DNA of 64,000 bases from Streptomyces sp. CB02400 (GTDB lineage Bacteria; Actinomycetota; Actinomycetes; Streptomycetales; Streptomycetaceae): the NCBI RefSeq assembly GCF_001905725.1, contig NZ_LIWB01000009.1, positions 1-64,000 on the forward strand, read 5' to 3'. Positions 1 through 64,000 of this stretch are shown here, in pieces (the stretch's first letter is position 1; each line of letters opens with the position of its first letter). The position numbers and the translations under genes were made by a program. The notes below the pieces were generated by a model. It had not been told where the DNA came from. It was given only the letters and a program-made list of their open reading frames with translations, and did no database searches.

Positions 1-23
1 GGAGAGTAGGACGCCGCCGAACT
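1..23 (+). rRNA. rrf: 5S ribosomal RNA, 3' end (cut by window edge)
   Basis: The first bases (GGAGAGTAGGACGCCGCCGA) match the conserved 3' end of actinobacterial 5S rRNA. A strong intrinsic terminator follows within ten bases, as expected at the end of an rRNA operon. The call rests on recall of the 5S 3' consensus; the rest of the operon lies to the left of the window. Confidence 0.85.
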
Positions 24-31
24 CCTTTTAG

Positions 32-75
32 AGCTCTGGCTCTTGGGCGTACAGCCCGAGAGCCAGAGCTTTTTT
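32..75 (+). terminator. rRNA operon terminator
   Basis: A 17-bp stem (32-48 with 54-70, one G-U pair) closes a five-base loop and is followed by six Ts. It is one of very few classical U-tract terminators in this GC-rich window and fits the end of an rrn operon. Confidence 0.95.
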
Positions 76-129
76 GCGTTGAGGTAAGGTCGGGGCATCA
101 CCGACACGTTTCCCACAGGAGGATCCCGG

Positions 130-738
130 GTGGAGGTCCAGGAGACGCGGGTCCAGACAGACCGCGTCCTCACCATCCCGAACATGCTCAGCATGGCACG
201 GCTCGTTGGCGTACCGCTGTTCCTGTGGCTGATCCTCAGGCCGGAGTTCGGCGGCCCGAAGAGCGACGGCTGGGCCCTCCTGGTGCTGGCCTTCAGCGGA
301 GTCAGCGACTACCTGGACGGCAAGCTTGCGCGACGGTGGAACCAGATCAGCAGCCTCGGCCGGCTGCTCGACCCCGCCGCCGACCGGCTCTACATTCTCT
401 CGACGCTGGTCGGCCTCACCTGGCGCGAGATTCTGCCGCTCTGGCTGACCGCCGTCCTGCTGGCGCGTGAGCTGGTTCTCCTGGTCATGGTGGGCATCCT
501 CCGGCGGCACGGCTATCCGCCGCCGCAGGTGAACTTCCTGGGCAAGGCAGCCACCTTCAACCTGATGTATGCCTTCCCACTGCTCCTGCTCAGTGACGGA
601 ACTGGCTGGATCTCGTCACTCGCTGCTATTTTCGGCTGGGCGTTCGCCGGATGGGGTACAACTCTGTATTGGTGGGCAGGAGTGCTCTACGTGGTTCAAG
701 TCCGCCGCCTGGTTCGTGCGGACGCCGTGGCCGATTGA
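130..738 (+). CDS. CDP-alcohol phosphatidyltransferase, probable eukaryotic-type cardiolipin synthase
   Basis: A 202-residue integral membrane enzyme. The family signature D-G-x2-A-R-x8-G-x3-D-x3-D is intact (D63, G64, A67, R68, G77, D81, D85), so it should be active. The GTG start is chosen because AGGAGG at 117-122 is spaced correctly. Hydrophobic segments fill the rest of the protein. In S. coelicolor the gene at this syntenic position (SCO1389) was reported as a eukaryote-like cardiolipin synthase joining CDP-diacylglycerol and phosphatidylglycerol; the mycobacterial counterpart is called PgsA2. Substrate is inferred from synteny, the family from sequence. It is the first gene of a conserved envelope/regulation block. 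Confidence 0.85.
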   Translation: MEVQETRVQTDRVLTIPNMLSMARLVGVPLFLWLILRPEFGGPKSDGWALLVLAFSGVSDYLDGKLARRWNQISSLGRLLDPAADRLYILSTLVGLTWREILPLWLTAVLLARELVLLVMVGILRRHGYPPPQVNFLGKAATFNLMYAFPLLLLSDGTGWISSLAAIFGWAFAGWGTTLYWWAGVLYVVQVRRLVRADAVAD

Positions 739-853
739 ACTCGCTGATTGGCACGCACAAGGTGGTGCGATGGCTCGCAGTGGAAAAGTGCGGGACAATC
801 CTGGTGGGTGAAGTCGGCTAGACCGTCGTCTCTTCGAGGAGGACGCTTCCGAC

Positions 854-3349
854 ATGAAGGCCGTCGTGATGGCCGGGGGTGAAGGCACCCGCCTTCGCCC
901 CATGACCTCAAGCATGCCCAAGCCGCTCCTGCCGGTGGCCAATAGGCCGATCATGGAGCATGTTCTGCGGTTGCTCAAAAAGCATGGGCTCAACGAAACC
1001 GTTGTGACCGTCCAGTTCCTTGCGTCGCTCGTCAAGAACTACTTCGGTGATGGCGAAGAGCTCGGAATGGAGCTCACCTATGCCAATGAGGAGAAGCCAC
1101 TCGGTACCGCCGGGAGCGTGAAGAACGCCGAGGAGGCACTGAAGGACGATGCTTTCCTCGTCATCTCCGGCGATGCCCTCACCGACTTCGACCTCACCGA
1201 TCTGATCAATTTCCACAAGGAAAAGGGCGCCCTGGTCACGGTCTGCCTGACCCGCGTCCCCAATCCGCTGGAATTCGGCATCACCATCGTGGACGAGGAA
1301 GGCAAGGTCGAGCGCTTCCTCGAGAAGCCGACCTGGGGGCAGGTCTTCTCCGACACGGTGAACACCGGCATCTACGTCATGGAGCCCGAGGTCTTCGACT
1401 ACGTCGAACCCGACGTGCCCGTCGACTGGTCCGGTGACGTCTTCCCGCAGTTGATGAAGGAAGGCAAGCCCGTCTACGGCTATGTCGCCGAGGGCTACTG
1501 GGAGGACGTCGGCACACACGAGAGCTATGTGAAGGCGCAGGCCGACGTCCTGGAGGGCAAGGTCGACGTCGACATCGACGGCTTCGAGATCTCCCCCGGA
1601 GTCTGGGTCGCCGAGGGAGCCGAAGTGCACCCCGACGCCGTGCTGCGCGGACCCCTCTACATCGGCGACTACGCCAAGGTCGAGGCCGGCGCGGAGATCC
1701 GCGAACACACGGTCGTGGGGTCCAACGTCGTCGTGAAGAGCGGCGCCTTCCTGCACAAGGCCGTCGTCCACGACAACGTGTACGTCGGACCGCACAGCAA
1801 TCTGCGGGGCTGTGTCGTCGGCAAGAACACCGACATCATGCGCGCGGCACGGATCGAGGACGGCGCCGTCATCGGTGACGAGTGCCTGATCGGTGAGGAA
1901 TCGATCGTCCAGGGCAATGTGCGGGTCTACCCGTTCAAGACCATCGAGGCGGGCGCGTTCGTCAACACCTCGGTGATCTGGGAGTCCAGAGGACAGGCGC
2001 ACCTCTTCGGGGCCCGGGGCGTGTCCGGGATCCTGAACGTCGAGATCACACCGGAACTCGCGGTGCGGCTGGCCGGCGCGTACGCGACGACGCTGAAGAA
2101 GGGCTCGACCGTCACCACGGCCCGCGACCACTCCCGCGGTGCCCGTGCGCTGAAGCGGGCGGTCATCTCCGCGCTGCAGGCCAGCGCCATCGACGTACGG
2201 GACCTGGAGAACGTGCCGCTGCCCGTGGCGCGGCAGCAGACCGCGCGGGGCAGCGCGGGCGGCATCATGATCCGGACCACGACCGGAGTGCCGGACTCAG
2301 TCGACATCATGTTCTTCGACGGACAGGGCGCCGACCTCTCCCAGGGCAGCCAGCGGAAGCTGGACCGGGTGTTCGCGCGGCAGGAGTACCGGCGGGCGTT
2401 CCCCGGGGAGATCGGGGACCTGCACTTCCCGGCCAGCGTCTTCGACTCGTACACGGGCTCACTGCTGCGCAACGTCGACACCACCGGTATCGCGGAGTCC
2501 GGACTCAAGGTGGTCGTCGACGCCTCCAACGGCAGCGCCGGCCTGGTGCTGCCGAGCCTGCTCGGCAAGCTGGGCGTCGACTCGCTGACCATCAACCCCG
2601 GTCTCGACGAGTCCAGGCCGACCGAGACGGCCGACATGCGGCGCTCCGGGCTGGTCCGGCTCGGGGAGATCGTGGCGTCCTCCGGCGCCGCCTTCGGCGT
2701 ACGGTTCGACCCCGTCGGTGAGCGGCTGTCCCTCGTCGACGAGAAGGGGCGGATCATCGAGGACGACAGGTCGCTGCTCGTGATGCTCGACCTCATCGCC
2801 TCCGAGCGGCGCAGCGGCCGGGTGGCGCTCCCGGTGACCACCACCAGGATCGCCGAGCAGGTCGCGGCCTACCACGGCACGCAGGTCGAGTGGACGACCA
2901 CCTCGCCCGACGACCTCACGCGCGTGGGCGGCGAGGAAGGGACGATCTTCGGCGGTGACGGCAAGGGCGGCTTCATCGTCCCGGAGTTCAGCAGTGTCTA
3001 CGACGGCACCGCGGCCTTCGTGCGGCTCATCGGGCTGGTGGCGCGCACCCAGCTCACGCTCAGCCAGATCGACGCGCGCATCCCGCGGGCCCATGTGCTC
3101 AAGCGGGACCTGGCGACCCCGTGGGCCGTCAAGGGACTGGTGATGCGACGGGTCGTGGAGGCGGCCGGAGACCGGTTCGTGGACACCACCGACGGCGTGC
3201 GGGTGGTGGAGACCGACGGCCGCTGGGTGATGGTGCTGCCCGACCCGGCCGAGGCGGTCACCCATCTGTGGGCCGAGGGCCCCGACGACGCCTCCGCGCA
3301 GGCCCTGCTCGACGAGTGGTCCGCGGTCGTGGACAGCGCGGGCCGGTGA
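854..3349 (+). CDS. Mannose-1-phosphate guanylyltransferase-like fusion with degenerate phosphohexomutase domain
   Basis: An 831-residue fusion. Residues 1-230 form a nucleotidyltransferase with the signature GGEGTRLRP and MPKPLLP, expected to make an NDP-sugar such as GDP-mannose. Residues about 245-370 look like a left-handed beta-helix of hexapeptide repeats. Residues about 385-831 align with alpha-phosphohexomutases, but the catalytic loops are lost. The phosphoserine loop TASHNP reads RTTTGV (474-479), the metal loop DGDGDR reads DPVGER (619-624), and the sugar loop lacks GGEESGH. The nucleotidyltransferase is therefore probably active and the mutase part probably structural or regulatory. 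The ATG has an AGGAGGAC box upstream. A strong terminator follows the gene. Confidence 0.85.
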
Positions 3350-3385
3350 GCGGCCGGCGCGAGCGGTAGAACGAACGGTACGCGT

Positions 3386-3426
3386 GCGTGCCGGACAAGT
3401 GTCCCCACGGGGCCTGTCCGGCACGC
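3386..3426 (+). terminator. Terminator after the nucleotidyltransferase fusion gene
   Basis: A perfect 12-bp stem (3386-3397 with 3415-3426) with a further small internal hairpin in the loop and no T-run, which is typical of Streptomyces. It separates the upstream gene from the DUF881 operon. Confidence 0.7.
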
Positions 3427-3466
3427 CGGTAGGTCCGTTCGGAGGTAGTGGTCGCGGCGTGCGACG

Positions 3467-4369
3467 ATGTGCGGCATGCCGCAGCAACCCCCCGTTCGGA
3501 GCACACCCGCGCGGCCCGCGCGCCCGGACGCCTCCATGTCGTTGCTCACCAACGTCATGGACCACAGCCTCGACGACGGATACGCCGAGGCCGCCGCGCG
3601 GAGGAAGACCTCCGGTGAGGGCGGCATGCCGAAGACCCTCAGGGCGAAGCTGGGGCTCGCCGTCGGCCTGGTGTTCGCCGCCCTGATCGTGACCGTCGGG
3701 GCCGCTCAGGCCCGGGTCGCGGCTCCTGTCGTCGCCAAGGAGCGCGAGGAGCTGATCGACCGGATCGACCAGGAGACCGAGGCCGCGGACGAACTCGAGG
3801 ACAGCGTCGACGAACTGCGCGCGGACGTGAGCGCGCGGCAGCGCGAGGCGCTCCGGGACAGCGGAGGCGACCGGTCCGCGCTGGTGGGCATCCTGTCCGG
3901 CGCCGTCGCGGTGCACGGGCCCGGCGTGCGGCTCGTGGTGAACGACGCCAAGGACGCGAGCACGGGCGGCGACGGCGGCCCGCGATCGACCACCGGCTTC
4001 TCCGACACCGGGCGGGTCCGTGACCGCGACATGCAGCGTGTGGTCAACGGTCTGTGGGAGTCCGGCGCCGAGGCCGTCTCCATCAACGGGCAGCGGTTGA
4101 CCGCCCTGTCGGCGATCAGGGCCGCGGGAGACGCGATACTGGTCGACAACAGGCCGCTGGTGCCGCCGTACACGGTGCTCGCGGTGGGGGACGGCGGGCA
4201 GCTGAGCGACCGGTTCCAGAACAGCGCTGACGGGCTGTATCTGCATGCCCTGCAAGAGAACTACGGGATCCGGACGGCCATCTCGGTGGAGGACGACGTC
4301 CGGCTGCCCGCCGCACCGAGTGTGATCGTACGTACCGCACAGCCGATAACCGAGAAGGGCACATCGTGA
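3467..4369 (+). CDS. DUF881 membrane-anchored protein (first copy)
   Basis: A 300-residue protein with a cytoplasmic N-terminus, one membrane segment near residues 60-82, a Glu/Asp/Arg-rich coiled coil near 90-130, and an extracytoplasmic DUF881 domain. An ATG at 3476 is an equally possible start, with GACGAT seven bases before it as a weak -10 for a leaderless transcript. The stop codon overlaps the start of the small basic protein gene, so the two are translationally coupled. DUF881-Sbp-DUF881 is a conserved Gram-positive trio located near cell-division and envelope genes; no biochemical function is established that I know of. Confidence 0.9.
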   Translation: MCGMPQQPPVRSTPARPARPDASMSLLTNVMDHSLDDGYAEAAARRKTSGEGGMPKTLRAKLGLAVGLVFAALIVTVGAAQARVAAPVVAKEREELIDRIDQETEAADELEDSVDELRADVSARQREALRDSGGDRSALVGILSGAVAVHGPGVRLVVNDAKDASTGGDGGPRSTTGFSDTGRVRDRDMQRVVNGLWESGAEAVSINGQRLTALSAIRAAGDAILVDNRPLVPPYTVLAVGDGGQLSDRFQNSADGLYLHALQENYGIRTAISVEDDVRLPAAPSVIVRTAQPITEKGTS

Positions 4370-4698
4370 TCGCCGTACTGGGCCTCGTCGTGGGAGTCGT
4401 GGCCGGACTGTTGGTCCGGCCCGAGGTTCCGGCGGTCGTCGAGCCTTACCTGCCGATCGCCGTCGTCGCGGCGCTCGACGCCGTGTTCGGGGGGCTGCGG
4501 GCCATGCTCGACGGCATCTTCGACGACAAGGTGTTCGTGGTGTCGTTCCTGTCGAACGTCGTCGTCGCCGCCCTGATCGTGTTCCTCGGCGACAAGCTCG
4601 GTGTGGGGGCCCAGCTGTCGACGGGCGTCGTGGTGGTCCTCGGCATCCGCATCTTCTCCAACGCCGCGGCGATCCGCCGGCATGTGTTCCGGGCGTGA
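4366..4698 (+). CDS. sbp: Small basic protein (DUF1290)
   Basis: A 110-residue membrane protein with three hydrophobic helices (about 1-20, 25-45 and 62-100) and a basic tail ending RRHVFRA. It matches the DUF1290 'small basic protein' family, always found between two DUF881 genes. The GTG start overlaps the upstream stop by four bases, and its own stop overlaps the next GTG, which gives a tightly coupled three-gene unit. The function is unknown; a membrane partner or anchor for the flanking DUF881 proteins is an inference from the constant arrangement. Confidence 0.9.
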   Translation: MIAVLGLVVGVVAGLLVRPEVPAVVEPYLPIAVVAALDAVFGGLRAMLDGIFDDKVFVVSFLSNVVVAALIVFLGDKLGVGAQLSTGVVVVLGIRIFSNAAAIRRHVFRA

Positions 4699-5603
4699 GG
4701 CCGATGAGTGAGCACGAGCACAACGAGACGACACGCCCGGCGGTGTCCCCGCCGAGGCCCGCTCCGGACGCCTCGCCCGCGGCCGGCCTGCGCAGGGAAC
4801 TGCCGGCGGAGGTGCCCGCCGGGGCGCCCACGAGGGCGCCCGCCCCCGCGGAGGGAGACGTTCCGAAGCCCCCGCCCGGTCTGACCGGCCGGCAGCGGCT
4901 GGTGAAGGGGCTGTGGCCGCCGCGGGTGACCCGGGCCCAACTCATCGTCGCCCTGCTGCTGTTCGGCCTCGGTTTCGGCCTGGCCGTCCAGGTGGCGTCC
5001 AACAGCGACAGTGACAGCGCGCTGCGCGGGGCACGTCAGGAAGATCTCGTGCGCATCCTCGATGAACTCGACGACCGCACAGAGCGTCTTGAGGACGAGA
5101 AGCAGGGACTCGAGAAGCAGCGCGACGAGCTGGAGAACAGCTCCGACCAGGCCGAGGAGGCCCGTAAGCAGACGATCGAGAAGGAACGGCAACTCGGCGT
5201 GCTGGCGGGCACCGTGGCCGCGCAGGGGCCCGGGATCACGATGACCATCGAGGACACGAAGGGGACGGTCGAGGCGGACATGCTGCTCGACGCCATCCAG
5301 GAGCTGCGCGCGGCCGGTGCCGAGGCGATCCAGGTGAACGATGTGCGGGTGGTGGCGGGCACCTACCTGACGGACTCCGGTAACGGTGTCGGCGTGGACG
5401 GGAACAAGATCACCACGCCCTATCGTTTCAAGGTCATCGGCAAGCCGCAGGACCTCGAGCCGGCGCTCAACATCCCCGGAGGCGTGGTGCAGACTCTCGA
5501 AAAGGAACAGGCCACCGTTACCGTGGAGCGGTCGACCAAGATCGTCGTGGATGCCTTGCGGGTGGTGAAGCGGCCTGACTACGCTCGGTCGTCCTCCCGG
5601 TGA
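4695..5603 (+). CDS. DUF881 membrane-anchored protein (second copy)
   Basis: A 302-residue paralogue of the gene two positions upstream. It has a Pro/Ala-rich cytoplasmic N-terminus (about 1-70), a membrane segment (about 76-98), a long charged coiled coil (about 108-165), and a DUF881 domain to the C-terminus. The GTG overlaps the stop of the small basic protein gene; an internal ATG at 4704 is an alternative start. In mycobacteria gcvH follows this position, but here it is absent and a 190-base spacer leads to the FHA gene. Confidence 0.9.
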   Translation: MRPMSEHEHNETTRPAVSPPRPAPDASPAAGLRRELPAEVPAGAPTRAPAPAEGDVPKPPPGLTGRQRLVKGLWPPRVTRAQLIVALLLFGLGFGLAVQVASNSDSDSALRGARQEDLVRILDELDDRTERLEDEKQGLEKQRDELENSSDQAEEARKQTIEKERQLGVLAGTVAAQGPGITMTIEDTKGTVEADMLLDAIQELRAAGAEAIQVNDVRVVAGTYLTDSGNGVGVDGNKITTPYRFKVIGKPQDLEPALNIPGGVVQTLEKEQATVTVERSTKIVVDALRVVKRPDYARSSSR

Positions 5604-5680
5604 ACCGGGGGTGCATGCGGGGCGTCCGGCGAGGGCATGAGGTTGCGGGGGGTCGGCGCACCGAATGGGTGGTGCGTGGT

Positions 5681-5707
5681 GGAAACTGTCTGGCGGAGGC
5701 GGACGTT
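5681..5707 (+). promoter_or_regulatory. Possible ECF-sigma-type promoter ahead of the FHA gene
   Basis: The bases GGAAAC (5681-5686), a 17-base spacer and CGTT (5704-5707) resemble extracytoplasmic-function sigma promoters. The match is in the 190-base spacer upstream of the GarA-like gene. It is weak evidence, since such short motifs occur by chance in GC-rich DNA. Confidence 0.3.
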
Positions 5708-5793
5708 GTGAAGATGTCCGGGTCGGCCAATGTGTTCAGTCAGGGTTCGTCCTGCCCCACGGGCGGGTCTGTTTCGGTCAAGGGGAATCGCCC

Positions 5794-6597
5794 GTGAAGT
5801 TGTTTGCGAAGTTGTTCGGCAAGAGCGCGCGGCGAGAGGGCAGCGACAACGCGACCGCTCGTCATCGCGCACAGCCTGAGGCGGAAGGTCAGCGTCCGCT
5901 GTACCGGGACCAGGTGGGTCAGGGTGCGCCGTCCGTTGACCCCGCACAGTCGAGCGGCATAGGTTTCGGGCAACCGTCGACCTCAGGTACGGGTGGAGGG
6001 TTCTCCGACCCGTACGCGTCCCACGCCCCCGGGGGGCAGCCGCGGCAGGAGGATCCGTCCATGTCGGCCCTGGTGTGTACGAGGTGCGGCAACCGCAACG
6101 CGGAGAACAGCCGCTTCTGCTCCAACTGCGGCGCGCCGCTGAGGCCCGGAGTCACCCCGGAGCGCCCCTCGGAGACGACGTCCACGATCTCGATCTCCGG
6201 TCTCGAGGCCTACGACGCGGAGGCCACCGGCCAGACGCCGACGCCGATGCTCTCTCCCGAGGCGCAGGCGGCCGTCGACGCGCTGCCGATGGGTTCCGCG
6301 CTCCTGGTCGTGCGCCGCGGGCCGAACTCGGGCAGCCGCTTCCTGCTGGACGGCGACCTGACCACGGCCGGGCGTCACCCGCAGAGCGACATCTTCCTGG
6401 ACGACGTGACGGTCTCCCGCCGGCACGTGGAGTTCCGGCGCGGCCCGGACGGCTCCTTCACGGTGGCCGACGTGGGCAGCCTGAACGGCACGTACGTCAA
6501 CCGGGAGCGGATCGACCAGGTCGCCCTGTCCAACGGCGACGAGGTGCAGATCGGCAAGTACCGGCTGGTCTTCTACGCGAGCCAGCGGGGCTACTGA
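5794..6597 (+). CDS. Zinc-ribbon FHA-domain protein, GarA/OdhI-like
   Basis: A 267-residue cytoplasmic signalling protein. A four-cysteine zinc ribbon (C95, C98, C109, C112) is followed by E127-T128-T129-S130, which matches the ETTS phosphorylation motif of GarA and OdhI, and then an FHA domain with G193-R194, S209-R210-H211 and N231-G232. In mycobacteria and corynebacteria the Ser/Thr kinases PknB and PknG phosphorylate that motif, and the protein then releases 2-oxoglutarate dehydrogenase and glutamate enzymes. The position before ftsR is also conserved. The GTG at 5794 is preferred over upstream starts because AGGGGAA precedes it and residues upstream look non-coding. The zinc ribbon and long N-terminus are additions relative to GarA. 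Confidence 0.85.
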   Translation: MKLFAKLFGKSARREGSDNATARHRAQPEAEGQRPLYRDQVGQGAPSVDPAQSSGIGFGQPSTSGTGGGFSDPYASHAPGGQPRQEDPSMSALVCTRCGNRNAENSRFCSNCGAPLRPGVTPERPSETTSTISISGLEAYDAEATGQTPTPMLSPEAQAAVDALPMGSALLVVRRGPNSGSRFLLDGDLTTAGRHPQSDIFLDDVTVSRRHVEFRRGPDGSFTVADVGSLNGTYVNRERIDQVALSNGDEVQIGKYRLVFYASQRGY

Positions 6598-6635
6598 CCA
6601 CCCCGGATCCGTCCGGGGGACCCCAGGGAAGGTTC

Positions 6636-7376
6636 ATGGTTCAGACACCGAGCGGCGGTGCCGGCGACGGCGCCGCCGCCGCGGGCACCGGACTGATGAG
6701 CATCGGCACGGTGCTGAGCGTGCTGCGCGAGGAGTTCCCCGAGGTCACCATCTCCAAGATCCGCTTCCTGGAGTCGGAGGGGCTGATCGAGCCGCAGCGG
6801 ACCCCGTCGGGGTACCGCAAGTTCAGTGCCGGGGACGTCGAGCGCCTCGGCCATGTGCTGCGCATGCAGCGCGATCACTACCTGCCGCTCAAGGTGATCC
6901 GCGAGCACCTCGACGCCATGGAGCGCGGCGAGGCCGTCCAGCTGCCGGTGCTGGGCCGTCCGGGGGACGGGGACACCGTTCAGGAGCCCGCCGCCGAGGG
7001 GCCCACGGCGGCGCGTATCGGGCGCGGCCGGCTGCTGGCGGCGGCCGGCATCGAGGAGCGGACGCTCGCCGAGTGGGAGTCGTACGGGCTGCTCGCCCCG
7101 GTCGAGGACGGCCTGTACGACGCCGAGTCGGTCACCGTCGCCGGGCTCATCACCGAGCTGGGGCGGTTCGGGATCGAGCCGCGTCATCTGAGGGCGATGA
7201 AGGCCGCCGCCGACCGTGAGGCCGGTCTGGTGGACCAGGTGGTCGCCCCGCTGAAGCGCCACCGGAACCCGCAGACCAGGGCCCACGCGCAGGCGCGTAC
7301 GAAGGAGCTGGCGGGGCTCACGGTGAAGCTGCACGCGGCGCTGGTGCAGGCGGCGCTCGGGATACGGCTGCCCTGA
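6636..7376 (+). CDS. ftsR: MerR-family transcriptional regulator FtsR
   Basis: A 246-residue regulator with a MerR helix-turn-helix near residues 22-95 (core TISKIRFLESEGLIEP) and a second winged-helix-like region near 125-200. It lacks a cysteine metal-binding tail. Gene order FHA, MerR, DUF151, MerR matches Rv1827-Rv1830 in mycobacteria. The corynebacterial orthologue FtsR controls ftsZ; that role here is inferred. The start ATG has AGGGAAGG upstream, 38 bases after the FHA gene stop, so the two are probably cotranscribed. Confidence 0.85.
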   Translation: MVQTPSGGAGDGAAAAGTGLMSIGTVLSVLREEFPEVTISKIRFLESEGLIEPQRTPSGYRKFSAGDVERLGHVLRMQRDHYLPLKVIREHLDAMERGEAVQLPVLGRPGDGDTVQEPAAEGPTAARIGRGRLLAAAGIEERTLAEWESYGLLAPVEDGLYDAESVTVAGLITELGRFGIEPRHLRAMKAAADREAGLVDQVVAPLKRHRNPQTRAHAQARTKELAGLTVKLHAALVQAALGIRLP

Positions 7377-7460
7377 GACGGAGCGGCGCGGGGGCCCGGA
7401 TCGGCCACCCGTTCCCTGCCCGACTACCCAAACGTCCCGGGCACGGCCTAGGGTTGCTGT

Positions 7461-7934
7461 GTGAACGAGCTCGATGTCGTAGGTGTCCGGGTCGAGATGC
7501 CCTCCAACCAACCGATCGTGCTGTTGCGTGAAGTGGGCGGCGACCGCTACCTCCCCATCTGGATCGGACCGGGGGAGGCGACGGCCATCGCCTTCGCCCA
7601 GCAGGGCATGGCCCCCGCACGGCCGCTGACCCACGACCTGTTCAAGGACGTGCTGGAAGCCGTCGGACAGGAGCTCACGGAAGTACGCATCACCGATCTG
7701 CGCGAAGGCGTCTTCTACGCGGAGCTGGTGTTCGCCAGCGGGGTCGAGGTGAGTGCCCGCCCCTCCGACGCCATAGCGCTGGCCCTGCGCACGGGTACGC
7801 CGATCTACGGCAGTGACACGGTGCTCGACGACGCCGGGATCGCCATCCCGGACGAGCAGGAGGACGAGGTGGAGAAGTTCCGCGAGTTCCTCGACCAGAT
7901 CTCGCCGGAGGACTTCGGAACCAGCAACCAGTGA
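7461..7934 (+). CDS. Bifunctional nuclease family protein (DUF151)
   Basis: A 157-residue cytoplasmic protein that matches DUF151 along its length (core LPIWIGPGEATAIAF and SARPSDAIALALR). Some plant and bacterial members have nuclease activity, but the actinobacterial role is not established. It corresponds to Rv1829. No Shine-Dalgarno is visible. TAGGGT at 7449-7454 lies six bases before the GTG, which suggests a leaderless transcript starting at the GTG. Confidence 0.85.
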   Translation: MNELDVVGVRVEMPSNQPIVLLREVGGDRYLPIWIGPGEATAIAFAQQGMAPARPLTHDLFKDVLEAVGQELTEVRITDLREGVFYAELVFASGVEVSARPSDAIALALRTGTPIYGSDTVLDDAGIAIPDEQEDEVEKFREFLDQISPEDFGTSNQ

Positions 7935-8034
7935 GGGCGGCCGGTGGCCGTCGGCCCGGCCGGCAGCCGGGGCTCGCGCCGAGAGCATTCGGCTAGCCTT
8001 TCCCCGCGGCGAGGTACGGGAAACCACTCTTAGG

Positions 8035-8059
8035 GTGATTATCACTCGGCGTGCCGAGT
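8035..8059. promoter_or_regulatory. Two adjacent palindromes upstream of the second MerR gene
   Basis: GTGATTATCAC (8035-8045) is a perfect palindrome around a central T. It overlaps by two bases a perfect inverted repeat ACTCGGC-GT-GCCGAGT (8044-8059). Both end ten bases before the -35 box of the promoter at 8070, a common place for an activator or repressor. The factor is unknown. Confidence 0.45.
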
Positions 8060-8069
8060 GTGGCGATCG

Positions 8070-8099
8070 TTGACGCACCCTTGGTGACTGCCTACCTTC
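8070..8099 (+). promoter_or_regulatory. Vegetative-type promoter of the second MerR gene
   Basis: TTGACG (8070-8075), an 18-base spacer and TACCTT (8094-8099) closely fit the HrdB-type consensus. The expected transcript begins near 8106, just ahead of the ribosome-binding site GGACGGAGG at 8116-8124 and the GTG at 8129. Confidence 0.7.
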
Positions 8100-8128
8100 G
8101 AGGAGGCAGGTCAAGGACGGAGGTCGGC

Positions 8129-8812
8129 GTGAGAAGCAGCGGCGACGGTACGGCTGGGGGTGCCCCCGGACGCGGTTTCGGGGCGAGCGGGCCGTACCCT
8201 CCCCAGAGCTCCCGGTTCCGTCCGAGCGGGGGGCATCCCGCGCACGGCGGCGCGATCGATCAGGCTCCGCAGCGACCGACGGCTGTGCCGAGCAGCAAAG
8301 GGGCGACATCCATGGCGTCCGAGCAGATCGGCTACCGGGGGCCCACGGCCTGCGCCGCCGCCGGTATCACCTACCGGCAGCTCGACTACTGGGCCCGCAC
8401 GGGCCTGGTCGAACCGAGTGTGCGGCCGGCCCACGGATCGGGCACGCAGCGGCTGTACAGCTTCCGCGACGTCGTCGTGCTGAAGATCGTCAAGCGGTTC
8501 CTGGACACGGGCGTCTCCCTGCAGAACATCCGCACCGCGGTCCGGCATCTGAGTGAGCGCGGCTTCAGCGACCTGGAGCGCATGACGCTGATGAGCGACG
8601 GGGCCACGGTCTACGAGTGCACCTCGCCCGACGAGGTGCACGCCCTGCTCCAGGGCGGCCAGGGCGTCTTCGGCATCGCCGTGGGCGTGGTGTGGCGGGA
8701 CGTGGAGAGCGCGCTGTCCCAGCTGCACGGGGAGCGCGTCGACACCGGGGAGACCCTGGTCGGGCACAACCCGATGGACGAGCTGGCGCGGCGGCGGAAC
8801 AAGGCGGTCTGA
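8129..8812 (+). CDS. MerR-family transcriptional regulator (Rv1830-like)
   Basis: A 227-residue protein with a poorly ordered Gly/Pro/Ser-rich N-terminus (about 1-65), then a MerR DNA-binding domain (about 70-140; core AAGITYRQLDYWARTGLVEP) and a short C-terminal domain near 150-215. The domain pattern and position after DUF151 match Rv1830 of M. tuberculosis. The GTG start is chosen because it follows GGACGGAGG and a good promoter; an in-frame upstream start would lie inside the promoter. Targets are not visible from sequence. Confidence 0.85.
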   Translation: MRSSGDGTAGGAPGRGFGASGPYPPQSSRFRPSGGHPAHGGAIDQAPQRPTAVPSSKGATSMASEQIGYRGPTACAAAGITYRQLDYWARTGLVEPSVRPAHGSGTQRLYSFRDVVVLKIVKRFLDTGVSLQNIRTAVRHLSERGFSDLERMTLMSDGATVYECTSPDEVHALLQGGQGVFGIAVGVVWRDVESALSQLHGERVDTGETLVGHNPMDELARRRNKAV

Positions 8813-8871
8813 GGCCGTCCGGGGCCGCCCGGGAACGGCCGTTGTCAGTGGCGTAGGGCAGCATCGGAGAT

Positions 8872-10263
8872 GTGAGATCCGCGCCCACGATCCTGCATCT
8901 CGACATGGACGCCTTCTTCGCCTCGGTGGAGCAGGCGTCCAAGCCGAGCCTGCGCGGGAAGGCGGTCGTCGTGGGCGGGCTCGGGCCGCGGGGTGTGGTG
9001 GCCACCGCCTCGTACGAGGCACGAGTCTTCGGCGTCCACTCGGCGATGCCCATGGCGCAGGCCCGGCGACGCGCGCCGAACGCCGCGTACCTGGTGCCGA
9101 GGTTCGCTCTCTACCGGTCGATCAGCGAGCAGGTGATGGGGTTGCTGCGGGCCCTGTCACCGCTGGTGGAGCCGCTCAGTCTGGACGAGGCGTTCGTGGA
9201 CCTGGAGGCCGGCGGCACGGCCTGGGACGAGCGGTCGGCGCGGCTGGCCGGGGCGAAGCTGCGCGCGGACATACGGGCGGTCACGGGGCTCACCGGGTCG
9301 GTGGGGCTCGCGGCCTCCAAGATGCTGGCGAAGATCGCCTCGGAGCGGGCGAAGCCGGACGGACTGGTGCTGATCGAGCCGGGCACGGAGCGGGCCCTGC
9401 TGGGGCCGCTGCCGGTCCGCACCCTGCCGGGCGTCGGGCCGGCGACCGGTGATCATCTGCGGCGGGCGGGGATCCACACGGTCGACGAACTCGCCGAGGC
9501 CGGGGAGGACGAGCTCGTACGGCTGCTGGGCAAGGCCCACGGCCACGCGCTGTTCGCGATGGCGCTGGCCCGGGACGAGCGGCCCGTGGTGGCCGAGCGG
9601 GAGACCAAGTCGGTGTCGGTCGAGGACACGTACGACGTGGACATCCACGACCGGGTGCGGGTGGGGACGGAGGTGCGGCGGCTCGCGGACCGGTGCGTGC
9701 GCAGACTGCGGGAGGCGGGCCTGTCGGGGCGGACCATCGTGCTGAAGGTGCGCCGGTACGACTTCTCGACCCTCACCCGGTCCGAGACGCTGCGGGGCCC
9801 CACGGACGATCCGGCGGTGGTGCGGGAGGCGGCCGCGCGGCTGCTGGACTCGGTCGACACGACGGGCGGGGTGCGGCTGCTGGGCGTCGGGGTCAGCGGG
9901 CTGGCCGACTACACGCAGGAGGACCTGTTCGCGCAGGCGGCGGGCGTCCCCGCCGACGACTTCCCGCACGAGGAGGCCGAGGCCGCGCCCGCGCCGGAGC
10001 CGGAGACGCCCGCCGAGCGGCGCTGGCCGGCGGGGCACGACGTACGGCACGCCGTGTACGGGCACGGATGGGTGCAGGGCAGCGGGCTGGGCCGGGTCAC
10101 GGCGCGCTTCGAGACACCCGACTCGGAGCCGGGCCGGGTGAAGACCTTCCGCGTCGACGACCCGGCTCTGCAACCGGCGCAGCCGCTGCCGCTGGTGTCC
10201 CGAAGACCCGGGGAGGACGAGGGCGCGAGGGCCGGCGGAGGGATGCGGACGGAGAGCCGGTGA
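8872..10263 (+). CDS. dinB: DNA polymerase IV (Y-family)
   Basis: A 463-residue translesion polymerase. The catalytic acidic residues are present in LHLDMDAFFASVEQ near the N-terminus and SLDEAFVDLE near residue 105. Helix-hairpin-helix and little-finger regions follow to about residue 350. The C-terminus adds an acidic linker and a domain around residues 385-445 (HAVYGHGWVQGSGLGRVTARF) that resembles the small tudor/KOW-like module at the end of UvrD/PcrA helicases. No beta-clamp motif was scored. It ends ten bases from the convergent PRC-barrel gene. Confidence 0.9.
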   Translation: MRSAPTILHLDMDAFFASVEQASKPSLRGKAVVVGGLGPRGVVATASYEARVFGVHSAMPMAQARRRAPNAAYLVPRFALYRSISEQVMGLLRALSPLVEPLSLDEAFVDLEAGGTAWDERSARLAGAKLRADIRAVTGLTGSVGLAASKMLAKIASERAKPDGLVLIEPGTERALLGPLPVRTLPGVGPATGDHLRRAGIHTVDELAEAGEDELVRLLGKAHGHALFAMALARDERPVVAERETKSVSVEDTYDVDIHDRVRVGTEVRRLADRCVRRLREAGLSGRTIVLKVRRYDFSTLTRSETLRGPTDDPAVVREAAARLLDSVDTTGGVRLLGVGVSGLADYTQEDLFAQAAGVPADDFPHEEAEAAPAPEPETPAERRWPAGHDVRHAVYGHGWVQGSGLGRVTARFETPDSEPGRVKTFRVDDPALQPAQPLPLVSRRPGEDEGARAGGGMRTESR

Positions 10264-10273
10264 GCGGGGCGGA

Positions 10274-10648
10274 TCAGGCCGGCTTGTCGTTCCCGGCGAG
10301 TTTGCCGAAGTCGCGGTCCGGGAGGGGAGGAGGAGCGGCGAGGTCCAGGCCGTAGTGGTGGTAGAGCTGGAGTTCCTGCTCGGGGGAGAGGTGGCGGCCC
10401 ACGCCGAAGTCGGGGGCGTCCTTGATGAGGGCGCGTTCGAAGGGGACGTGGAGGGCGCCGTCGATGAGGTCGCTGGGTTCCAGGGGGACGAAGGCGTCCC
10501 TGCTGAACAGACCGGTTCGTATCGCCGCCCACTCCGGTACGCCGGTGGCGTCGTCGAGGTAGATCTCGTCGATGGTGCCGATCCGGGTTCCGTTGCGGTC
10601 GAATGCCTTGCGGCCGATCAGGTGGCGCGGATCGATGTCGGTCTGCAC
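10274..10648 (-). CDS. PRC-barrel domain protein
   Basis: A 124-residue soluble protein. Residues about 5-80 form a PRC-barrel (DPRHLIGRKAFDRNGTRIG, then EWAAIRTG), followed by a short helical tail with HLSPEQELQLYHHYG. PRC-barrels serve in RNA processing, photosynthetic reaction centres and unknown stress roles; nothing here identifies a partner. The GTG start follows GGAGGG. It is divergent from the glycine riboswitch and gcvP. Confidence 0.8.
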   Translation of the reverse strand: MQTDIDPRHLIGRKAFDRNGTRIGTIDEIYLDDATGVPEWAAIRTGLFSRDAFVPLEPSDLIDGALHVPFERALIKDAPDFGVGRHLSPEQELQLYHHYGLDLAAPPPLPDRDFGKLAGNDKPA

Positions 10649-10767
10649 GGGCCCTCCACTGGTCGCAAACTCATCCGTAAGCACTACAAAACGGCACAAT
10701 CGGCTGGACGGCCACTCGAAAGTTCTGGTGGGGTGCTCGCTGGTACGCTGGCAGACGGCTGCTGACC

Positions 10768-10974
10768 CCGTGCGGGAGAGCCCTCCGGACACCATCGGGG
10801 GCGCCGAAGGAGCAAATCCTCCCCGGAATCTCTCAGGCACACGTACCGCACGGACGAGGTCACTCTGGAAAGCAGGGCGGGTGTCGACGGCTTCCGCTCT
10901 CACCGACGGTGAAAGCCGGGCGCCTTCGGGCCGTCCGGTGAAGCTCTCAGGTTGAGATGACAGAGGGGGAGGCC
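10768..10974 (+). promoter_or_regulatory. Tandem glycine riboswitch (gcvT motif) controlling gcvP
   Basis: Two consecutive aptamers. The first has P1 strands GTGCGG (10770-10775) and CCGCAC (10846-10851), with the conserved core GCCGAAGGAGCAA and GAATCTCTCAGGCA. The second (about 10871-10974) has CACCGACGGTGAAAG and GAAGCTCTCAGG, ending GACAGAGGGGGA. The arrangement is that of known cooperative glycine riboswitches that activate glycine-cleavage genes. No T-run follows, so the output is likely translational. A possible expression platform is a perfect 7-bp pairing between GGAGGCC (10968-10974) and GGCCTCC (11023-11029) at the ribosome-binding site. Confidence 0.95.
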
Positions 10975-11032
10975 GTCCGGGCACCCGCGCCGTGGTGCCC
11001 CTCGAAGGTCGTCGGACCAGGAGGCCTCCTCA

Positions 11033-13918
<2,886 letters not shown>

Positions 13919-13965
13919 CACACGCCGAAGGGGGCCCCTCCACAAGGGGCCCCCTTCGGCGTGTG
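13919..13965. terminator. Bidirectional terminator between gcvP and modC
   Basis: A perfect 21-bp inverted repeat (13919-13939 with 13945-13965) with a five-base loop. It fills almost the entire gap between the convergent gcvP and modC genes and can stop transcripts from both sides. Confidence 0.9.
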
Positions 13966-13968
13966 CGG

Positions 13969-15042
13969 CTACGCCGGGTACGCGTGCGTCTGCGTCGCCT
14001 TGACCGCCGCCCAGACCGTCGCGCCCGGACGCAGGTCGAGTTCGGCCGCGGCGACCGTGGTGAGGTCGGCGGCCAGGGCGAGGCCGCCGGTGAGCTCCGC
14101 GCGGATCTGGTCCCCGTGGGTCTCCAGACCGGCGACCTCGCAGCGCCAGAGGTTGCGGGCGCTGGAGCCGGTCGGCCGGTCCCGGTACAGGGTGACGGCG
14201 CCGGGCGGGAACGCCACGAAGGCGGGCCCGGAGAGGTCCTCCGTGGTGCTCACGGCGGGGCCCGCGTCGAGCAGCACCGTGTGGCCGTCGGCCTGCCCGC
14301 GGTACAGGTTGAGGCCGACGAGCTGGGCGATGTACTCGGTGCGCGGGTGACGGGCGATGTCGGAGGGCGCGCCTTCCTGCACGATCCGGCCCTGCTCCAC
14401 GACGACCAGGCGGTCGGCGAGCACCATGGCGTCCAGCGGGTCGTGCGTGACCAGGACGGCGACGGCCTCGAAGGCGGCCAGATGGCGGCGGAGCTGTGCG
14501 CGCACCTCCAGCCGGGTGCGGGCGTCCAGGGCGGCGAGCGGTTCGTCCAGGAGCAGCAGCCGGGGACGGGTGGCCAGGGCGCGGGCGAGGGCCACGCGCT
14601 GGGCCTGGCCGCCGGACAGCCGCCGGGGCTTGGCGCCCGCGTGTCCGGCCAGCCCCATGCGGTCGAGCCATTCGGCGGCCTGTGCGCGTGCCTCCGTCTT
14701 GCCGGCGCCCCGGCAGCGCGGTCCGAAGGCCACGTTGTCGAGGGCGGTCAGGTGCGGGAAGAGCAGATAGTCCTGGAAGACCACCCCCACCGGGCGCGAC
14801 TCCGGCGGCGTACGGCGCAGATCCACGCCGTCCAGTCGCAGATGCCCGGCACCGAGCGGGGCGAGGCCCGCGAGTGCGCGCAGGGCGGTGGTCTTGCCGG
14901 CGCCGTTGGGGCCCAGCAGGGCGACGACGTCACCGGGCGCGGCGGTCAGCGCGACGTCCAGGCGGAAGGAGCCGCGGTCCACGACGAGGTGTGCGTCCAG
15001 GCCCTCGGCGGCGTCGGGCACGGTCCCGGGATTCTTCGGCAT
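13969..15042 (-). CDS. modC: Molybdate ABC transporter ATP-binding protein
   Basis: A 357-residue ATPase. The Walker A loop is GPNGAGKTT, the signature is LSGGQAQRVALARAL, and Walker B is LLLLDEPLAALD. The C-terminal third (about 270-357) has a TOBE-type region as in ModC and other molybdate or sulfate importers. The ATG start lies four bases after the modB stop. It energises import of molybdate bound by ModA through ModB. It is last in modABC, so the operator near 16740 should control it. Confidence 0.9.
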   Translation of the reverse strand: MPKNPGTVPDAAEGLDAHLVVDRGSFRLDVALTAAPGDVVALLGPNGAGKTTALRALAGLAPLGAGHLRLDGVDLRRTPPESRPVGVVFQDYLLFPHLTALDNVAFGPRCRGAGKTEARAQAAEWLDRMGLAGHAGAKPRRLSGGQAQRVALARALATRPRLLLLDEPLAALDARTRLEVRAQLRRHLAAFEAVAVLVTHDPLDAMVLADRLVVVEQGRIVQEGAPSDIARHPRTEYIAQLVGLNLYRGQADGHTVLLDAGPAVSTTEDLSGPAFVAFPPGAVTLYRDRPTGSSARNLWRCEVAGLETHGDQIRAELTGGLALAADLTTVAAAELDLRPGATVWAAVKATQTHAYPA

Positions 15043-15046
15043 GGTG

Positions 15047-15874
15047 TCAGGCGGTCCTCATCCAGCGGTCCCGCAGTCCGGCCAGTACGGCGATGGACAC
15101 CGCCAGCAGGACCAGGCTGAGGGCGATGGCGGCGGCCGGGTCGTTCTGCAGGGCGAGGTAGACCGCGAGCGGCATGGTCTGGGTGCGGCCGGGGAAGTTG
15201 CCGGCGAAGGTGATCGTCGCGCCGAACTCCCCGAGGGCCCGCGCCCAGGCCAGTACGGCACCGGCCGCGATGCCGGGGGCGATCAGCGGCAGCGTGACCC
15301 GGCGGAACGCGGTGAAGCGGGAGGCGCCCAGGGTGGTGGCCGCCTCCTCGTAGCGCGGGTCGGCGGCCCGCAGCGTGCCCTCGACGCTGATGACGAGGAA
15401 CGGCATCGCCACGAACGTCTCGGCGAGGACGACGCCCGTGGTGGTGAAGGGCAGGGTGATGCCGAACCACGCGTCCAGCCACTGGCCGACGACGCCGTTG
15501 CGGCCCAGGGCGAGCAGCAGGGCGACACCGCCCACCACCGGGGGCAGCACCAGCGGGAGCGTCACCAGGGCGCGGACCAGGCCGCGGCCGGGGAAGTCCG
15601 TACGGGCCAGCAGCCAGGCCAGCGGAACGCCGACGACCAGGCTCAGCGCGGTCGCTGTCGTGGCGCACAGCAGTGACAGGCGCAGTGCCTCCCACACCTC
15701 GGGGCTGGTCAGCTGCTCGGGGAGGTCCCGCCAGGGGGCGCGGAGGAGGAGGGCGAGGAGGGGCACCAGGAGGAACGCCAGGCCCAGGAGGGCGGGCGCG
15801 AGGAGGGCGAGGGGGACACCGCGGCCGGGGGCGCGGGGGCGTGCCTTCCGGGGGGCTTCCCGGCCGGTGGTCAT
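15047..15874 (-). CDS. modB: Molybdate ABC transporter permease
   Basis: A 275-residue membrane protein with about six transmembrane helices and the EAA-loop region near residues 175-195 (EEAATTLGASRFTAFRRVT) that docks ModC. It overlaps modA by four bases. Family assignment to ModB rests on the gene neighbourhood with a ModA-type binding protein as well as sequence. Confidence 0.9.
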   Translation of the reverse strand: MTTGREAPRKARPRAPGRGVPLALLAPALLGLAFLLVPLLALLLRAPWRDLPEQLTSPEVWEALRLSLLCATTATALSLVVGVPLAWLLARTDFPGRGLVRALVTLPLVLPPVVGGVALLLALGRNGVVGQWLDAWFGITLPFTTTGVVLAETFVAMPFLVISVEGTLRAADPRYEEAATTLGASRFTAFRRVTLPLIAPGIAAGAVLAWARALGEFGATITFAGNFPGRTQTMPLAVYLALQNDPAAAIALSLVLLAVSIAVLAGLRDRWMRTA

Positions 15875-16671
15875 GGCTTCAGGAATCCCGCCTCACCCAG
15901 GACCTTCTGGCCCTCGGCGGACTTCACCAGCGCCACGAACGCCTTCGCCGCCGACGGATTGGGCGCGTTCTCGAGCCGGGCGATCGGATAGTCGTTGACG
16001 GCCTCGGCGGACTCCGGGAATTCCACGCCCTCCACCTTGTCACCGGCCGCCCTCACATCCGTGCGGTACACGAGGGCGGCGTCGGCCTCCTTCAGCCGGA
16101 CCTTCGTCAGGGCGCTCTTGACGTCCTGCTCGTACGAGACCGGCTCCAGCTCGACGCCGCCGGCGGTGAGGGCGGTCCGCGCGGCGGCTCCGCAGGGCAC
16201 CGTCTCGTCGCACAGCACGACCTTGAGGCCGGACGCGGTCAGGTCGTCGAGGGAGTCGATCGCGTGCGGGTTGCCCGGCACGGTGGCGATCTCCAGCCGG
16301 TTGCGGACGAACGTGCTCGGGCTGCCCGCCGTGAGCCCCTCGTCCGTGACGAGCTTCATCGTCTTCGCGCTGGCCGCCGCGAAGACGTCGGCCGGGGCAC
16401 CGCTGTCGATGCCGGCGGCCAGGCCGTCGCTGCCGCCGAAGTTGAAGGTGACCTCGGTCCCCGGGTGCTCCTTCTCGAACCGCTCGCCCAGCGTCGTGAA
16501 GCTCTCCTTCAGCGAGGCGGCCGCGAAGACGGTGACCGTGCCGGTGAGGCCGTCCCCGGTGGAATCCGGGGACGGCTCCGAGCCGGAGGTGGAGCAGGCA
16601 CTCAGCGCCAGTACGGCGGCGACCGCCCCGACGCCGGCGGTCCGGCGTGTCCGGTGCGGGGAACGAGTCAT
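15871..16671 (-). CDS. modA: Molybdate-binding lipoprotein
   Basis: A 266-residue substrate-binding protein. It has an N-terminal signal peptide ending in the lipobox LSAC, so the mature protein is lipid-anchored outside the membrane. The mature start TVTVFAAASLKESF and the segment APADVFAAAS are hallmark ModA sequences. It supplies molybdate or tungstate to ModBC for molybdopterin enzymes. A -10-like TATGAT with an overlapping palindrome lies 60 bases upstream of the start. Confidence 0.92.
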   Translation of the reverse strand: MTRSPHRTRRTAGVGAVAAVLALSACSTSGSEPSPDSTGDGLTGTVTVFAAASLKESFTTLGERFEKEHPGTEVTFNFGGSDGLAAGIDSGAPADVFAAASAKTMKLVTDEGLTAGSPSTFVRNRLEIATVPGNPHAIDSLDDLTASGLKVVLCDETVPCGAAARTALTAGGVELEPVSYEQDVKSALTKVRLKEADAALVYRTDVRAAGDKVEGVEFPESAEAVNDYPIARLENAPNPSAAKAFVALVKSAEGQKVLGEAGFLKP

Positions 16672-16730
16672 CGCGGAGCACTCCCTCCGTGGGCCTGTGG
16701 AAGAGCCCGCAGAGCCCTCCCGATACGTCG

Positions 16731-16752
16731 ATCATACTGGCGCATCTGCCAG
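16731..16752 (-). promoter_or_regulatory. modA promoter with candidate operator
   Basis: On the minus strand TATGAT (16731-16736) is a near-perfect -10. Directly upstream, filling the -10/-35 spacer, is the inverted repeat CTGGC-N6-GCCAG (16737-16752). A second inverted repeat CTCAT-CGC-ATGAG lies at 16769-16781. A spacer palindrome of this type would suit repression by the neighbouring molybdate-sensing HTH/TOBE protein. Binding is inferred. Confidence 0.55.
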
Positions 16753-16836
16753 GCATTCACTCCCTGTCTCATCGCATGAGCCAGGAAAAGTAGCAGGAGG
16801 GTGTGCATGTGCGTTCACACAGATGTGCTTCCGCCG

Positions 16837-17232
16837 TCAGGTGCGGTCGATATGGACGTTCGTCGACTTCACGCGGGCCGTGGCCTCCATGCCGATCTCC
16901 AGCCCCAGTTCCTCGACGGCCTCCCGGGTGAGCAGCGAGACGAGGCGGTGCGGGCCGGCCTGGATCTCGACCTGGGCGGCGACGTCGCCGAGCTTGATCG
17001 CGGTGACGATGCCGGGGAAGGCGTTGCGGGCGGAGGTGTACGGGGTGCCCTCCTCGACGGCACCGGCCCTGGCGAGTTCGACGGAGAACGCCGCCAGGTC
17101 CCGCCCGTCGACGAGCCGGCGTCCGCCGTCGTCGCGGTGGGTGGTGATACGTCCCGCGTCCGCCCAGCGGCGGGCGGTGTCCGGGCTCACGCCGAGCAGC
17201 CTCGCTGCCTGGCCGATCGTGTAGGACTGCAT
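16837..17232 (-). CDS. HTH/TOBE (Mop) molybdate-responsive regulator
   Basis: A 131-residue protein. Residues 1-50 form a MerR-like/excisionase-type helix-turn-helix (QSYTIGQAARLLGVSPDTA). Residues about 65-130 form a Mop/TOBE domain (RNAFPGIVTAIKLGD through ATARVKSTNVHI) that binds molybdate in ModE-type proteins. It is a short actinobacterial alternative to ModE and probably represses modABC when molybdate is plentiful. The ATG at 17232 is chosen because TATCGT lies ten bases upstream; a GTG at 17241 is possible. It sits 165 bases upstream of modA on the same strand. Confidence 0.85.
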   Translation of the reverse strand: MQSYTIGQAARLLGVSPDTARRWADAGRITTHRDDGGRRLVDGRDLAAFSVELARAGAVEEGTPYTSARNAFPGIVTAIKLGDVAAQVEIQAGPHRLVSLLTREAVEELGLEIGMEATARVKSTNVHIDRT

Positions 17233-17263
17233 GCCGGTCACGATAGGTGGTGCCGGAGGCGCC

Positions 17264-18295
17264 TCAGCCCCGCTCGGAGGGGGCGGCCGTGCTCGCCCGG
17301 ACGACGAGGTCCGTGCCCAGTTCCACGCGGGGGGAGTCCGGCTGTTCGCCGCGGGTGAGACGGAGCACCGTACGGACGGCGAGCTTGCCCATGTCGGCCA
17401 GGGGTTGGCGGACGGTGGTCAGCGGCGGCGCCGACCAGCGGACCTCCGGAAGGTCGTCGAAGCCGACCACGCTCATGTCCTCCGGGACCCTGAGCCCCCG
17501 GCCGCGCAGCGCCTCGATCGCCCCCAGTGCCATCTGGTCGCTCGTCGCGAATACCGCGGTCGGTGGCTTTGGTAGGTCCAGCAGGGTGTTGCAGCCCGCG
17601 AAGCCGGACTCCGGGCGGAAGTCGCCGGGGACGATCAGCGATGGGTCGAGCACGATGCCGGAGCCCTCGAGCGCCGCCCGGTAGCCGTCGAGCCGCGCGC
17701 GTGAGCAGAGCAGGCGCGACGGCCCGGCGATCAGCCCGATCCTGCGGTGCCCCAGGGTCAGCAGGTGTTCGGTCGCGGCCATGCCGCCCGACCAGTTGGC
17801 GGCGCCGATGGTCGGCACGTCCGCGGCGGGGGAGCCGGCCGGGTCCACGACCACCAGCGGGACGCCCAGGATCTGCAACTCCTCGTGCAGTGTGTTCATC
17901 GCGGAGGTCACGAGGATGACGCCGTCGGACGCGCGCGCCCGCAGATTGCGCGTCCACTCCCGGGCGTCGCCGGAACGCCCGTGGATCGCCGACACCACCG
18001 TGCCCGCCCCGGCCGCGTGGGCGGCCTCCTCGACACCGCGGATGATCTCCACCGCCCAAGGGCTGCCGAGGTCGTTGAAGACCAGGTCGAGCAGGACCGC
18101 GCGGGAGGTGGAGGCGTTGGGGCGCTTGCGGTGGCCGTGACGGCGCAGCAGGTCCTCGACCCGGGCGCGGGTCCCCGGTGAGACGTCGGAGCGGCCGTTG
18201 ACCACGCGGGAGACGGTCGGCACGGAGACGCCGGCCTGCCGGGCGATCTCCGTGATCGTGACTCTGCCCCCGGCGTCGGCCCCATGTGCTGCCAC
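17264..18295 (-). CDS. LacI-family transcriptional regulator
   Basis: A 343-residue repressor. Residues about 12-60 are a LacI helix-turn-helix (VTITEIARQAGVSVPTVSRV). The remainder is a periplasmic-binding-protein-like ligand domain with LGHRRIGLIAG and MSVVGFDDLPEVRW. The GTG start has GGAGG eight bases upstream. No sugar gene lies beside it, so the ligand is unknown. GTTTCG repeats and a TTCCGGAA palindrome (about 18320-18350) upstream could be an autoregulatory operator. Confidence 0.9.
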   Translation of the reverse strand: MAAHGADAGGRVTITEIARQAGVSVPTVSRVVNGRSDVSPGTRARVEDLLRRHGHRKRPNASTSRAVLLDLVFNDLGSPWAVEIIRGVEEAAHAAGAGTVVSAIHGRSGDAREWTRNLRARASDGVILVTSAMNTLHEELQILGVPLVVVDPAGSPAADVPTIGAANWSGGMAATEHLLTLGHRRIGLIAGPSRLLCSRARLDGYRAALEGSGIVLDPSLIVPGDFRPESGFAGCNTLLDLPKPPTAVFATSDQMALGAIEALRGRGLRVPEDMSVVGFDDLPEVRWSAPPLTTVRQPLADMGKLAVRTVLRLTRGEQPDSPRVELGTDLVVRASTAAPSERG

Positions 18296-18456
18296 TTGCC
18301 CCACCTCCGTGACGAAACCCGCGAAACTTCCAGGAGTCTTCCGGAAAGCGGGCGCCCGTGGGAAGGCGTCGCGGGGCGGACTCTTGCCGGAGGGGCCGGC
18401 CGGTCACCCCTCCCACGTGCCGGGCTACGGTGGGTGATCGACCCCGGACACGCGTC

Positions 18457-18523
18457 GGGGCCGGCGCGCAGGAGGTCCTGCGTCCGGCCCCTCGTCACCC
18501 CGGGCGGGCCCTGTTCCGCCCGG
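18457..18523. terminator. Two hairpins downstream of the DUF5999 gene
   Basis: A hairpin with arms 18457-18473 and 18476-18491 (one internal mismatch) and an eight-base perfect stem CCGGGCGG (18500-18507) with CCGCCCGG (18516-18523). The second lies six bases past the DUF5999 stop on the minus strand and is its likely terminator. Confidence 0.65.
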
Positions 18524-18529
18524 TCGTGC

Positions 18530-18730
18530 TCAGGCGGTGGTCAGGCTGGCGCCCCGGGGACGCTGCGGGGCGATGATCCTGCCGTCGGGCAGGAGTTCAC
18601 CGGTGTCCTCGAAGAACACGACACCGTTGCACAGCAGGCTCCAGCCCTGCTCCGGGTGGTGCGCCACGAGACGGGCGGATTCCCGGTCGGCGGAGTCTGC
18701 TGAGGGGCACGGTGGCTGGTGCTGGCACAT
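18530..18730 (-). CDS. Small conserved protein, DUF5999
   Basis: A 66-residue soluble protein that begins MCQHQPPCPSADS and contains WSLLCNGVVFFEDTGELLPDG, which I recognise as DUF5999, widespread in Streptomyces. Three cysteines (residues 2, 8 and the one in LLCNG) could bind a metal, but this is unproven. The ATG is chosen because family members start there; a longer form from an ATG at 18805 with a G-rich box upstream cannot be excluded. Function is unknown. Confidence 0.85.
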   Translation of the reverse strand: MCQHQPPCPSADSADRESARLVAHHPEQGWSLLCNGVVFFEDTGELLPDGRIIAPQRPRGASLTTA

Positions 18731-18994
18731 GGGTGGGATCTCTCGCTCTGTGATGACCTGTGAGTCGGCTGTCGTTTCAGTTCCGCGGCGTGAAGCTTCG
18801 TTCATGGCCGCCCCCCGTTGTGATAGGTCGGTCGGAAACCAGTGTTGCCCCATGGGCGAGGATCCGCAGGGATTTCGCGGCACCGCCCCTCACAGCTTGA
18901 GGACGCGTCACCCGCGCGGACGGTTCATCTCAACTGCACTGTCACTTCGGGTGGTTCGCCGTGGCCGGATGGGGCTAGTCCTTCCGGAAGACGC

Positions 18995-19035
18995 GTGTGC
19001 CCCGCCGCGTCGGAGGTCCGGGCGGCGGGGCACAC
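18995..19035 (-). terminator. Terminator after the 19045-19629 gene
   Basis: A perfect 14-bp stem (18995-19008 with 19022-19035) directly downstream of the minus-strand gene. The rest of the 315-base gap between this gene and DUF5999 holds no gene I can support. Confidence 0.8.
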
Positions 19036-19044
19036 GGTGAGCTC

Positions 19045-19629
19045 TCAGGCGGATGAGCCGAGCAGGCGGGTCGGTGCCACCCGGTGCGTCAGGACCGGGA
19101 GCAGGTCGGTGAACCGGTGCGGGCGGTGGGCCGCGATGCCGGGCGGCGCCGGGGCGAGCGGGACGAGCAGATCGGTGGCGGCCGGGTGTCCGGTGGCGCC
19201 GTCCGCGGTGGGATCGCCGTGCAGCCAGAGCGCCAGCATGTAGAGGCTCGGCACCGACAGCAGCCGGGGCTGGTACGGCTGCGCCATGGCCTCGGCCTGG
19301 CGCAGCGCGAGCTCGGTGGAGGTGATGTAGGGGCCCTCGAAGAAGCGGGAGAACGTCCAGCCGTCGGCGGTGAGCACGGTGTCCGCGGCGGCCACCGCGC
19401 GGTCGCCGGTGCGGATCAGGAAACGCCAGCCGGCCAGCCGGGTCGCGGTTCCGCCGTCGGGGGTGGTCCGGTCCAGGACGTGCACGGGAAGGGGCAGCTC
19501 GGGTGAGGCGGGTCCCTGGGTGACGAGCAGAGAGGGAGTTCGGGCTTCGCGGACCGCGGTCGGTGAGGAGAGCGCGGTGAGGACGGAACGCAGTGCGGGC
19601 GCGGGAGCCGGGGGAACATGCAGCGGCAT
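19045..19629 (-). CDS. Conserved hypothetical protein
   Basis: A 194-residue soluble protein that I do not recognise. It has a Pro/Ala-rich N-terminus, a central region resembling a globular fold (GWRFLIRTGDRAVAAADTVL; SRFFEGPYITSTELALRQAE), and a C-terminal stretch rich in Pro and Leu. No signal peptide or membrane helix is visible. The ATG at 19629 is preferred to a GTG at 19656 because GAGAGG lies between them. Coding bias is strong, so the gene is real. It is followed by a strong terminator. Confidence 0.75.
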   Translation of the reverse strand: MPLHVPPAPAPALRSVLTALSSPTAVREARTPSLLVTQGPASPELPLPVHVLDRTTPDGGTATRLAGWRFLIRTGDRAVAAADTVLTADGWTFSRFFEGPYITSTELALRQAEAMAQPYQPRLLSVPSLYMLALWLHGDPTADGATGHPAATDLLVPLAPAPPGIAAHRPHRFTDLLPVLTHRVAPTRLLGSSA

Positions 19630-19859
19630 GGTGGGTCGCCTCTCATTCGAAGGCACAGTGGCGCGAGGGCGGGGCGTGGCGGGGCGGACGGCGCTGTCAG
19701 CTCGCGAAGGTCAGAGAGGCAGGGGCCGGGGGCCGAGCCCGGGAGACGGGGGCGAGGAGTGCCGCACGCCACCTCCCGGCTGGATCGCTCGAACCGTGGG
19801 CGCCAAGCTTCTGCCTTGTGCGCGAAGTTTATACGACATGTGTTCAGACTGTGTTTCTT

Positions 19860-20063
19860 CTAGCTGTTTTCGACCGGCGGAACAAGGGTACTTCTGGCCG
19901 GTGAAATGTGAAAATCATCCCGATTCCAGGCCGGGTGCACGCCGATGACCTCGGAAAATGGCCGTGAAGCGGTCGGCCAATTCTCGTCGGCGTTTTTCAC
20001 GAGTTCGCAACCGACCCGCAAGTCGCCTTCTGTGCCATGCCTCGTGAATGTGCCGCTGGTCAC
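19860..20063 (-). CDS. Candidate leaderless small protein
   Basis: A possible 67-residue protein starting MTSGTFTRHGTEGD. TAGTCT (20071-20076 on the minus strand) lies seven bases before the GTG, a typical leaderless arrangement. Third-position G/C is only about 70 percent, lower than in neighbouring genes, so it may be non-coding. No domain is recognised. It lies in an AT-richer 560-base gap; the rest of the gap (19630-19860) has the sequence TATAAA near 19822-19827 as a weak -10 for the leftward gene and nothing else I can support. Confidence 0.3.
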   Translation of the reverse strand: MTSGTFTRHGTEGDLRVGCELVKNADENWPTASRPFSEVIGVHPAWNRDDFHISPARSTLVPPVENS

Positions 20064-20191
20064 CTCGATCAGACTAGCGGTCGACGGTTCCGTCCGGGGC
20101 GTTATCGATCGCATCGACGGGGCATCCTCCCCTGTGGACCGGGATCCCGGTGGCCGATCTTCGGCCCGCCCGTGCGAGGAAGGACCCTTCG

Positions 20192-21709
20192 ATGGGGGAG
20201 AAGGTCGTGGCAGGTCAGTTCGACCTGTCCGATCGCCAGCGCTACCGTGAGAAGCTCCGCAGCTGTCTGACGGGCTTGGAGCGACTGCTGGCGGAGAAGC
20301 GGTTCGACCGCCCCAAGAACCTCATGGGGCTGGAGATCGAATTGAATCTCGCGGGTGCCGACGGCATGCCGAAAATGTTGAATGCGCAAGTCCTCGAACG
20401 GATCGCCAGCAGGGACTTCCAGACGGAACTCGCCATGTTCAATCTGGAAGTGAACATCGCCCCCCACCGATTGGGCGGGCGGGTATTCGACCGGCTCGAC
20501 GAGGAACTGCGCACTTCGCTCACGTACGCCGACCGGAAAGCCGGTGAGGTGGACGCGGGGATCGTGATGATCGGCATCCTGCCGACGCTGGACCGGGACG
20601 ACCTGGTCTCCTCGAATCTTTCCGACGTCGACCGCTACGCATTGCTCAACGAACAGATCGTGGCCGCGCGCGGCGAGGAGTTCACCCTCGACATCGACGG
20701 CGTCGAACGCCTCAGCTGCACCTCCAAGTCCATAGCCCCCGAGGCCGCCTGCACCTCGGTGCAACTGCACCTCCAGGTCACCCCGGAGCGCTTCGCCGGT
20801 GTGTGGAACGCGGCCCAGGCCGTCGCCGCCGCCCAGATCGCCGTAGGCGCCAACTCGCCGTTCCTGTTCGGCCGCGAACTGTGGCGCGAGTCCCGGCCCC
20901 CGCTGTTCCAGCAGTCCACCGACACCCGCCCGCCCGAGCTCCAGGCCCAGGGTGTGCGGCCGCGCACCTGGTTCGGGGAGCGCTGGGTGACCTCGGCGTT
21001 CGACCTGTTCGAGGAGAACCTGCGCTACTACCCGGCCCTGCTGCCCCTCTGCGACGACGAGGACCCGCTCGAGGTGCTGGACCGGGGCGGCGTCCCCAGC
21101 CTCGCCGAACTCGTCCTGCACAACGGCACCGTCTACCGCTGGAACCGCCCCGTCTACGGCATCGCCGACGGCGTCCCCCACCTGCGCGTGGAGAACCGTG
21201 TGCTGCCCGCCGGCCCCACGATCACCGACGTCATCGCCAACGCGGCCTTCTACTACGGCGTGGTCCGCGCCCTCGCCGAGGACAGTCGGCCGGTGTGGAC
21301 CCGGCTGCCGTTCGAGGCGGCGGCCGCCAACTTCGACGCCGCCTGCAAGCACGGCATCGACGCCCGCCTCACCTGGCCCCGGCGCGGCCGTCTCGGCGGG
21401 CTGGGCGAGGTGGACGCGGTCACCCTCGTACGGGACGAACTGCTGCCGCTCGCCGAGGCAGGGCTGGACGCGTGGGGGATCGAGCCCGCCGACCGGGATC
21501 TGTACCTCGGGGTGATCGAGGAGCGGTGCCGGCGAAGGGTGAACGGCGCGACCTGGCAGGCCGCGACCTTCCACCGGGCCCTCGACCTGGGCCTCGGCCG
21601 GGAGGCCGCCCTGGCCGCCACCACCCGCCGCTACCGCGAGCTGATGAAGCAGGGCGATCCGGTGCACAGCTGGCCGGTGGGGCTGCCGGAACCGGTGCCC
21701 ACGGGCTGA
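20192..21709 (+). CDS. Glutamate-cysteine ligase-like enzyme (GCS2/carboxylate-amine ligase family)
   Basis: A 505-residue soluble enzyme. NLMGLEIELNLAG near residue 40 and LAMFNLEVNIAPHRL near 85 carry the acidic residues that bind metal-ATP and glutamate in GCS2 enzymes. ATP-dependent ligation of a carboxylate to an amine is the family reaction. Streptomyces makes mycothiol rather than glutathione, so the true substrate is uncertain. The ATG start follows GAGGAAGGA. The gene stands alone, 67 bases ahead of the CPBP gene. Confidence 0.8.
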   Translation: MGEKVVAGQFDLSDRQRYREKLRSCLTGLERLLAEKRFDRPKNLMGLEIELNLAGADGMPKMLNAQVLERIASRDFQTELAMFNLEVNIAPHRLGGRVFDRLDEELRTSLTYADRKAGEVDAGIVMIGILPTLDRDDLVSSNLSDVDRYALLNEQIVAARGEEFTLDIDGVERLSCTSKSIAPEAACTSVQLHLQVTPERFAGVWNAAQAVAAAQIAVGANSPFLFGRELWRESRPPLFQQSTDTRPPELQAQGVRPRTWFGERWVTSAFDLFEENLRYYPALLPLCDDEDPLEVLDRGGVPSLAELVLHNGTVYRWNRPVYGIADGVPHLRVENRVLPAGPTITDVIANAAFYYGVVRALAEDSRPVWTRLPFEAAAANFDAACKHGIDARLTWPRRGRLGGLGEVDAVTLVRDELLPLAEAGLDAWGIEPADRDLYLGVIEERCRRRVNGATWQAATFHRALDLGLGREAALAATTRRYRELMKQGDPVHSWPVGLPEPVPTG

Positions 21710-21754
21710 CGCCGTCACCGGCCCCCCGGCCGGGCGCACAGCCGCTGCCCTCAT

Positions 21755-21773
21755 ACTGATCGGACCGATCGGT
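21755..21773. promoter_or_regulatory. Candidate operator upstream of the CPBP gene
   Basis: ACTGATCGG-A-CCGATCGGT is a 19-base inverted repeat with one mismatch, and its right part contains the perfect palindrome ACCGATCGGT (21764-21773). It ends three bases before the GTG start and overlaps a possible -10, so a bound repressor would block transcription. The regulator is unknown. Confidence 0.45.
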
Positions 21774-21776
21774 GAT

Positions 21777-22589
21777 GTGGAGGCAGGTGTGCAGGCGGAG
21801 GCGGGCCCGGCGGCCGATTCGTACCCTGAGCGGAGGCCCTCGCGGACGACGCTCCGCAACGAGACGCTTCTCGTGCTCGCGCTGTCGCTCGGCGCGAGCG
21901 GAGTGTCGGCCCTGATCAGCTTCGTCGGCTCGGTCACCGAACCGGGCGGCCTGAAGGACCAGGCGGCCACCCTCAACGCGTCGGCCGCACCGGGCCGCCC
22001 CTGGCTGGACCTCGCCTGGCAGCTCTTCGGGATCACCACGGCGCTCGTACCGGTCGCGCTGGTGGCGCACTTCCTGCTGCGCGAGGACGCGGGGCTGCGC
22101 ACCCTCGGCTTCGACCGCACCCGGCCCTGGTCCGACCTCGGCCGCGGAGCGGCGGTCGCGGCGGTCATCGGCAGCAGCGGCATCGCCTTCTACCTGGCCG
22201 CGCGCGGCCTCGGCTTCAACCTCACCGTGGTGCCGGAGGCGCTGCCCGAGGTGTGGTGGAAGTACCCCGTGCTGATCCTGTCCGCGATGCAGAACTCGAT
22301 CCTCGAAGAGGTCATCGTCGTCGGCTACCTGCTGCGCCGGCTCGATCAGTTGGGCTGGAGCCCCGGCGCCTCGCTGGCGGCCAGTTCGGTGCTGCGCGGC
22401 TCGTACCACCTCTACCAGGGCATCGGCGGCTTCATCGGGAACATGGTGATGGGCGTGGTGTTCGTGTACCTCTACCGGCGCTGGGGGCGCGTCGGGCCGC
22501 TGGTGGTCGCGCACACGCTGCTCGACATCGGGGCGTTCGTGGGGTACGCGCTGCTGGCCGGCAAGGTGGACTGGCTGCCGACGGCGTGA
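21777..22589 (+). CDS. CPBP-family intramembrane metalloprotease
   Basis: A 270-residue membrane protein with about seven hydrophobic segments. The CPBP/CAAX-protease motifs are present in actinobacterial form: EE in NSILEEVIVVGYLLRR (the usual FRG is VVG), a histidine in RGSYHLYQG, and HTLLD near the C-terminus. These residues coordinate zinc in the family. Known roles include prenyl-protein processing and bacteriocin immunity; none is indicated here. A GTG at 21789 is an alternative start. Confidence 0.85.
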   Translation: MEAGVQAEAGPAADSYPERRPSRTTLRNETLLVLALSLGASGVSALISFVGSVTEPGGLKDQAATLNASAAPGRPWLDLAWQLFGITTALVPVALVAHFLLREDAGLRTLGFDRTRPWSDLGRGAAVAAVIGSSGIAFYLAARGLGFNLTVVPEALPEVWWKYPVLILSAMQNSILEEVIVVGYLLRRLDQLGWSPGASLAASSVLRGSYHLYQGIGGFIGNMVMGVVFVYLYRRWGRVGPLVVAHTLLDIGAFVGYALLAGKVDWLPTA

Positions 22590-22595
22590 GGCGGC

Positions 22596-22634
22596 GGCGA
22601 AGGGGCGTGCGGCACGGCCGCACGCCCCTTCGCC
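22596..22634. terminator. Bidirectional terminator between CPBP and PhzF genes
   Basis: A perfect 18-bp stem (22596-22613 with 22617-22634) with a three-base loop in the 54-base gap between two convergent genes. Confidence 0.9.
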
Positions 22635-22643
22635 GTACCGGGT

Positions 22644-23453
22644 TCAGACCAGCAGGTCGCCCTCGATGACCGTCACGGCCCGTCCGCCCAGCAGGGTGCG
22701 CCCGCCGCGCACCTCGGTGCGGACGCGACCGGAGCGCGGTGAGGCCTGCAGGCCGGTGAGGACGGAGCGGCCGAGGCGCTCGGACCAGTACGGGGCCAGA
22801 GCGGTGTGCGCGCTGCCGGTGACCGGGTCCTCGTCGATGCCGACGTTCGGGAAGAAGCAGCGGGAGACGAAGTCGTAGCCGAGGGCGGGGTTCTCGGCGC
22901 GGGCGGTGGCGATGACGCCGCGCTCGGAGTAGGCGGCCAGGGCCTTGAGGTCGGGCCGCAGGGCGTGGACGGTCCGCTCGTCGGCGACCTCGACGAGCAG
23001 GTCCCCGATGTTCGGGCCGGTGTCGAACGCCGTGAGCGGCCGGGTGCCCAGCGCCTCGGCGACGCCTTCGGGAACGTCGACCGCGGTGAGCGGGGCGGTG
23101 GGGAAGTCCAGGGTGACGGCGCCGTCCTCGCCGGGCGTGGCGACGAGGACGCCGCTGCGGGTGGCGAACCGCACCGGGCCCCGGTGCGCGCCGGTGGTGT
23201 GCAGGACGTGCGCGGTGGCCAGCGTCGCGTGGCCGCACATCGCGACCTCGGTGGCGGGGGTGAACCAGCGCAGCGCCCAGTCGGCCTCGCCGCCCGCGGG
23301 GAGCGGGTGGGCGAAGGCCGTCTCGGCGTGGTTGACCTCCAGGGCGACGTTCTGCAGCCAGGGGTCGTCCGGGAAGGCGTCCAGCAGCAGCACCCCGGCG
23401 GGGTTGCCGGCGAAGGGCCGGTCGGTGAAGGCGTCGACGATTCGAATCCGCAT
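22644..23453 (-). CDS. PhzF-family isomerase
   Basis: A 269-residue enzyme with the diaminopimelate-epimerase-like double fold. Family marks are VDAFTDRPFAGNPAGV at the N-terminus, the catalytic glutamate in EVNHAETAFA, and DPVTGSAHTALAPYW near the C-terminus. PhzF itself isomerises a phenazine precursor, but most family members have unknown substrates and no phenazine genes are nearby. The ATG is probably leaderless: TACCGT lies six bases upstream, with TTGGCC 19 bases further. Confidence 0.85.
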   Translation of the reverse strand: MRIRIVDAFTDRPFAGNPAGVLLLDAFPDDPWLQNVALEVNHAETAFAHPLPAGGEADWALRWFTPATEVAMCGHATLATAHVLHTTGAHRGPVRFATRSGVLVATPGEDGAVTLDFPTAPLTAVDVPEGVAEALGTRPLTAFDTGPNIGDLLVEVADERTVHALRPDLKALAAYSERGVIATARAENPALGYDFVSRCFFPNVGIDEDPVTGSAHTALAPYWSERLGRSVLTGLQASPRSGRVRTEVRGGRTLLGGRAVTVIEGDLLV

Positions 23454-23545
23454 GTCCTGACGGTAGGGGCCCCGCGAAGCCGCAGGCCAAGGCCAATTCG
23501 AGGGTGCTGGACCGTTCGCCGCGGCTGTCGCCCGGCCGGAGAGGG

Positions 23546-23598
23546 TTGTCGGACGAGCAGTTCCGATATATCGTTGAAGCATCGCGACAGATCAACGA
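23546..23598 (+). promoter_or_regulatory. PadR promoter with overlapping operator
   Basis: TTGTCG (23546-23551), a 17-base spacer and TATCGT (23569-23574) form a promoter. The -10 overlaps a perfect palindrome CGATATATCG (23564-23573) and one arm of a longer inverted repeat, TCGTTGA (23571-23577) with TCAACGA (23592-23598). PadR proteins commonly repress their own promoters through such sites. Confidence 0.65.
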
Positions 23599-23616
23599 CA
23601 GAATGGAGTGGTTGCG

Positions 23617-24249
23617 ATGCGTACCCATGGTCACGAGCACGGACACGGTCATGGCGGCCCGCGTGGCGGCCGTGGCGACTTCGAGCGGCTGCGGGCGGCC
23701 TTCGGGCCCTTCGGTCCGGGGGGCCCGGGTGGTCCCGGTGGTCCCTTCGGCCCGGGTTTCGGGCACGGCGGCCCCTGGGGCGGACGAGGACGCGGCGGAC
23801 CGAGGGGAAGGGCGCGGCGCGGTGACGTACGGGCCTCGATCCTGGCCCTGCTGAAGGACCGTCCGATGCACGGCTACGAGATGATCCAGGAGATCGCCGA
23901 GCGCAGCGGCGGGGCGTGGAAGCCCAGCCCCGGCTCGGTGTACCCCACCCTCCAACTGCTGGAGGACGAGGGGCTGATCGCCAGCGAGTCCGAGGGCGGC
24001 AAGAAGCTGTTCTCGCTGACCGACGCCGGCCGCTCGGCGGCCGAGGAAGGCCCCGAGGCTCCCTGGGAGGAGGCCTCGCGCGGGGTCGACTGGGAGGCGC
24101 TGAGCGAGATCCGGCAGGCCGGCTTCGGCCTGATGGAGGCCTTCGGGCAGGTCTGGAAGACGGGCAGCAAGGAGCAGCGGGAGAAGGCCCTCGCCGTCAT
24201 CAACGAGGCCCGCAAGAAGCTGTACCTGATCCTCGCCGACGAGGACTGA
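23617..24249 (+). CDS. PadR-family transcriptional regulator with His/Gly-rich N-terminus
   Basis: A 210-residue regulator. Residues about 1-65 are low complexity: first a histidine/glycine cluster (HGHEHGHGHGG), then Gly-Pro repeats and an Arg-rich stretch. Residues about 68-140 are a PadR winged helix (ILALLKDRPMHGYEMIQEI; SPGSVYPTLQLLEDEGLI). The C-terminus is helical. The His cluster could bind a metal, but this is untested. GGAG is eight bases before the ATG. It likely represses its own promoter. Confidence 0.9.
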   Translation: MRTHGHEHGHGHGGPRGGRGDFERLRAAFGPFGPGGPGGPGGPFGPGFGHGGPWGGRGRGGPRGRARRGDVRASILALLKDRPMHGYEMIQEIAERSGGAWKPSPGSVYPTLQLLEDEGLIASESEGGKKLFSLTDAGRSAAEEGPEAPWEEASRGVDWEALSEIRQAGFGLMEAFGQVWKTGSKEQREKALAVINEARKKLYLILADED

Positions 24250-24267
24250 CGGGGTCGGTGAGGACCG

Positions 24268-24304
24268 CCGAGGGGCGTGACGCAAACCGGCGCGCGCCCC
24301 TCGG
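24268..24304 (+). terminator. Terminator after the PadR gene
   Basis: A perfect 10-bp stem (24268-24277 with 24295-24304) 18 bases past the stop codon. A second short inverted repeat TCCCGG-A-CCGGGA lies further on, before the Clp_N gene. Confidence 0.7.
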
Positions 24305-24428
24305 GCGGAAACACCCTGATGTCCTTCGCAAGGAGGAGATCCCGGACCGGGACGTCCACTTTCCGTCGGACGCCAAGATGCTTCCCGCCGGGGATGCCCC
24401 GGGCCCGCGCGGCTGATGGGGTGGGGAC

Positions 24429-24962
24429 GTGCAACCCCGTATCCCCCGGCAGCAGGCCCAGGAGCTCCAGGAGCAGGGCATCCACCGCGCGGAGAACGAT
24501 GTCAGGCTCGGCGCCGAGCTGGCAGCGGTGGTGTCCGGTGCCCGGCGCAGAGCGGTCCGGGACGGGGACCGGCAGATCGACACCGCCCATCTGCTGCACT
24601 CGCTCCTGGAGTCCGACGCCGACGTGAGAGCCCTCTTCGGTGAGGGCCCGCGGATCGCCCGGCTGCTCGGCTACCTGGTCCAGCGCAGCATCGGCTACGG
24701 GCTGCGCTGGCAGGGCGCGGTCGAGGACTCCGGAAGCGTCCCCGTGGTGACCGAGACCGCGGGCCTCTCACCGCTCGCCGCGGGCTGCATGGAGTACGCC
24801 CACGAGCGCGCCGCCCGTCACGGCCGCGGCCCGGCGTGCGGTACGGACCTGTTCGCGGCGATCGTCGTGGACCCCCGGGCACGCGCCGTCGAGGTGCTCG
24901 AACGCGCCGGGATCGACCCCCGTGAACTGTTCGTCCGACTTGAGGCGCCGTCCGGTCGGTGA
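24429..24962 (+). CDS. Clp N-terminal domain protein (stand-alone)
   Basis: A 177-residue soluble helical protein. The two halves (about 20-90 and 105-175) each look like the repeat of the Clp_N domain that recruits substrates or adaptors to ClpA/ClpC ATPases (RQIDTAHLLHSLLESDADV; CGTDLFAAIVVDPRARA). There is no ATPase domain. Stand-alone Clp_N proteins are common in Streptomyces and may act as decoys or adaptors; that is inference. The ribosome-binding site is weak. Confidence 0.8.
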   Translation: MQPRIPRQQAQELQEQGIHRAENDVRLGAELAAVVSGARRRAVRDGDRQIDTAHLLHSLLESDADVRALFGEGPRIARLLGYLVQRSIGYGLRWQGAVEDSGSVPVVTETAGLSPLAAGCMEYAHERAARHGRGPACGTDLFAAIVVDPRARAVEVLERAGIDPRELFVRLEAPSGR

Positions 24963-25014
24963 GACAGGTGCCACAAGGGGTGACGCTCCTGTCGGGGCCT
25001 GTCATCATGTGCCG

Positions 25015-26010
25015 GTGCCTACCTCTGTCATCACCCCGAGCGACCACCGGAAGGGCGTCGGGCTCGGCCTCGCGCTGCTGTCCGCGCTGGCCTTCGGGGG
25101 TTCCGGTGTGGCGGCCAAGCCGCTGATCGAGGCGGGTCTCGACCCGCTCCACGTCGTGTGGCTGCGGGTGGCGGGCGCGGCGCTCGTCATGCTGCCGCTG
25201 GCGGTGCGCCACCGGGGACTCCTGCGCAGCAGGCCCGGACTGCTCGCCGGGTTCGGCCTGTTCGCCGTGGCCGGCGTCCAGGCCTGCTACTTCGCCGCCC
25301 TCTCCCGCATCCCCGTCGGGGTCGCCCTGCTGGTCGAATATCTGGCGCCCGCGCTCGTGCTCGGCTGGGTGCGGTTCGTGCAGCGGCGGCCGGTGACCCG
25401 TGCCGCCGCGGTCGGCGTGGTCCTGGCGGTGGGCGGGCTCGCCTGCGTCGTGGAGGTGTGGTCGGGCCTCGGCTTCGACGCGCTCGGTCTGCTGCTGGCG
25501 CTCGGCGCGGCCTGCTGCCAGGTCGGCTACTTCGTCCTGTCCGACCAGGGCAGCGACGGCGACGAGGCCCCCGACCCGCTCGGTGTGATCGCCTACGGGC
25601 TGCTGATCGGCGCCGTCGTCCTGACCGTCGTCGCCCGCCCCTGGTCCATGGAGTGGTCCGTGATCGCCGGCAGCGCGGAGATGGACGGCACCCCGGTCGC
25701 CGCCTTCGTCCTGCTGGCCTGGATCGTCCTCGTCGCCACGGTGGCCGCGTACGTCACCGGGGTGGTGTCGGTGCGCCGGCTCTCCCCGCAGGTCGCCGGT
25801 GTCGTGGCCTGTCTCGAGGCGGTCATCGCCACCGTCCTCGCCTGGGTGCTGCTCGGCGAACACCTGTCGGCACCCCAGATCGTGGGCGGCGCGGTGGTCC
25901 TGGCCGGTGCCTTCATCGCCCAGTCCTCGGCCCCGGCGAAGGGTTCCGGGAAGCCGGTGGCGAGCGGCGGTCCCGAAAGAGAGTTGTCCGCGCCGGGAAC
26001 GACCGCATAA
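25015..26010 (+). CDS. EamA-family transporter (first)
   Basis: A 331-residue membrane protein with ten predicted helices arranged as two EamA repeats, as in drug/metabolite exporters. The substrate is not predictable. The GTG start appears leaderless: GTGACG (24980-24985), 17 bases, CATCAT (25003-25008), then six bases to the GTG. The stop codon is embedded in the promoter of the leader peptide that precedes the next EamA gene. Confidence 0.88.
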   Translation: MPTSVITPSDHRKGVGLGLALLSALAFGGSGVAAKPLIEAGLDPLHVVWLRVAGAALVMLPLAVRHRGLLRSRPGLLAGFGLFAVAGVQACYFAALSRIPVGVALLVEYLAPALVLGWVRFVQRRPVTRAAAVGVVLAVGGLACVVEVWSGLGFDALGLLLALGAACCQVGYFVLSDQGSDGDEAPDPLGVIAYGLLIGAVVLTVVARPWSMEWSVIAGSAEMDGTPVAAFVLLAWIVLVATVAAYVTGVVSVRRLSPQVAGVVACLEAVIATVLAWVLLGEHLSAPQIVGGAVVLAGAFIAQSSAPAKGSGKPVASGGPERELSAPGTTA

Positions 26011-26013
26011 GGT
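25984..26013 (+). promoter_or_regulatory. Promoter of the leader peptide and second EamA gene
   Basis: TTGTCC (25984-25989), an 18-base spacer and TAAGGT (26008-26013). The TAA of the -10 is the stop codon of the upstream EamA gene. Transcription is expected to begin at or beside the ATG at 26021. Confidence 0.65.
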
Positions 26014-26020
26014 GCTGATC

Positions 26021-26062
26021 ATGCATGCGCGCGCACTCGTTCTTCCGCCTCCGGCCGCCTGA
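26021..26062 (+). CDS. Leaderless 13-residue leader peptide
   Basis: The short frame encodes MHARALVLPPPAA and a TGA. Its ATG lies seven bases after TAAGGT, so it is probably the first codon of the mRNA. It precedes an EamA exporter by 173 bases containing hairpins. A run of three prolines is a known ribosome-stalling sequence that needs EF-P, and Leu/Val codons precede it, so ribosome pausing could control the exporter. Existence of the promoter is strongly suggested by sequence; the regulatory role is inference. Confidence 0.6.
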   Translation: MHARALVLPPPAA

Positions 26063-26082
26063 AGCGGGCCCTCCGGTACATC

Positions 26083-26103
26083 CGCCCGGCACGTCGCCGG
26101 GCG
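26083..26103 (+). promoter_or_regulatory. Hairpin between leader peptide and second EamA gene
   Basis: A perfect 8-bp GC stem (26083-26090 with 26096-26103) with a five-base loop, 20 bases after the leader stop. It is not followed by a T-run. It could act as an attenuator or terminator in the leader transcript. Confidence 0.5.
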
Positions 26104-26235
26104 TAACGGTGCTGCCCGCAGACGAAGTCCGCGGATCCCGCCGCTTCGGCCCCGACCGGGCCTGATCCGGGATCCCTTCCCGAACTTCCGTGCCGCGCCC
26201 GAGGGGTGTGGTGCGCGCATCTGCGGAGAGAACAC

Positions 26236-27195
26236 GTGTCGAACGCCGTCTCCGGCCTGCCCGTCGGGCGAGGCCTCCTCTATCTGATCGTCGCCGGTGC
26301 CGCCTGGGGCACCGCGGGCGCGGCCGCGTCGCTGGTCTACCGGACCAGTGACATGGGCCCGGTCACCCTGTCCTTCTGGCGCTGTGCCGTCGGCCTGGTC
26401 CTGCTGCTCGCCGTCCGGCCGCTGTCGCGGCGCCGCCCCCGGACCGCCGCCCCCGAGCCGCTCGGACGCCGAGTGCTGCGGGCCGGGGCCACCGGAATCG
26501 GGCTCGCGGTCTTCCAGACCGCCTACTTCGCCGCCGTCTCCGCCACGGGACTCGCCGTGGCCACCGTCGTCACCCTCGGCGCCGGACCCGTCCTGATCGC
26601 ACTCGGCGCCCGACTGACCATGGGGGAGCGGCTGGGGCGCGGCGGGCTGGCCGCCGTCGCCGGCGCGCTCGCCGGACTCGTCGTGCTGGTCCTCGGCGGC
26701 GGGGAGACGACCGTGGACCCGTGGGGCGTCCTGCTCGCCCTGCTGTCCGCGGCCGGATACTCGGCGATGACCCTGCTCACCCGCTGGTGGGGGCGCGACG
26801 GCGGTACGGACTCCTCCGGCAGGACCGTGGGGGCGTTCGCCGTCACCACCCTGGTGCTGCTGCCGTTCGCCGCGGTGGAGGGCCTCGTGCCGCACACGGA
26901 CGCGCCCGGCACGCTGCTGTTCCTTCTGGCGTACGTCGCCTCCGTCCCGACGGCGCTCGCGTACGGCCTCTACTTCGCGGGTGCCGCCGTCGTGCGGTCG
27001 GCCACCGTGTCCGTGATCATGCTGCTGGAACCGGTGAGCGCGGCGGTGCTCGCGGTCGCCCTGCTCGGCGAGCGGCTCACGGCGGCCACCCTGGCCGGAA
27101 CCCTGCTGATGCTGGGCTCGGTCGCCGGGCTGGCGGTGGGCGAGGCACGGGGTGCGCGGGCCCGCAAGGGGGAGCCGGAAGCCGTACCCGCGTGA
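26236..27195 (+). CDS. EamA-family transporter (second), leader-peptide controlled
   Basis: A 319-residue membrane protein with two EamA repeats and ten helices. The start GTG follows GGAGAG. A sequence rich in Pro/Arg links helices 2 and 3. It differs from the exporter just upstream and is not a recent tandem copy. Control by the upstream leader peptide suggests that the substrate is an amino acid or related metabolite, but this is inference. A strong terminator follows. Confidence 0.88.
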
Positions 27196-27199
27196 CGGT

Positions 27200-27229
27200 C
27201 CGGGGCCCTCCCCGGCGGGAGGGCCCCGG
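27200..27229. terminator. Bidirectional terminator after the second EamA gene
   Basis: A perfect 13-bp stem (27200-27212 with 27217-27229) and a four-base loop between convergent genes. Confidence 0.88.
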
Positions 27230-27230
27230 T

Positions 27231-27866
27231 TCAGACCGACTGCCGGCGCAGGACGTGCGCGCGTGCCTCCGCGTCACGCGCGCCGTCCCGGTCCGCCAGC
27301 CCGGCCGCGATGCGTTCCCGTACCGCCTCGGACCGCTTGCCCGCGTACTTGAACTTCGCCCGTACGCCCGTCACTTCGAGCCGGAGCCCGCGGATCCCGG
27401 ACAGCAGCCTGCCGTACGGGGCCTCGCCCGCCGCCGCCGGCGCGGAGCCGCCCTCCGGCTGGAAGTGGCCGACCTGGCGGTTGAGGAGCGCGGCCTTCTG
27501 TACCGGATCGTCCACGACATGGGCGCGGCAGCGGAGTTGGACGGACGCGTAGAGGCTCGTCGGGACGCCGTGCTCGGGCGGGGTGCCGGACTCGGCCTGC
27601 CAGGGGCCGGGGACGTAGACGTAGTCGTCGACCACGCTCAGCACGACCTCCGGGTCCGCCTCGACGGCGTGCCAGAGCGGGTTGGGTCGGGCCAGGTGGG
27701 TGACCGCCTCGCCGCGCTCGGCGTCGTAGGCGAAGTGCAGGGGCTGGACGTGGGGCGGCTCGCCCGGCGGGCCGTTGACCGCGAGCTGTCCGAAGTCGTG
27801 CGTGGCCAGCCACCGCTGCCACTCGTCGTCGTCGCGGGGCGCGTCCCAGGGGTGGATCAGCATCAC
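27231..27866 (-). CDS. PaiB-type FMN-binding protein
   Basis: A 211-residue protein of the PNPOx-like split-barrel fold. IHPWDAPRDD near the start, HLARPNPLW, DDYVYVPGPW and GIRGLRLEVTGVRAKFKY near residue 155 match the FMN-binding negative-regulator (PaiB) family. PaiB of Bacillus affects sporulation and protease genes, but the molecular action is poorly known. The start overlaps the stop of the next PNPOx gene by four bases, so the two are coupled. Confidence 0.85.
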   Translation of the reverse strand: MMLIHPWDAPRDDDEWQRWLATHDFGQLAVNGPPGEPPHVQPLHFAYDAERGEAVTHLARPNPLWHAVEADPEVVLSVVDDYVYVPGPWQAESGTPPEHGVPTSLYASVQLRCRAHVVDDPVQKAALLNRQVGHFQPEGGSAPAAAGEAPYGRLLSGIRGLRLEVTGVRAKFKYAGKRSEAVRERIAAGLADRDGARDAEARAHVLRRQSV

Positions 27867-28555
27867 AGGGCCGTCAGGTAGCCGGGCAGCTCGGTGCCGG
27901 GGGCCAGGCCCGGGTCGGCGAGCGGGGTGTCGTAGCCCTTGCGCAGCGGGACGACGCCGGCCCAGTGGGGGAGGGCGAGGTCCTCGGGTTCGTCGTTGAC
28001 ACCGCCGGTGCGGAGCTTGGCGGAGACCTCGTCCAGGTCGAGGCGGATCACCGCCGTGGCGGCCAGTTCCTTCTTGCTGGCCGGCCGGGAGTCGGCGGCG
28101 CGGCCCGGTACGACGTGGTCGACCAGGGCGTCGAGGGCCTGCCGCTTCTCCTCGGGGTCGGTCACGTCGTACGCCAGGCCGTGGACCACCACGGAGCGGT
28201 AGTTGATCGAGTGGTGGAAGGCCGAGCGGGCCAGCACCAGCCCGTCGACGTGGGTGACGGTCAGGCAGACCGGGAGGCCGGGGTCGGCCTGGCCCGCCGC
28301 GCGCAGCGGGCGCGAGCCGGTCGAACCGTGCACGTAGAGGACCTCGCCGACCCGGCCGTACAGCGTGGGCAGCACCACCGGCGCGCCGTCCCGGACGAAG
28401 CCGAGGTGGCAGACGTAGCCCTCGTCGAGTATCGCGTGCACCAGCTCCTTGTCGTACGCGGCACGCTCGGGGGAGCGGGTGGGGACGGTGCGCTCGGTGG
28501 GCGGGTAGGTGTCGGCGGGCCGCTGCTGCGGGGTCCCCTGCATGGCGCTCTCCAT
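27863..28555 (-). CDS. Pyridoxamine 5'-phosphate oxidase-family flavoprotein
   Basis: A 230-residue split-barrel protein. Core segments are ILDEGYVCHLGFVRDGAPVV, GEVLYVHGSTGSRPL and ARSAFHHSINYRSVVVHG, which resemble NimA-type and other PNPOx-like FMN or heme binders. The reaction is unknown. It is divergent from a MocR regulator whose cofactor is pyridoxal phosphate, which suggests a link to vitamin B6 or its control. ATG at 28543 is an alternative start. The 23-base intergenic gap carries the shared palindrome. Confidence 0.85.
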   Translation of the reverse strand: MESAMQGTPQQRPADTYPPTERTVPTRSPERAAYDKELVHAILDEGYVCHLGFVRDGAPVVLPTLYGRVGEVLYVHGSTGSRPLRAAGQADPGLPVCLTVTHVDGLVLARSAFHHSINYRSVVVHGLAYDVTDPEEKRQALDALVDHVVPGRAADSRPASKKELAATAVIRLDLDEVSAKLRTGGVNDEPEDLALPHWAGVVPLRKGYDTPLADPGLAPGTELPGYLTAL

Positions 28556-28571
28556 TGCACTAGTGCATAAT
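28556..28571. promoter_or_regulatory. Shared palindromic operator of the MocR/PNPOx divergon
   Basis: TGCACTAGTGCA (28556-28567) is a perfect 12-base palindrome that fills half of the 23-base gap between two divergent genes. It overlaps CATAAT (28566-28571), the -10 that lies seven bases before the MocR GTG. Binding here would control both genes; autorepression by the MocR protein is the natural inference. Confidence 0.65.
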
Positions 28572-28578
28572 TGACTTT

Positions 28579-29916
28579 GTGCTAGGAGAGTATCGGATCA
28601 GTGGGCGGCGTGCGGCGGAGATTTCCGCGAGCATCGAGCGCGCGGTGGGGGACGGGGCGCTGGGGCCCGGCGAACTGCTGCCTCCCATGCGGGAGTTGGC
28701 GGAGCGGCTCGGGGTGAACCCGAACACCGTCGCCGCCGCGTACCGGACCCTGCGCGAGCGCGGGGTCATCGAGACCGCGGGCCGGCGGGGGAGCCGAGTG
28801 CGGTCCAAACCGGCCACCACCGCGCGCGAACTCATCCGGGTGGAGGTCCCGCCGGGCGTGCGGAACCTGTCCGAGGGCAACCCGGACCCGGCGCTGCTGC
28901 CCGCGCTGGCCGGGGCGTTCGCGGCGGCGGCCGGGGAGGGCGACCGGGAGCCGGTGCTGTACGGGCACGCGCCCGTGGAGCCCGAGCTGGCGCGGCTGGC
29001 GCGGGCCGGGCTGGACGCCGACGGTGTTCCCGACGGGCCCGTCGCCGTCACCTCGGGCGCGCTGGACGCGATGGAGCGGGTGCTCGTGGCGCACCTCAGG
29101 CCCGGGGACGCGGTCGCGGTGGAGGATCCGGGGTGGGGGAGTCTGCTGGACCTGGTCCCGGCGCTGGGGCTGAGGACCGTTCCCGTAGGGGTCGACGACG
29201 AGGGTCCGCTGCCCGATGACGTACGGAGGGCACTGACGGGCGGGGCGCGGGCCCTGATCGTCACGGACCGGGCGCAGAACCCGACCGGCGCCGCGCTGAG
29301 CGCCGCACGCGCGCGTGCCCTGCGCCCGGTGCTCGCCGACCATCCGGAGACGCTGCTCATCGAGGACGACCACGGGCATCACATCGTCGACCTGCCGCTG
29401 CACGCCTTGGCGGGTACGACCCGGAGCTGGGCCTTCGTGCGCTCGGCGGCCAAGGCCTACGGACCCGACCTGCGGCTCGCGGTGCTCACCGGGGACGCGG
29501 TCACCCTCGACCGGGTGCGCGGACGGCAGCGGCTCGGGCCGGGCTGGGTCAGCAGGATCGTCCAGCGCGCGGTGGTGCGGCTGTGGAGCGAGGGCGCGGT
29601 GGATCCGGAGGCCGTGGCCGCGCGGTACGGGCGGCGCCGGGAGGCGCTGATCGGGGCGCTGGCCCGGTGCGGGGTCGCGGCGCGCGGGCGCAGCGGCATG
29701 AACGTGTGGGTGCCGGTCCCCGACGAGACCGGTGCGGTCGCCCGCCTGCTGCACGCGGGCTGGGCGGTGGCCCCCGGGGCTCGCTTCCGGATGAACGCGG
29801 CGCCGGGGATCCGGGTCACGGTATCGACGCTTACTGAGGACGAGATCGAGCCGCTGGCCGAGACGATCGCGGCGGCGGTCGACCCTGCCGGGGGGGTGGT
29901 GCGGACGTATGCCTGA
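28579..29916 (+). CDS. MocR/GntR-family regulator with aminotransferase domain
   Basis: A 445-residue regulator. Residues about 10-75 are a GntR winged helix (LLPPMRELAERLGVNPNTVAA). The rest is a fold-type I aminotransferase-like domain with NPTG (residue about 235) and a lysine in SAAKAYGPDL that probably holds PLP. Related PdxR proteins control vitamin B6 genes. Its divergent neighbours are two PNPOx-fold genes. The GTG start seems leaderless (CATAAT seven bases upstream). Confidence 0.9.
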   Translation: MLGEYRISGRRAAEISASIERAVGDGALGPGELLPPMRELAERLGVNPNTVAAAYRTLRERGVIETAGRRGSRVRSKPATTARELIRVEVPPGVRNLSEGNPDPALLPALAGAFAAAAGEGDREPVLYGHAPVEPELARLARAGLDADGVPDGPVAVTSGALDAMERVLVAHLRPGDAVAVEDPGWGSLLDLVPALGLRTVPVGVDDEGPLPDDVRRALTGGARALIVTDRAQNPTGAALSAARARALRPVLADHPETLLIEDDHGHHIVDLPLHALAGTTRSWAFVRSAAKAYGPDLRLAVLTGDAVTLDRVRGRQRLGPGWVSRIVQRAVVRLWSEGAVDPEAVAARYGRRREALIGALARCGVAARGRSGMNVWVPVPDETGAVARLLHAGWAVAPGARFRMNAAPGIRVTVSTLTEDEIEPLAETIAAAVDPAGGVVRTYA

Positions 29917-29992
29917 GGCGGGTGTCCGGGGCGTGTGCTGGGCGGGGGGTGTCGCGCGGCCCGGCGTTTGCGGGGTGCCGCTGCGCCCACCC

Positions 29993-30078
29993 GTGCCGCC
30001 CCAGCGGCACGATTGCCCGCAGTGACGGGCGGGGTGGGTGTTGGGCCGGTGGGGTGATTGCCCGCAGTGACGGGCGGG
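29993..30078. repeat. Intergenic repeat cluster with duplicated hairpin
   Basis: A hairpin GTGCCGC-CCCA-GCGGCAC (29993-30010) is followed by two copies of a 23-base unit at 30011-30033 and 30056-30078. Each copy begins GATTGCCCGC and folds as GCCCG-CAGTGA-CGGGC. It fills the gap between convergent MocR and EamA genes and may act as a terminator. It resembles an intergenic repeat I recall from other Streptomyces. Confidence 0.75.
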
Positions 30079-30081
30079 CGG

Positions 30082-31029
30082 CTACGCCGGCTTCCTCGGC
30101 CTCACCTGGGTGAGGGCCGCGCCTGCCAGGACGATCGCCGCGCCTATCGGCGTCGACCAGGTCAGGGTCTCGCCGAGGATGGCGATGCCGGCCGCGGCGG
30201 CGATCACCGGGACGAAGTAGGTGACCATCTGGCCGGTCGTCGGGCCGACCTCGGCGACCAGGCCGTACTGGATGAGCACGGCCAGACCCGTGCCCAGCAT
30301 GCCCAGCGCGGCGATCGCCAGCAGCGGGCCGACGGCGAACCTGGCCGGAAGGGTGGTGAACAGCGGGGTGACGACGGCCAGTTGGACCGTGGCCAGCAGC
30401 AACTGACCGCCGGTCAGGGACAGGTTCGAATGGCCGCTGCCCGCCAGGGTGCGGCGGACGTAGATCCAGCCGACGGGGTAGCTCAGCGAGGCCAGCAGGG
30501 CCAGTGTCGTGCCGCGGGCGTCCAGGCCCTCGAAGCCCTGCCAGGCGCCCAGCACGGTCAGCACCCCGAGGAAGCCCAGGCCGAGCCCCGCCACCCGCAC
30601 CCGGGTCGGCCGGTCCTCGGAGAGCGCCACCAGCGACAGCGCCATGCCCCACAGCGGCGAGGTCGCGTTGCAGATACCGGCCAGCGTGGACGGGATGGTC
30701 AGCTCCGCGAAGGCGAACAGCGAGAACGGCAGGGCGTTCAGCAGGAACCCGGCGACCGCGAGATGACCCCAGGTGCGCGCACCGCGCGGCAGCCCCTCCC
30801 GCCGTACCGCCATCGCCACCGCCAGGACGGCGGTACCGAAGGCCAGCCGGCCGAAGGTGACCTGGAAGGGGGCGTAGCCCTGGGTGCCGACCTTGATGAG
30901 GAGGAAGCTGAACCCCCAGATCAGGGAGAGCGCGCCGAAACGCAGCCGCCAGTCCAGGCGGGGGCGGGGACGCTCCGGGGCGGGGCCGGCCGGGGCCGGT
31001 GCGGTGGTGGTCGCGGTGACGCTGCTCAT
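30082..31029 (-). CDS. EamA-family transporter (third)
   Basis: A 315-residue membrane protein with two EamA repeats (ten helices) after a Pro/Ala-rich cytoplasmic N-terminus. Segments LRFGALSLIWGFSFLLIKVG and TYFVPVIAAAAGIAILGE are typical. It is divergent from a LysR regulator, so export of an amino acid or similar effector is plausible. ATG at 31050 is an alternative start; neither start has a clear ribosome-binding site. Confidence 0.88.
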   Translation of the reverse strand: MSSVTATTTAPAPAGPAPERPRPRLDWRLRFGALSLIWGFSFLLIKVGTQGYAPFQVTFGRLAFGTAVLAVAMAVRREGLPRGARTWGHLAVAGFLLNALPFSLFAFAELTIPSTLAGICNATSPLWGMALSLVALSEDRPTRVRVAGLGLGFLGVLTVLGAWQGFEGLDARGTTLALLASLSYPVGWIYVRRTLAGSGHSNLSLTGGQLLLATVQLAVVTPLFTTLPARFAVGPLLAIAALGMLGTGLAVLIQYGLVAEVGPTTGQMVTYFVPVIAAAAGIAILGETLTWSTPIGAAIVLAGAALTQVRPRKPA

Positions 31030-31052
31030 GGACGCAACGATGCGGGACATCC

Positions 31053-31097
31053 ATCTCGTAGCACAATCGAGATTTCGCACGCGGTATCTCGTAGCAT
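31053..31097. promoter_or_regulatory. LysR-type operator between EamA and LysR genes
   Basis: ATCTCGTAGCA occurs twice (31053-31063 and 31086-31096), exactly 33 bases apart. The first copy forms an inverted repeat ATCTCG-N9-CGAGAT (31053-31073). TAGCAT (31092-31097) is the -10 of the LysR gene, seven bases before its ATG. Three half-sites on one helical face are typical of LysR recognition and autoregulation. Confidence 0.65.
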
Positions 31098-31104
31098 CGC
31101 TTAC

Positions 31105-32046
31105 ATGTTGAACCTGGAGCGCCTGCGCACCCTCGACGCCCTCGCCCGGCACGGTTCGGTCAGCGGCGCGGCCGAGGGACTGCACATCACCACCTCGGCC
31201 GTCTCGCAGCAGATGTCCAAGCTGGAGCGCGAGGTCGGCCAGCAGCTGCTGGCCAAGAACGGGCGGGGCGTCCGGCTCACGGACGCGGGCCGGCTGCTCG
31301 CCGAACACGCCGCGCGCATCCTCTCCCAGGTCGAGCTCGCCCAGTCCGACCTGGAGGCACAGCGCGGACAGGTCGCCGGTGAGCTGCGGGTCTCGGCGTT
31401 CCCGACCGCCGCGCGGGGACTGTTCCCGGTGGCCCTGCGGGACCTGCGCGAGCGGCACCCCGCGCTGCGCGTGCGCTCCCGCGAGCAGGAACCGGAACAG
31501 GGCATCCGGGGAGTGGTGCGCGGGGACCTCGATCTCGCGGTGGTGCTCGACTGGTACAACAAGCCGATGCCGCTGCCCGACGGCCTGGTCAAGGCGCCGC
31601 TGCTGGACGACCCGGCCGATGTGGCGCTCCCGGCCGGTCACCGGTTCGCCGGCCGCGACGAGGTGGACCTCGCCGACTTCGCCGAGGACGAGTGGATCAC
31701 CTGGGGCGAGGGCGAGTTCTGCCACGAGTGGCTGATGTTCACCCTGCGCTCCAAGGGCATCGAGCCGATCATCGGCCACCGCGCCGCCGAGAGCCACACC
31801 CAGCTCGGCCTGGTCGCGGCGGGGCTCGGCGTCTGCATCGCCCCGCTGCTGGGCCGCAACCCGCTGCCCGACGGGGTGGTGACCGTCCCGCTCAAACAGC
31901 GCGTACGACGGCACGTCTTCGTCGTCTGGCGCGCGGACGCCGACCGCCGCCCGTCGATCCGGGCGGCGGTACAGGCACTGCGGGCTGCGGGGGAGCGCGT
32001 CGGGGCGACGGGCGAGAGCCCTACGGCAGTGTCGGCAGCTTCCTGA
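31105..32046 (+). CDS. LysR-family transcriptional regulator
   Basis: A 313-residue regulator. Residues 1-60 are a LysR helix-turn-helix (LRTLDALARHGSVSGAAEGL; TTSAVSQQMSKLERE), and residues about 88-295 form a periplasmic-binding-like effector domain. It is divergent from an EamA exporter, which it probably activates in response to the exported compound, as ArgP/LysG does for lysine exporters. The start is leaderless. The 3' end overlaps the convergent PNPOx gene by 26 bases. Confidence 0.9.
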   Translation: MLNLERLRTLDALARHGSVSGAAEGLHITTSAVSQQMSKLEREVGQQLLAKNGRGVRLTDAGRLLAEHAARILSQVELAQSDLEAQRGQVAGELRVSAFPTAARGLFPVALRDLRERHPALRVRSREQEPEQGIRGVVRGDLDLAVVLDWYNKPMPLPDGLVKAPLLDDPADVALPAGHRFAGRDEVDLADFAEDEWITWGEGEFCHEWLMFTLRSKGIEPIIGHRAAESHTQLGLVAAGLGVCIAPLLGRNPLPDGVVTVPLKQRVRRHVFVVWRADADRRPSIRAAVQALRAAGERVGATGESPTAVSAAS

Positions 32047-32491
32047 AGTCCCAGGACACGATCTTCTCCGGGGCCAGGCGCAGCCAGGCGTGCCGCCCGT
32101 CGTGGGGCATCTCGTCCAGGCCGAAGTTCTTGCGGGCGAACAGCGTCTCCGGAACGTCGAGTTCCGCGCGCAGTTCGCCGGTGCGCGGGATCTCGCCCAC
32201 GAACTCCACCCGCCCGGACAGTTCCGCGCCGCGCAGCTCGTCGTACTCCTCGCCCGTGTCGACCACGACCGCCACCCGCGGATCCCGCCGCAGGTCCGCC
32301 CAGCGCCTGCTGCGCACCACGGAGTACAGCCACAGCGAGGTGCCGTCCCAGGCGAACCAGAGCGTGCTGACGTGCGGCGCTCCGCCGGCGGACACCGTGG
32401 CGACCCGGCAGGTGCGCTGGACGGTGAGGAAGTCGTCCAGCTCACCGGGCGTCATCATGATCTTCCGGCCCCGGCGCTGCGTGGCGGTCAT
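32021..32491 (-). CDS. PNPOx-family FMN-dependent protein
   Basis: A 156-residue split-barrel protein of the kind often annotated as F420- or FMN-binding (TCRVATVSAGGAPHVSTLWFAW; RSRRWADLRRDPRVAVVVD; HAWLRLAPEKIVSWDFRKL). It probably reduces or binds a small molecule with flavin or F420. The ATG has GAAGGGA upstream. It converges on the LysR gene with a 26-base overlap of coding ends. Confidence 0.85.
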   Translation of the reverse strand: MTATQRRGRKIMMTPGELDDFLTVQRTCRVATVSAGGAPHVSTLWFAWDGTSLWLYSVVRSRRWADLRRDPRVAVVVDTGEEYDELRGAELSGRVEFVGEIPRTGELRAELDVPETLFARKNFGLDEMPHDGRHAWLRLAPEKIVSWDFRKLPTLP

Positions 32492-32532
32492 ACGGTCCCT
32501 TCGTCTCTCGTGTCGTGCCCGGCGCCGGCGAC

Positions 32533-33045
32533 TCAGGCGAGGGTGATCGAGTCCCCGCTCACCGTGATCTCCACGGCGGGCAGCGGCTTGGTCGCCGGGC
32601 CGCTCTGCACACTGCCGTCGGTGATGGAGAAGTTGCTGTTGTGACAGGGGCAGTTGATGACCCCGTCGGCGATGCTCTTCACCGCGCACCCCTGGTGGGT
32701 GCAGGTCGCCGAGAACGCCTTGAACTCGCCCGCCGTCGGCTGGGTGACGACCACCTTGCGGTCGGCGAAGACCTTTCCGCCGCCCTCGGGGATGTCGGCG
32801 GTCGAGGCGAGCGGGTCGGCACCGGCGCCGGCGTTCTCGCCGCCGCCCGAACCCCCGCCGCTCGTGCTGCCGCCGTCGCCGTCCGACGAGGCGCCGGTGG
32901 AGCCGGAGCCCGCGGAGGAGCCCGACGCGTCGTCGTCGGAGCCTCCGCACGCGGTCAGCGCGACGGAGAGGCCCGCCGCTCCGGCCGCCGCCACGACGGT
33001 TCGACGGGCGGGTCCCGACGCGGATGTGAGCGATGCGCTGGTCAT
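32533..33045 (-). CDS. Rieske 2Fe-2S lipoprotein
   Basis: A 170-residue exported protein. The N-terminus has an RR pair and hydrophobic core followed by the lipobox LTAC, which suggests Tat export and lipidation. A low-complexity Ser/Gly/Asp linker follows (about 35-75). The Rieske domain has CTHQGC and CPCHNSNF, providing two Cys and two His ligands. The partner oxidoreductase is not nearby. AAGGGA is upstream of the ATG. It is unrelated to bc1 complex subunits in length and location. Confidence 0.88.
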   Translation of the reverse strand: MTSASLTSASGPARRTVVAAAGAAGLSVALTACGGSDDDASGSSAGSGSTGASSDGDGGSTSGGGSGGGENAGAGADPLASTADIPEGGGKVFADRKVVVTQPTAGEFKAFSATCTHQGCAVKSIADGVINCPCHNSNFSITDGSVQSGPATKPLPAVEITVSGDSITLA

Positions 33046-33252
33046 GCCGGTGTGTCCCTTCCGGGGTTGCGTGATCTGGGGAGAGGTACGGTCAGCGGGC
33101 CCACGCTGTTCATGCGATGCCGAGAGCTTGGCGTGTCCGCGGTCTGACGGGCGTAAACCACGGCTGTCGTTTCGCTGTCGGGTCCCGGGCCGTCCCGCAC
33201 GGGTCGCCTCCGACGTGCGGCGACCCGTCGGTGGCCTGGTGCGCTGCCGAAG

Positions 33253-33396
33253 GAAGTCACCGCGACCCGTTGCGACGTGCCGCTGCGCGAGGGTGGCTCG
33301 TCGCCGGGACCCGCCGAGGCCGGCGACCTCGGCGCGTGCGCGCTGAAATTGTCCGGATGGCGGCGTGGACCTGCGGTGATGTGGCTGTGCCTGTAG
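33253..33396 (+). pseudogene. Decayed 5' fragment of a HipA-like gene
   Basis: This stretch, read in frame, encodes EVTATRCDVPLREGGS and GDLGACALKLSG before a TAG. It aligns without gaps to residues 4-38 of the intact HipA-like protein at 40219 (EVTATRFIAPLREGGS, DDLGTYVLKFAG), with about two thirds of residues identical and long runs of identical DNA. There is no start codon and the remaining 80 percent of the gene is missing. The rest of the gap 33060-33680 holds nothing I can support. It is likely the remnant of an old duplication or paralogue. Confidence 0.75.
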
Positions 33397-33679
33397 CCGG
33401 CCTGAGCGTACGGTCCTTCGGCTGTTTCGCCGCCGTACCCGTCGGTGCAGCCGGAAGTCCCGGAGAGGCCGCAGGGGACTCCCGTGGACTACGACCACTC
33501 TTTCGGCTGCGTACAGGACGAGGGGCGTTCCTCGAGCGCAGACCGCACCCCGGTGTCCCGCCACCGCACCTCCGTGTCCCGCCCCGGCGCCCGACCGCCC
33601 CGCACGGTACGGGCGTCGTCACGGCGAAGCGACGGCCGGCGGCAGGACACCGGCCGCGTACGGACCCCCGGCCGGCGCG

Positions 33680-34927
33680 TCACGGCGTTGCCAGCGCCTC
33701 CGTCGGGGAGAGTCGGGAGGCCCGGACCGCCGGGTACAGGCCGGCCAGCCCGCCGATCACCAGCGTGGCCGCCACCCCGCCCGCCAGGGCCCAGGCCGGG
33801 ACGGTCGCCGGCCAGCCCTGGTAGAGGGCGTACCCGACGGTCACGGCCAGCCCCAGCACGGCCCCGCCCGCCCCGCCGAGCGCCGACAGCAGCAGGGACT
33901 CCATGAGGAACTGCCCGCGGATGTGCCCCCGCGTCGCCCCCAACGAGCGGCGCAGTCCCACCTCGGCCCGGCGCTCCAGCACCGAGATGACCATCGTGTT
34001 GGCCACCCCGACCCCGCCCACCAGCAGCGCCACCGCTCCCAGGCCCAGGAGCAGTCCGGTGAACGCCTCGTCGGTCGCCTGCTGCGCCGCCAGCGCGTCC
34101 GAGGGTCGCGAGACGTCCGCCTCGCTCGGCGCCTCCGGGTTCGCCGTCGCGGCCAGCACCTTCCGCACCGACTCCACCCGGTCCTCCGCGGAGCGGGTGT
34201 AGACGGTCGTGGCGTACCCGTCGAAGCCCAGCTCCCGCTCCGCCACGGGCCAGCCGACCAGCACCGCCGAGTTCAGCTCCGAGGCCAGCGGCATCGACCG
34301 GAGAATTCCGACCACGGTGAACCACCGTCCGTCGACCAGTACCCGGGTGTCCTGCCCCGCCCGGCCGATGCCCAGCCGTTCGGCGGCCGCAGAACCGAGC
34401 ACCACGGCCGGGTAGCGGGCCGTGGCCGTGTTCAGCCAGGTCCCGTCGGCCAGCCGGCCCCCGACGGCGGAGCGCAGGGAGGGACGGGCCGCGTAGACCC
34501 CGATGCCGTTCGTCTGCACCTCCGGGATCCGGTCGTTGCGGTACACCTTCGCGTCCGGCACCCTGCCGACCGCCGACACCGACTTCACCCCGTCGATGCG
34601 GGCCACCATCTCCTCGGCGGTCGACGGGAGTCGTGCCTGCTCCCCGGTGAGGGTGCTGCCGGGGGAGACGGTGAGCAGGTTGGTGCCCAGGGCTGCCAGC
34701 GCCCGGTCCAGTCCGGCCTGCGAGGACGACGAGATCCCGACGACGGCCACCATGGCGGCGATGCCGATCGCGATGCCCAGCGCGGACAGGAACGCCCGCA
34801 GCGGCCGGGTGCGCAGCCCCACGGCGCCCACCCGTACGACGTCGGCGGGACGCAGCCTGGCGGGGCGCGGCGGTTCGGCCGGCCGTACCGCCGTCGGGAC
34901 GTGTTCCTCGGTCATCCGTACGGTCAT
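33680..34927 (-). CDS. MacB-type ABC transporter permease
   Basis: A 415-residue membrane protein with one N-terminal helix (about 45-65), a large extracytoplasmic MacB-PCD-like domain (about 70-270), and three C-terminal helices (FtsX domain, about 285-405). The layout is that of MacB/LolC-like mechanotransmission permeases. It overlaps the ATPase gene by four bases and is the last gene of an operon of lipoprotein, adaptor, ATPase and permease. Possible substrates are peptides or envelope compounds. Confidence 0.9.
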
Positions 34928-35673
34928 CGCTCCGCTCCCGCCGTGAGCCGGGCCGGGCCGGCCGGACCTGCCGGGTCCCGCCCCGCAGGACCGCCGACGG
35001 AGGGGGCCCGGTCCGCCGAGTCCTCCACCATCCGCCCGTCCCGCATCCGCACCTGCCGGGGCAGGGACGCGGCGATCTCCTGGTCGTGGGTGATGATCAC
35101 GACCGTGGTGCCGGCCGCGTTCAGCTCCCGCAGCAGCGCCATCACCCCCGCCCCGGACGCCGTGTCCAACGCGCCGGTGGGTTCGTCGGCCAGCAGCAGC
35201 GACGGATCACCCGCCACCGCACGGGCCACCGCGACGCGCTGGCGCTCCCCGCCGGACAGTTCGTGCGGGGCATGGTCCATCCGGTGGCCGAGGCCCACCC
35301 GGTGCAGCGCCGCGGCGGCCCGGGAACGGCGTTCGGACGGACGCAGACCGCAGTACAGCAGTCCGTCGGCAACGTTCGTCAGCGCCGACGTCCCGCTCGC
35401 CAGGTGGAACTGCTGGAACACGAACCCGATCCGCCGCGCCCGCAGCGCGGACAGGCGCGCGTCCGACAGGGCGCCGGTGTCGTGCCCGTCGATCCGGATC
35501 CGGCCCGAGGTGGGCCGGTCGAGGGTGCCGAGCATGTTCAGCATCGTCGACTTTCCGGAACCCGACGGGCCGACCACGGCGACGAGTTCGCCGCGCGCCA
35601 CGGTCAGCGAGACCCCGGCGAGCGCGGTCACCCCGCCCGGGTACGCCTTGGTGACGTCGGTGAGCTCGATCAT
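34924..35673 (-). CDS. MacB/LolD-type ABC transporter ATPase
   Basis: A 249-residue ATPase. Walker A is GPSGSGKST, the signature [15 protein letters not shown], and Walker [13 protein letters not shown]. The C-terminal tail adds Pro/Gly residues. It overlaps the adaptor gene and the permease gene by four bases each, so the three are translated as a coupled unit. Confidence 0.92.
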
Positions 35674-36989
35674 CCGGGCACCCCCACGATCGTGCCGACG
35701 GCGATCCCGTCACCGCTGATCTCCACCCGGCCGTCCGCGAACAGGCCCGTCTCCACGGGGACGTACCGGGTCTCCTTCCCCTCGACCACCTCCACGCCGA
35801 ACCCGCCCTCGGGGAGCGCGACCAGCGCGGCGACCGGAACGGTGAGCACGTTCTCGCGCTCACCGGCGGTGAAGGACACGTCGACGGAGGCCAGGACGTA
35901 GGACTCGGCCGCCTTCTGCGCCTTCTCCCCGTCCAGGACGACGAGCACCTTCACCTGGGTGGTGGGCTCGGCGCCGGCGCCCTCACCCGCCACGACCTCG
36001 GTCGTGATCCCGGACACGCGGCCGTCGACCGACGTCCCGTCCGGGAGCCCCACGGTGACCTTCGAGCCCGTCTTGGCCAGCCTCTGGTCGGCGGTGTCGA
36101 GTTCCACGGTGACCGCCTGGGCGGTCGCGGTGTACGACAGCACCTTCTGGCCGGGGCCCGTCGCGGCGCCCTCCTCGGTTTCCAGGGAGTCCACCCGCAC
36201 GGCGGCGGGCGCGAACACGATCCGGCCGAGGTCGACCACACCGGTCTCCTCCAGCCCCTGGTCCTCCTGCCACTCCCGTACGGCGTCGGCGGTGCCCCCG
36301 GTGAAATCGTCGTCGACGGTGAAGCCGTCGTACCCCAAGGCCTCGAGGTTGCTCTCCAACTGCTTCACGTCCGCGCCTTCCACGCCCTCGCGCAGGGCGC
36401 GGTACGCGGGTACCGAGCCGTACATCAGGGCCACCGGCGTGTCGTCCACACGGTAGAGGTCCTCGCCACGGGTGATCCGCTCGTCGGCGTCCGGGAGGCG
36501 GGTGACCGTGCCGGGGATGCGGCCCGTCGCCGTCACGGACGTGCCGTACCCGAGTTCGCCGTCCGCGGTGAGGCTGTCCCGCAGCGTCTGCCGGGCCACC
36601 TCGGCCGTGGCGGGGGGAAGGCCGCTGTCCTCGCTCTCGCTCCCGGAACCCCGGTCACCGAACTGAGTCCCGGCGGCCGCCGCGCCGCCGACCGCGGCGA
36701 GGACGCCGAGGGCGGCGAGGAGACGCAGGGGGCGGCGGCGGGAACGGCGGCCGCGGGCGGGGACGGGTGCGTCGGGGGCGACGTCCGTGCCGGAGCGGGG
36801 AGCACCGGATGCGGGGGAGACGCTGTCGTCGGTGCCGGCATCCGGCCCGTCGTCCTCCCGGGGGCCCGCCGTCACCGTGGGGCCCGCCGTCACCGTGGGG
36901 TCCGCCCTGCGGCCCTCCGCCGAGGCGGACGTGCCCGCGGGCCGCTCCATCCCCTGCCTCTCATCGTCGGTCACCGACGCCTCAGCCAT
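35670..36989 (-). CDS. Efflux adaptor (membrane-fusion) protein with peptidoglycan-binding domain
   Basis: A 439-residue protein. It has a long disordered cytoplasmic N-terminus (1-85) with a short tandem repeat TVTAGP, one helix (about 88-108), and an extracytoplasmic part with a PG_binding_1-like region around 205-250 ([22 protein letters not shown]) and HlyD/YknX-like barrel regions to the C-terminus. Such adaptors link MacB permeases to the wall in Gram-positive bacteria. It overlaps the ATPase gene by four bases and the lipoprotein gene by eight. Confidence 0.88.
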
Positions 36990-37491
36990 TGCCGTCGCTC
37001 CCGTCGGACCGTCGGCTGCCGGACGGCGCGTACTTGTCGCACTCCGCCTGCGCCTTCTCGAAGTCCGGGTCGTTCCCGACCTCCGGGCCGATCTGGATGC
37101 CCCGGCCCGCCTCCGGGTCGGGGAACTCCTCGACGCCGTTGTCGCGCATGCACTGAGCCATCTTCCGCATCCGCTCCTCCGCCTCGGGATCGGCGCTCGC
37201 GCCCTCCCGCACCGGGCTGTACTCGCGGCACGCCTCCATGGCGTCGTCGACGGTGTCCTTGGCCGACCGGCCGACGATCTTCATCCCTCCTCCGTCGCTC
37301 AGCTCCACCTGCACACCGTGTTCGCTCATGCACTCGACGAACTTCGCCTGCCTCTCGTTCTGGGCGTCCTCCTCGGCCACGGCCTCGGCGGCCGGGTCGG
37401 TGTCGTCGCCCTGCGAGCCGCAGCCCGCCACGGTCAGGGCCAGCGCCAGCAGCAGTGCCGCACGGGCGCCGCCGGTCCGTATCCGCGTCAC
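36982..37491 (-). CDS. Lipoprotein with duplicated Cys-Met motif
   Basis: A 169-residue lipoprotein with lipobox LTVAGC. The mature part is duplicated: FVECMSEHGVQVEL then DDAMEACREYSP, and again MAQCMRDNGVEEFPDP then AQAECDKYAP. Each half therefore has a C-M-x3-G motif and a later C-x2-Y. The four cysteines may form disulfides or bind metal. Proteins of this kind are found beside MacB operons in actinobacteria, but no function is known to me. The GTG start follows GAGGAGAAG. It is first in the operon. Confidence 0.82.
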   Translation of the reverse strand: MTRIRTGGARAALLLALALTVAGCGSQGDDTDPAAEAVAEEDAQNERQAKFVECMSEHGVQVELSDGGGMKIVGRSAKDTVDDAMEACREYSPVREGASADPEAEERMRKMAQCMRDNGVEEFPDPEAGRGIQIGPEVGNDPDFEKAQAECDKYAPSGSRRSDGSDGNG

Positions 37492-37733
37492 TTCTTCTCC
37501 TCGGGTCGGGATCCTCGGGTTCGGACGGGATGTCCGGCACGAAGCGAAGCGGGTGGGCTGTTTCCCGGGCGTTTCCGTTCGCCCGGAGCCGTTCGCGCAC
37601 CGGATCCGGCGGCGGGCGACGGAAGGGCTCTTACGCCCGGGAAACACGCCTTGCGGCACCCTTTCCCGCTGGGCCGTCCGCCCGTCCGGCGGGACGCGCG
37701 GCCCCACGGAGGACGGAAGGAAGGGTGCCCCTG

Positions 37734-38390
37734 ATGCGGGTCCTGGTGGTCGAGGACGAACCCCTGCTGGCCGACGCGATCGCCGAGTGGCTGCGCGGCC
37801 AGGCCCACGCCGTCGACCTCGCGTACGACGGCGCGGCGGCCCTGGAACGCGTCGACGTCGTCGACTACGACGTCGTCGTCCTGGACCGCGACCTGCCCCT
37901 GGTACACGGCGACGACGTCTGCCGCGCGGTCGTCGCCGGCGAGAGCGCCGCCCGTGTCCTGATGCTGACCGCGGCGGCCGACGTCACCGACCGGGTGGAC
38001 GGCCTCGCCCTGGGCGCCGACGACTACCTGGTCAAACCCTTCGCCTTTCCCGAACTCGCGGCCCGCGTCCTGGCGCTGGGTCGCCGCTCCCGGCCCGCCG
38101 CGCCACCCGTGCTGCGCCGGGCCGGCCTCACCCTCGACCCGGCGCGCGGCGAGGTGTTCCGGGGCAGCCGCTACGTCCCGTTGTCCCGGAAGGAGTTCGC
38201 GGTGCTGGCCGAGCTGCTGCGGGCCGAGGGGACGGCCGTGTCGGCGGAGCAGCTTCTGGAGAAGGCATGGGACGAGAACGCCGACCCGTTCACGGGCGCG
38301 GTCCGCCTCGCGGTCCTCAAACTCCGCCGGAAGCTGGGCGATCCGCCGCTGGTGGAGACCGTGACCGGAGTGGGGTACCGCATCCCGTGA
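37734..38390 (+). CDS. OmpR/PhoB-family response regulator
   Basis: A 218-residue regulator. The receiver has the acidic pocket VVEDEP, phosphoacceptor D51 (VVVLDRDLPL) and K in YLVKPF. The C-terminal winged helix has SRKEFAVLAELL and VRLAVLKLRRKLGD. The ATG at 37734 follows GGAAGGAAGGG; a GTG nine bases upstream is possible. It is divergent from the MacB operon and probably activates it. It overlaps the kinase start by four bases. Confidence 0.92.
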   Translation: MRVLVVEDEPLLADAIAEWLRGQAHAVDLAYDGAAALERVDVVDYDVVVLDRDLPLVHGDDVCRAVVAGESAARVLMLTAAADVTDRVDGLALGADDYLVKPFAFPELAARVLALGRRSRPAAPPVLRRAGLTLDPARGEVFRGSRYVPLSRKEFAVLAELLRAEGTAVSAEQLLEKAWDENADPFTGAVRLAVLKLRRKLGDPPLVETVTGVGYRIP

Positions 38391-39826
38391 GCCGCCCGAA
38401 CCTCCGCCCGCGCCCGGGTCGCCCCCGGAGTCCGCGCCCGCTGCCCCGCCGTACGACCCTCCGCGCCCGTCTCACCCTCACCTACGGCGGGCTGTTCCTC
38501 GTCGGTGGGGTCCTGCTGCTCGGTGTCACCTACGCGCTGCTCGACCAGCGACTGGGCGTCACGGGGACGAAGGTGGTGTCACGGGAGAACGCGAGCGCGC
38601 CGCGGGGCGACACCGGTGCGACGGCCTCCCCGGAACACCGGAGCGGCGCCCTGCCGTCCCCGGCCCCCTCCGCCCCCGCGACGGCTCCCGGCACGACGAC
38701 CACCCCGGTCGCCCCGGCGCAGGAAACCCGTACCATCCTCGGCGGGCCCGATTTCCCCGCTCCGCCACCCGGTGCCGACCTGGAGCAGTGGATGGAGGAG
38801 CAGCGCGACCACTGGCGCGCGGAGGCCACCGCCTCCCTGTTGACCCAGGGCGGCATCGCCCTCGGAGTCGTCGGTTCCGCCGCGGCCGCCCTCGGGTGGG
38901 TGATCGCCGGCCGGGTCCTCGCGCCGCTGCACCGCGTCACCGACACCGCGCGCCGTATCGCCGGCGCCCCGGCGGCCGACCGCGGACTGCACGAGCGCAT
39001 CGCGCTGCGCGGCCCGGACGACGAGGTGAAGGACCTCGCCGACACCTTCGATCTGATGGTCGAGCGGCTCGACCGCTCCTTCGACGGGCAGCGCCGCTTC
39101 GTGGCCAACGCCTCGCACGAGCTGCGCACCCCGCTGACGCTGGGCCGCGCCCTGGTCGAGGTGGCCATGCACCGCCCCACCGCGTCGGAGGACGTCAAGC
39201 AGCTCGGCGACAACCTGCTGGAGATCAACACCCGGCACGAACGGCTGATCACCGGTCTGCTGCTGCTGGCCCGTTCGGAGCACGAGATCGCGGAGCGGCT
39301 GCCGGTGGACCTGGCCGACGTGGTGGCGCATGTGGTGGACCAGACGGCGCCGGAGGCGGCGCGGGCCGGGGTCGCCGTCCGGGACGACTGCGCCGAAGCG
39401 CCGACGCTCGGCGACGCGCTGCTGCTGGAGCGGCTCGTGCACAACCTCGTCGAGAACGCCGTCCGGCACAACACCGGTCCCGGCGGCCGGGTGCGGGTCG
39501 TCACCCGGGACCGCGGCGCGGACGGGATCGAGCTGGAGGTCGCCAACACCGGCCCGGTCGTCGCGCCCTACGAGGTGCCGTTCCTCTTCGAGCCGTTCCG
39601 CCGCCTCGGCGCCGACCGGCTGGTCACAGGCAAGGGGGCCGGGCTGGGCCTGTCCATCGTGCGGGCGATCACCCTGGCCCACGGCGGGAAGGTCACGGCC
39701 GTGCCCCGGGAAGGCGGGGGCCTGACGGTGACGGTGACGCTGCCGAGGGAGCGGGAGTCCGACGCCGAGACAGGGACGGAGGCGGTCGGGGTCCGAACAG
39801 GTGCGGATCGGACACCAGTTCCTTGA
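38387..39826 (+). CDS. Two-component sensor histidine kinase
   Basis: A 479-residue membrane kinase. It has two helices (about 27-48 and 160-183) flanking an extracytoplasmic Pro/Thr-rich loop, then HAMP, the phosphoacceptor H244 in NASHELRTPLT, and an ATPase domain with NLVENAVRHN and GAGLGLSIVRAI. The GTG start overlaps the response-regulator stop. The loop is about 110 residues, long enough to sense an envelope signal for the adjacent MacB exporter. Its 3' end overlaps an orphan ORF on the other strand. Confidence 0.92.
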   Translation: MSRPNLRPRPGRPRSPRPLPRRTTLRARLTLTYGGLFLVGGVLLLGVTYALLDQRLGVTGTKVVSRENASAPRGDTGATASPEHRSGALPSPAPSAPATAPGTTTTPVAPAQETRTILGGPDFPAPPPGADLEQWMEEQRDHWRAEATASLLTQGGIALGVVGSAAAALGWVIAGRVLAPLHRVTDTARRIAGAPAADRGLHERIALRGPDDEVKDLADTFDLMVERLDRSFDGQRRFVANASHELRTPLTLGRALVEVAMHRPTASEDVKQLGDNLLEINTRHERLITGLLLLARSEHEIAERLPVDLADVVAHVVDQTAPEAARAGVAVRDDCAEAPTLGDALLLERLVHNLVENAVRHNTGPGGRVRVVTRDRGADGIELEVANTGPVVAPYEVPFLFEPFRRLGADRLVTGKGAGLGLSIVRAITLAHGGKVTAVPREGGGLTVTVTLPRERESDAETGTEAVGVRTGADRTPVP

Positions 39827-40064
39827 AGTACTCCCACAGCCGGGCCACCGGCCGCCGCTCCCCGAGGTCCGTCGGCCCGCCGGACGCGGTCGGTTCGGCG
39901 GCGACCGCGCCGTCCGCCTCGCGGACCACCTGCTCGATCGTGAACGTCTTGCCGTCGCCCCAGGTGAAGGCACACGTCGCGTCCGCCTCGTCGCCGGCGG
40001 GAAGCTCGCGCCGGTACCGGACGGTCCTCTCCGGGGCGGCCGGTCCGGCGCCCTGGCCGATCAA
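39693..40064 (-). CDS. Orphan ORF, possible truncated gene, overlapping the kinase
   Basis: A possible 123-residue protein from a TTG. The part outside the kinase (39827-40064) has strong Streptomyces third-position bias and a protein-like sequence: CAFTWGDGKTFTIEQVVRE and VARLWEYFKELVSDPHLFG. The last 45 codons lie within the kinase gene and look like shadow sequence. No start with a ribosome-binding site is visible, so the 5' end may be missing. I do not recognise a family. It could be a pseudogene or a small gene with an unusual start. Confidence 0.4.
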   Translation of the reverse strand: MIGQGAGPAAPERTVRYRRELPAGDEADATCAFTWGDGKTFTIEQVVREADGAVAAEPTASGGPTDLGERRPVARLWEYFKELVSDPHLFGPRPPPSLSRRRTPAPSAASPSPSGPRLPGARP

Positions 40065-40218
40065 GCCCGGCCGGGTGCTGCCCGCGGCCCGGAGCGGTGC
40101 TGCGGCACCGGCGGCGTCGGCCTGTGGCCGGTCCGTCTGCCGGCCGCAGCTCCCCGGAACGCGGGGATCCTGAGGAGGCTGTGGATTGCAAGGTCAAGAG
40201 ATCGCGTAACCTGGGGAA

Positions 40219-40983
40219 ATGCTGACCGAGGTCACCGCGACCCGTTTCATCGCGCCGCTGCGCGAGGGCGGCTCGCTGCCGGGACTGATCGAGGCCGACG
40301 ACCTCGGCACGTACGTGCTGAAGTTCGCCGGCGCCGGACAGGGCCGCAAGACGCTGGTCGCCGAGGTCGTCTGCGGGGAACTCGCCCGCCGGCTGGGACT
40401 GAGGGTGCCCCGTCTGGTCACCGTCGGGCTCGACCCCGTGCTGGGGCTCGGCGAGCCCGAGCCGGAGGTGCAGCGGCTGCTGAAGTCCAGCGGCGGCACC
40501 AACCTCGGCATGGACTTCCTCTCCGGCGCCCTCGGCTTCGACCCGCTCGCCTTCGAGGTGAGCCCGGAGGAGGCCGGACAGATCGTCTGGTTCGACGCGC
40601 TGGTGAACAACGTCGACCGCTCCTGGCGCAATCCCAACATGTTGCGTTGGCGCGGCGAACTGTGGCTCATCGACCACGGCGCGACCATGATCTGGCACCA
40701 CAACTGGCCCGGCGCGGCAGCCTCCGCCGCCCGCCCCTACGACGCCTCCGACCACGCCCTGAAGCCGTTCGCGCCGGACATCGCGTCCGCCGCGGCCCGG
40801 CTCGCGCCGCAGGTCACCGAGGAGCTGCTCGCCGAGGTCACCGCGGAGATCCCCGACCTCTGGCTGACCGGCGAGCCAGGTTTCGACACCCCGGACGAAC
40901 TCCGGTCGGCCTACGCGCGGCCGCTGATCGCCCGCGCGGCCACCGTCCACCACGACATCCACGGCCTCGAGGGGGACCAGTGA
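40219..40983 (+). CDS. HipA-like kinase-fold protein
   Basis: A 254-residue protein resembling the HipA_2 family. It has YVLKFAGAGQGRKTLVAEV near residue 40 and a catalytic-like segment VWFDALVNNVDRSWRNPN around residues 125-142 with LWLIDHGATMIW after it, which matches the N-D and D-H-G pattern of HipA/kinase active sites. It probably phosphorylates a protein or small molecule; unlike E. coli HipA, no HipB-like antitoxin precedes it. The start is leaderless: TAACCT (40207-40212) is six bases before the ATG. It overlaps DUF3037 by four bases. A decayed relative lies at 33253. Confidence 0.85.
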   Translation: MLTEVTATRFIAPLREGGSLPGLIEADDLGTYVLKFAGAGQGRKTLVAEVVCGELARRLGLRVPRLVTVGLDPVLGLGEPEPEVQRLLKSSGGTNLGMDFLSGALGFDPLAFEVSPEEAGQIVWFDALVNNVDRSWRNPNMLRWRGELWLIDHGATMIWHHNWPGAAASAARPYDASDHALKPFAPDIASAAARLAPQVTEELLAEVTAEIPDLWLTGEPGFDTPDELRSAYARPLIARAATVHHDIHGLEGDQ

Positions 40984-41363
40984 GCGACCGGCACGTCTTC
41001 GAGTACGCGCTGCTGCGGGTCGTACCGCGCATCGAACGCGGGGAGTGCGTCAACGCCGGGGTGCTCGTGTACTGCCGCCCCAAGTCGTTCGTCGCGGCCC
41101 GCACCCATCTCGACGAGGCGCGGCTGCTGGCCCTCGACCCGAAGGCCGACGTGCCCGGCGTACGGGCCGCGCTGCGCGCCGTCGAGGGCGTCTGCGCGGG
41201 CGGGGACGCGGCAGGGCAGGCGGCGCGGGACGACGCCGGACGGCGCTTCCGCTGGCTGATCGCACCCCGGTCCACCATCGTCCAGCCCGGCCCCGTGCAC
41301 ACCGGGCTCACCGCTGATCCGGCGGCGGAGGCGGAACGGCTGCTGGAGTTGCTCGTGCGCTGA
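40980..41363 (+). CDS. DUF3037 protein
   Basis: A 127-residue soluble protein matching DUF3037 (FEYALLRVVPRIERGECVN, then GVLVYCRPKSFVAAR). The GTG start overlaps the HipA-like stop by four bases. The HipA-like/DUF3037 pair is recurrent across bacteria, so DUF3037 may be the partner or regulator of the kinase. The function is unknown. It ends just before a large intergenic hairpin. Confidence 0.85.
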   Translation: MSDRHVFEYALLRVVPRIERGECVNAGVLVYCRPKSFVAARTHLDEARLLALDPKADVPGVRAALRAVEGVCAGGDAAGQAARDDAGRRFRWLIAPRSTIVQPGPVHTGLTADPAAEAERLLELLVR

Positions 41364-41370
41364 CCGGGCC

Positions 41371-41501
41371 GTGGGCGGCTGCGGGCGGTTCGTGGTTGCT
41401 CGCGCAGTTCCCCGCGCCCCTTTTCAGGTGGGTCTGCTGGACCTACCTCAAGGAGCGCGGGGAACTGCGCGACCGGCCACCGACCGCCCGCAGCCGCCCA
41501 C
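41371..41501. repeat. Large intergenic inverted repeat
   Basis: Two arms of about 52 bases (41371-41423 and 41450-41501) pair with few mismatches around a 26-base loop. The core GCGCAGTTCCCCGCGC is a sequence I recall as recurrent between Streptomyces genes. It lies between the convergent DUF3037 and Excalibur genes and can serve as a bidirectional terminator. Confidence 0.85.
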
Positions 41502-41508
41502 GGCCCAC

Positions 41509-42066
41509 TCAGGCCCGGTGACGTTTCACCAGGTAACCCGTCGCGGCCACGGCGCCCGTCACGAACGTCGCGCCGATGCCCATGTCCCAGCCGCTGGGCC
41601 CGGACTTCGACGAACCGCCGAGCCCACCCTGCACGCCGCGCGTCGGCGCGACGGACGCGGGAGTCGTGGGCGCGGTCCGTGTCGTCGGCACGGAGGTGGG
41701 AGTCACGGCCCGGGTGGGCGCGGCGGTTGTCGGCGCCGGTGACGGCGACCGGGTCGGCACCGGGGACGGCGACCGGGTCGGTGCCGGTGACGGCGACCGG
41801 CTCGGTGCCGAGGTGGCGGGAGCCGGACGGAAAGTGGACGACGTGAGACCGCGCCGGGGCAGCGCCTCGCAGGCCACTCCGTCGTCCGGACCCGGGTCCT
41901 CGTCGAGCCGGTGCGGATCGCTCCGGTCCGTGTCGAAGAAGACCTGCGCGTCCTCCTGGTAGGTGAAGTCGCTGCAGTCCAGGTCCTGGGCGTGAGCGGT
42001 GTCGGCCAACGGCACGATCGCGGCGAGCGCGATCAGCGTGCCCATGGCACCGGTGCGACGGCGCAT
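41509..42066 (-). CDS. Excalibur calcium-binding-type surface protein
   Basis: A 185-residue exported protein. It has a signal peptide (cleavage after AHA), a short Excalibur-like domain (DLDCSDFTYQEDAQVFFD through DDGVACEALP), a Pro/Ser/Thr-rich stalk (about 72-150), and a C-terminal membrane helix with basic tail LVKRHRA. The stalk has tandem 27-base repeats in the DNA at about 41727-41812. It should be wall- or membrane-anchored on the surface, with two cysteines in the Excalibur fold and a possible Ca2+ site. The start has AAAGGAGG upstream. Confidence 0.85.
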   Translation of the reverse strand: MRRRTGAMGTLIALAAIVPLADTAHAQDLDCSDFTYQEDAQVFFDTDRSDPHRLDEDPGPDDGVACEALPRRGLTSSTFRPAPATSAPSRSPSPAPTRSPSPVPTRSPSPAPTTAAPTRAVTPTSVPTTRTAPTTPASVAPTRGVQGGLGGSSKSGPSGWDMGIGATFVTGAVAATGYLVKRHRA

Positions 42067-42244
42067 GGAGCGCCTCCTTTCCGGCCGCGGGTGGCTCGCG
42101 TCTCGACGCTAGGGGCCGGTCGGCGCGAGGGCGCGCAGCGCTGGGCCGTTCGGGTGCTCCGCGCGGATGCCGGACGCGTGGCGGTCACGGCGGGCGGAAG
42201 AGGGCCCCCGCGCGGGGAATGGATCACACACGCGCCGTGTGCCG

Positions 42245-42305
42245 TTGACACCGGGTGCCAGGGCTTCTAGCGTCACGTCTGCTGAAGGTACTAAGCGGTC
42301 GCTCA
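42245..42305 (+). promoter_or_regulatory. fabG-like promoter with TetR-type operator
   Basis: TTGACA (42245-42250), a 17-base spacer and TAGCGT (42268-42273) form the strongest vegetative promoter in the window. Downstream of the start site is the near-palindrome TAAGCGGTCGCTCA (42292-42305), of the form TRAGCGnnCGCTYA that I associate with TetR-family fatty-acid regulators. The regulator is not adjacent. Confidence 0.75.
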
Positions 42306-42358
42306 CCGATTCCGGTCCGGCCGCAGGAGCCGCATCCCAAGCGCGAGGAGAAGCAGCA

Positions 42359-43120
42359 ATGTCCACCACTGAGCAGCGGGTCGCGGTCGTCACCGGCGCC
42401 GCGCGCGGCATCGGCGCCGCCACCGCCGTACGACTGGCCGCCGAGGGCCGCGCGGTCGCCGTGATCGACCTCGACGAGGCCGCCTGCAAGGACACCGTCG
42501 AGAAGATCACCGCCGCCGGCGGCAAGGCGATCGCGGTCGGCTGCGACGTCTCCGACGAGGCGCAGGTCGAGGCGGCCGTCGCGCGGATCGCCGAGGAGCT
42601 CGGCGCGCCCACGATCCTGGTCAACAACGCGGGCGTGCTGCGCGACAACCTGCTGTTCAAGATGAGCGTCTCCGACTGGGACACCGTCATGAACGTGCAC
42701 CTGCGCGGCGCGTTCCTGATGTCGAAGGCCTGTCAGAAGCACATGGTGGACGCCGGATTCGGCCGGATCGTCAACCTGTCGTCCTCCTCCGCGCTCGGCA
42801 ACCGCGGCCAGGTCAACTACTCGGCCGCCAAGGCCGGCCTCCAGGGCTTCACCAAGACCCTCGCCAAGGAGCTCGGCAAGTTCGGCGTCACCGCCAACGC
42901 CGTCGCCCCCGGCTTCATCGCCACCGAGATGACCAAGGCCACCGCCGACCGCGTCGGCATGGGCTTCGAGGACTTCAAGGCCGCCGCCGCCACCCAGATC
43001 CCGGTCGCCCGTGTCGGCGAGCCCGAGGACATCGCCAACGCGATCGCCTTCTTCACCGGCGAGGCGGCCGGCTTCGTCTCCGGCCAGGTGCTGTACGTCG
43101 CCGGCGGACCGCTCGACTAG
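42359..43120 (+). CDS. fabG: 3-oxoacyl-ACP reductase-type SDR
   Basis: A 253-residue short-chain dehydrogenase. The N-terminal TGAARGIG binds NAD(P); catalytic residues lie in NLSSSSALG and VNYSAAKAG (Y-x3-K). The close match to FabG-like reductases suggests NADPH-dependent reduction of 3-oxoacyl groups, and the operator upstream fits fatty-acid metabolism. It is probably not the main fabG, which normally lies with the fab cluster. GGAG is upstream of the ATG. Cotranscribed with a second SDR 13 bases on. Confidence 0.88.
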   Translation: MSTTEQRVAVVTGAARGIGAATAVRLAAEGRAVAVIDLDEAACKDTVEKITAAGGKAIAVGCDVSDEAQVEAAVARIAEELGAPTILVNNAGVLRDNLLFKMSVSDWDTVMNVHLRGAFLMSKACQKHMVDAGFGRIVNLSSSSALGNRGQVNYSAAKAGLQGFTKTLAKELGKFGVTANAVAPGFIATEMTKATADRVGMGFEDFKAAAATQIPVARVGEPEDIANAIAFFTGEAAGFVSGQVLYVAGGPLD

Positions 43121-43133
43121 GAAGACCGGGAAC

Positions 43134-43892
43134 ATGACTGCTGTGGAACTCTCGGGCAAGGTCGCCCTGATCACCGGTGCCAGCCGCGGCATCGGCTACG
43201 GCGTCGCCGAGGCGCTGGTCGCACGCGGCGACCGGGTCTGCATCACGGGCCGGGGCGAGGACGCCCTCAAGGAGGCCGTCGAGAAGCTCGGCGCCGACCG
43301 TGCCGTCTACGTCGCCGGCAAGGCGCACGACGAGGCCCATCAGGCCCTCGCCGTCGAGCGCGTGATGGAGGCCTTCGGCCGGGTCGACTACCTGGTCAAC
43401 AACGCCGGTACCAACCCGGTGTTCGGGCCGATCGCCGACCTCGACCTGAACGTGGCGCGCAAGGTGTTCGAGACCAACGTGATCTCGGCGCTCGGCTTCG
43501 CGCAGAAGACCTGGCACGCCTGGCAGAAGGACAACGGCGGCGCGATCGTCAACATCGCCTCCGTCGCGGGCATCGCGCCCTCGCCGTTCATCGCCGCCTA
43601 CGGCGTCAGCAAGGCCGCGCTGATCAACCTGACCCAGCAGCTGGCGCACGAGTTCGCGCCCGGGGTGCGGGCCAACGCCATCGCCCCGGCCGTGGTGAAG
43701 ACCAAGTTCGCGCAGGCGCTGTACGAGGGCCGGGAGGCGGAGGCCGCCGCCGGTTACCCGCTGGGCCGGCTCGGTGTGCCCTCCGACATCGGCGGTGCCG
43801 CCGCGTTCCTCACCTCGGACCAGTCGGACTGGGTCACCGGCCAGACCCTGGTCGTCGACGGCGGCATCTTCCTCAACGCCGGCGTCGCCTGA
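43134..43892 (+). CDS. SDR-family oxidoreductase
   Basis: A 252-residue classical SDR. TGASRGIG binds the cofactor, NNAG is present, and the catalytic serine and YGVSK motif follow at NIASVAGIAP and AAYGVSKAA. It is 13 bases downstream of the fabG-like gene and shares its promoter. A substrate such as an acyl-CoA or polyketide intermediate is possible, but sequence alone does not tell. A triple hairpin follows. Confidence 0.87.
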   Translation: MTAVELSGKVALITGASRGIGYGVAEALVARGDRVCITGRGEDALKEAVEKLGADRAVYVAGKAHDEAHQALAVERVMEAFGRVDYLVNNAGTNPVFGPIADLDLNVARKVFETNVISALGFAQKTWHAWQKDNGGAIVNIASVAGIAPSPFIAAYGVSKAALINLTQQLAHEFAPGVRANAIAPAVVKTKFAQALYEGREAEAAAGYPLGRLGVPSDIGGAAAFLTSDQSDWVTGQTLVVDGGIFLNAGVA

Positions 43893-43899
43893 ACCGGAC

Positions 43900-44028
43900 G
43901 TCCCGCGCGGTGCGACACGTGTGCCGCGCGGGACGACTCCACGCCCCGCGCGGGTGACGCGAGTGCCCGCGTGGGGCTCCTGTCCGACGATCCGGCACGG
44001 GCGTCCGTTGACGAAAACGGCGCCCGTG
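43900..44028 (+). terminator. Three consecutive hairpins after the SDR pair
   Basis: First a perfect 11-bp stem (43900-43910 with 43924-43934). Next a 12-bp stem with one G-U pair (about 43943-43977). Last an 8-bp stem with a further 5-bp inner stem (43996-44003 with 44021-44028). They fill most of the 278-base gap ahead of the peptide-binding gene. Their number suggests a need for strong insulation. Confidence 0.75.
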
Positions 44029-44170
44029 TCGGCGTATCAGGGCCGCGACGGTGCGTGACAACGTAGTCATCGGAGAGTTGATCTCAAGGGCCGTACAGAG
44101 AGGGGTCAACGGGGCGAACACTGCGGTATGGTCTGCCGACTCTTGGGACGGCAGATCGAGGAGCGTGCGC

Positions 44171-45757
44171 GTGTTCAACCGGAACCGATGCCTGCGGCGG
44201 GTGGCGGCCATCGCGTCCATATCGTCCTTGGTGACCGGATGCGGCGTCCTGTCGTCCGACACCTCGGACGACGAGGGACCCATCGTCGTGGGAACCACCA
44301 GCTCGCCCAGCACGCTGGATCCTGCCGCCTCCTGGGACAGCTCCTGGGAGCTGTTCCGCAACATCTACCAGACCCTGCTGAGCTACCCGGCCGGCGCGAC
44401 CACCCCGCAGCCGGACGCCGCCAAGAGCTGCGAGTTCTCCGACGGCTCCAACCAGGTGTTCCGCTGCGAGCTGCGCGAGGGGCTGGCCTTCTCCGACGGC
44501 AGCGCCCTCGACGCCAAGGCCGTCAAGCACTCCATCGACCGGATCCGGGAGATCAACGTCAACGGCGGTCCGGCCGGTCTGCTGGGCAGCCTCGAACGGG
44601 TGCAGGCGCCCAGCGAGCGCGAGGTCGTCTTCCATCTCAACAAGCCGGACGCCACCTTCCCGTTCGTGCTCGCCACCCCGGCGATGTCCATCGTCGACCC
44701 CGACGCCTACCCGGCCGACGCCCTGCGCGAGGACGACGGCGTCGTCGGCTCGGGTCCCTACACCCTCCAGTCGTACAAGGAGGGCGAGGAGGCCGAACTC
44801 GCCCGCAACGACCGCTACGAGGGCTTCGCCGAACGCCAGAACAACGCGGTGACCATCCGCTACTTCCAGGACTCCGGCACCATGGTCAAGGCACTGCGGG
44901 ACGACCGGATCGACCTGACCTACCGCGGTCTGGCGGCGGACGACATCATCGACCTCCAGGGCAAGACCTCCAAGGAGGAGGAGCTCCAGCTGATCGACGG
45001 CACCGGGACGGACATCAACTACCTGGTGTTCAACCCGGAGGACCCGTGGGCCGGCAAGAAGGCGGTTCGCCAGGCCGTCGCCCAGGTCGTCGACCGCGCG
45101 GCGATCGCGCACAAGGTCTACAAGGACACCGTCGACCCGCTGTACTCCATGGTCCCCAAGGGCCTGACCGGGCACACCACCGGCTTCTTCGACGACTACG
45201 GCGAGCCCAGCGTGTCCAAGGCCCGGGGGATCCTCACCGAGGCCGGCATCACCGAACCGGTCCCGCTCACCCTCTGGTACACCACGGACCGCTACGGCTC
45301 CGAGACCGCCCTGGAGTTCAAGGAGCTCGAGCGGCAGCTGGAGGCGTCGAAGCTGTTCGACATCACGCTCAAGAGCCGCCCCTGGAAGACGTACGTCGAG
45401 GGCTACCAGAACGGTGAGTACCCGGTGTTCGGGCGCGGCTGGGCCCCCGACTTCCCGGACGCGGACAACTTCATCGCCCCGTTCGTCGGCAAGCAGAACG
45501 CGCTCGGCACACCCTACGAGGCGACCAAGATCATAAACGAGCTGCTGCCCAGCTCCCGCCGGGAGAGCGACCGCGGGAACGTGGTGAAGCAGTTCGAGGA
45601 GGCCCAGCAGATCCTCGTCGACGACGTGCGGCTGCTGCCGCTGTGGCAGGGCCGGCCGTACGTGGCGGCGAGCCGCGACATCTCGGGCGCGGAGCGGGCC
45701 CTGGACCCGTCCACGATCATGATGATGTGGCAGCTCTCCCGGAAGACGAGCTGGTAG
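44171..45757 (+). CDS. Peptide/nickel-type ABC substrate-binding lipoprotein
   Basis: A 528-residue extracytoplasmic binding protein. The signal peptide ends in the lipobox LVTGC, and the mature part matches SBP_bac_5 (DppA/OppA-like) with LDPAASWDSSWELFRNIYQ near the start and TLQSYKEGEEAELARNDRY near residue 200. It captures oligopeptides for an ABC importer, but permease and ATPase genes are not adjacent, so it may serve a distant transporter. The GTG follows GAGGAG. A possible -10 TATGGT lies at 44127-44132. Confidence 0.9.
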   Translation: MFNRNRCLRRVAAIASISSLVTGCGVLSSDTSDDEGPIVVGTTSSPSTLDPAASWDSSWELFRNIYQTLLSYPAGATTPQPDAAKSCEFSDGSNQVFRCELREGLAFSDGSALDAKAVKHSIDRIREINVNGGPAGLLGSLERVQAPSEREVVFHLNKPDATFPFVLATPAMSIVDPDAYPADALREDDGVVGSGPYTLQSYKEGEEAELARNDRYEGFAERQNNAVTIRYFQDSGTMVKALRDDRIDLTYRGLAADDIIDLQGKTSKEEELQLIDGTGTDINYLVFNPEDPWAGKKAVRQAVAQVVDRAAIAHKVYKDTVDPLYSMVPKGLTGHTTGFFDDYGEPSVSKARGILTEAGITEPVPLTLWYTTDRYGSETALEFKELERQLEASKLFDITLKSRPWKTYVEGYQNGEYPVFGRGWAPDFPDADNFIAPFVGKQNALGTPYEATKIINELLPSSRRESDRGNVVKQFEEAQQILVDDVRLLPLWQGRPYVAASRDISGAERALDPSTIMMMWQLSRKTSW

Positions 45758-45847
45758 GGCCGGGTACGGCCGTTCGCCGGGCCGGTTGTCAGTGGTCGCC
45801 TGTAAGTTCTGTGGTCTGGAAGCGACCGCACACGTAAGGACATTGAC

Positions 45848-46531
45848 GTGACCGACATCGCCATGCTGCCCGAGTCCTGGCGCGGGGTTCTGGGCGACGA
45901 GCTGCAGCAGCCCTACTTCAAGGAGCTGACCGAGTTCGTCGAGGAGGAGCGGGCGAACGGTCCGGTCTACCCGCCCCGCGAGGAGGTCTTCGCGGCGCTG
46001 GAGGCCACACCGTACGACAAGGTGAAGGTCCTGGTCCTCGGCCAGGACCCGTACCACGGCGAGGGCCAGGGACACGGCCTGTGCTTCTCCGTCCGCCCGG
46101 GCGTGAAGATCCCCCCGTCCCTGCGCAACATCTACAAGGAGATGCACGCCGAGCTGGGCACGCCGATCCCGGACAACGGCTACCTGATGCCGTGGGCCGA
46201 GCAGGGCGTGCTGCTGCTCAACGCGGTGCTCACGGTCCGCGCCGGTGAGGCCAACTCGCACAAGGGCAAGGGTTGGGAGCTGTTCACCGACGCGGTGATC
46301 CGCGCGGTGGCGGACCGCCCCGACCCGGCGGTCTTCGTGCTGTGGGGCAACTACGCGCAGAAGAAGCTGCCGCTGATCGACGAGAGCCGGCATGTGGTGG
46401 TCAAGGGGGCGCACCCCTCGCCGCTGTCCGCGAAGAAGTTCTTCGGGTCCCGGCCGTTCACGCAGATCAACGAGGCGGTGGCCGCGCAGGGCCACGAGCC
46501 GATCGACTGGACCGTCCCGAACCTGGGCTGA
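45848..46531 (+). CDS. ung: Uracil-DNA glycosylase (family 1)
   Basis: A 227-residue DNA repair enzyme. It has the water-activating loop GQDPYHG with D67, and the minor-groove/leucine loop HPSPLSAKK. It removes uracil from DNA. Length is standard. The GTG start follows AAGGACA. No operon partner is visible; a terminator-like hairpin follows ten bases after the stop. Confidence 0.97.
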   Translation: MTDIAMLPESWRGVLGDELQQPYFKELTEFVEEERANGPVYPPREEVFAALEATPYDKVKVLVLGQDPYHGEGQGHGLCFSVRPGVKIPPSLRNIYKEMHAELGTPIPDNGYLMPWAEQGVLLLNAVLTVRAGEANSHKGKGWELFTDAVIRAVADRPDPAVFVLWGNYAQKKLPLIDESRHVVVKGAHPSPLSAKKFFGSRPFTQINEAVAAQGHEPIDWTVPNLG

Positions 46532-46540
46532 CGCCGCCCC

Positions 46541-46577
46541 GCCGGGTGCGGAGCGCTCCATCGGTCCCGCACCCGGC
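46541..46577 (+). terminator. Terminator after ung
   Basis: A perfect 11-bp stem (46541-46551 with 46567-46577) just past the stop codon. Confidence 0.75.
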
Positions 46578-46670
46578 CCGCTCGAGGCGCTACGGAGCGG
46601 CTTGTCCGGTATTGCCCCGGCCTGCGGCTAGCGTCGGGGACGACAGTCGGCGAGCGGTGCGGAGGACGCG

Positions 46671-47186
46671 GTGGCGGAGCGACAGGAGCAGGCGGCGCCT
46701 GACGCCGTACTGACGAGGATCGGTCAGGTCGTGATGCTGCACCACGCGGGGGACCGCGAGGAGGCCCGGCACCGGTTGCTCGGCCTGTGGGCGGAGATCG
46801 GCGAGCACGGGGACCCGCTGCACCGCTGCACCCTGGCCCACTACCTCGCCGACACACAGGACGACCCCGAGGACGAACTGGCCTGGGACCTGCGGGCGCT
46901 GACGGCGGCCGAGGAGGTCGCGGACGACCGCGTCGGCGCGTACGGGGAATCCCCCGCCGTGCGCGCGCTCTACCCGTCCCTGCAGCTCAACCTGGCCGCC
47001 GACTACGCCCGCCTCGGCCGCCCCGACGCAGCCCGCGCCCATCTCCACCGGGCCCGGGGCGCCGCCCGCACCCTGGCCGACGACCGCTACGGCGAGGGCG
47101 TACGGGCCGCCATCCGACGGCTGGAGATCCGGCTGGACGAGGACCAGGCACCCGAGGGCCGGTGGCCGCCGGGACGACGTTCCTAG
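46671..47186 (+). CDS. Conserved hypothetical helical protein
   Basis: A 171-residue soluble protein, mainly helical and resembling TPR-like repeats (GDREEARHRLLGLWAEIGE; LNLAADYARLGRPDAARAHL; YGEGVRAAIRRLEI). A tetratricopeptide scaffold is the best guess. The GTG follows GGAGGA. TAGCGT near 46628-46633 may be a -10. Function is unknown. Confidence 0.75.
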   Translation: MAERQEQAAPDAVLTRIGQVVMLHHAGDREEARHRLLGLWAEIGEHGDPLHRCTLAHYLADTQDDPEDELAWDLRALTAAEEVADDRVGAYGESPAVRALYPSLQLNLAADYARLGRPDAARAHLHRARGAARTLADDRYGEGVRAAIRRLEIRLDEDQAPEGRWPPGRRS

Positions 47187-47208
47187 GACCGGCACCGCTC
47201 CGGCGGGT

Positions 47209-47709
47209 TCAGCCTCCGTACGTCTTCTCGCAGATGGCCGCCTCCGGGCTGCCCGGGCGCCAGCCGCCGTACTGCCTGCCCAGCGCGCACACGCCCGTTC
47301 CGCCGGAGGAGCCGCGGCGCATCGACTCCGCCACGTCGGGGAGTTCCGTCGCGGGCGGTCGCGGCCGGCCGTTCCCGCCGGTTCCGGGACGGGCCGGCCG
47401 GGCCTTCCCGTTCCGGTCGTCGGGCGGTGCGTCCCGCTCCGGCGTGGCCCCGGGAGCGGCCCGGTGCGACGGGGGCGCGGGCGTCTTCGAGGGCCGGGAC
47501 GGGCCGATCATCTCCAGGGCCTCGCGCGCCGGTGCCTGCACGACCTCCGTCTCGTCGCCCCCGACCGGACGTGGATCCGACCCCCGGGACGGTGCCGTCG
47601 CCGGTCCGGGTGCGAGGGGACGGTGGACCGTCATACAGCCCGAGAGGGCCGAGACCGCCACGGTCACCAGAAGCGTTGCTGTGGTCGTCGTTCGATGCAC
47701 CCGCGCCAC
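47209..47709 (-). CDS. Putative lipoprotein
   Basis: A 166-residue exported protein. The N-terminus (MARVHRTTTTATLLVTVAV) ends in the lipobox LSGC. The mature protein is low complexity (Pro/Ala/Arg) with a small conserved-looking C-terminus, GVCALGRQYGGWRPGS through ICEKTYGG, containing two cysteines. The GTG at 47709 has GGAG eight bases upstream; an ATG at 47754 is possible. Function is unknown. Confidence 0.65.
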   Translation of the reverse strand: MARVHRTTTTATLLVTVAVSALSGCMTVHRPLAPGPATAPSRGSDPRPVGGDETEVVQAPAREALEMIGPSRPSKTPAPPSHRAAPGATPERDAPPDDRNGKARPARPGTGGNGRPRPPATELPDVAESMRRGSSGGTGVCALGRQYGGWRPGSPEAAICEKTYGG

Positions 47710-47813
47710 TCTGCTGGCTCCGGCCGCCCTGGGGAGGCCGGACAGGCACAGCATGCCCCGCACGGGTGATCTCCCGCCCCGTACGGGGGCTTTCGGATGC
47801 TTCGCGGGTGACG

Positions 47814-48326
47814 TCAGTCGCCGGTGGCGCCGTCGACGCGCTCGCGGAGCAGATCGGCGTGGCCGTTGTGACGCGCGTACTCCTCGATCATGTGGGTGTA
47901 GATCCAGCGCAGGCTGTACGGATCGTCGCTGAACCTGTGACGGCCCCGGGACGGGTCGTCCAGGGCGAAGCCGGCCGCGTTGCGCCGGGCGGCGCCTATC
48001 TCGGACTGCCAGGTCGCGTACGCCTCCTGCCAGGTGTCCGCCTCGGTCAGATGGAACTCGCCGTCCCGGTCGGCGTCGCTGTAGTACAGGGGGCCGGCGT
48101 CCTCGTCCGCGAGCACCCTGCGGAACCAGCTCCGCTCCACCTCCGACATGTGCCGTACCAGGCCCATCAGGGACAGCTCCGAGGGTGGCACCGACGCGGT
48201 GCGCAGCTGCTCGTCGGTCAGTCCTTCGCACTTCCGGGCGAGGGTGCTGCGGTGGTAGTCGAGCCACCCCTCCAGCATGGTGCGTTCGTCGGCGTCGACG
48301 GCGGGTTCACTGCGTTCGATCGTCAT
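47814..48326 (-). CDS. DinB-family (DUF664) protein
   Basis: A 170-residue four-helix-bundle protein of the DinB/DUF664 superfamily. The metal-type histidines are in LVRHMSEVERSW and EEYARHNGHADLLRE. Relatives are mycothiol- or bacillithiol-dependent transferases or of unknown activity. The ATG start has no strong ribosome-binding site. It is upstream of the lipoprotein gene and 30 bases after the TetR gene on the same strand. Confidence 0.85.
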   Translation of the reverse strand: MTIERSEPAVDADERTMLEGWLDYHRSTLARKCEGLTDEQLRTASVPPSELSLMGLVRHMSEVERSWFRRVLADEDAGPLYYSDADRDGEFHLTEADTWQEAYATWQSEIGAARRNAAGFALDDPSRGRHRFSDDPYSLRWIYTHMIEEYARHNGHADLLRERVDGATGD

Positions 48327-48356
48327 GCCGCCATCCTTGCCCGGCGCGAGCCCCCT

Positions 48357-48959
48357 TCACCAGGGCTTTTCGGTGCCGAGCATCCCCGCCAGCAGTTCCC
48401 CGAGGTCCGCGCGCACCTCCGCGAGGCTCGGCACGCGCGCGCTGAAGGAACCGGCCACGCAGGAGAACATCAGCCCGTCCGCCCAGGCGATCAGCGACAG
48501 GGAATGACGGTCGGGGTCCGTCGAGCCCAGCCCGGTGACGAGGGCGGTGAGCAGGTCGCGGAAGCGGGCGCCGGCCGCGTCGAAGTACGCCCGCAGTTCG
48601 GGTCGGCGGGTGGCCTCCAGGGCCAGCTCGTAGCGGGCCAGGGTCAGCGTCCGATTCCGCGTGAGCGCGCGGTGCGTGGCCAGTGCCAGGGCGTCCACCA
48701 GTGAGCCGGCGCCGGCCCGTGGGTCGGGCATCTCGTGCAGTGCGAGGACCCGTGCCTCCCGCTCGGCGAGCCGCCGTACCGCCAGCTCGAGGAGTGCCTG
48801 GCGGGTGCGGGCCAGGTTCGAGGTGGACCCCTGGGGGAGTCCGGCCGCCTCGTCGACCGCCCGGTGGGTGAGCCCGCGCATCCCGCGTTCGGCGAGCAGG
48901 GCGAGGGCGGTGTCGGCGACGAGATCGGCACGGGCGGCGCCTGCGGTGCGTACGGACAT
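48357..48959 (-). CDS. TetR-family transcriptional regulator
   Basis: A 200-residue repressor with a TetR helix-turn-helix (about 10-55; ALALLAERGMRGLTHRAVDE) and a helical ligand-binding domain. The ATG at 48959 is chosen because TAGTTT lies seven bases upstream on the minus strand (48967-48972), a leaderless arrangement. Two copies of a palindrome in the divergent intergenic region are very likely its operators, controlling itself and the monooxygenase gene. Confidence 0.9.
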   Translation of the reverse strand: MSVRTAGAARADLVADTALALLAERGMRGLTHRAVDEAAGLPQGSTSNLARTRQALLELAVRRLAEREARVLALHEMPDPRAGAGSLVDALALATHRALTRNRTLTLARYELALEATRRPELRAYFDAAGARFRDLLTALVTGLGSTDPDRHSLSLIAWADGLMFSCVAGSFSARVPSLAEVRADLGELLAGMLGTEKPW

Positions 48960-48966
48960 GGAGGTC

Positions 48967-49027
48967 AAACTACCCACCTCACTACGGGTGTAGTACGTTG
49001 GAGTCCTGCGTTCACTACAGGTGTAGT
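48967..49027. promoter_or_regulatory. Twin TetR operators in the divergent promoter region
   Basis: ACTACGGGTGTAGT (48981-48994) and ACTACAGGTGTAGT (49014-49027) are near-identical palindromes exactly 33 bases apart. The first covers the TetR promoter upstream of TAGTTT (48967-48972). The second overlaps the -10 (TGTAGT, 49022-49027) of a rightward promoter with TTGGAG at 48998-49003 and an 18-base spacer. Confidence 0.8.
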
Positions 49028-49051
49028 TCAGGTGTGGTGCGAGGAGGAGTC

Positions 49052-50236
49052 ATGGCGCGGATCGAGCGGGCGATCGTCATCGGCGGAGGGATCGGCGGCC
49101 TGACCGCGGCGGCCGCCCTGCACCGGCGCGGTGTGCGGGTGACGGTGCTGGAGCGGGCCGGCTCACTGGAACCCGTCGGCGCGGCCATCTCCCTGGCACC
49201 CAACGCGCTGCGCGGCCTTGACGTCATCGGCCTCGGCGACGACATCCGCGCCCTCTCCGCCTGGCAGGGCGACGGAGGGCTGCGCGCGCCCGGCGGACGG
49301 TGGCTGTCCCGGACCAGCGCCGCCGCGGCGACCGAGCGCTTCGGCGGCCCCCTCGTCCTGCTGCACCGCGCCACCCTCGTCGGCCACCTGGTCGCACTGC
49401 TCCCGTCGGACGCCGTCCGCACGGCCACCGACGCCCGCCTCCTCGACCCCGGAGACTCCGGCCGGCCGGCCCGCGTAGGCACCCCCGACGGCGAACTGGA
49501 GGCCGACCTCGTGGTGGCGGCCGACGGCATCCACTCCGCCGTACGCCGCGTGCTGTTCCCCGGCCACCCCGGGCCCGTGTACGCCGGGTTCACCACCTGG
49601 CGGGTGGTGATCCCGCTGCCCGGCGTGGAGTTCGCCTCCCACGAGACCTGGGGCCGGGGCCGCATCTGGGGCACGCATCCGCTCAAGGACGGCCGGGTCT
49701 ACGCCTACGCCGCCGCCGTGGCCCCCGCCGGGGAGCACGCCCCCGACGACGAGCGGGCCGAACTGCTGCGGCTCTACGGCGACTGGCACACCCCGGTCCC
49801 CGACGTACTGGCCGCCGCCCGCCCCGAGGACGTACTCCGCCACGACGTCCACCACATCACCGAGCCGCTGCCCGCCTACCATCACGGCCGGGTGGCCCTG
49901 GTCGGCGACGCCGCGCACGCCATGCCGCCGACCCTCGGCCAGGGCGGCAACCAGGCCATCGAGGACGCGATCACCCTCGCCCACCACGCCGGTGACCTGC
50001 CCGCCTACACCGCGGCCCGGCTGCCCCGCACCACCGGGATCGCCCGCCGGGCCGTGAAGGTGGCCCGCTTCAACCTGATGACCAACCGCGTCGGCATCGC
50101 CGTACGCGACAACGCGGTCGCCGCGCTGTCGAAGGCCGGACCGGCCCTGTTCCTGCGCGGCTTCGACTCGATCGCCGGCTGGCGGCCGCCGCAGCAGCCG
50201 TATGCTTCGCAGCACACCACGCAAAGCAATGGCTAG
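49052..50236 (+). CDS. FAD-dependent monooxygenase
   Basis: A 394-residue flavoprotein of the PHBH/FAD_binding_3 class. The N-terminus has IVIGGGIGGLTAAAAL for FAD; the second FAD motif is VALVGDAAHAMPPTLGQGGN near residue 285. It likely hydroxylates or epoxidises an aromatic or small xenobiotic using NAD(P)H. The ATG follows GAGGAGGAG. It is controlled by the divergent TetR regulator. Confidence 0.92.
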   Translation: MARIERAIVIGGGIGGLTAAAALHRRGVRVTVLERAGSLEPVGAAISLAPNALRGLDVIGLGDDIRALSAWQGDGGLRAPGGRWLSRTSAAAATERFGGPLVLLHRATLVGHLVALLPSDAVRTATDARLLDPGDSGRPARVGTPDGELEADLVVAADGIHSAVRRVLFPGHPGPVYAGFTTWRVVIPLPGVEFASHETWGRGRIWGTHPLKDGRVYAYAAAVAPAGEHAPDDERAELLRLYGDWHTPVPDVLAAARPEDVLRHDVHHITEPLPAYHHGRVALVGDAAHAMPPTLGQGGNQAIEDAITLAHHAGDLPAYTAARLPRTTGIARRAVKVARFNLMTNRVGIAVRDNAVAALSKAGPALFLRGFDSIAGWRPPQQPYASQHTTQSNG

Positions 50237-50249
50237 AGGAGAACACCCC

Positions 50250-51155
50250 GTGAAGGTCGGCTGCATCGGACTCGGTGACATCGCGCAGAAGGCCTATCTT
50301 CCGGTGCTCGCCCACCAGCCCGGAGTGGAGCTGCACCTGCAGACCCGCACCCCCGCGACCCTCGACCGGGTCGCCGACGGCCTCCACCTCCCGCCCGCTC
50401 GGCGCCACGCGGACCTCGGCTCCCTGATCGCCCAGGACCTCGACGCGGCCTTCGTGCACGCGCCCACCGAGGTCCACCCCGAGATCGTGACCCGGCTCCT
50501 GGAGGCGGGCGTACCGACGTACGTCGACAAGCCGCTCGCCTACGAACTCGCCGATTCCGAACGACTGGTGGCGCTCGCCGAGGAACGGGGCACGAGCCTC
50601 GCCGTCGGCTTCAACCGGCGTTTCGCCCCCGGCTACGCCCAGTGCGCCGACCACCCGCGCGAGCTGATCCTGATGCAGAAGAACCGTGTCGGACTGCCCG
50701 AGGAACCCCGCACGATGATCCTCGACGACTTCATCCACGTCGTCGACACCCTGCGCTTCCTGGTGCCCGGCACGGTCGACGACGTGACCGTGCGCGCCCG
50801 CACCGAGGACGGCCTGCTGCACCACGTGGTGCTCCAGCTCTCCGGGGACGGCTTCACCGCGCTCGGCGTGATGAACCGGCTCAGCGGCTCGGCCGAGGAG
50901 ATCCTCGAGGTCTCCGGACAGGACACCAAGCGCCAGGTGGTCAACCTCGCCGAGGTGATCGACCACAAGGGACAGCCCACCGTGCGCCGGCGCGGCGACT
51001 GGGTGCCGGTGTCGCGGCAGCGCGGCATCGAGCAGGCGGTGCTCGCCTTCCTGGACGCGGCCCGCGCGGGCGAGGTGCTCAGCGCCCGGGACGCGCTGGC
51101 GACCCATGAGCTGTGCGAGCGGGTGCTGCGAGCGATCCACGAGCGCCCCGCCTGA
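50250..51155 (+). CDS. Gfo/Idh/MocA-family oxidoreductase
   Basis: A 301-residue oxidoreductase. The Rossmann N-terminus has GCIGLGDIAQKAYL, and the EKP-like motif is replaced by YVDKPLAYE (dinucleotide-binding D-K-P). The C-terminal beta-sheet domain resembles sugar or inositol dehydrogenases. The substrate is unknown. AGAGGAG precedes the GTG; an ATG at 50229 is possible. Its 3' end overlaps the convergent lnt gene by 77 bases. Confidence 0.88.
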   Translation: MKVGCIGLGDIAQKAYLPVLAHQPGVELHLQTRTPATLDRVADGLHLPPARRHADLGSLIAQDLDAAFVHAPTEVHPEIVTRLLEAGVPTYVDKPLAYELADSERLVALAEERGTSLAVGFNRRFAPGYAQCADHPRELILMQKNRVGLPEEPRTMILDDFIHVVDTLRFLVPGTVDDVTVRARTEDGLLHHVVLQLSGDGFTALGVMNRLSGSAEEILEVSGQDTKRQVVNLAEVIDHKGQPTVRRRGDWVPVSRQRGIEQAVLAFLDAARAGEVLSARDALATHELCERVLRAIHERPA

Positions 51156-52644
51156 CCCGCAGCACCTCGGTGACGCCCCAGACCACGAGGACCACGGGGG
51201 CCCCGTACAGCGGCCAGTCGCCGAAGCGGACGTAGGGCGTGGTGCCGTGCGCCAGCGGAACCTCGTACACCTGCGCGGCGGCGGTGTCCGTGCCGAGCCG
51301 CGGGCCGACGGGCTCCCCGTCCGGCCCGTACACCGCGGAGACGCCCGTCAGGGTCGCGTGCACGATCGGGCGGCCGGTCTCGGCGGCGCGCAGCGCGCCG
51401 AGCGAGGCGTGCTGCGCGGGCGCCCAGCTCTGCTGGAACGTCGACGTGGAGGACTGGGCGAGCAGGACGTCCGCGCCGTCCTCGGCGAGATGCCGGCTCA
51501 TGTCGGGGAACGCGGACTCGAAGCACACCATCGGGCCGACCCGCAGCCCGTCCCCCGCGTCCATCACCACCTGCTCCGAGCCCTGCCGGCGGTCCTCGCC
51601 GGCCGCCTCGCCGACGGAGGTCGCCCAGCCCAGCAGGGAACGGGCCGGGATGTACTCGCCGAACGGGACCAGCCGCATCTTGTCGTACCGGTCGCCGGTC
51701 GGACCGTCCGGGCCGATCAGTACCGAGCTCTTGTAGATACCGGGCTTGTCCGACCGCCGGGCGTCCACGTTGACCAGGAGTTCGGCGCCCGTCTCGCGGG
51801 ACAGCGCGGCGAGCCGCCGCGCGAGGTCGGGCCGGTCCCCGAGGTCGAAGCCGACGCTGCTCTCGCCCCAGACGATCAGGCCGACGTCCTGCCCGGCGAG
51901 CGCGCGCGTGAGCTGTTCCTCGCGGTCGAAGCGGCGGTCCGCGCTGTCGGGTCCGGCGACGACACCCGGCTGCACGAGCGCGATCCGCACCCGGTCGTCG
52001 GTGCCGGGCCGGGGCGAGAACACCCAGGCGGCGGAAGCGGCGGCGGCCGTGGCGACGAGCCCGGCCAGGGCGGGCACCCGGGCCTGCCGGACCGCGATCA
52101 GCACGGCCACGGCGACGTTCAGGGCCACCACCAGGAAACTGAGCAGCCATGTCCCCCCGACCGACGCCAGCCGCAGCGCGGCCTCCACCTGCCACTGGCT
52201 CGCACCGAGGACGCCCCAGGGCCCACCGAGCCCCTGCCAGGAGCGGACGAGTTCGATCGTCAGCCACCCCGACGGCACCACGACGAGCGCGACCGTGACC
52301 CGCCCGCGCGACGGCACCCCGCCGAGCAGCCGCCGCACCAGCCACCCCCACGGCGCCCACAGCGCGCCCAGCAGGGCGGCGATGACGAACGTGAACACGT
52401 GCAGATTCGGCAGCAGCCAGTGGTGCATGGCCAGCATGAAGCCGAACCCGCCCCACCAGCCGTCGAAGGCCGCCCGTCTCCCCGTAGGAGCGGTGCGGGC
52501 CAGCAGCACCCACGGGACCAGGGCGACGTAGGCGAACCACCACAGGGACGGGGCGGGAAAGGCCAGGACGGGCAGGGCGCCCACGACCGCGGCGACGGTC
52601 GAGCGCCGCCAGGGGGAGGCGAGCCAGTGGCCGAGCGTCTTCAT
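51079..52644 (-). CDS. lnt: Apolipoprotein N-acyltransferase
   Basis: A 521-residue membrane enzyme that adds the third acyl chain to lipoproteins. N-terminal helices (about 10-200) are followed by an extracytoplasmic carbon-nitrogen hydrolase domain with the catalytic E in IVWGESSVG, K in YDKMRLVPFGEY and C in GPMVCFESAF. The ATG follows GGGAGG. Streptomyces carry more than one lnt. The 3' overlap with the Gfo gene means two convergent coding ends share 77 bases. Confidence 0.93.
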   Translation of the reverse strand: MKTLGHWLASPWRRSTVAAVVGALPVLAFPAPSLWWFAYVALVPWVLLARTAPTGRRAAFDGWWGGFGFMLAMHHWLLPNLHVFTFVIAALLGALWAPWGWLVRRLLGGVPSRGRVTVALVVVPSGWLTIELVRSWQGLGGPWGVLGASQWQVEAALRLASVGGTWLLSFLVVALNVAVAVLIAVRQARVPALAGLVATAAAASAAWVFSPRPGTDDRVRIALVQPGVVAGPDSADRRFDREEQLTRALAGQDVGLIVWGESSVGFDLGDRPDLARRLAALSRETGAELLVNVDARRSDKPGIYKSSVLIGPDGPTGDRYDKMRLVPFGEYIPARSLLGWATSVGEAAGEDRRQGSEQVVMDAGDGLRVGPMVCFESAFPDMSRHLAEDGADVLLAQSSTSTFQQSWAPAQHASLGALRAAETGRPIVHATLTGVSAVYGPDGEPVGPRLGTDTAAAQVYEVPLAHGTTPYVRFGDWPLYGAPVVLVVWGVTEVLRVRRGARGSLAAPARTAHGSPARPGR

Positions 52645-52722
52645 AGGCGCCTCCCTACCCCGTGGTGCCTCCAGTGTGCGTCCCCCCGGTGATCCGGGAC
52701 AGCGCACGCCGGGGACAGTCGA

Positions 52723-53214
52723 TCACAGGAGCCGCCCGCCGGTCGGGCGGCGCCACTTCTCCCGTACGACCACCTCGCTCAGCCGCCAGCCGTCGTCCGT
52801 GCGCAGCATCGCGAAGACGCACCGGCCGCCGCACATGAAGTCCGGCGCGGGCGACGCGCCGTCCTGCCCGGTGCGGCCCATCGGATTGACGTAGTCGGCC
52901 TGCACCTGGGCCGTGTCGCCGGTGTCCTGCTCCCGGACCCCGAACCGCACCCGCCGGTTGACGATCAGGTGCTGCCGCACGGGGAAGCCCCCGAGGCTGT
53001 CCGCCAGCCATCCGGCCACCGCACGGGCGCTGCCCTCGATGCCGCCGGCCGAGCGGTAGTCCGCCCGCCCGTCCGGCGTGAACAGCCCCCGGTACGCCTC
53101 CCAGTCACCGTCGTCCACGGCCACCGCGTACTCGGTGACGAGCCCGTCCACGGCCAGCCGGTCCCTCACGGTCGCGAGCTCCACACGCTGCGTCATCGGC
53201 TCAGTGTTGGCCAT
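52723..53214 (-). CDS. SnoaL-like/NTF2-fold protein
   Basis: A 163-residue soluble protein of the SnoaL_4 type: DRLAVDGLVTEYAVAVDDGD, WEAYRGLFTPDGRADY, then VRQHLIVNRRV and WRLSEVVVREKW. Family members are polyketide cyclases, hydroxylase subunits or dehydratases; substrate is unknown. The ATG at 53214 is chosen arbitrarily over an ATG 18 bases downstream; no ribosome-binding site is visible. Divergent from DUF4291. Confidence 0.8.
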   Translation of the reverse strand: MANTEPMTQRVELATVRDRLAVDGLVTEYAVAVDDGDWEAYRGLFTPDGRADYRSAGGIEGSARAVAGWLADSLGGFPVRQHLIVNRRVRFGVREQDTGDTAQVQADYVNPMGRTGQDGASPAPDFMCGGRCVFAMLRTDDGWRLSEVVVREKWRRPTGGRLL

Positions 53215-53290
53215 GGGACGTGCGCAGCCAAGGGGGCGTGCGCGGATATTCACTGGCCTTCGCCCCATCGCGCGGCCGAGGCTGTACGCC

Positions 53291-53902
53291 GTGAACGATC
53301 AGCCGACCGAGCAGCGCCCGAAGTTCGAGGTGCGCGCCCGCCACACCGAGTCCACCGTCACCGTCTACCAGGCCTACCGCCCGAAGATCGGCCACGCGGC
53401 GGCACGCCACGGCCGCTTCCCGTCGTCCTGGAGCCGGGAGCGCATGACGTGGATCAAGCCGTCGTTCCTGTGGATGATGTACCGCTGCGGGTGGGGCACG
53501 AAGAAGGACCAGGAGACCGTGCTGGCCGTGGAGATCAGCCGGGAGGGGTTCGTGTGGGCGCTGCGGAACGCGTGTCTGTCGCACTACGTGCCCGCCCTGC
53601 ACGGTGACGGCGGCACCTGGAAGCAGGAGCTGCGGAAGGCGCCCGCGCGGGTGCAGTGGGACCCGGAGCGGGATCTGCGTCTCGACCCGCTGGCGCACCG
53701 GTCGCTGCAACTGGGGCTCGCGGGGGAGGCGGCGGCGCGGTACGCGGACGAGTGGATCGTGGGCATCGAGGACGTGACACCGCTCGCCGCCGAGATCCAT
53801 GCCCTGGTGCGGGAGGGGGAGCTCGACCGTGCGGCCGGGCTGCTGCCCGAGGAGCGCCCCTACCCCCTCGACGACGACGTGCTCGCGCATCTGCGAGCCT
53901 GA
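53291..53902 (+). CDS. DUF4291 protein
   Basis: A 203-residue soluble protein with the DUF4291 signature (EVRARHTESTVTVYQAYRP; MTWIKPSFLWMMYRCGWGTK). The family is frequent in Streptomyces and fungi with no assigned activity. The GTG has no ribosome-binding site and may be leaderless. It precedes an SDR gene by 45 bases on the same strand. Confidence 0.87.
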   Translation: MNDQPTEQRPKFEVRARHTESTVTVYQAYRPKIGHAAARHGRFPSSWSRERMTWIKPSFLWMMYRCGWGTKKDQETVLAVEISREGFVWALRNACLSHYVPALHGDGGTWKQELRKAPARVQWDPERDLRLDPLAHRSLQLGLAGEAAARYADEWIVGIEDVTPLAAEIHALVREGELDRAAGLLPEERPYPLDDDVLAHLRA

Positions 53903-53947
53903 GGATCTTCGTTCCGCGCTCTTCGCGCTCTTCGCCTGGAGGTACTC

Positions 53948-54688
53948 ATGAAGCGTCTCGTCACGGTGGTCACCGGTGGCAGCCGGGGGATCGGTGCCGC
54001 GACCTGTCTGCGGCTCGCGGCGGAGGGGCACGACGTGGCGGTGAACTACGTCCGGGACGCCGAGGCCGCCGAGGACGTGGCGAAGGGGGTGCGGGCGGCC
54101 GGGGCGCGGGCCGTGACCGTGCGCGCGGACACGTCCGTCGAGGCGGATGTCGACCGCCTCTTCGAGGCGGCGGAGCGGGAGCTCGGGCCGCTGACGGGGC
54201 TGGTGAACAACGCGGCGGTGACGGGGCCGCTGGGGCGGTTCACCGAGGTCGGGACGGACGTCCTGCGGAGGGTCGTCGACGTCAACCTCATCGGCACACT
54301 GCTGTGCTCGCGGCGGGCGGCGCAGCTCATGACGCCCCGGGGCGAGGGCGTGATCGTGAACATCTCCTCGGGGGCCGCCACCCTGGGCAGCCCCGGCGAG
54401 TACGTCCACTACGCGGCGACCAAGGCCGCCGTCGACACCCTCACCCTCGGTCTGGCCAAGGAGCTGGGGCCGGACGGCGTCCGCGTCAACGCGGTCGCTC
54501 CGGGCTTGATCGACACGGAGATGCATGCCGCGATGGGGGCTCCGGACCGTGTCCGGGAGATGGCCGGGAGCATCCCTCTGCGGCGGGCGGGACAGGCCGA
54601 GGAGATCGCGGCGGCCGTGGCGTGGCTGATGTCGCCGGAGGCCTCGTACACCACGGGGACGGTGCTGAGAGTGGCGGGCGGGCGCTGA
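53948..54688 (+). CDS. SDR-family oxidoreductase
   Basis: A 246-residue NAD(P)-dependent short-chain dehydrogenase with TGGSRGIG, NNAAVTG, the catalytic serine in NISSGAATLG and YAATK motif (VHYAATKAAV). It resembles FabG/glucose-dehydrogenase-like SDRs. Substrate unknown. The ATG follows TGGAGGTAC. Confidence 0.88.
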   Translation: MKRLVTVVTGGSRGIGAATCLRLAAEGHDVAVNYVRDAEAAEDVAKGVRAAGARAVTVRADTSVEADVDRLFEAAERELGPLTGLVNNAAVTGPLGRFTEVGTDVLRRVVDVNLIGTLLCSRRAAQLMTPRGEGVIVNISSGAATLGSPGEYVHYAATKAAVDTLTLGLAKELGPDGVRVNAVAPGLIDTEMHAAMGAPDRVREMAGSIPLRRAGQAEEIAAAVAWLMSPEASYTTGTVLRVAGGR

Positions 54689-54712
54689 GCCGCAGGGCGG
54701 GGGCGGGGAGGG

Positions 54713-54892
54713 TCAGGCCGCCTTGACGACCCGGCCGCGGATCGCCGCCGCCCACTCGACCACCAGCAGTTCGTACTGCTCGCGCTCCTGGGCGGACAGG
54801 GACCCGCCCGCGCGCAGCCACAGCGCGCGGATCTGCTCGTTGACCTCGGCGGCGGACCGCACGGAACCAGGGGTCACTAAATCGGGGGACAT
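54713..54892 (-). CDS. Small conserved protein, leaderless
   Basis: A 59-residue protein (MSPDLVTPGSVRSAAEV then LWLRAGGSLSAQEREQYELL, ending VVKAA) that is mainly helical. TAGGCT (minus strand, 54900-54905) lies seven bases before the ATG, so it is probably leaderless. Third-position G/C bias is strong, which supports it as a real gene below usual length cut-offs. Function unknown. Confidence 0.8.
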   Translation of the reverse strand: MSPDLVTPGSVRSAAEVNEQIRALWLRAGGSLSAQEREQYELLVVEWAAAIRGRVVKAA

Positions 54893-55029
54893 GCGGACAA
54901 GCCTAGGGCCAGGGACTGACAGTGCGCTACCGGACGGCTACGCACACCGTATGTCTTCGGTCACGTGCCCGAGTCACGTTCCCGCCAGGGAGGCGTGTTC
55001 CCGCCGAGAGGCGTGTTCCCCGCCGGGAC

Positions 55030-55905
55030 TCAGCCCGCCGACTCCGCCGCGTGCGGGCTGAGGCTGCCCGTGGCGACCAGCACGATGATGACGATGCCGA
55101 GCGCGATGCGGTACCAGACGAAGGGCATGAAGCTCTTGGTCGAGATGAACTTCATGAACCAGGCGATCACCGCGTACCCGACGGCGAAGGCGATCACCGT
55201 CGCGAAGAGCGTCGGGCCCCAGGAGACGTGCCCGCCCTCCGAGGCGTCCTTCAGCTCGAACAGGCCGGAGGCGAGCACCGCGGGGATGGCGAGCAGGAAG
55301 GAGTAGCGGGCCGCGGCCTCGCGCCGGTAGCCCATGAACAGGCCGCCGCTGATGGTGGCGCCGGAGCGGGAGACACCCGGGATGAGGGCCATGGCCTGGC
55401 AGATGCCGTAGATCAAGCCGTCCTTGACGCTCAGGTCCCCGAGCTCCTTGCGCTGCTTGGCCACACGGTGCCGGCCGCCGCTCTCGCTCCGTGCCGCGAG
55501 GCGGTCGGCGACGCCGAGCACGATGCCCATGCCGATCAGCATCGCCGCGGTGAGCCGCAGATCACGGAACGGCCCTTCGATCTGCTCCTTGAGGGTCACC
55601 CCGAGCACACCGATCGGGATCGAGCCGACGATGACGAGCCAGCCCATGCGCGCGTCCTGGTCGCGGCGCATCTCCTTGTTCGTCAGCGAGCGGGTCCAGG
55701 CCGACAGGATCCGCCCGATGTCCCTGCGGAAGTAGATCAGGACCGCGGTCTCCGTGCCGATCTGGGTGATCGCGGTGAAGGCCGCGCCCGGGTCCTCCCA
55801 GCCGGAGAAGGCCGCGGTCAGCCGCAGGTGCGCGCTGGAGGAGACGGGGAGGAACTCGGTCAGCCCCTGGACGAGTCCGAGGATGAGTGATTCGAACCAA
55901 GACAT
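55030..55905 (-). CDS. uppP: Undecaprenyl-diphosphatase
   Basis: A 291-residue polytopic membrane enzyme (BacA/UppP). It recycles undecaprenyl pyrophosphate for cell-wall synthesis. Active-site segments are [13 protein letters not shown] near residue 15 and [13 protein letters not shown] near residue 175. About eight helices. The ATG start has no strong ribosome-binding site. It may confer bacitracin tolerance, as in other bacteria. It lies 167 bases downstream of the HxlR gene on the same strand. Confidence 0.95.
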
Positions 55906-56072
55906 GAGGTAGCGGAGTCCAAGTGCCGATCGTGGGACGGGCGACGGCGCACCGCACCGCCGTGGGCGGTGATCGATGATCAGGCGCGCCGAGGGGGAAG
56001 CGTAGCGCCCCAAGATGAACAGATTCGGTACAGGGGCTTCACGGCCCCGCGTCCTTGGCGGAAAGTGGCGGC

Positions 56073-56543
56073 TCAGGCCGCCGTGGGGCCGCCCACGGTC
56101 CACCCCGGTGCCTGCGGATGCGAGGTCAGGTCCTCGTGGCGCACCTCGTCGCCGCAGGCCCGGCAGGTGACGACCGGGACGAATTCGTTGCCGCAGATGT
56201 GTTCGAGCACCATGGGCAGATCGCCGTCCTGGTGCAGATGGCGGTCGCCCCACTCCTTGAGGGTCAGCAGGACGGGCTCCAGTTCCAGGCCCGCCTGGGT
56301 GGGCCGGTACTCGAAGCGCTGCGGGCGCTCGCTGTAGGGGTGCTTGGCCAGGATCCCGGCGTCGACCAGTCGCCGCAGCCGGGTGGCCAGGATGTCGCGC
56401 GGAGCGCCGGTGTTGCGCACCAACTGGTCGAAGCGGCCGTTGCCCAGGCACACCTCGCGCAGGACGAGCAGGGAGTACTTCTCGCCGACCAGTGCGAGCG
56501 TGTCGGCGATCGAACAGGGACGCGGGTCTTTGGAGGCGGCCAT
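56073..56543 (-). CDS. HxlR-family transcriptional regulator with zinc-like tail
   Basis: A 156-residue regulator. Residues about 10-95 are an HxlR winged helix ([35 protein letters not shown]). The C-terminus has [18 protein letters not shown], with three to four cysteines that could bind zinc. The ATG at 56543 is leaderless (TAGACT seven bases upstream). It is divergent from a thiolase gene and likely controls it. Confidence 0.9.
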
Positions 56544-56565
56544 GCGGCCGAGTCTAGAGGAGGGT

Positions 56566-56613
56566 TTGATTTTCCAACTCATAGGGCTATGGTGAGTTCG
56601 GATTTCCTACTCA
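56566..56613. promoter_or_regulatory. Thiolase promoter with HxlR-type operator repeats
   Basis: TTGATT (56566-56571), a 16-base spacer and TATGGT (56588-56593) form a rightward promoter. An inverted repeat AACTCA (56576-56581) with TGAGTT (56593-56598) spans it, and TTTCC-A/T-ACTCA occurs at 56571-56581 and 56603-56613, 32 bases apart. The arrangement fits control by the divergent HxlR protein. Confidence 0.6.
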
Positions 56614-56658
56614 CTGGTACGTCGTCCTGAACCGGTCCCGGCCAAGGAGGCCCGCACC

Positions 56659-57828
56659 ATGCGTGACGCAGTCGTCGTCGAAGCCGTACGCACCCCCATC
56701 GGCAAGGGCAAGCCGCAGGGCGCCCTCGCCCACGTCCACCCCGTCGAACTCCTCGCCCACACCCTGCGCACCCTCGTCGAGCGTTCCGGCGTGGACCCCG
56801 CGCTGATCGACGACGTCATCGGCGGCACCGTCGACCAGGTCGGCGAGCAGGCCATGAACACCACCCGCTACGCCGTCCTCTCCGCCGGCCTGCCGGAGTC
56901 CGTCCCGGCCACCACCGTGGACCGCCAGTGCGGCTCCTCCCAGCAGGCCGTGCACTTCGCGGCGCAAGGGGTCATGTCCGGCGCGTACGACCTCGTCGTC
57001 GCCTGCGGCGTGGAGTCCATGAGCCGGGTGCCGATGTGGTCCAACGTGCCCGCCGGCAAGGACCCCTTCGGCCCCGGAGTCGCCGAGCGCTACCCGGAAG
57101 GGCTCGTCCCGCAGGGCATCAGCGCCGAACTCATCGCCGCCAAGTGGTCGATCACCCGCGAGCAGATGGACACCTTCGCCGTCTCCTCGCACCGCAAGGC
57201 CGCCGAGGCATGGAACGCCGGACTGTTCGACGCCGAGGTCGCACCGCTCGACGGCGTCACCCGCGACGAGTGCGTACGGCCGGACAGCACCACCGGGATC
57301 CTGGCCGGCCTGCGTCCCGCCTACCACGACCCGGTCTTCGCCGAGCGCTTCCCGCAGATCGAGTGGAACGTCACCGCGGGCAACGCCAGCCCCGTCAACG
57401 ACGGCGCCTCCGCCGTGCTCATCACGTCGAGCGAGACCGCCGCCCGCCTCGGCCTGCGTCCGCTCGCCCGGCTGCACAGCTTCGCCGTCACCGGATCCGA
57501 CCCGCTGCTGATGCTCACCGGTGTCGTCCCGGCCACCGAGAAGGTGCTGCGCCGCGCCTCCCTGTCGCTCGACGACATCGACCTGTTCGAGGTCAACGAG
57601 GCGTTCTCCAGCGTGGTCCTGGCCTGGCAGCAGGAGACCGGCGCCGACCTGGCCAGGGTCAACGTGCACGGCGGCGCCGTCGCCCTCGGCCATCCGCTCG
57701 GCGCCAGCGGCACCCGGCTGACGACGACCCTGGTCCACGCGATGCGCGAACGCGGCGCCCGCTACGCCCTGCAGACCATGTGCGAGGCGGGCGGACTCGC
57801 CAACGCGATGGTGCTGGAGCGCGTCTGA
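56659..57828 (+). CDS. Thiolase (acetyl-CoA acyltransferase)
   Basis: A 389-residue thiolase. Active-site C91 lies in QCGSSQ, H in VALGHPLGASG and C in TMCEAGG. It cleaves or makes 3-ketoacyl-CoA. Length is standard. AAGGAGG precedes the ATG. Control by the divergent HxlR regulator is likely, so a role in degradation of a specific acid is possible. It converges on the VTT-domain gene with 16 bases between them. Confidence 0.92.
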   Translation: MRDAVVVEAVRTPIGKGKPQGALAHVHPVELLAHTLRTLVERSGVDPALIDDVIGGTVDQVGEQAMNTTRYAVLSAGLPESVPATTVDRQCGSSQQAVHFAAQGVMSGAYDLVVACGVESMSRVPMWSNVPAGKDPFGPGVAERYPEGLVPQGISAELIAAKWSITREQMDTFAVSSHRKAAEAWNAGLFDAEVAPLDGVTRDECVRPDSTTGILAGLRPAYHDPVFAERFPQIEWNVTAGNASPVNDGASAVLITSSETAARLGLRPLARLHSFAVTGSDPLLMLTGVVPATEKVLRRASLSLDDIDLFEVNEAFSSVVLAWQQETGADLARVNVHGGAVALGHPLGASGTRLTTTLVHAMRERGARYALQTMCEAGGLANAMVLERV

Positions 57829-57844
57829 CCCACCGCCGGCCTGC

Positions 57845-58621
57845 TCACCGCCCGCGCAACTGGTGCCGCTTGCGCCATGCCACCACCGCGCCCGCCAGAC
57901 CCGGTACGGCGATGCAGGCCAGCGCGATCAGGAAGGCCGGGGACGTCGGCGTCGACGCGCGGGCGCCGGCCACCACGTAGGCGGCGGTGTTCGGGACCGA
58001 CCCGAGCGCCGTCGCCAGCAGGAACGGCAGCAGGCCCATACGGGAGACGGCGGCGCAGTAGTTCGATGCGGCGAACGGGATGCCCGGGAACAGCCGGGCC
58101 GCCAGCATCGAGCGGAAGCCGTGCCGGCTGAGCTGGTCGTCCGCGGCCTTCAGCCAGCGCCCGCGCAGCAGCGGACGGAGCGCCTCCTGACCGAGCGCCC
58201 GCCCCAGGCAGAAGGCCAGCCCGGCGCCCAGCACCGTGCCGCCCAGCGCCGCGCCCAGGCCGAGCTGGGAGCCGAACAGCGCGCCCGCGGCGAGGTTCAG
58301 CAGCGGACGGGGCACGAACGCCACCGTGCACACCCCGTAGGCCACCGCGTACGCCACGACCGCGGCGGCCCCGCCGAGCTGTGCGGGCCAGCCGTCGGTC
58401 AGCAGCCGCTGTGGCTCGAACGCGAGCATCAGCGACGCGGCGGTGAGGAGCAGGGCGACCAGCAGGGACAGCCGTGACCACGGCGACAGCAGGATTCTGG
58501 CGCAGCGGGCGGCGAATCCCGTGGCGGCGGCCGGCGGGAGCGGTACCGCGAGGTCCGTGGCGGTGGCCCGGGGAGAGGCCGTGGCGGCGGTGCCCCCAGA
58601 GCGGGTGGTGGCATCGAGCAT
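57845..58621 (-). CDS. TVP38/TMEM64-family (VTT domain) membrane protein
   Basis: A 258-residue membrane protein with a cytoplasmic N-terminus and about six helices. The VTT motif GALFGSQLGLGAALGGTVLG and FPGIPFAASNYCAAVSRM are typical; the family is related to DedA and eukaryotic scramblases. Lipid transport or membrane homeostasis is inferred from the family. The ATG is leaderless (TAGTGT six bases upstream). It is divergent from the alkylation repair gene. Confidence 0.85.
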   Translation of the reverse strand: MLDATTRSGGTAATASPRATATDLAVPLPPAAATGFAARCARILLSPWSRLSLLVALLLTAASLMLAFEPQRLLTDGWPAQLGGAAAVVAYAVAYGVCTVAFVPRPLLNLAAGALFGSQLGLGAALGGTVLGAGLAFCLGRALGQEALRPLLRGRWLKAADDQLSRHGFRSMLAARLFPGIPFAASNYCAAVSRMGLLPFLLATALGSVPNTAAYVVAGARASTPTSPAFLIALACIAVPGLAGAVVAWRKRHQLRGR

Positions 58622-58670
58622 CCGGTGACACTAACCGACAAATGTGTGTGATCGCCGTAGTGTTCGTCTC

Positions 58671-59402
58671 ATGCGCGTCACAGAGGACGGTACGGCGACA
58701 CCGCGTGTGCCGGGCAGCCCGCTCGCCGACACCGTGCTGGAGCGGCTCACCGCCACGTACGGGCCCGCGGCCGATCCGGAGCGGGCCGTGGCGATGCGCG
58801 CCTACATGAAGGGCGTCGCCCCCTTCCTCGGCCTGACCACCCCGGCCCGCCGCGCCCTGTCCCGCACCGTCGTGGAAGGGCTGCCCCGCCCCGGCGAGGC
58901 CGACTGCGCGGCCGTCGCCCTGCGCTGCTGGGAGCTGCCCGAGCGCGAGTACCAGTACTTCGCCGTGGACTACCTGCGCCGCCACGTACGGCACTGCTCC
59001 TCCGGCTTCCTGCCCGTCGCCCGGCACCTCGTCACCACGGTCCCGTGGTGGGACACCGTCGACCTGCTCGCCGCGCACGTGGTCGGGGCGCTGGTCGCCG
59101 CCGACCGGAGCCTCACCGCCGAGATGGACGAGTGGATCGGCGACGACGACCTGTGGCTCGCCCGCACCGCCCTGCTCCACCAACTGCGCTACAAGGAACG
59201 CACCGACACCGCGCGCCTCTTCGACTACTGCCTGCGCCGGTCCGGACACCAGGACTTCTTCATCCGCAAGGCCATCGGCTGGTGCCTGCGCGAGTACGCC
59301 AAGACCGACCCCGACGCCGTACGGGCCTTCCTGGCGCGCGAACAGGGACGGTTCGCGCCGCTGTCGGTACGGGAGGCGCTGAAGAGCATCGGCGCCCGGT
59401 AG
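58671..59402 (+). CDS. DNA alkylation repair protein (AlkD-like)
   Basis: A 243-residue HEAT-repeat protein. YMKGVAPFLGLTTPARRAL, TVPWWDTVDLLAAHVVG and WLARTALLHQLRYKERTD match AlkD family glycosylases that remove bulky or cationic lesions without base flipping. The ATG is leaderless (TAGTGT, 58658-58663, seven bases upstream, with CCGACA 17 bases before it). Divergent from the VTT gene; both share a TAGTGT -10. Confidence 0.9.
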   Translation: MRVTEDGTATPRVPGSPLADTVLERLTATYGPAADPERAVAMRAYMKGVAPFLGLTTPARRALSRTVVEGLPRPGEADCAAVALRCWELPEREYQYFAVDYLRRHVRHCSSGFLPVARHLVTTVPWWDTVDLLAAHVVGALVAADRSLTAEMDEWIGDDDLWLARTALLHQLRYKERTDTARLFDYCLRRSGHQDFFIRKAIGWCLREYAKTDPDAVRAFLAREQGRFAPLSVREALKSIGAR

Positions 59403-59461
59403 CCCGGACCGGCGCGGAAAACCATTCGACGCGGGGCGGGTCGTCGGCAAGGATCGACACC

Positions 59462-59563
59462 ATGTTCCGGTACGCCTTCCACCTCGCAGCATCCGCGGTC
59501 GCGGATGCCCCGGAGGCTGCCGTTCCCACATTCCTCGCCGCAGTCGACGGCGCCCGAAGCTGA
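59462..59563 (+). CDS. Candidate 33-residue leader peptide upstream of tuf3
   Basis: An ATG frame of 33 codons ([20 protein letters not shown], then [13 protein letters not shown]). AAGGAT (59449-59454) is seven bases before the ATG with TTCGAC 18 bases further, so it may be leaderless. The stop codon is at the base of a 10-bp hairpin, which is the organisation of an attenuator. Coding bias is moderate. It may be a leader peptide or a chance frame. Confidence 0.35.
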
Positions 59564-59604
59564 CCCTCCCCGGATCGCCCGGCGGACCCCCCAGGGGGAG
59601 GGTC
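59562..59604 (+). terminator. Hairpin between the small frame and tuf3
   Basis: GACCCTCCCC (59562-59571) pairs perfectly with GGGGAGGGTC (59595-59604). The loop of 23 bases contains a run of Cs. It could terminate or attenuate transcription before tuf3, 104 bases upstream of the tuf3 start. Confidence 0.55.
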
Positions 59605-59708
59605 GGCCAGGTTCCTGGGGTCCCCGTCCCGGCCGCGCGCCGATCCGCCGCGCCCGGGGCCGGCACGCGTCACCACGCGTCATCACCGAGAGGCTTCGAG
59701 GTACCGCC

Positions 59709-60878
<1,170 letters not shown>

Positions 60879-60975
60879 GGGTGGTGTTCGTGTGCGGGGG
60901 ACTGCCGGCCGGGGCATGACCGGTCGCGCAGTGCCCCGCGCCTCCGTCGGCGTCGGCCGCCCGCACAATGAGGGG

Positions 60976-61821
60976 GTGAACGAAGCCATACCCGTCAGCC
61001 GCGTCACCGACCACGGCACCGCGAAACTCATGCCCGACGTGGACCGGGAGCGGGCCTGGCTGCTGACCGTCGACGGGGCACCGCAGTCGTACGTCGACCT
61101 GGACGAGCCGACGCATCTGGAGTTCGAGTACGCGCGTCGGCTCGGGCACGTCCTCGACACCGTGGGCGAGCCGGGGTGCCCCCTGGACGCCCTGCACCTC
61201 GGCGGCGGCGCGCTCACCCTGCCCCGCTACCTGGCCGCCACCCGCCCCGGCTCCCGGCAGCACGTCGTGGAGTTCGACCGGGGACTGCTGGAACTGGTCG
61301 CGGAGCACCTGCCGCTGCCCGCCGACGCCGATGTCACGCTGCACGCGGCGGACGCCCGTGCCTGGCTGGAGTCGGCCCCCGACGACAGCGCGGACGTCCT
61401 GGTCGCCGACGTCTTCGGCGGCTCACGGGTCCCGGCGCACCTGACGTCCGTCGCCTACGCGCAGGAGGCCGCCCGCGTCCTGCGGCCCGGCGGGGTCTAC
61501 CTCGCCAACCTCGCGGACGCGGCCCCGTTCGCCTTCCTCCGCTCCCAACTCGCCACCCTGGGGACGCGGTTCGAGGAGCTGGCGCTGATCGCCGAGCCGG
61601 GAGTACTGCGCGGCCGCCGCTTCGGCAACGCGGTGCTGGCAGCCGCCCACCGTCCCCTGGACATCGCCGGCCTGTCCCGCGCCACCGCCGCCGACGCCTT
61701 CCCCGCGCGGGTCGAACACGGCCCGGCCCTGCGGGACTTCACACGCGGTGCGCGCCCGGTGCGCGACGAGGACGCCGTACCGTCCCCGGAACCTCCGGAG
61801 GGGGCGTTCGGCATCGGTTGA
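60976..61821 (+). CDS. Spermidine-synthase-like methyltransferase-fold protein
   Basis: A 281-residue Rossmann protein resembling the catalytic domain of spermidine synthases (CPLDALHLGGGALTLPRYL; HVVEFDRGLLELV; ADVLVADVFGGSRVP). It binds SAM or its decarboxylated form; the polyamine-binding residues are not certain. The GTG is chosen because CACAAT lies six bases upstream. The C-terminus ends EGAFGIG, encoded by a repeat shared with the next gene's 3' flank. Confidence 0.8.
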   Translation: MNEAIPVSRVTDHGTAKLMPDVDRERAWLLTVDGAPQSYVDLDEPTHLEFEYARRLGHVLDTVGEPGCPLDALHLGGGALTLPRYLAATRPGSRQHVVEFDRGLLELVAEHLPLPADADVTLHAADARAWLESAPDDSADVLVADVFGGSRVPAHLTSVAYAQEAARVLRPGGVYLANLADAAPFAFLRSQLATLGTRFEELALIAEPGVLRGRRFGNAVLAAAHRPLDIAGLSRATAADAFPARVEHGPALRDFTRGARPVRDEDAVPSPEPPEGAFGIG

Positions 61822-61848
61822 CCCGGCGCCCGTACCGATTCCACGCGC

Positions 61849-61972
61849 GGCGCACGCCGTCACCCGAGCCCGTCGACGGGCGTTCGGTGTCGGCCGGTCG
61901 GTCCTGCGGAACTTCGCGCGTGGTGGGCGCCCGTCATCCGAGCTCGCCGACGGGGCGTTCGGTGTCGGCTGA
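61849..61972. repeat. Tandem degenerate duplication at the 3' end of the MFS gene
   Basis: A 55-base segment at 61849-61902 is repeated about 70 bases further at 61917-61972, with about 80 percent identity; both contain GCGTTCGGTGTCGG. A weaker third copy (GCGTTCGGCATCGG, about 61803) ends the upstream gene. The pattern suggests local duplication of the MFS 3' end. Confidence 0.65.
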
Positions 61973-63232
61973 CGCGGTGTCCGTGTCCGGGGTCGCGCCG
62001 GTGATCCGGCGGGTTCGGCGGCGCAGGTTCCGTACGTCCGGGACGCACAGCACCGCCGCCGTGACGACCACGACCAGCGCCGCGCACCCCCACAGCGCCT
62101 CCGGGCGGCCGAACGCCGTCTCCGCCGGGCCCGCCAGGGCCATCGCCGTCGGCACCAGCGCGACCGAGCCGAACCAGTCGTACGCCGAGACCCGGGACAG
62201 CTTCTCCTCCGGTATCTCCTGGTGCAGCGCGGTCATCCAGGAGACGCCGAACACCTCCAGCGACGCGCCGGTCACGAACATCACCGCGCACAGCACGGCG
62301 ACCGGCGCCGGCACGGCGAGCGCGGCGGACGGCAGGGCCAGCGGGAACACACACAGGGTGCCGACGAACAGCAGACGGCGCGGCTGCCAGCGGGTCATCA
62401 GCAGCGCGCCCACCACCGTGCCCCCGCCGAAGAACGCCAGAGCCACGCCCCACGGACCGGCGCCGCCCAGATGGTCCCGGGCGACGAGCGGCCCGTAGAC
62501 CGCGTCGGCCGCGCCGACGACCGCGTTGGCGACGGAGAACTGGACGACGATGCCCCACAGCCAGGGCCGGCCGGTGAACTCCCGCCAGCCCTCCTTCAGA
62601 TCGGCGAGCATGCCGCCGCCGGGGGCGCGCGGTGGTATGTGCTTCACATCGAGGAACGCCCGCAGCGCCGCCGCGACCGCGAAGGCCGCCGCGTCCGCCG
62701 CCAGCACCCGACCGGGCCCGATCGCAGCGACCATGGCGCCGCCCAGCGCGGCCCCGCCGAGCGTCGCTCCGTGCATCGCCATCCGGAACACCGCGAACGC
62801 CCGGCCGGCCTGTTCGCCCTCGACCGAGGACAGCAGCATGCCCTCGGCGGCCGGGTTGAAGAACGCCTGACCGGTACCGCCGAGCGCGCTGAGCAGCATC
62901 ATCTGCCACAGCTGCGCCTCGCCCGCCAGGACCAGTGCCGCGAACGCGGCCTGCGAGACACAGTTCAGGGCGTTGGCCGCGACCATCACCCGGTGCCGCG
63001 GCAGCCGGTCCGCGACGGCACCGCCGATCAGCAGGAACAGCACCAGCGGCAGGGTGCGGGCGGCGGCCACCAGGCCCACGTCGCCGCCGTCGCCGCCCGT
63101 GCCCAGCACGGCGAACGCGGCGGCGATCAGCGCGCCGTGACTGCCCAGGTTGGTCACCACGGCGGCGGCGGTCAGCAGGGAGTAGTTGCGGCCGGCCCAG
63201 GCGGGCCGGCGGCGGGAGACGGTGGTCGGCAC
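61934..63232 (-). CDS. MFS transporter
   Basis: A 432-residue membrane protein with twelve predicted helices, of the enterobactin-exporter/MFS_3 type (GGAVADRLPRHRVMVAANAL; ALGGTGQAFFNPAAEGML; HQEIPEEKLSRVSAYDWFGS). It probably exports a small molecule by proton antiport. The GTG start has GATAGT six bases upstream, so it is likely leaderless. Its C-terminus ends in a Thr/Asp-rich tail that overlaps the repeat region. Confidence 0.9.
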   Translation of the reverse strand: MPTTVSRRRPAWAGRNYSLLTAAAVVTNLGSHGALIAAAFAVLGTGGDGGDVGLVAAARTLPLVLFLLIGGAVADRLPRHRVMVAANALNCVSQAAFAALVLAGEAQLWQMMLLSALGGTGQAFFNPAAEGMLLSSVEGEQAGRAFAVFRMAMHGATLGGAALGGAMVAAIGPGRVLAADAAAFAVAAALRAFLDVKHIPPRAPGGGMLADLKEGWREFTGRPWLWGIVVQFSVANAVVGAADAVYGPLVARDHLGGAGPWGVALAFFGGGTVVGALLMTRWQPRRLLFVGTLCVFPLALPSAALAVPAPVAVLCAVMFVTGASLEVFGVSWMTALHQEIPEEKLSRVSAYDWFGSVALVPTAMALAGPAETAFGRPEALWGCAALVVVVTAAVLCVPDVRNLRRRTRRITGATPDTDTASADTERPVGELG

Positions 63233-63290
63233 CCCGTGACTATCGCCGGGCCGGGGCCGACTTGCCAAATAGGCCGCCGCCCCCGACCTG

Positions 63291-64000
63291 CTACGACCCC
63301 TGCGGACCGTCCTCCGTCAGGCGCACCGTGCTGAGGATCTTCTGCACGGTCGCGTCCGGGATCTCGTCCTTGACGCCCTTGGCGCCGTACAGGTTCCAGG
63401 TGACGAAGTCCCCGGCGCCGTTCTTGAAGGCGAACGTGATCGCCTTGCCGTCGCTGTCGCACTTGCCGTTCTGCGGCGTGTTCTCCGAGTGCGCGGTGAT
63501 CACGCTGCCCTTGATGCCGGACGCCGTGGTGTACGCCTTCGGCTTCCCGTACTTGATGCTCTTCTTGTCGGGCTGCGTGTACCCGCCGTAGATCCACCAC
63601 GGCACCCGGGTCTCGGCGGCCATGTCCGTGTCCTTGGCGCCGTTCTCGCCTCGGGTACCGGCGGTGGCGAGGGAGGTGCTCTCCTCGCGGCCGTCCTTGT
63701 TCTCGTCGCTCGTGCACCACTCGGACTTCAGGTACGCGGGGGCGGTGACGGTGGTGCGGCCCATCTCACCGTCCTTCTCCTCCCACTCGAAGCCCACGCT
63801 GGTGCCGGGTGTCTCGATCTCCCAGTCGGCGGGGACGTCGAACTTGGTGCCGAAGCGCGTGTTGACGACGACCTGCCAGCCCGGAACGGTCGCCTTCTCC
63901 CCCTCGCCGCCGCGCGGGTTGTCGTCCGAGGCGGAGGCGCTCGGTTCGGCGGAGGTGTCCTTGGTCGCCGTCGCGGTCGGCTTGGCGTCCTTCTTGCCGT
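63291..64000 (-). CDS. DUF8017-type membrane-anchored protein, 5' part beyond the window
   Basis: The 3' portion (236 codons visible) of a larger gene whose frame stays open to the window edge. The visible N-terminal part is a Lys/Ser/Thr/Ala-rich linker (KPTATATKDTSAEPSASA), then a globular domain with VPGWQVVVNTRFGTKFDVPA, WCTSDENKDGREES and FVTWNLYGAKGVKDE. I recognise the pattern of a Streptomyces secreted domain after an N-terminal Pro/Gln tail and one membrane helix, often called DUF8017. Start and membrane anchor are outside the window. Function unknown. Confidence 0.75.
   Translation of the reverse strand, partial: GKKDAKPTATATKDTSAEPSASASDDNPRGGEGEKATVPGWQVVVNTRFGTKFDVPADWEIETPGTSVGFEWEEKDGEMGRTTVTAPAYLKSEWCTSDENKDGREESTSLATAGTRGENGAKDTDMAAETRVPWWIYGGYTQPDKKSIKYGKPKAYTTASGIKGSVITAHSENTPQNGKCDSDGKAITFAFKNGAGDFVTWNLYGAKGVKDEIPDATVQKILSTVRLTEDGPQGS

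Follow-up and report, generated by a model that had tools for sequence, protein, structure and literature searches.

A conserved, apparently leaderless polyproline leader before an EamA-family exporter gene in Streptomyces: a candidate ribosome-mediated attenuator

The window analysed here is a stretch of 64,000 nucleotides from Streptomyces sp. CB02400, and the locus of interest lies on its + strand between two EamA-family transporter genes. The upstream gene (25006-26010, start approximate) is followed by a short open reading frame and then by the putative controlled gene (26236-27195), which encodes a 319-aa EamA-family (DMT) transporter and begins with the GTG at 26236. This protein matches PF00892 with 101.6 bits (E 5.7e-29), above the Pfam gathering score of 28.2. 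Every NCBIfam match fell below its cut-off, and a search of solved structures found no relative. Its putative Shine-Dalgarno sequence, GGAGAG (26225-26230, + strand), is placed by the distance to the GTG.

The short frame (26021-26062, + strand), predicted to be leaderless, would encode a 13-codon leader peptide, MHARALVLPPPAA, with a TGA stop codon at 26060-26062, 173 nt before the GTG. Its codons CCG CCT CCG (26045-26053, + strand) specify Pro-Pro-Pro, the proposed pause site. Ahead of it lies a promoter sequence on the + strand, consisting of a -35 element TTGTCC (25984-25989) in the 3' end of the upstream gene, an 18-nt spacer and a -10 element TAAGGT (26008-26013), whose TAA is the stop codon of that gene (ORF 24922-26010) and whose end lies 7 nt from the ATG at 26021. 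The preliminary description of the locus had given this promoter and frame, the 173-nt distance and the position of the -10 element on the stop of the preceding exporter gene, and all of these coordinates hold. A generic sigma-70 scan did not report the promoter.

Conservation of the frame and its start among close relatives, on which the preliminary description had made its proposal depend, was found. All 42 Streptomycetaceae genomes in which the exporter has a clear match at the protein level (E <= 7e-46) have the leader in front of it; for one of them, G087, the leader was read in locus L084. The leader also stands before exporter homologues of other families, in 28/28 cases in f17, 15/16 in f19, 3/3 in f18 and 4/23 in f26, where the other 19 homologues are without it; these counts leave out further homologue matches, among them five f25 genomes. 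Many of the 250 leader loci overlap and many were fetched by DNA or leader-pattern match, so that the protein-fetched sets are the fair ones, and 77 of the 80 named loci fetched through exporter protein similarity alone pass the leader search. The search scripts required Pro-Pro; part of the sets was handled under relaxed rules and by visual inspection. A leader-type frame was found in 1 of 201 control windows, drawn only from f17, f19 and f26 loci, and none came with a -10 element.

Several homologous loci are without the leader. Among the weaker f17 matches, L297, L298, L300 and L301 have none and L299 has one; it is likewise missing from L296 (f14), L317, L321 and three paralogues from the genome itself (L318-L320, of which L318 has an unrelated frame only), and present at L294 (f28). 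The leader start codon has been lost in S. calvus (L148, and also L045), and at L191 and L209 the leader has been lost along with the promoter hexamers. A leader-pattern match in G624 (L273) was rejected as a chance occurrence within another gene.

The promoter is conserved with the frame. TANNNT lies 6-8 nt 5' of the start codon in all 202 unique leaders (at 7 nt in 174), a conservation that is partly by construction, since the leader search itself demanded [TCG]ANNNT 4-10 nt upstream. A TTGNC -35 element is found in 179 of the 202, and the spacer is 18 nt long in 175. Among 194 relatives whose -10 element overlaps the stop of the upstream frame, 174 have a TTG codon at exactly -8, and TTG makes up 1.6% of Leu codons in exporter genes. 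Judged from these sequences, promoter conservation across the unique leaders is greater than chance. The 6-8 nt between -10 element and start falls within the 4-9 nt described for S. lividans (PMC8079986). The leader is apparently leaderless, and transcription would begin at or near the A of the ATG at 26021.

The conserved part of the peptide is its end. Pro-Pro or Pro-Pro-Pro sits 1-3 codons before the leader stop, distant families included, and the minority of leaders with two prolines only have Ser-Pro-Pro, Thr-Pro-Pro or Ala-Pro-Pro. Residues ahead of the prolines are restricted (mostly V/I/L, then L/S/T/C/V). At the N-terminus, leaders differ by whole codons, with lengths of 10-15 codons among the 202 unique leaders and of 10-16 overall. 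The C-terminal amino acids are kept despite differing codons, the proline codons differ from leader to leader in the third position, three different stop codons are used, and in other families a similar peptide ending is encoded by other nucleotides. Rare codons are enriched: of the 200 unique leaders counted (out of 202), 136 contain GTT and 140 CTT, against 1.6% and 1.4%, and 126 contain CCT (at P2), against a background of 3.5%.

The RNA between the prolines and the exporter can pair in alternative ways. Segment 1 (26054-26059, + strand) comprises the Ala codons and forms the 5' side of helix 1:2, with the stop codon in its loop; in the window this helix is weak (probability 0.03), with A 26063 mismatched with C 26059. 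Segment 2, GCGGGC (26064-26069, + strand), follows directly on the leader stop and is common to helices 1:2 and 2:3, and a G-rich block resembling it stands at the equivalent place in other families. Segment 3 contains GCCCGC (26114-26119, + strand), the partner of segment 2, and, overlapping it, CCGCAGA (26116-26122, + strand), the alternative partner of segment 4, UCUGCGG (26220-26226, + strand), which runs into the exporter Shine-Dalgarno sequence. The pairings 2:3 (GCGGGC:GCCCGC) and 3:4 (CCGCAGA:UCUGCGG) are mutually exclusive. In an alignment of 32 sequences, 99.5% of cells are paired in the nearly invariant helix 2:3 and 96.2% in helix 3:4, the latter against 29-49% after sliding by 1-3 columns; the sequences were picked because segment 3 could be recognised in them and they carried an ACTTC motif, and the alignment therefore favours those segments. 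Columns 33-38 and 148-151 are each required by two helices, with modest covariation support.

Two further hairpins lie between segments 2 and 4. The first, CGCCCGGC-ACGTC-GCCGGGCG (26083-26103, + strand), perfect over 8 bp, had been proposed as the structure through which pausing sets exporter expression. It is indeed conserved (92.4% paired) and covaries, 3 of 7 pairs having changed on both sides. It is, however, contained in the longer helix 2:3 and has no feature that would single it out as the switch, a role better suited to the mutually exclusive helices. The second (26124-26188, + strand) is closed by GAAGU (26124-26128) and ACUUC (26184-26188) and is 95.0% paired with no change on both sides, in the same 32 sequences preselected for the ACTTC motif. 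The RNA of the region as a whole has no unusual stability (z -0.63), and no Rfam match in the leader region reached its gathering score, the five sub-threshold matches in 25950-26300 lying far below.

We think it rather probable that the polyproline leader is a ribosome-mediated attenuator of the exporter acting at the level of translation. The proposal is built on the frame, the promoter sequence, their conservation, the alternative complementarities and some compensatory changes; from these we infer the transcription start, translation, the pause, the direction of the switch, the signal and the substrate. RNA polymerase would start at or near the A of the ATG at 26021, so that a ribosome would begin on a leaderless frame. 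If it passed quickly over the three prolines, it would reach the stop codon and cover segment 2 (26064-26069), in which case 3:4 would pair and mask the Shine-Dalgarno sequence (OFF). The leading edge of a ribosome lies some 15 nt beyond the first base of the P site. A ribosome paused after linking two prolines, with the third in its A site, would thus have its leading edge at the stop codon, covering segment 1 and leaving segment 2 free, so that 2:3 could form and the Shine-Dalgarno sequence be exposed (ON). Without a ribosome, helix 1:2 could sequester segment 2 and again give OFF, a step to which folding gives no clear support. Since a pause on the prolines would be the trigger, the input would be slow Pro-Pro-Pro synthesis; a shortage of prolyl-tRNA, reduced EF-P activity or a compound of like effect are candidate causes.

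How well do the helices bear out this direction? When everything up to 26062 is removed from the window RNA, 2:3 has a probability of 0.97 and 3:4 of 0.02, and when segment 2 is removed as well, 3:4 rises to 0.98; removing segment 2 necessarily raises 3:4, and these deletions therefore demonstrate competition rather than direction. In the ribosome-free window RNA, 2:3 (0.75) stands above 1:2 (0.03), and OFF beats ON in only 15 of the 32 aligned sequences, the alignment beginning 24 nt 5' of the leader stop so that these 'ribosome-free' foldings lack the leader's first codons. Among the 94 sequences left after filtering, the predicted accessibility of the Shine-Dalgarno sequence does not separate the paused (mean 0.29) from the terminating state (0.31); it is higher in the paused state in only 36 of the 94, opposite to the model (p 0.02), and slightly higher there than in the ribosome-free state (0.24; 60/94).

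Comparative measures are similarly divided. Across the 32 sequences RNAalifold recovers the pairing of CCGCAG with CUGCGG, including a pair that is A-U in 23, G-C in 3 and G-U in 3; the compensatory evidence for 3:4 is this kind of change, confined to one pair of columns in 3 of the 32, the covariation term is slightly unfavourable (+0.14), and helix 2:3 was not chosen. Of five covariation measures for 3:4, two were matched by 290 of 500 shuffles and the remaining three by 10. In a swap test on 44 of 49 representatives, own partners gave better energies than swapped ones for helix 1:2 (0 of 2000 permutations as good), with null results for 2:3 (427/2000) and 3:4 (251/2000); the unproposed pairing of segments 1 and 3 reached 36/2000, which indicates that relatedness inflates this test. 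A generic comparison gave a weak result: the longest helix between segment 2 and downstream sequence averaged 7.98 bp against 7.08 bp in shuffled sequences, with p <= 0.05 in 10 of 46 cases. In three of the four f26 leaders, GGAGC follows the stop, GCUCC comes next and GGAGC stands before the exporter start, so that the order recurs in other letters. The modelled Shine-Dalgarno accessibilities do not follow the translation model, and support for the direction is mixed; of the possible directions, the one in which ribosome pausing at the prolines promotes 2:3 and frees the Shine-Dalgarno sequence seems most likely.

The same leader and pause could act on transcription instead, the helices determining whether transcripts end ahead of the exporter, by an intrinsic or Rho-dependent route, or read through into it, as happens at the mgt leaders of Salmonella. 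The accessibility predictions, which depart from the translation model, speak for such an output, as do the account of S. lividans leader peptides as attenuators of transcription, several of which lack a U-run (PMC8079986), and the similarity of C-rich polyproline codons to Rho sites noted in PMC5021804. On the other side, a simple consensus scan of the + strand from 26063 to 26236 found no terminator-like site, and both the run of segment 4 into the Shine-Dalgarno sequence and the repetition of the f26 post-stop block, GGAGC, before the exporter start point to initiation as the output; we consider control of transcription unlikely, if still credible. Nascent-chain arrest at VLPPPAA by a ribosome-targeting antibiotic would also account for the restricted residues before the prolines and for the position of the prolines 1-3 codons from the stop in distant families; the prolines would then serve arrest rather than report proline supply, and the transporter would be a resistance pump. 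Antibiotic-sensing upstream frames are known from Streptomyces ABC-F genes (PMC12421871), but nothing in the data links this locus to a drug and the transporter family is broad, with no assigned substrate, and we regard this explanation as rather improbable.

Two explanations dispense with attenuation by the leader. C-terminal amino acids conserved with different codons would suit a trans-acting peptide, the RNA helices serving only the ribosome-binding site of the exporter; the free N-terminus, the variable length (10-16 codons), the tie of the frame to one downstream gene and its loss together with the promoter hexamers at L191 and L209 make this very improbable. That the frame is there by chance, with the promoter and RNA structure alone conserved, could be argued from the longer open frame (25799-26062) of which it forms the last part, from the overlap of leader codons with pairing segments and from the Pro-Pro required in the searches. 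Against this stand the 77/80 loci fetched by exporter similarity alone, the 1/201 control windows, the three stop codons, the whole-codon changes of length and the recurrence of this ending in other families with different nucleotides, and we give chance hardly any credence.

The earlier statement that no system of this form had been described was too strong, given the Salmonella polyproline leaders and the leaderless leaders of S. lividans. The leader of Salmonella mgtP is rich in proline codons and answers to low prolyl-tRNA (PMC3641672), and PMC5021804 describes a proline-rich leader at mgtL and an effect of EF-P through mgtP. As at mgtP/mgtL, a short leader with consecutive proline codons precedes a transporter gene, and pausing at the prolines, which alters RNA folding there, is proposed to do so here. 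The Salmonella leaders are not known to be leaderless. They also come from another phylum, precede Mg2+ transport genes, act on transcription and have no evident sequence likeness to this one, which stands before a DMT transporter (EamA) gene with the Shine-Dalgarno sequence as its apparent output; it may operate in a similar manner, but we do not file it as a member of that class. The proposed sequence of leader pause, RNA change and Shine-Dalgarno exposure resembles ermC attenuation, as described for ErmCL (PMC10219788). In contrast, it is erythromycin that pauses the ribosome on ErmCL, whereas the leader here looks leaderless and ends in polyproline. ErmCL has its own Shine-Dalgarno sequence.

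Within Streptomyces, the amino-acid leaders leuL, trpL, ilvL, thrL, metL and alaL (12-29 codons) are likewise followed by hairpins, and seven of the eight S. lividans leaders are described as transcribed leaderless (PMC8079986). These share with the present leader the genus, the apparent leaderlessness and the downstream hairpins, but they precede biosynthesis, uptake or tRNA-ligase genes with cognate codons; among the eight as set out in that account there is no proline leader and no EamA gene (PMC8079986). Mycobacterial cysteine-rich small upstream frames, proposed as attenuators, also cluster their codons at the C-terminus (PMC4633059); theirs are cysteine codons, before cysA2 and other cysteine-metabolic or hypothetical genes. 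The upstream frames of Streptomyces ABC-F genes (lmrC, tiaA, are5sc) control the downstream gene through a pause, and differ in their unrelated peptides, in a terminator/antiterminator switch and, for tiaA and are5sc, in that the pause is induced by a drug and falls on the start codon, as described in PMC12421871. Polyproline leaders and Streptomyces leaderless leaders are thus already known, and a DMT-exporter leader that would combine both is a variant of them; searches of the open-access literature found no description of such a polyproline leader switch before an exporter. Of the earlier idea that pausing governs folding, what stands is that the leader is conserved and apparently leaderless, keeps its polyproline end and is positioned to link the two, without the named hairpin as the switch.

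In a more tentative reading, which we would put forward as a possibility, several actinomycete families share a sensor of polyproline synthesis. The leaderless peptide, with rare codons as its tuning, would monitor the status of EF-P or of prolyl-tRNA, or respond to a natural compound that disturbs either, and would switch on one specific DMT transporter. If this is true, there exists a metabolite whose transport is tied to the translation of proline. The leader would tie polyproline pausing to one transporter, render substrate and signal directly testable, and offer a natural reporter of such pausing in these bacteria. The f26 arrangement, with a similar layout in different letters, would lend itself well to work on the evolution of attenuators. 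Several families of antibiotic-producing actinomycetes would share this leader-peptide switch.

The arrangement given in the preliminary description was correct when checked against the sequence. The promoter (TTGTCC-N18-TAAGGT) has its -10 element on the TAA with which an EamA-family gene ends, and after 7 nt comes the leader frame of 13 codons, MHARALVLPPPAA (26021-26062, forward strand). Another EamA-family gene, the exporter (26236-27195, forward strand), opens with GTG 173 nt after this frame, and a perfect 8-bp hairpin lies between them at 26083-26103. Because a longer open frame (25799-26062) has the leader as its last part, openness alone is no proof and conservation is decisive. The sole Rfam match at gathering score in the window is a glycine riboswitch aptamer (RF00504; 10763-10858, forward strand; 68.6 bits, gathering 32).

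A DNA search of 150 Streptomyces genomes matched 88, and the leader frame is present in all 30 top-ranking loci, of which the window's is one (seen as a translation in 22, read from the sequence in 8). It is also found, at 11-14 codons, in all 20 additional loci picked for a weak match at the leader or a match at the exporter start only. The comparison across Streptomyces suggested in the preliminary description thus finds the peptide kept, with the frame in 77 of 80 named loci retrieved by protein similarity. A strict leader pattern occurs in 116 of 392 Streptomyces genomes, compared with 7 of 392 for the reversed control pattern; owing to variation in the core, the strict pattern overlooks many genuine leaders. 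An automatic leader test was passed by 242 of 250 loci (202 of the 242 unique), and the leader is in fact present in four of the eight misses (L030, L033, L246 and L247). Two more of the misses, L148 (S. calvus) and L045, lack the start codon through an apparent 4-base deletion; they retain the promoter, the polyproline codons and the downstream RNA blocks, and to judge from their sequences look like a natural loss-of-leader variant. The leader region and its RNA are wholly missing, around 1955-2080, at L191 (S. triticisoli) and L209 (Streptomyces sp. NTH33), and the hexamers are also altered (-10 TGAGGT; -35 CTTTCG, CTGTCG); here the exporter starts almost directly after the end of the upstream gene.

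The leader extends beyond the genus. A protein search of 61 Streptomycetaceae genomes gave 42 matches at E <= 7e-46, the window's own included, and all 42 genomes carry the leader, counting one (G087) with a split gene, whose leader was read in locus L084; three weaker homologues of another genus (L314-L316) also have it, such as VHRHRVITPPPRH. A class-wide search, in which 60 of 197 genomes matched at E <= 1e-15, was supplemented by three family searches. The leader accompanies 28 of 28 homologues in actinomycete family f17 (26 by the automatic test, plus L353 and L362; the -10 is present in 25 of the 26), 3 of 3 in f18 (L257, L258 and L259, the last with two prolines only) and 15 of 16 in f19, where the exception (L366) has a C run one base shorter, a frameshift that may be a sequencing error. 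Family f26 has it in 4 of 23 homologues, and the other 19 may represent another subfamily or have lost the leader. Control windows from f17, f19 and f26 loci gave 1 match in 201, none with a -10, and among weaker homologues leader presence is mixed. Both plasmid records with an exporter match carry the leader (L379, NZ_CP020040.1, MSFAAVLSPPVL; L380, NZ_CP109165.1, MCIAVLSPPAAR); on NZ_CP020040.1 a site-specific integrase gene adjoins the exporter homologue. That the leader peptide is conserved we regard as near certain.

Within the peptide, the stretch N-terminal of the core varies in whole-codon steps, and the core is VLPPPAA in 163 of the 202 unique leaders, with VLPPPAV, IVSPPAA, VLPPPAR and others in the remainder and IVSPPPAR, ITPPPAL, ITPPPRH and LLPPPAA elsewhere. 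Constant proline at P2 and P3 follows by construction, since the search scripts required Pro-Pro; what does not is that nearly every protein-retrieved orthologue passes, despite variation in the third proline-codon base (P2: CCT 127, CCC 40, CCG 35; P3: CCG 148, CCC 47, CCT 7). The stop is TGA in 179, TAG in 21 and TAA in 2. Codons rare in the exporter genes recur in 200 leaders: valine GTT in 136 (1.6% of Val codons in exporter genes), leucine CTT in 140 (1.4% of Leu codons) and proline CCT at P2 in 126 (3.5% of Pro codons). A study of diproline synthesis in E. coli describes CCC and CCU as the slower proline codons, with more pausing on CCU runs and less on CCG in the intermediate context FPPP, and pausing raised by CCA in the weak context TPPP; LPPP served as an intermediate context there (PMC8129111). 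By analogy, the codon usage of the leader fits a tuned pause. Alternatively, the U-ending codons could serve to keep the RNA open.

Four RNA segments can be distinguished: segment 1 (26054-26059), segment 2 (26064-26069), segment 3 (26114-26122) and segment 4 (26220-26226), which runs into the exporter Shine-Dalgarno. Helices 1:2 and 2:3 share segment 2, and 2:3 and 3:4 share segment 3, so that they are mutually exclusive. In an alignment of 32 sequences, which had been selected because segment 3 was recognisable and an ACTTC motif occurred, the region 3' of the leader contains near-invariant blocks: GAGGCGGGC at the stop, then GGTGCTGCCCGCAGA, GAAGTCC and ACTTC, and lastly TCTGCGGAG at the exporter Shine-Dalgarno. 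From this alignment alone RNAalifold paired CCGCAG with CUGCGG, one pair being A-U in 23 sequences, G-C in 3 and G-U in 3; it selected helix 1:2, not 2:3, and scored covariation overall as slightly unfavourable (+0.14). Two-sided changes occur at one pair of helix 1:2, of which A 26063 disrupts a pair in the window, and at three pairs of the hairpin at 26083-26103, located within helix 2:3. Helix 2:3 (GCGGGC:GCCCGC) is paired in 99.5% of cells and hardly varies, so its support is conservation, not covariation. Helix 3:4 is paired in 96.2% of cells, compared with 29-49% when the partner is slid 1-3 columns; of five measures, three were matched in 10 and two in 290 of the 500 shuffles. Own-versus-swapped energies (2000 permutations) supported helix 1:2 (0/2000) and gave no support for 2:3 or 3:4; relatedness inflates this test, since an unproposed pair, segment 1 with 3, stood at 36/2000.

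How might a pause reach the exporter? Counting from the first base of the P site, the leading edge of a paused ribosome lies ~15 nt ahead. A pause at the third proline codon would place that edge at the stop codon and leave segment 2 free, allowing helix 2:3 (the proposed ON state) rather than 3:4 (OFF). When bases through 26062 of the window are removed, the predicted probability is 0.97 for 2:3 and 0.02 for 3:4; when segment 2 is removed too, 3:4 rises to 0.98. Across the 32 sequences, removing segment 2 raised mean 3:4 from 0.28 to 0.67 (up in 30), but 3:4 must increase once its competitor is gone, and the result shows competition, not which state cells hold. If the leader is masked, 2:3 has a better energy than 3:4 in 21 of 32 sequences. 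Two results count against the switch model: predicted Shine-Dalgarno accessibility did not track it, and RNA folded without a ribosome shows no clear preference for OFF, which was the better state in 15 of the 32 sequences, while helix 2:3 reached 0.75 in the window.

Other families have similar layouts. In f17 examples CGGGCGGC follows the stop, with CTGCCCGC further on. By eye, the f26 Pro and Ala codons CTCCGG(C) find their complement in (G)CCGGAG 3' of the stop; three of the four sequences have GGAGC after the stop, one GCTCC, then GGAGC just before the exporter start, and in the remaining one (L337) GCTGCTC is flanked by GGAGC and AGCAGC. This same order of complementary segments in other letters, although from four sequences, is the best single argument for a Shine-Dalgarno switch. 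In some f17/f18 loci (e.g. L257, L258, L260, L263) segment 3 is surrounded by a second stem (GUGGUCG with CGACCAC, GUGGUUG with CAACCAC, GGUCGUG with CACGACC), which by eye seems to covary between loci.

Polyproline leaders in Salmonella respond to prolyl-tRNA or EF-P (PMC3641672; PMC5021804), and cysteine-rich upstream ORFs are proposed attenuators in mycobacteria (PMC4633059). Leaderless leader peptides are known in Streptomyces; unlike the present leader, none of the eight listed in one source is a polyproline leader before an EamA gene (PMC8079986). Among the matches listed, no open-literature title or abstract describes the present leader under the VLPPPA motif, polyproline or proline leaders in actinobacteria, or EamA with a leader peptide or uORF; subscription papers or preprints may already describe it.

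It is likely that the exporter is controlled through the downstream RNA, and our best guess at the direction is that the putative pause turns it ON. The protein itself belongs to the EamA/DMT family, falls under the cut-off of every NCBIfam model matched, and has no relative at E <= 0.01 in a sequence search of solved structures. Induction by proline limitation would suit an importer, or the removal of a toxic compound, better than a proline exporter.
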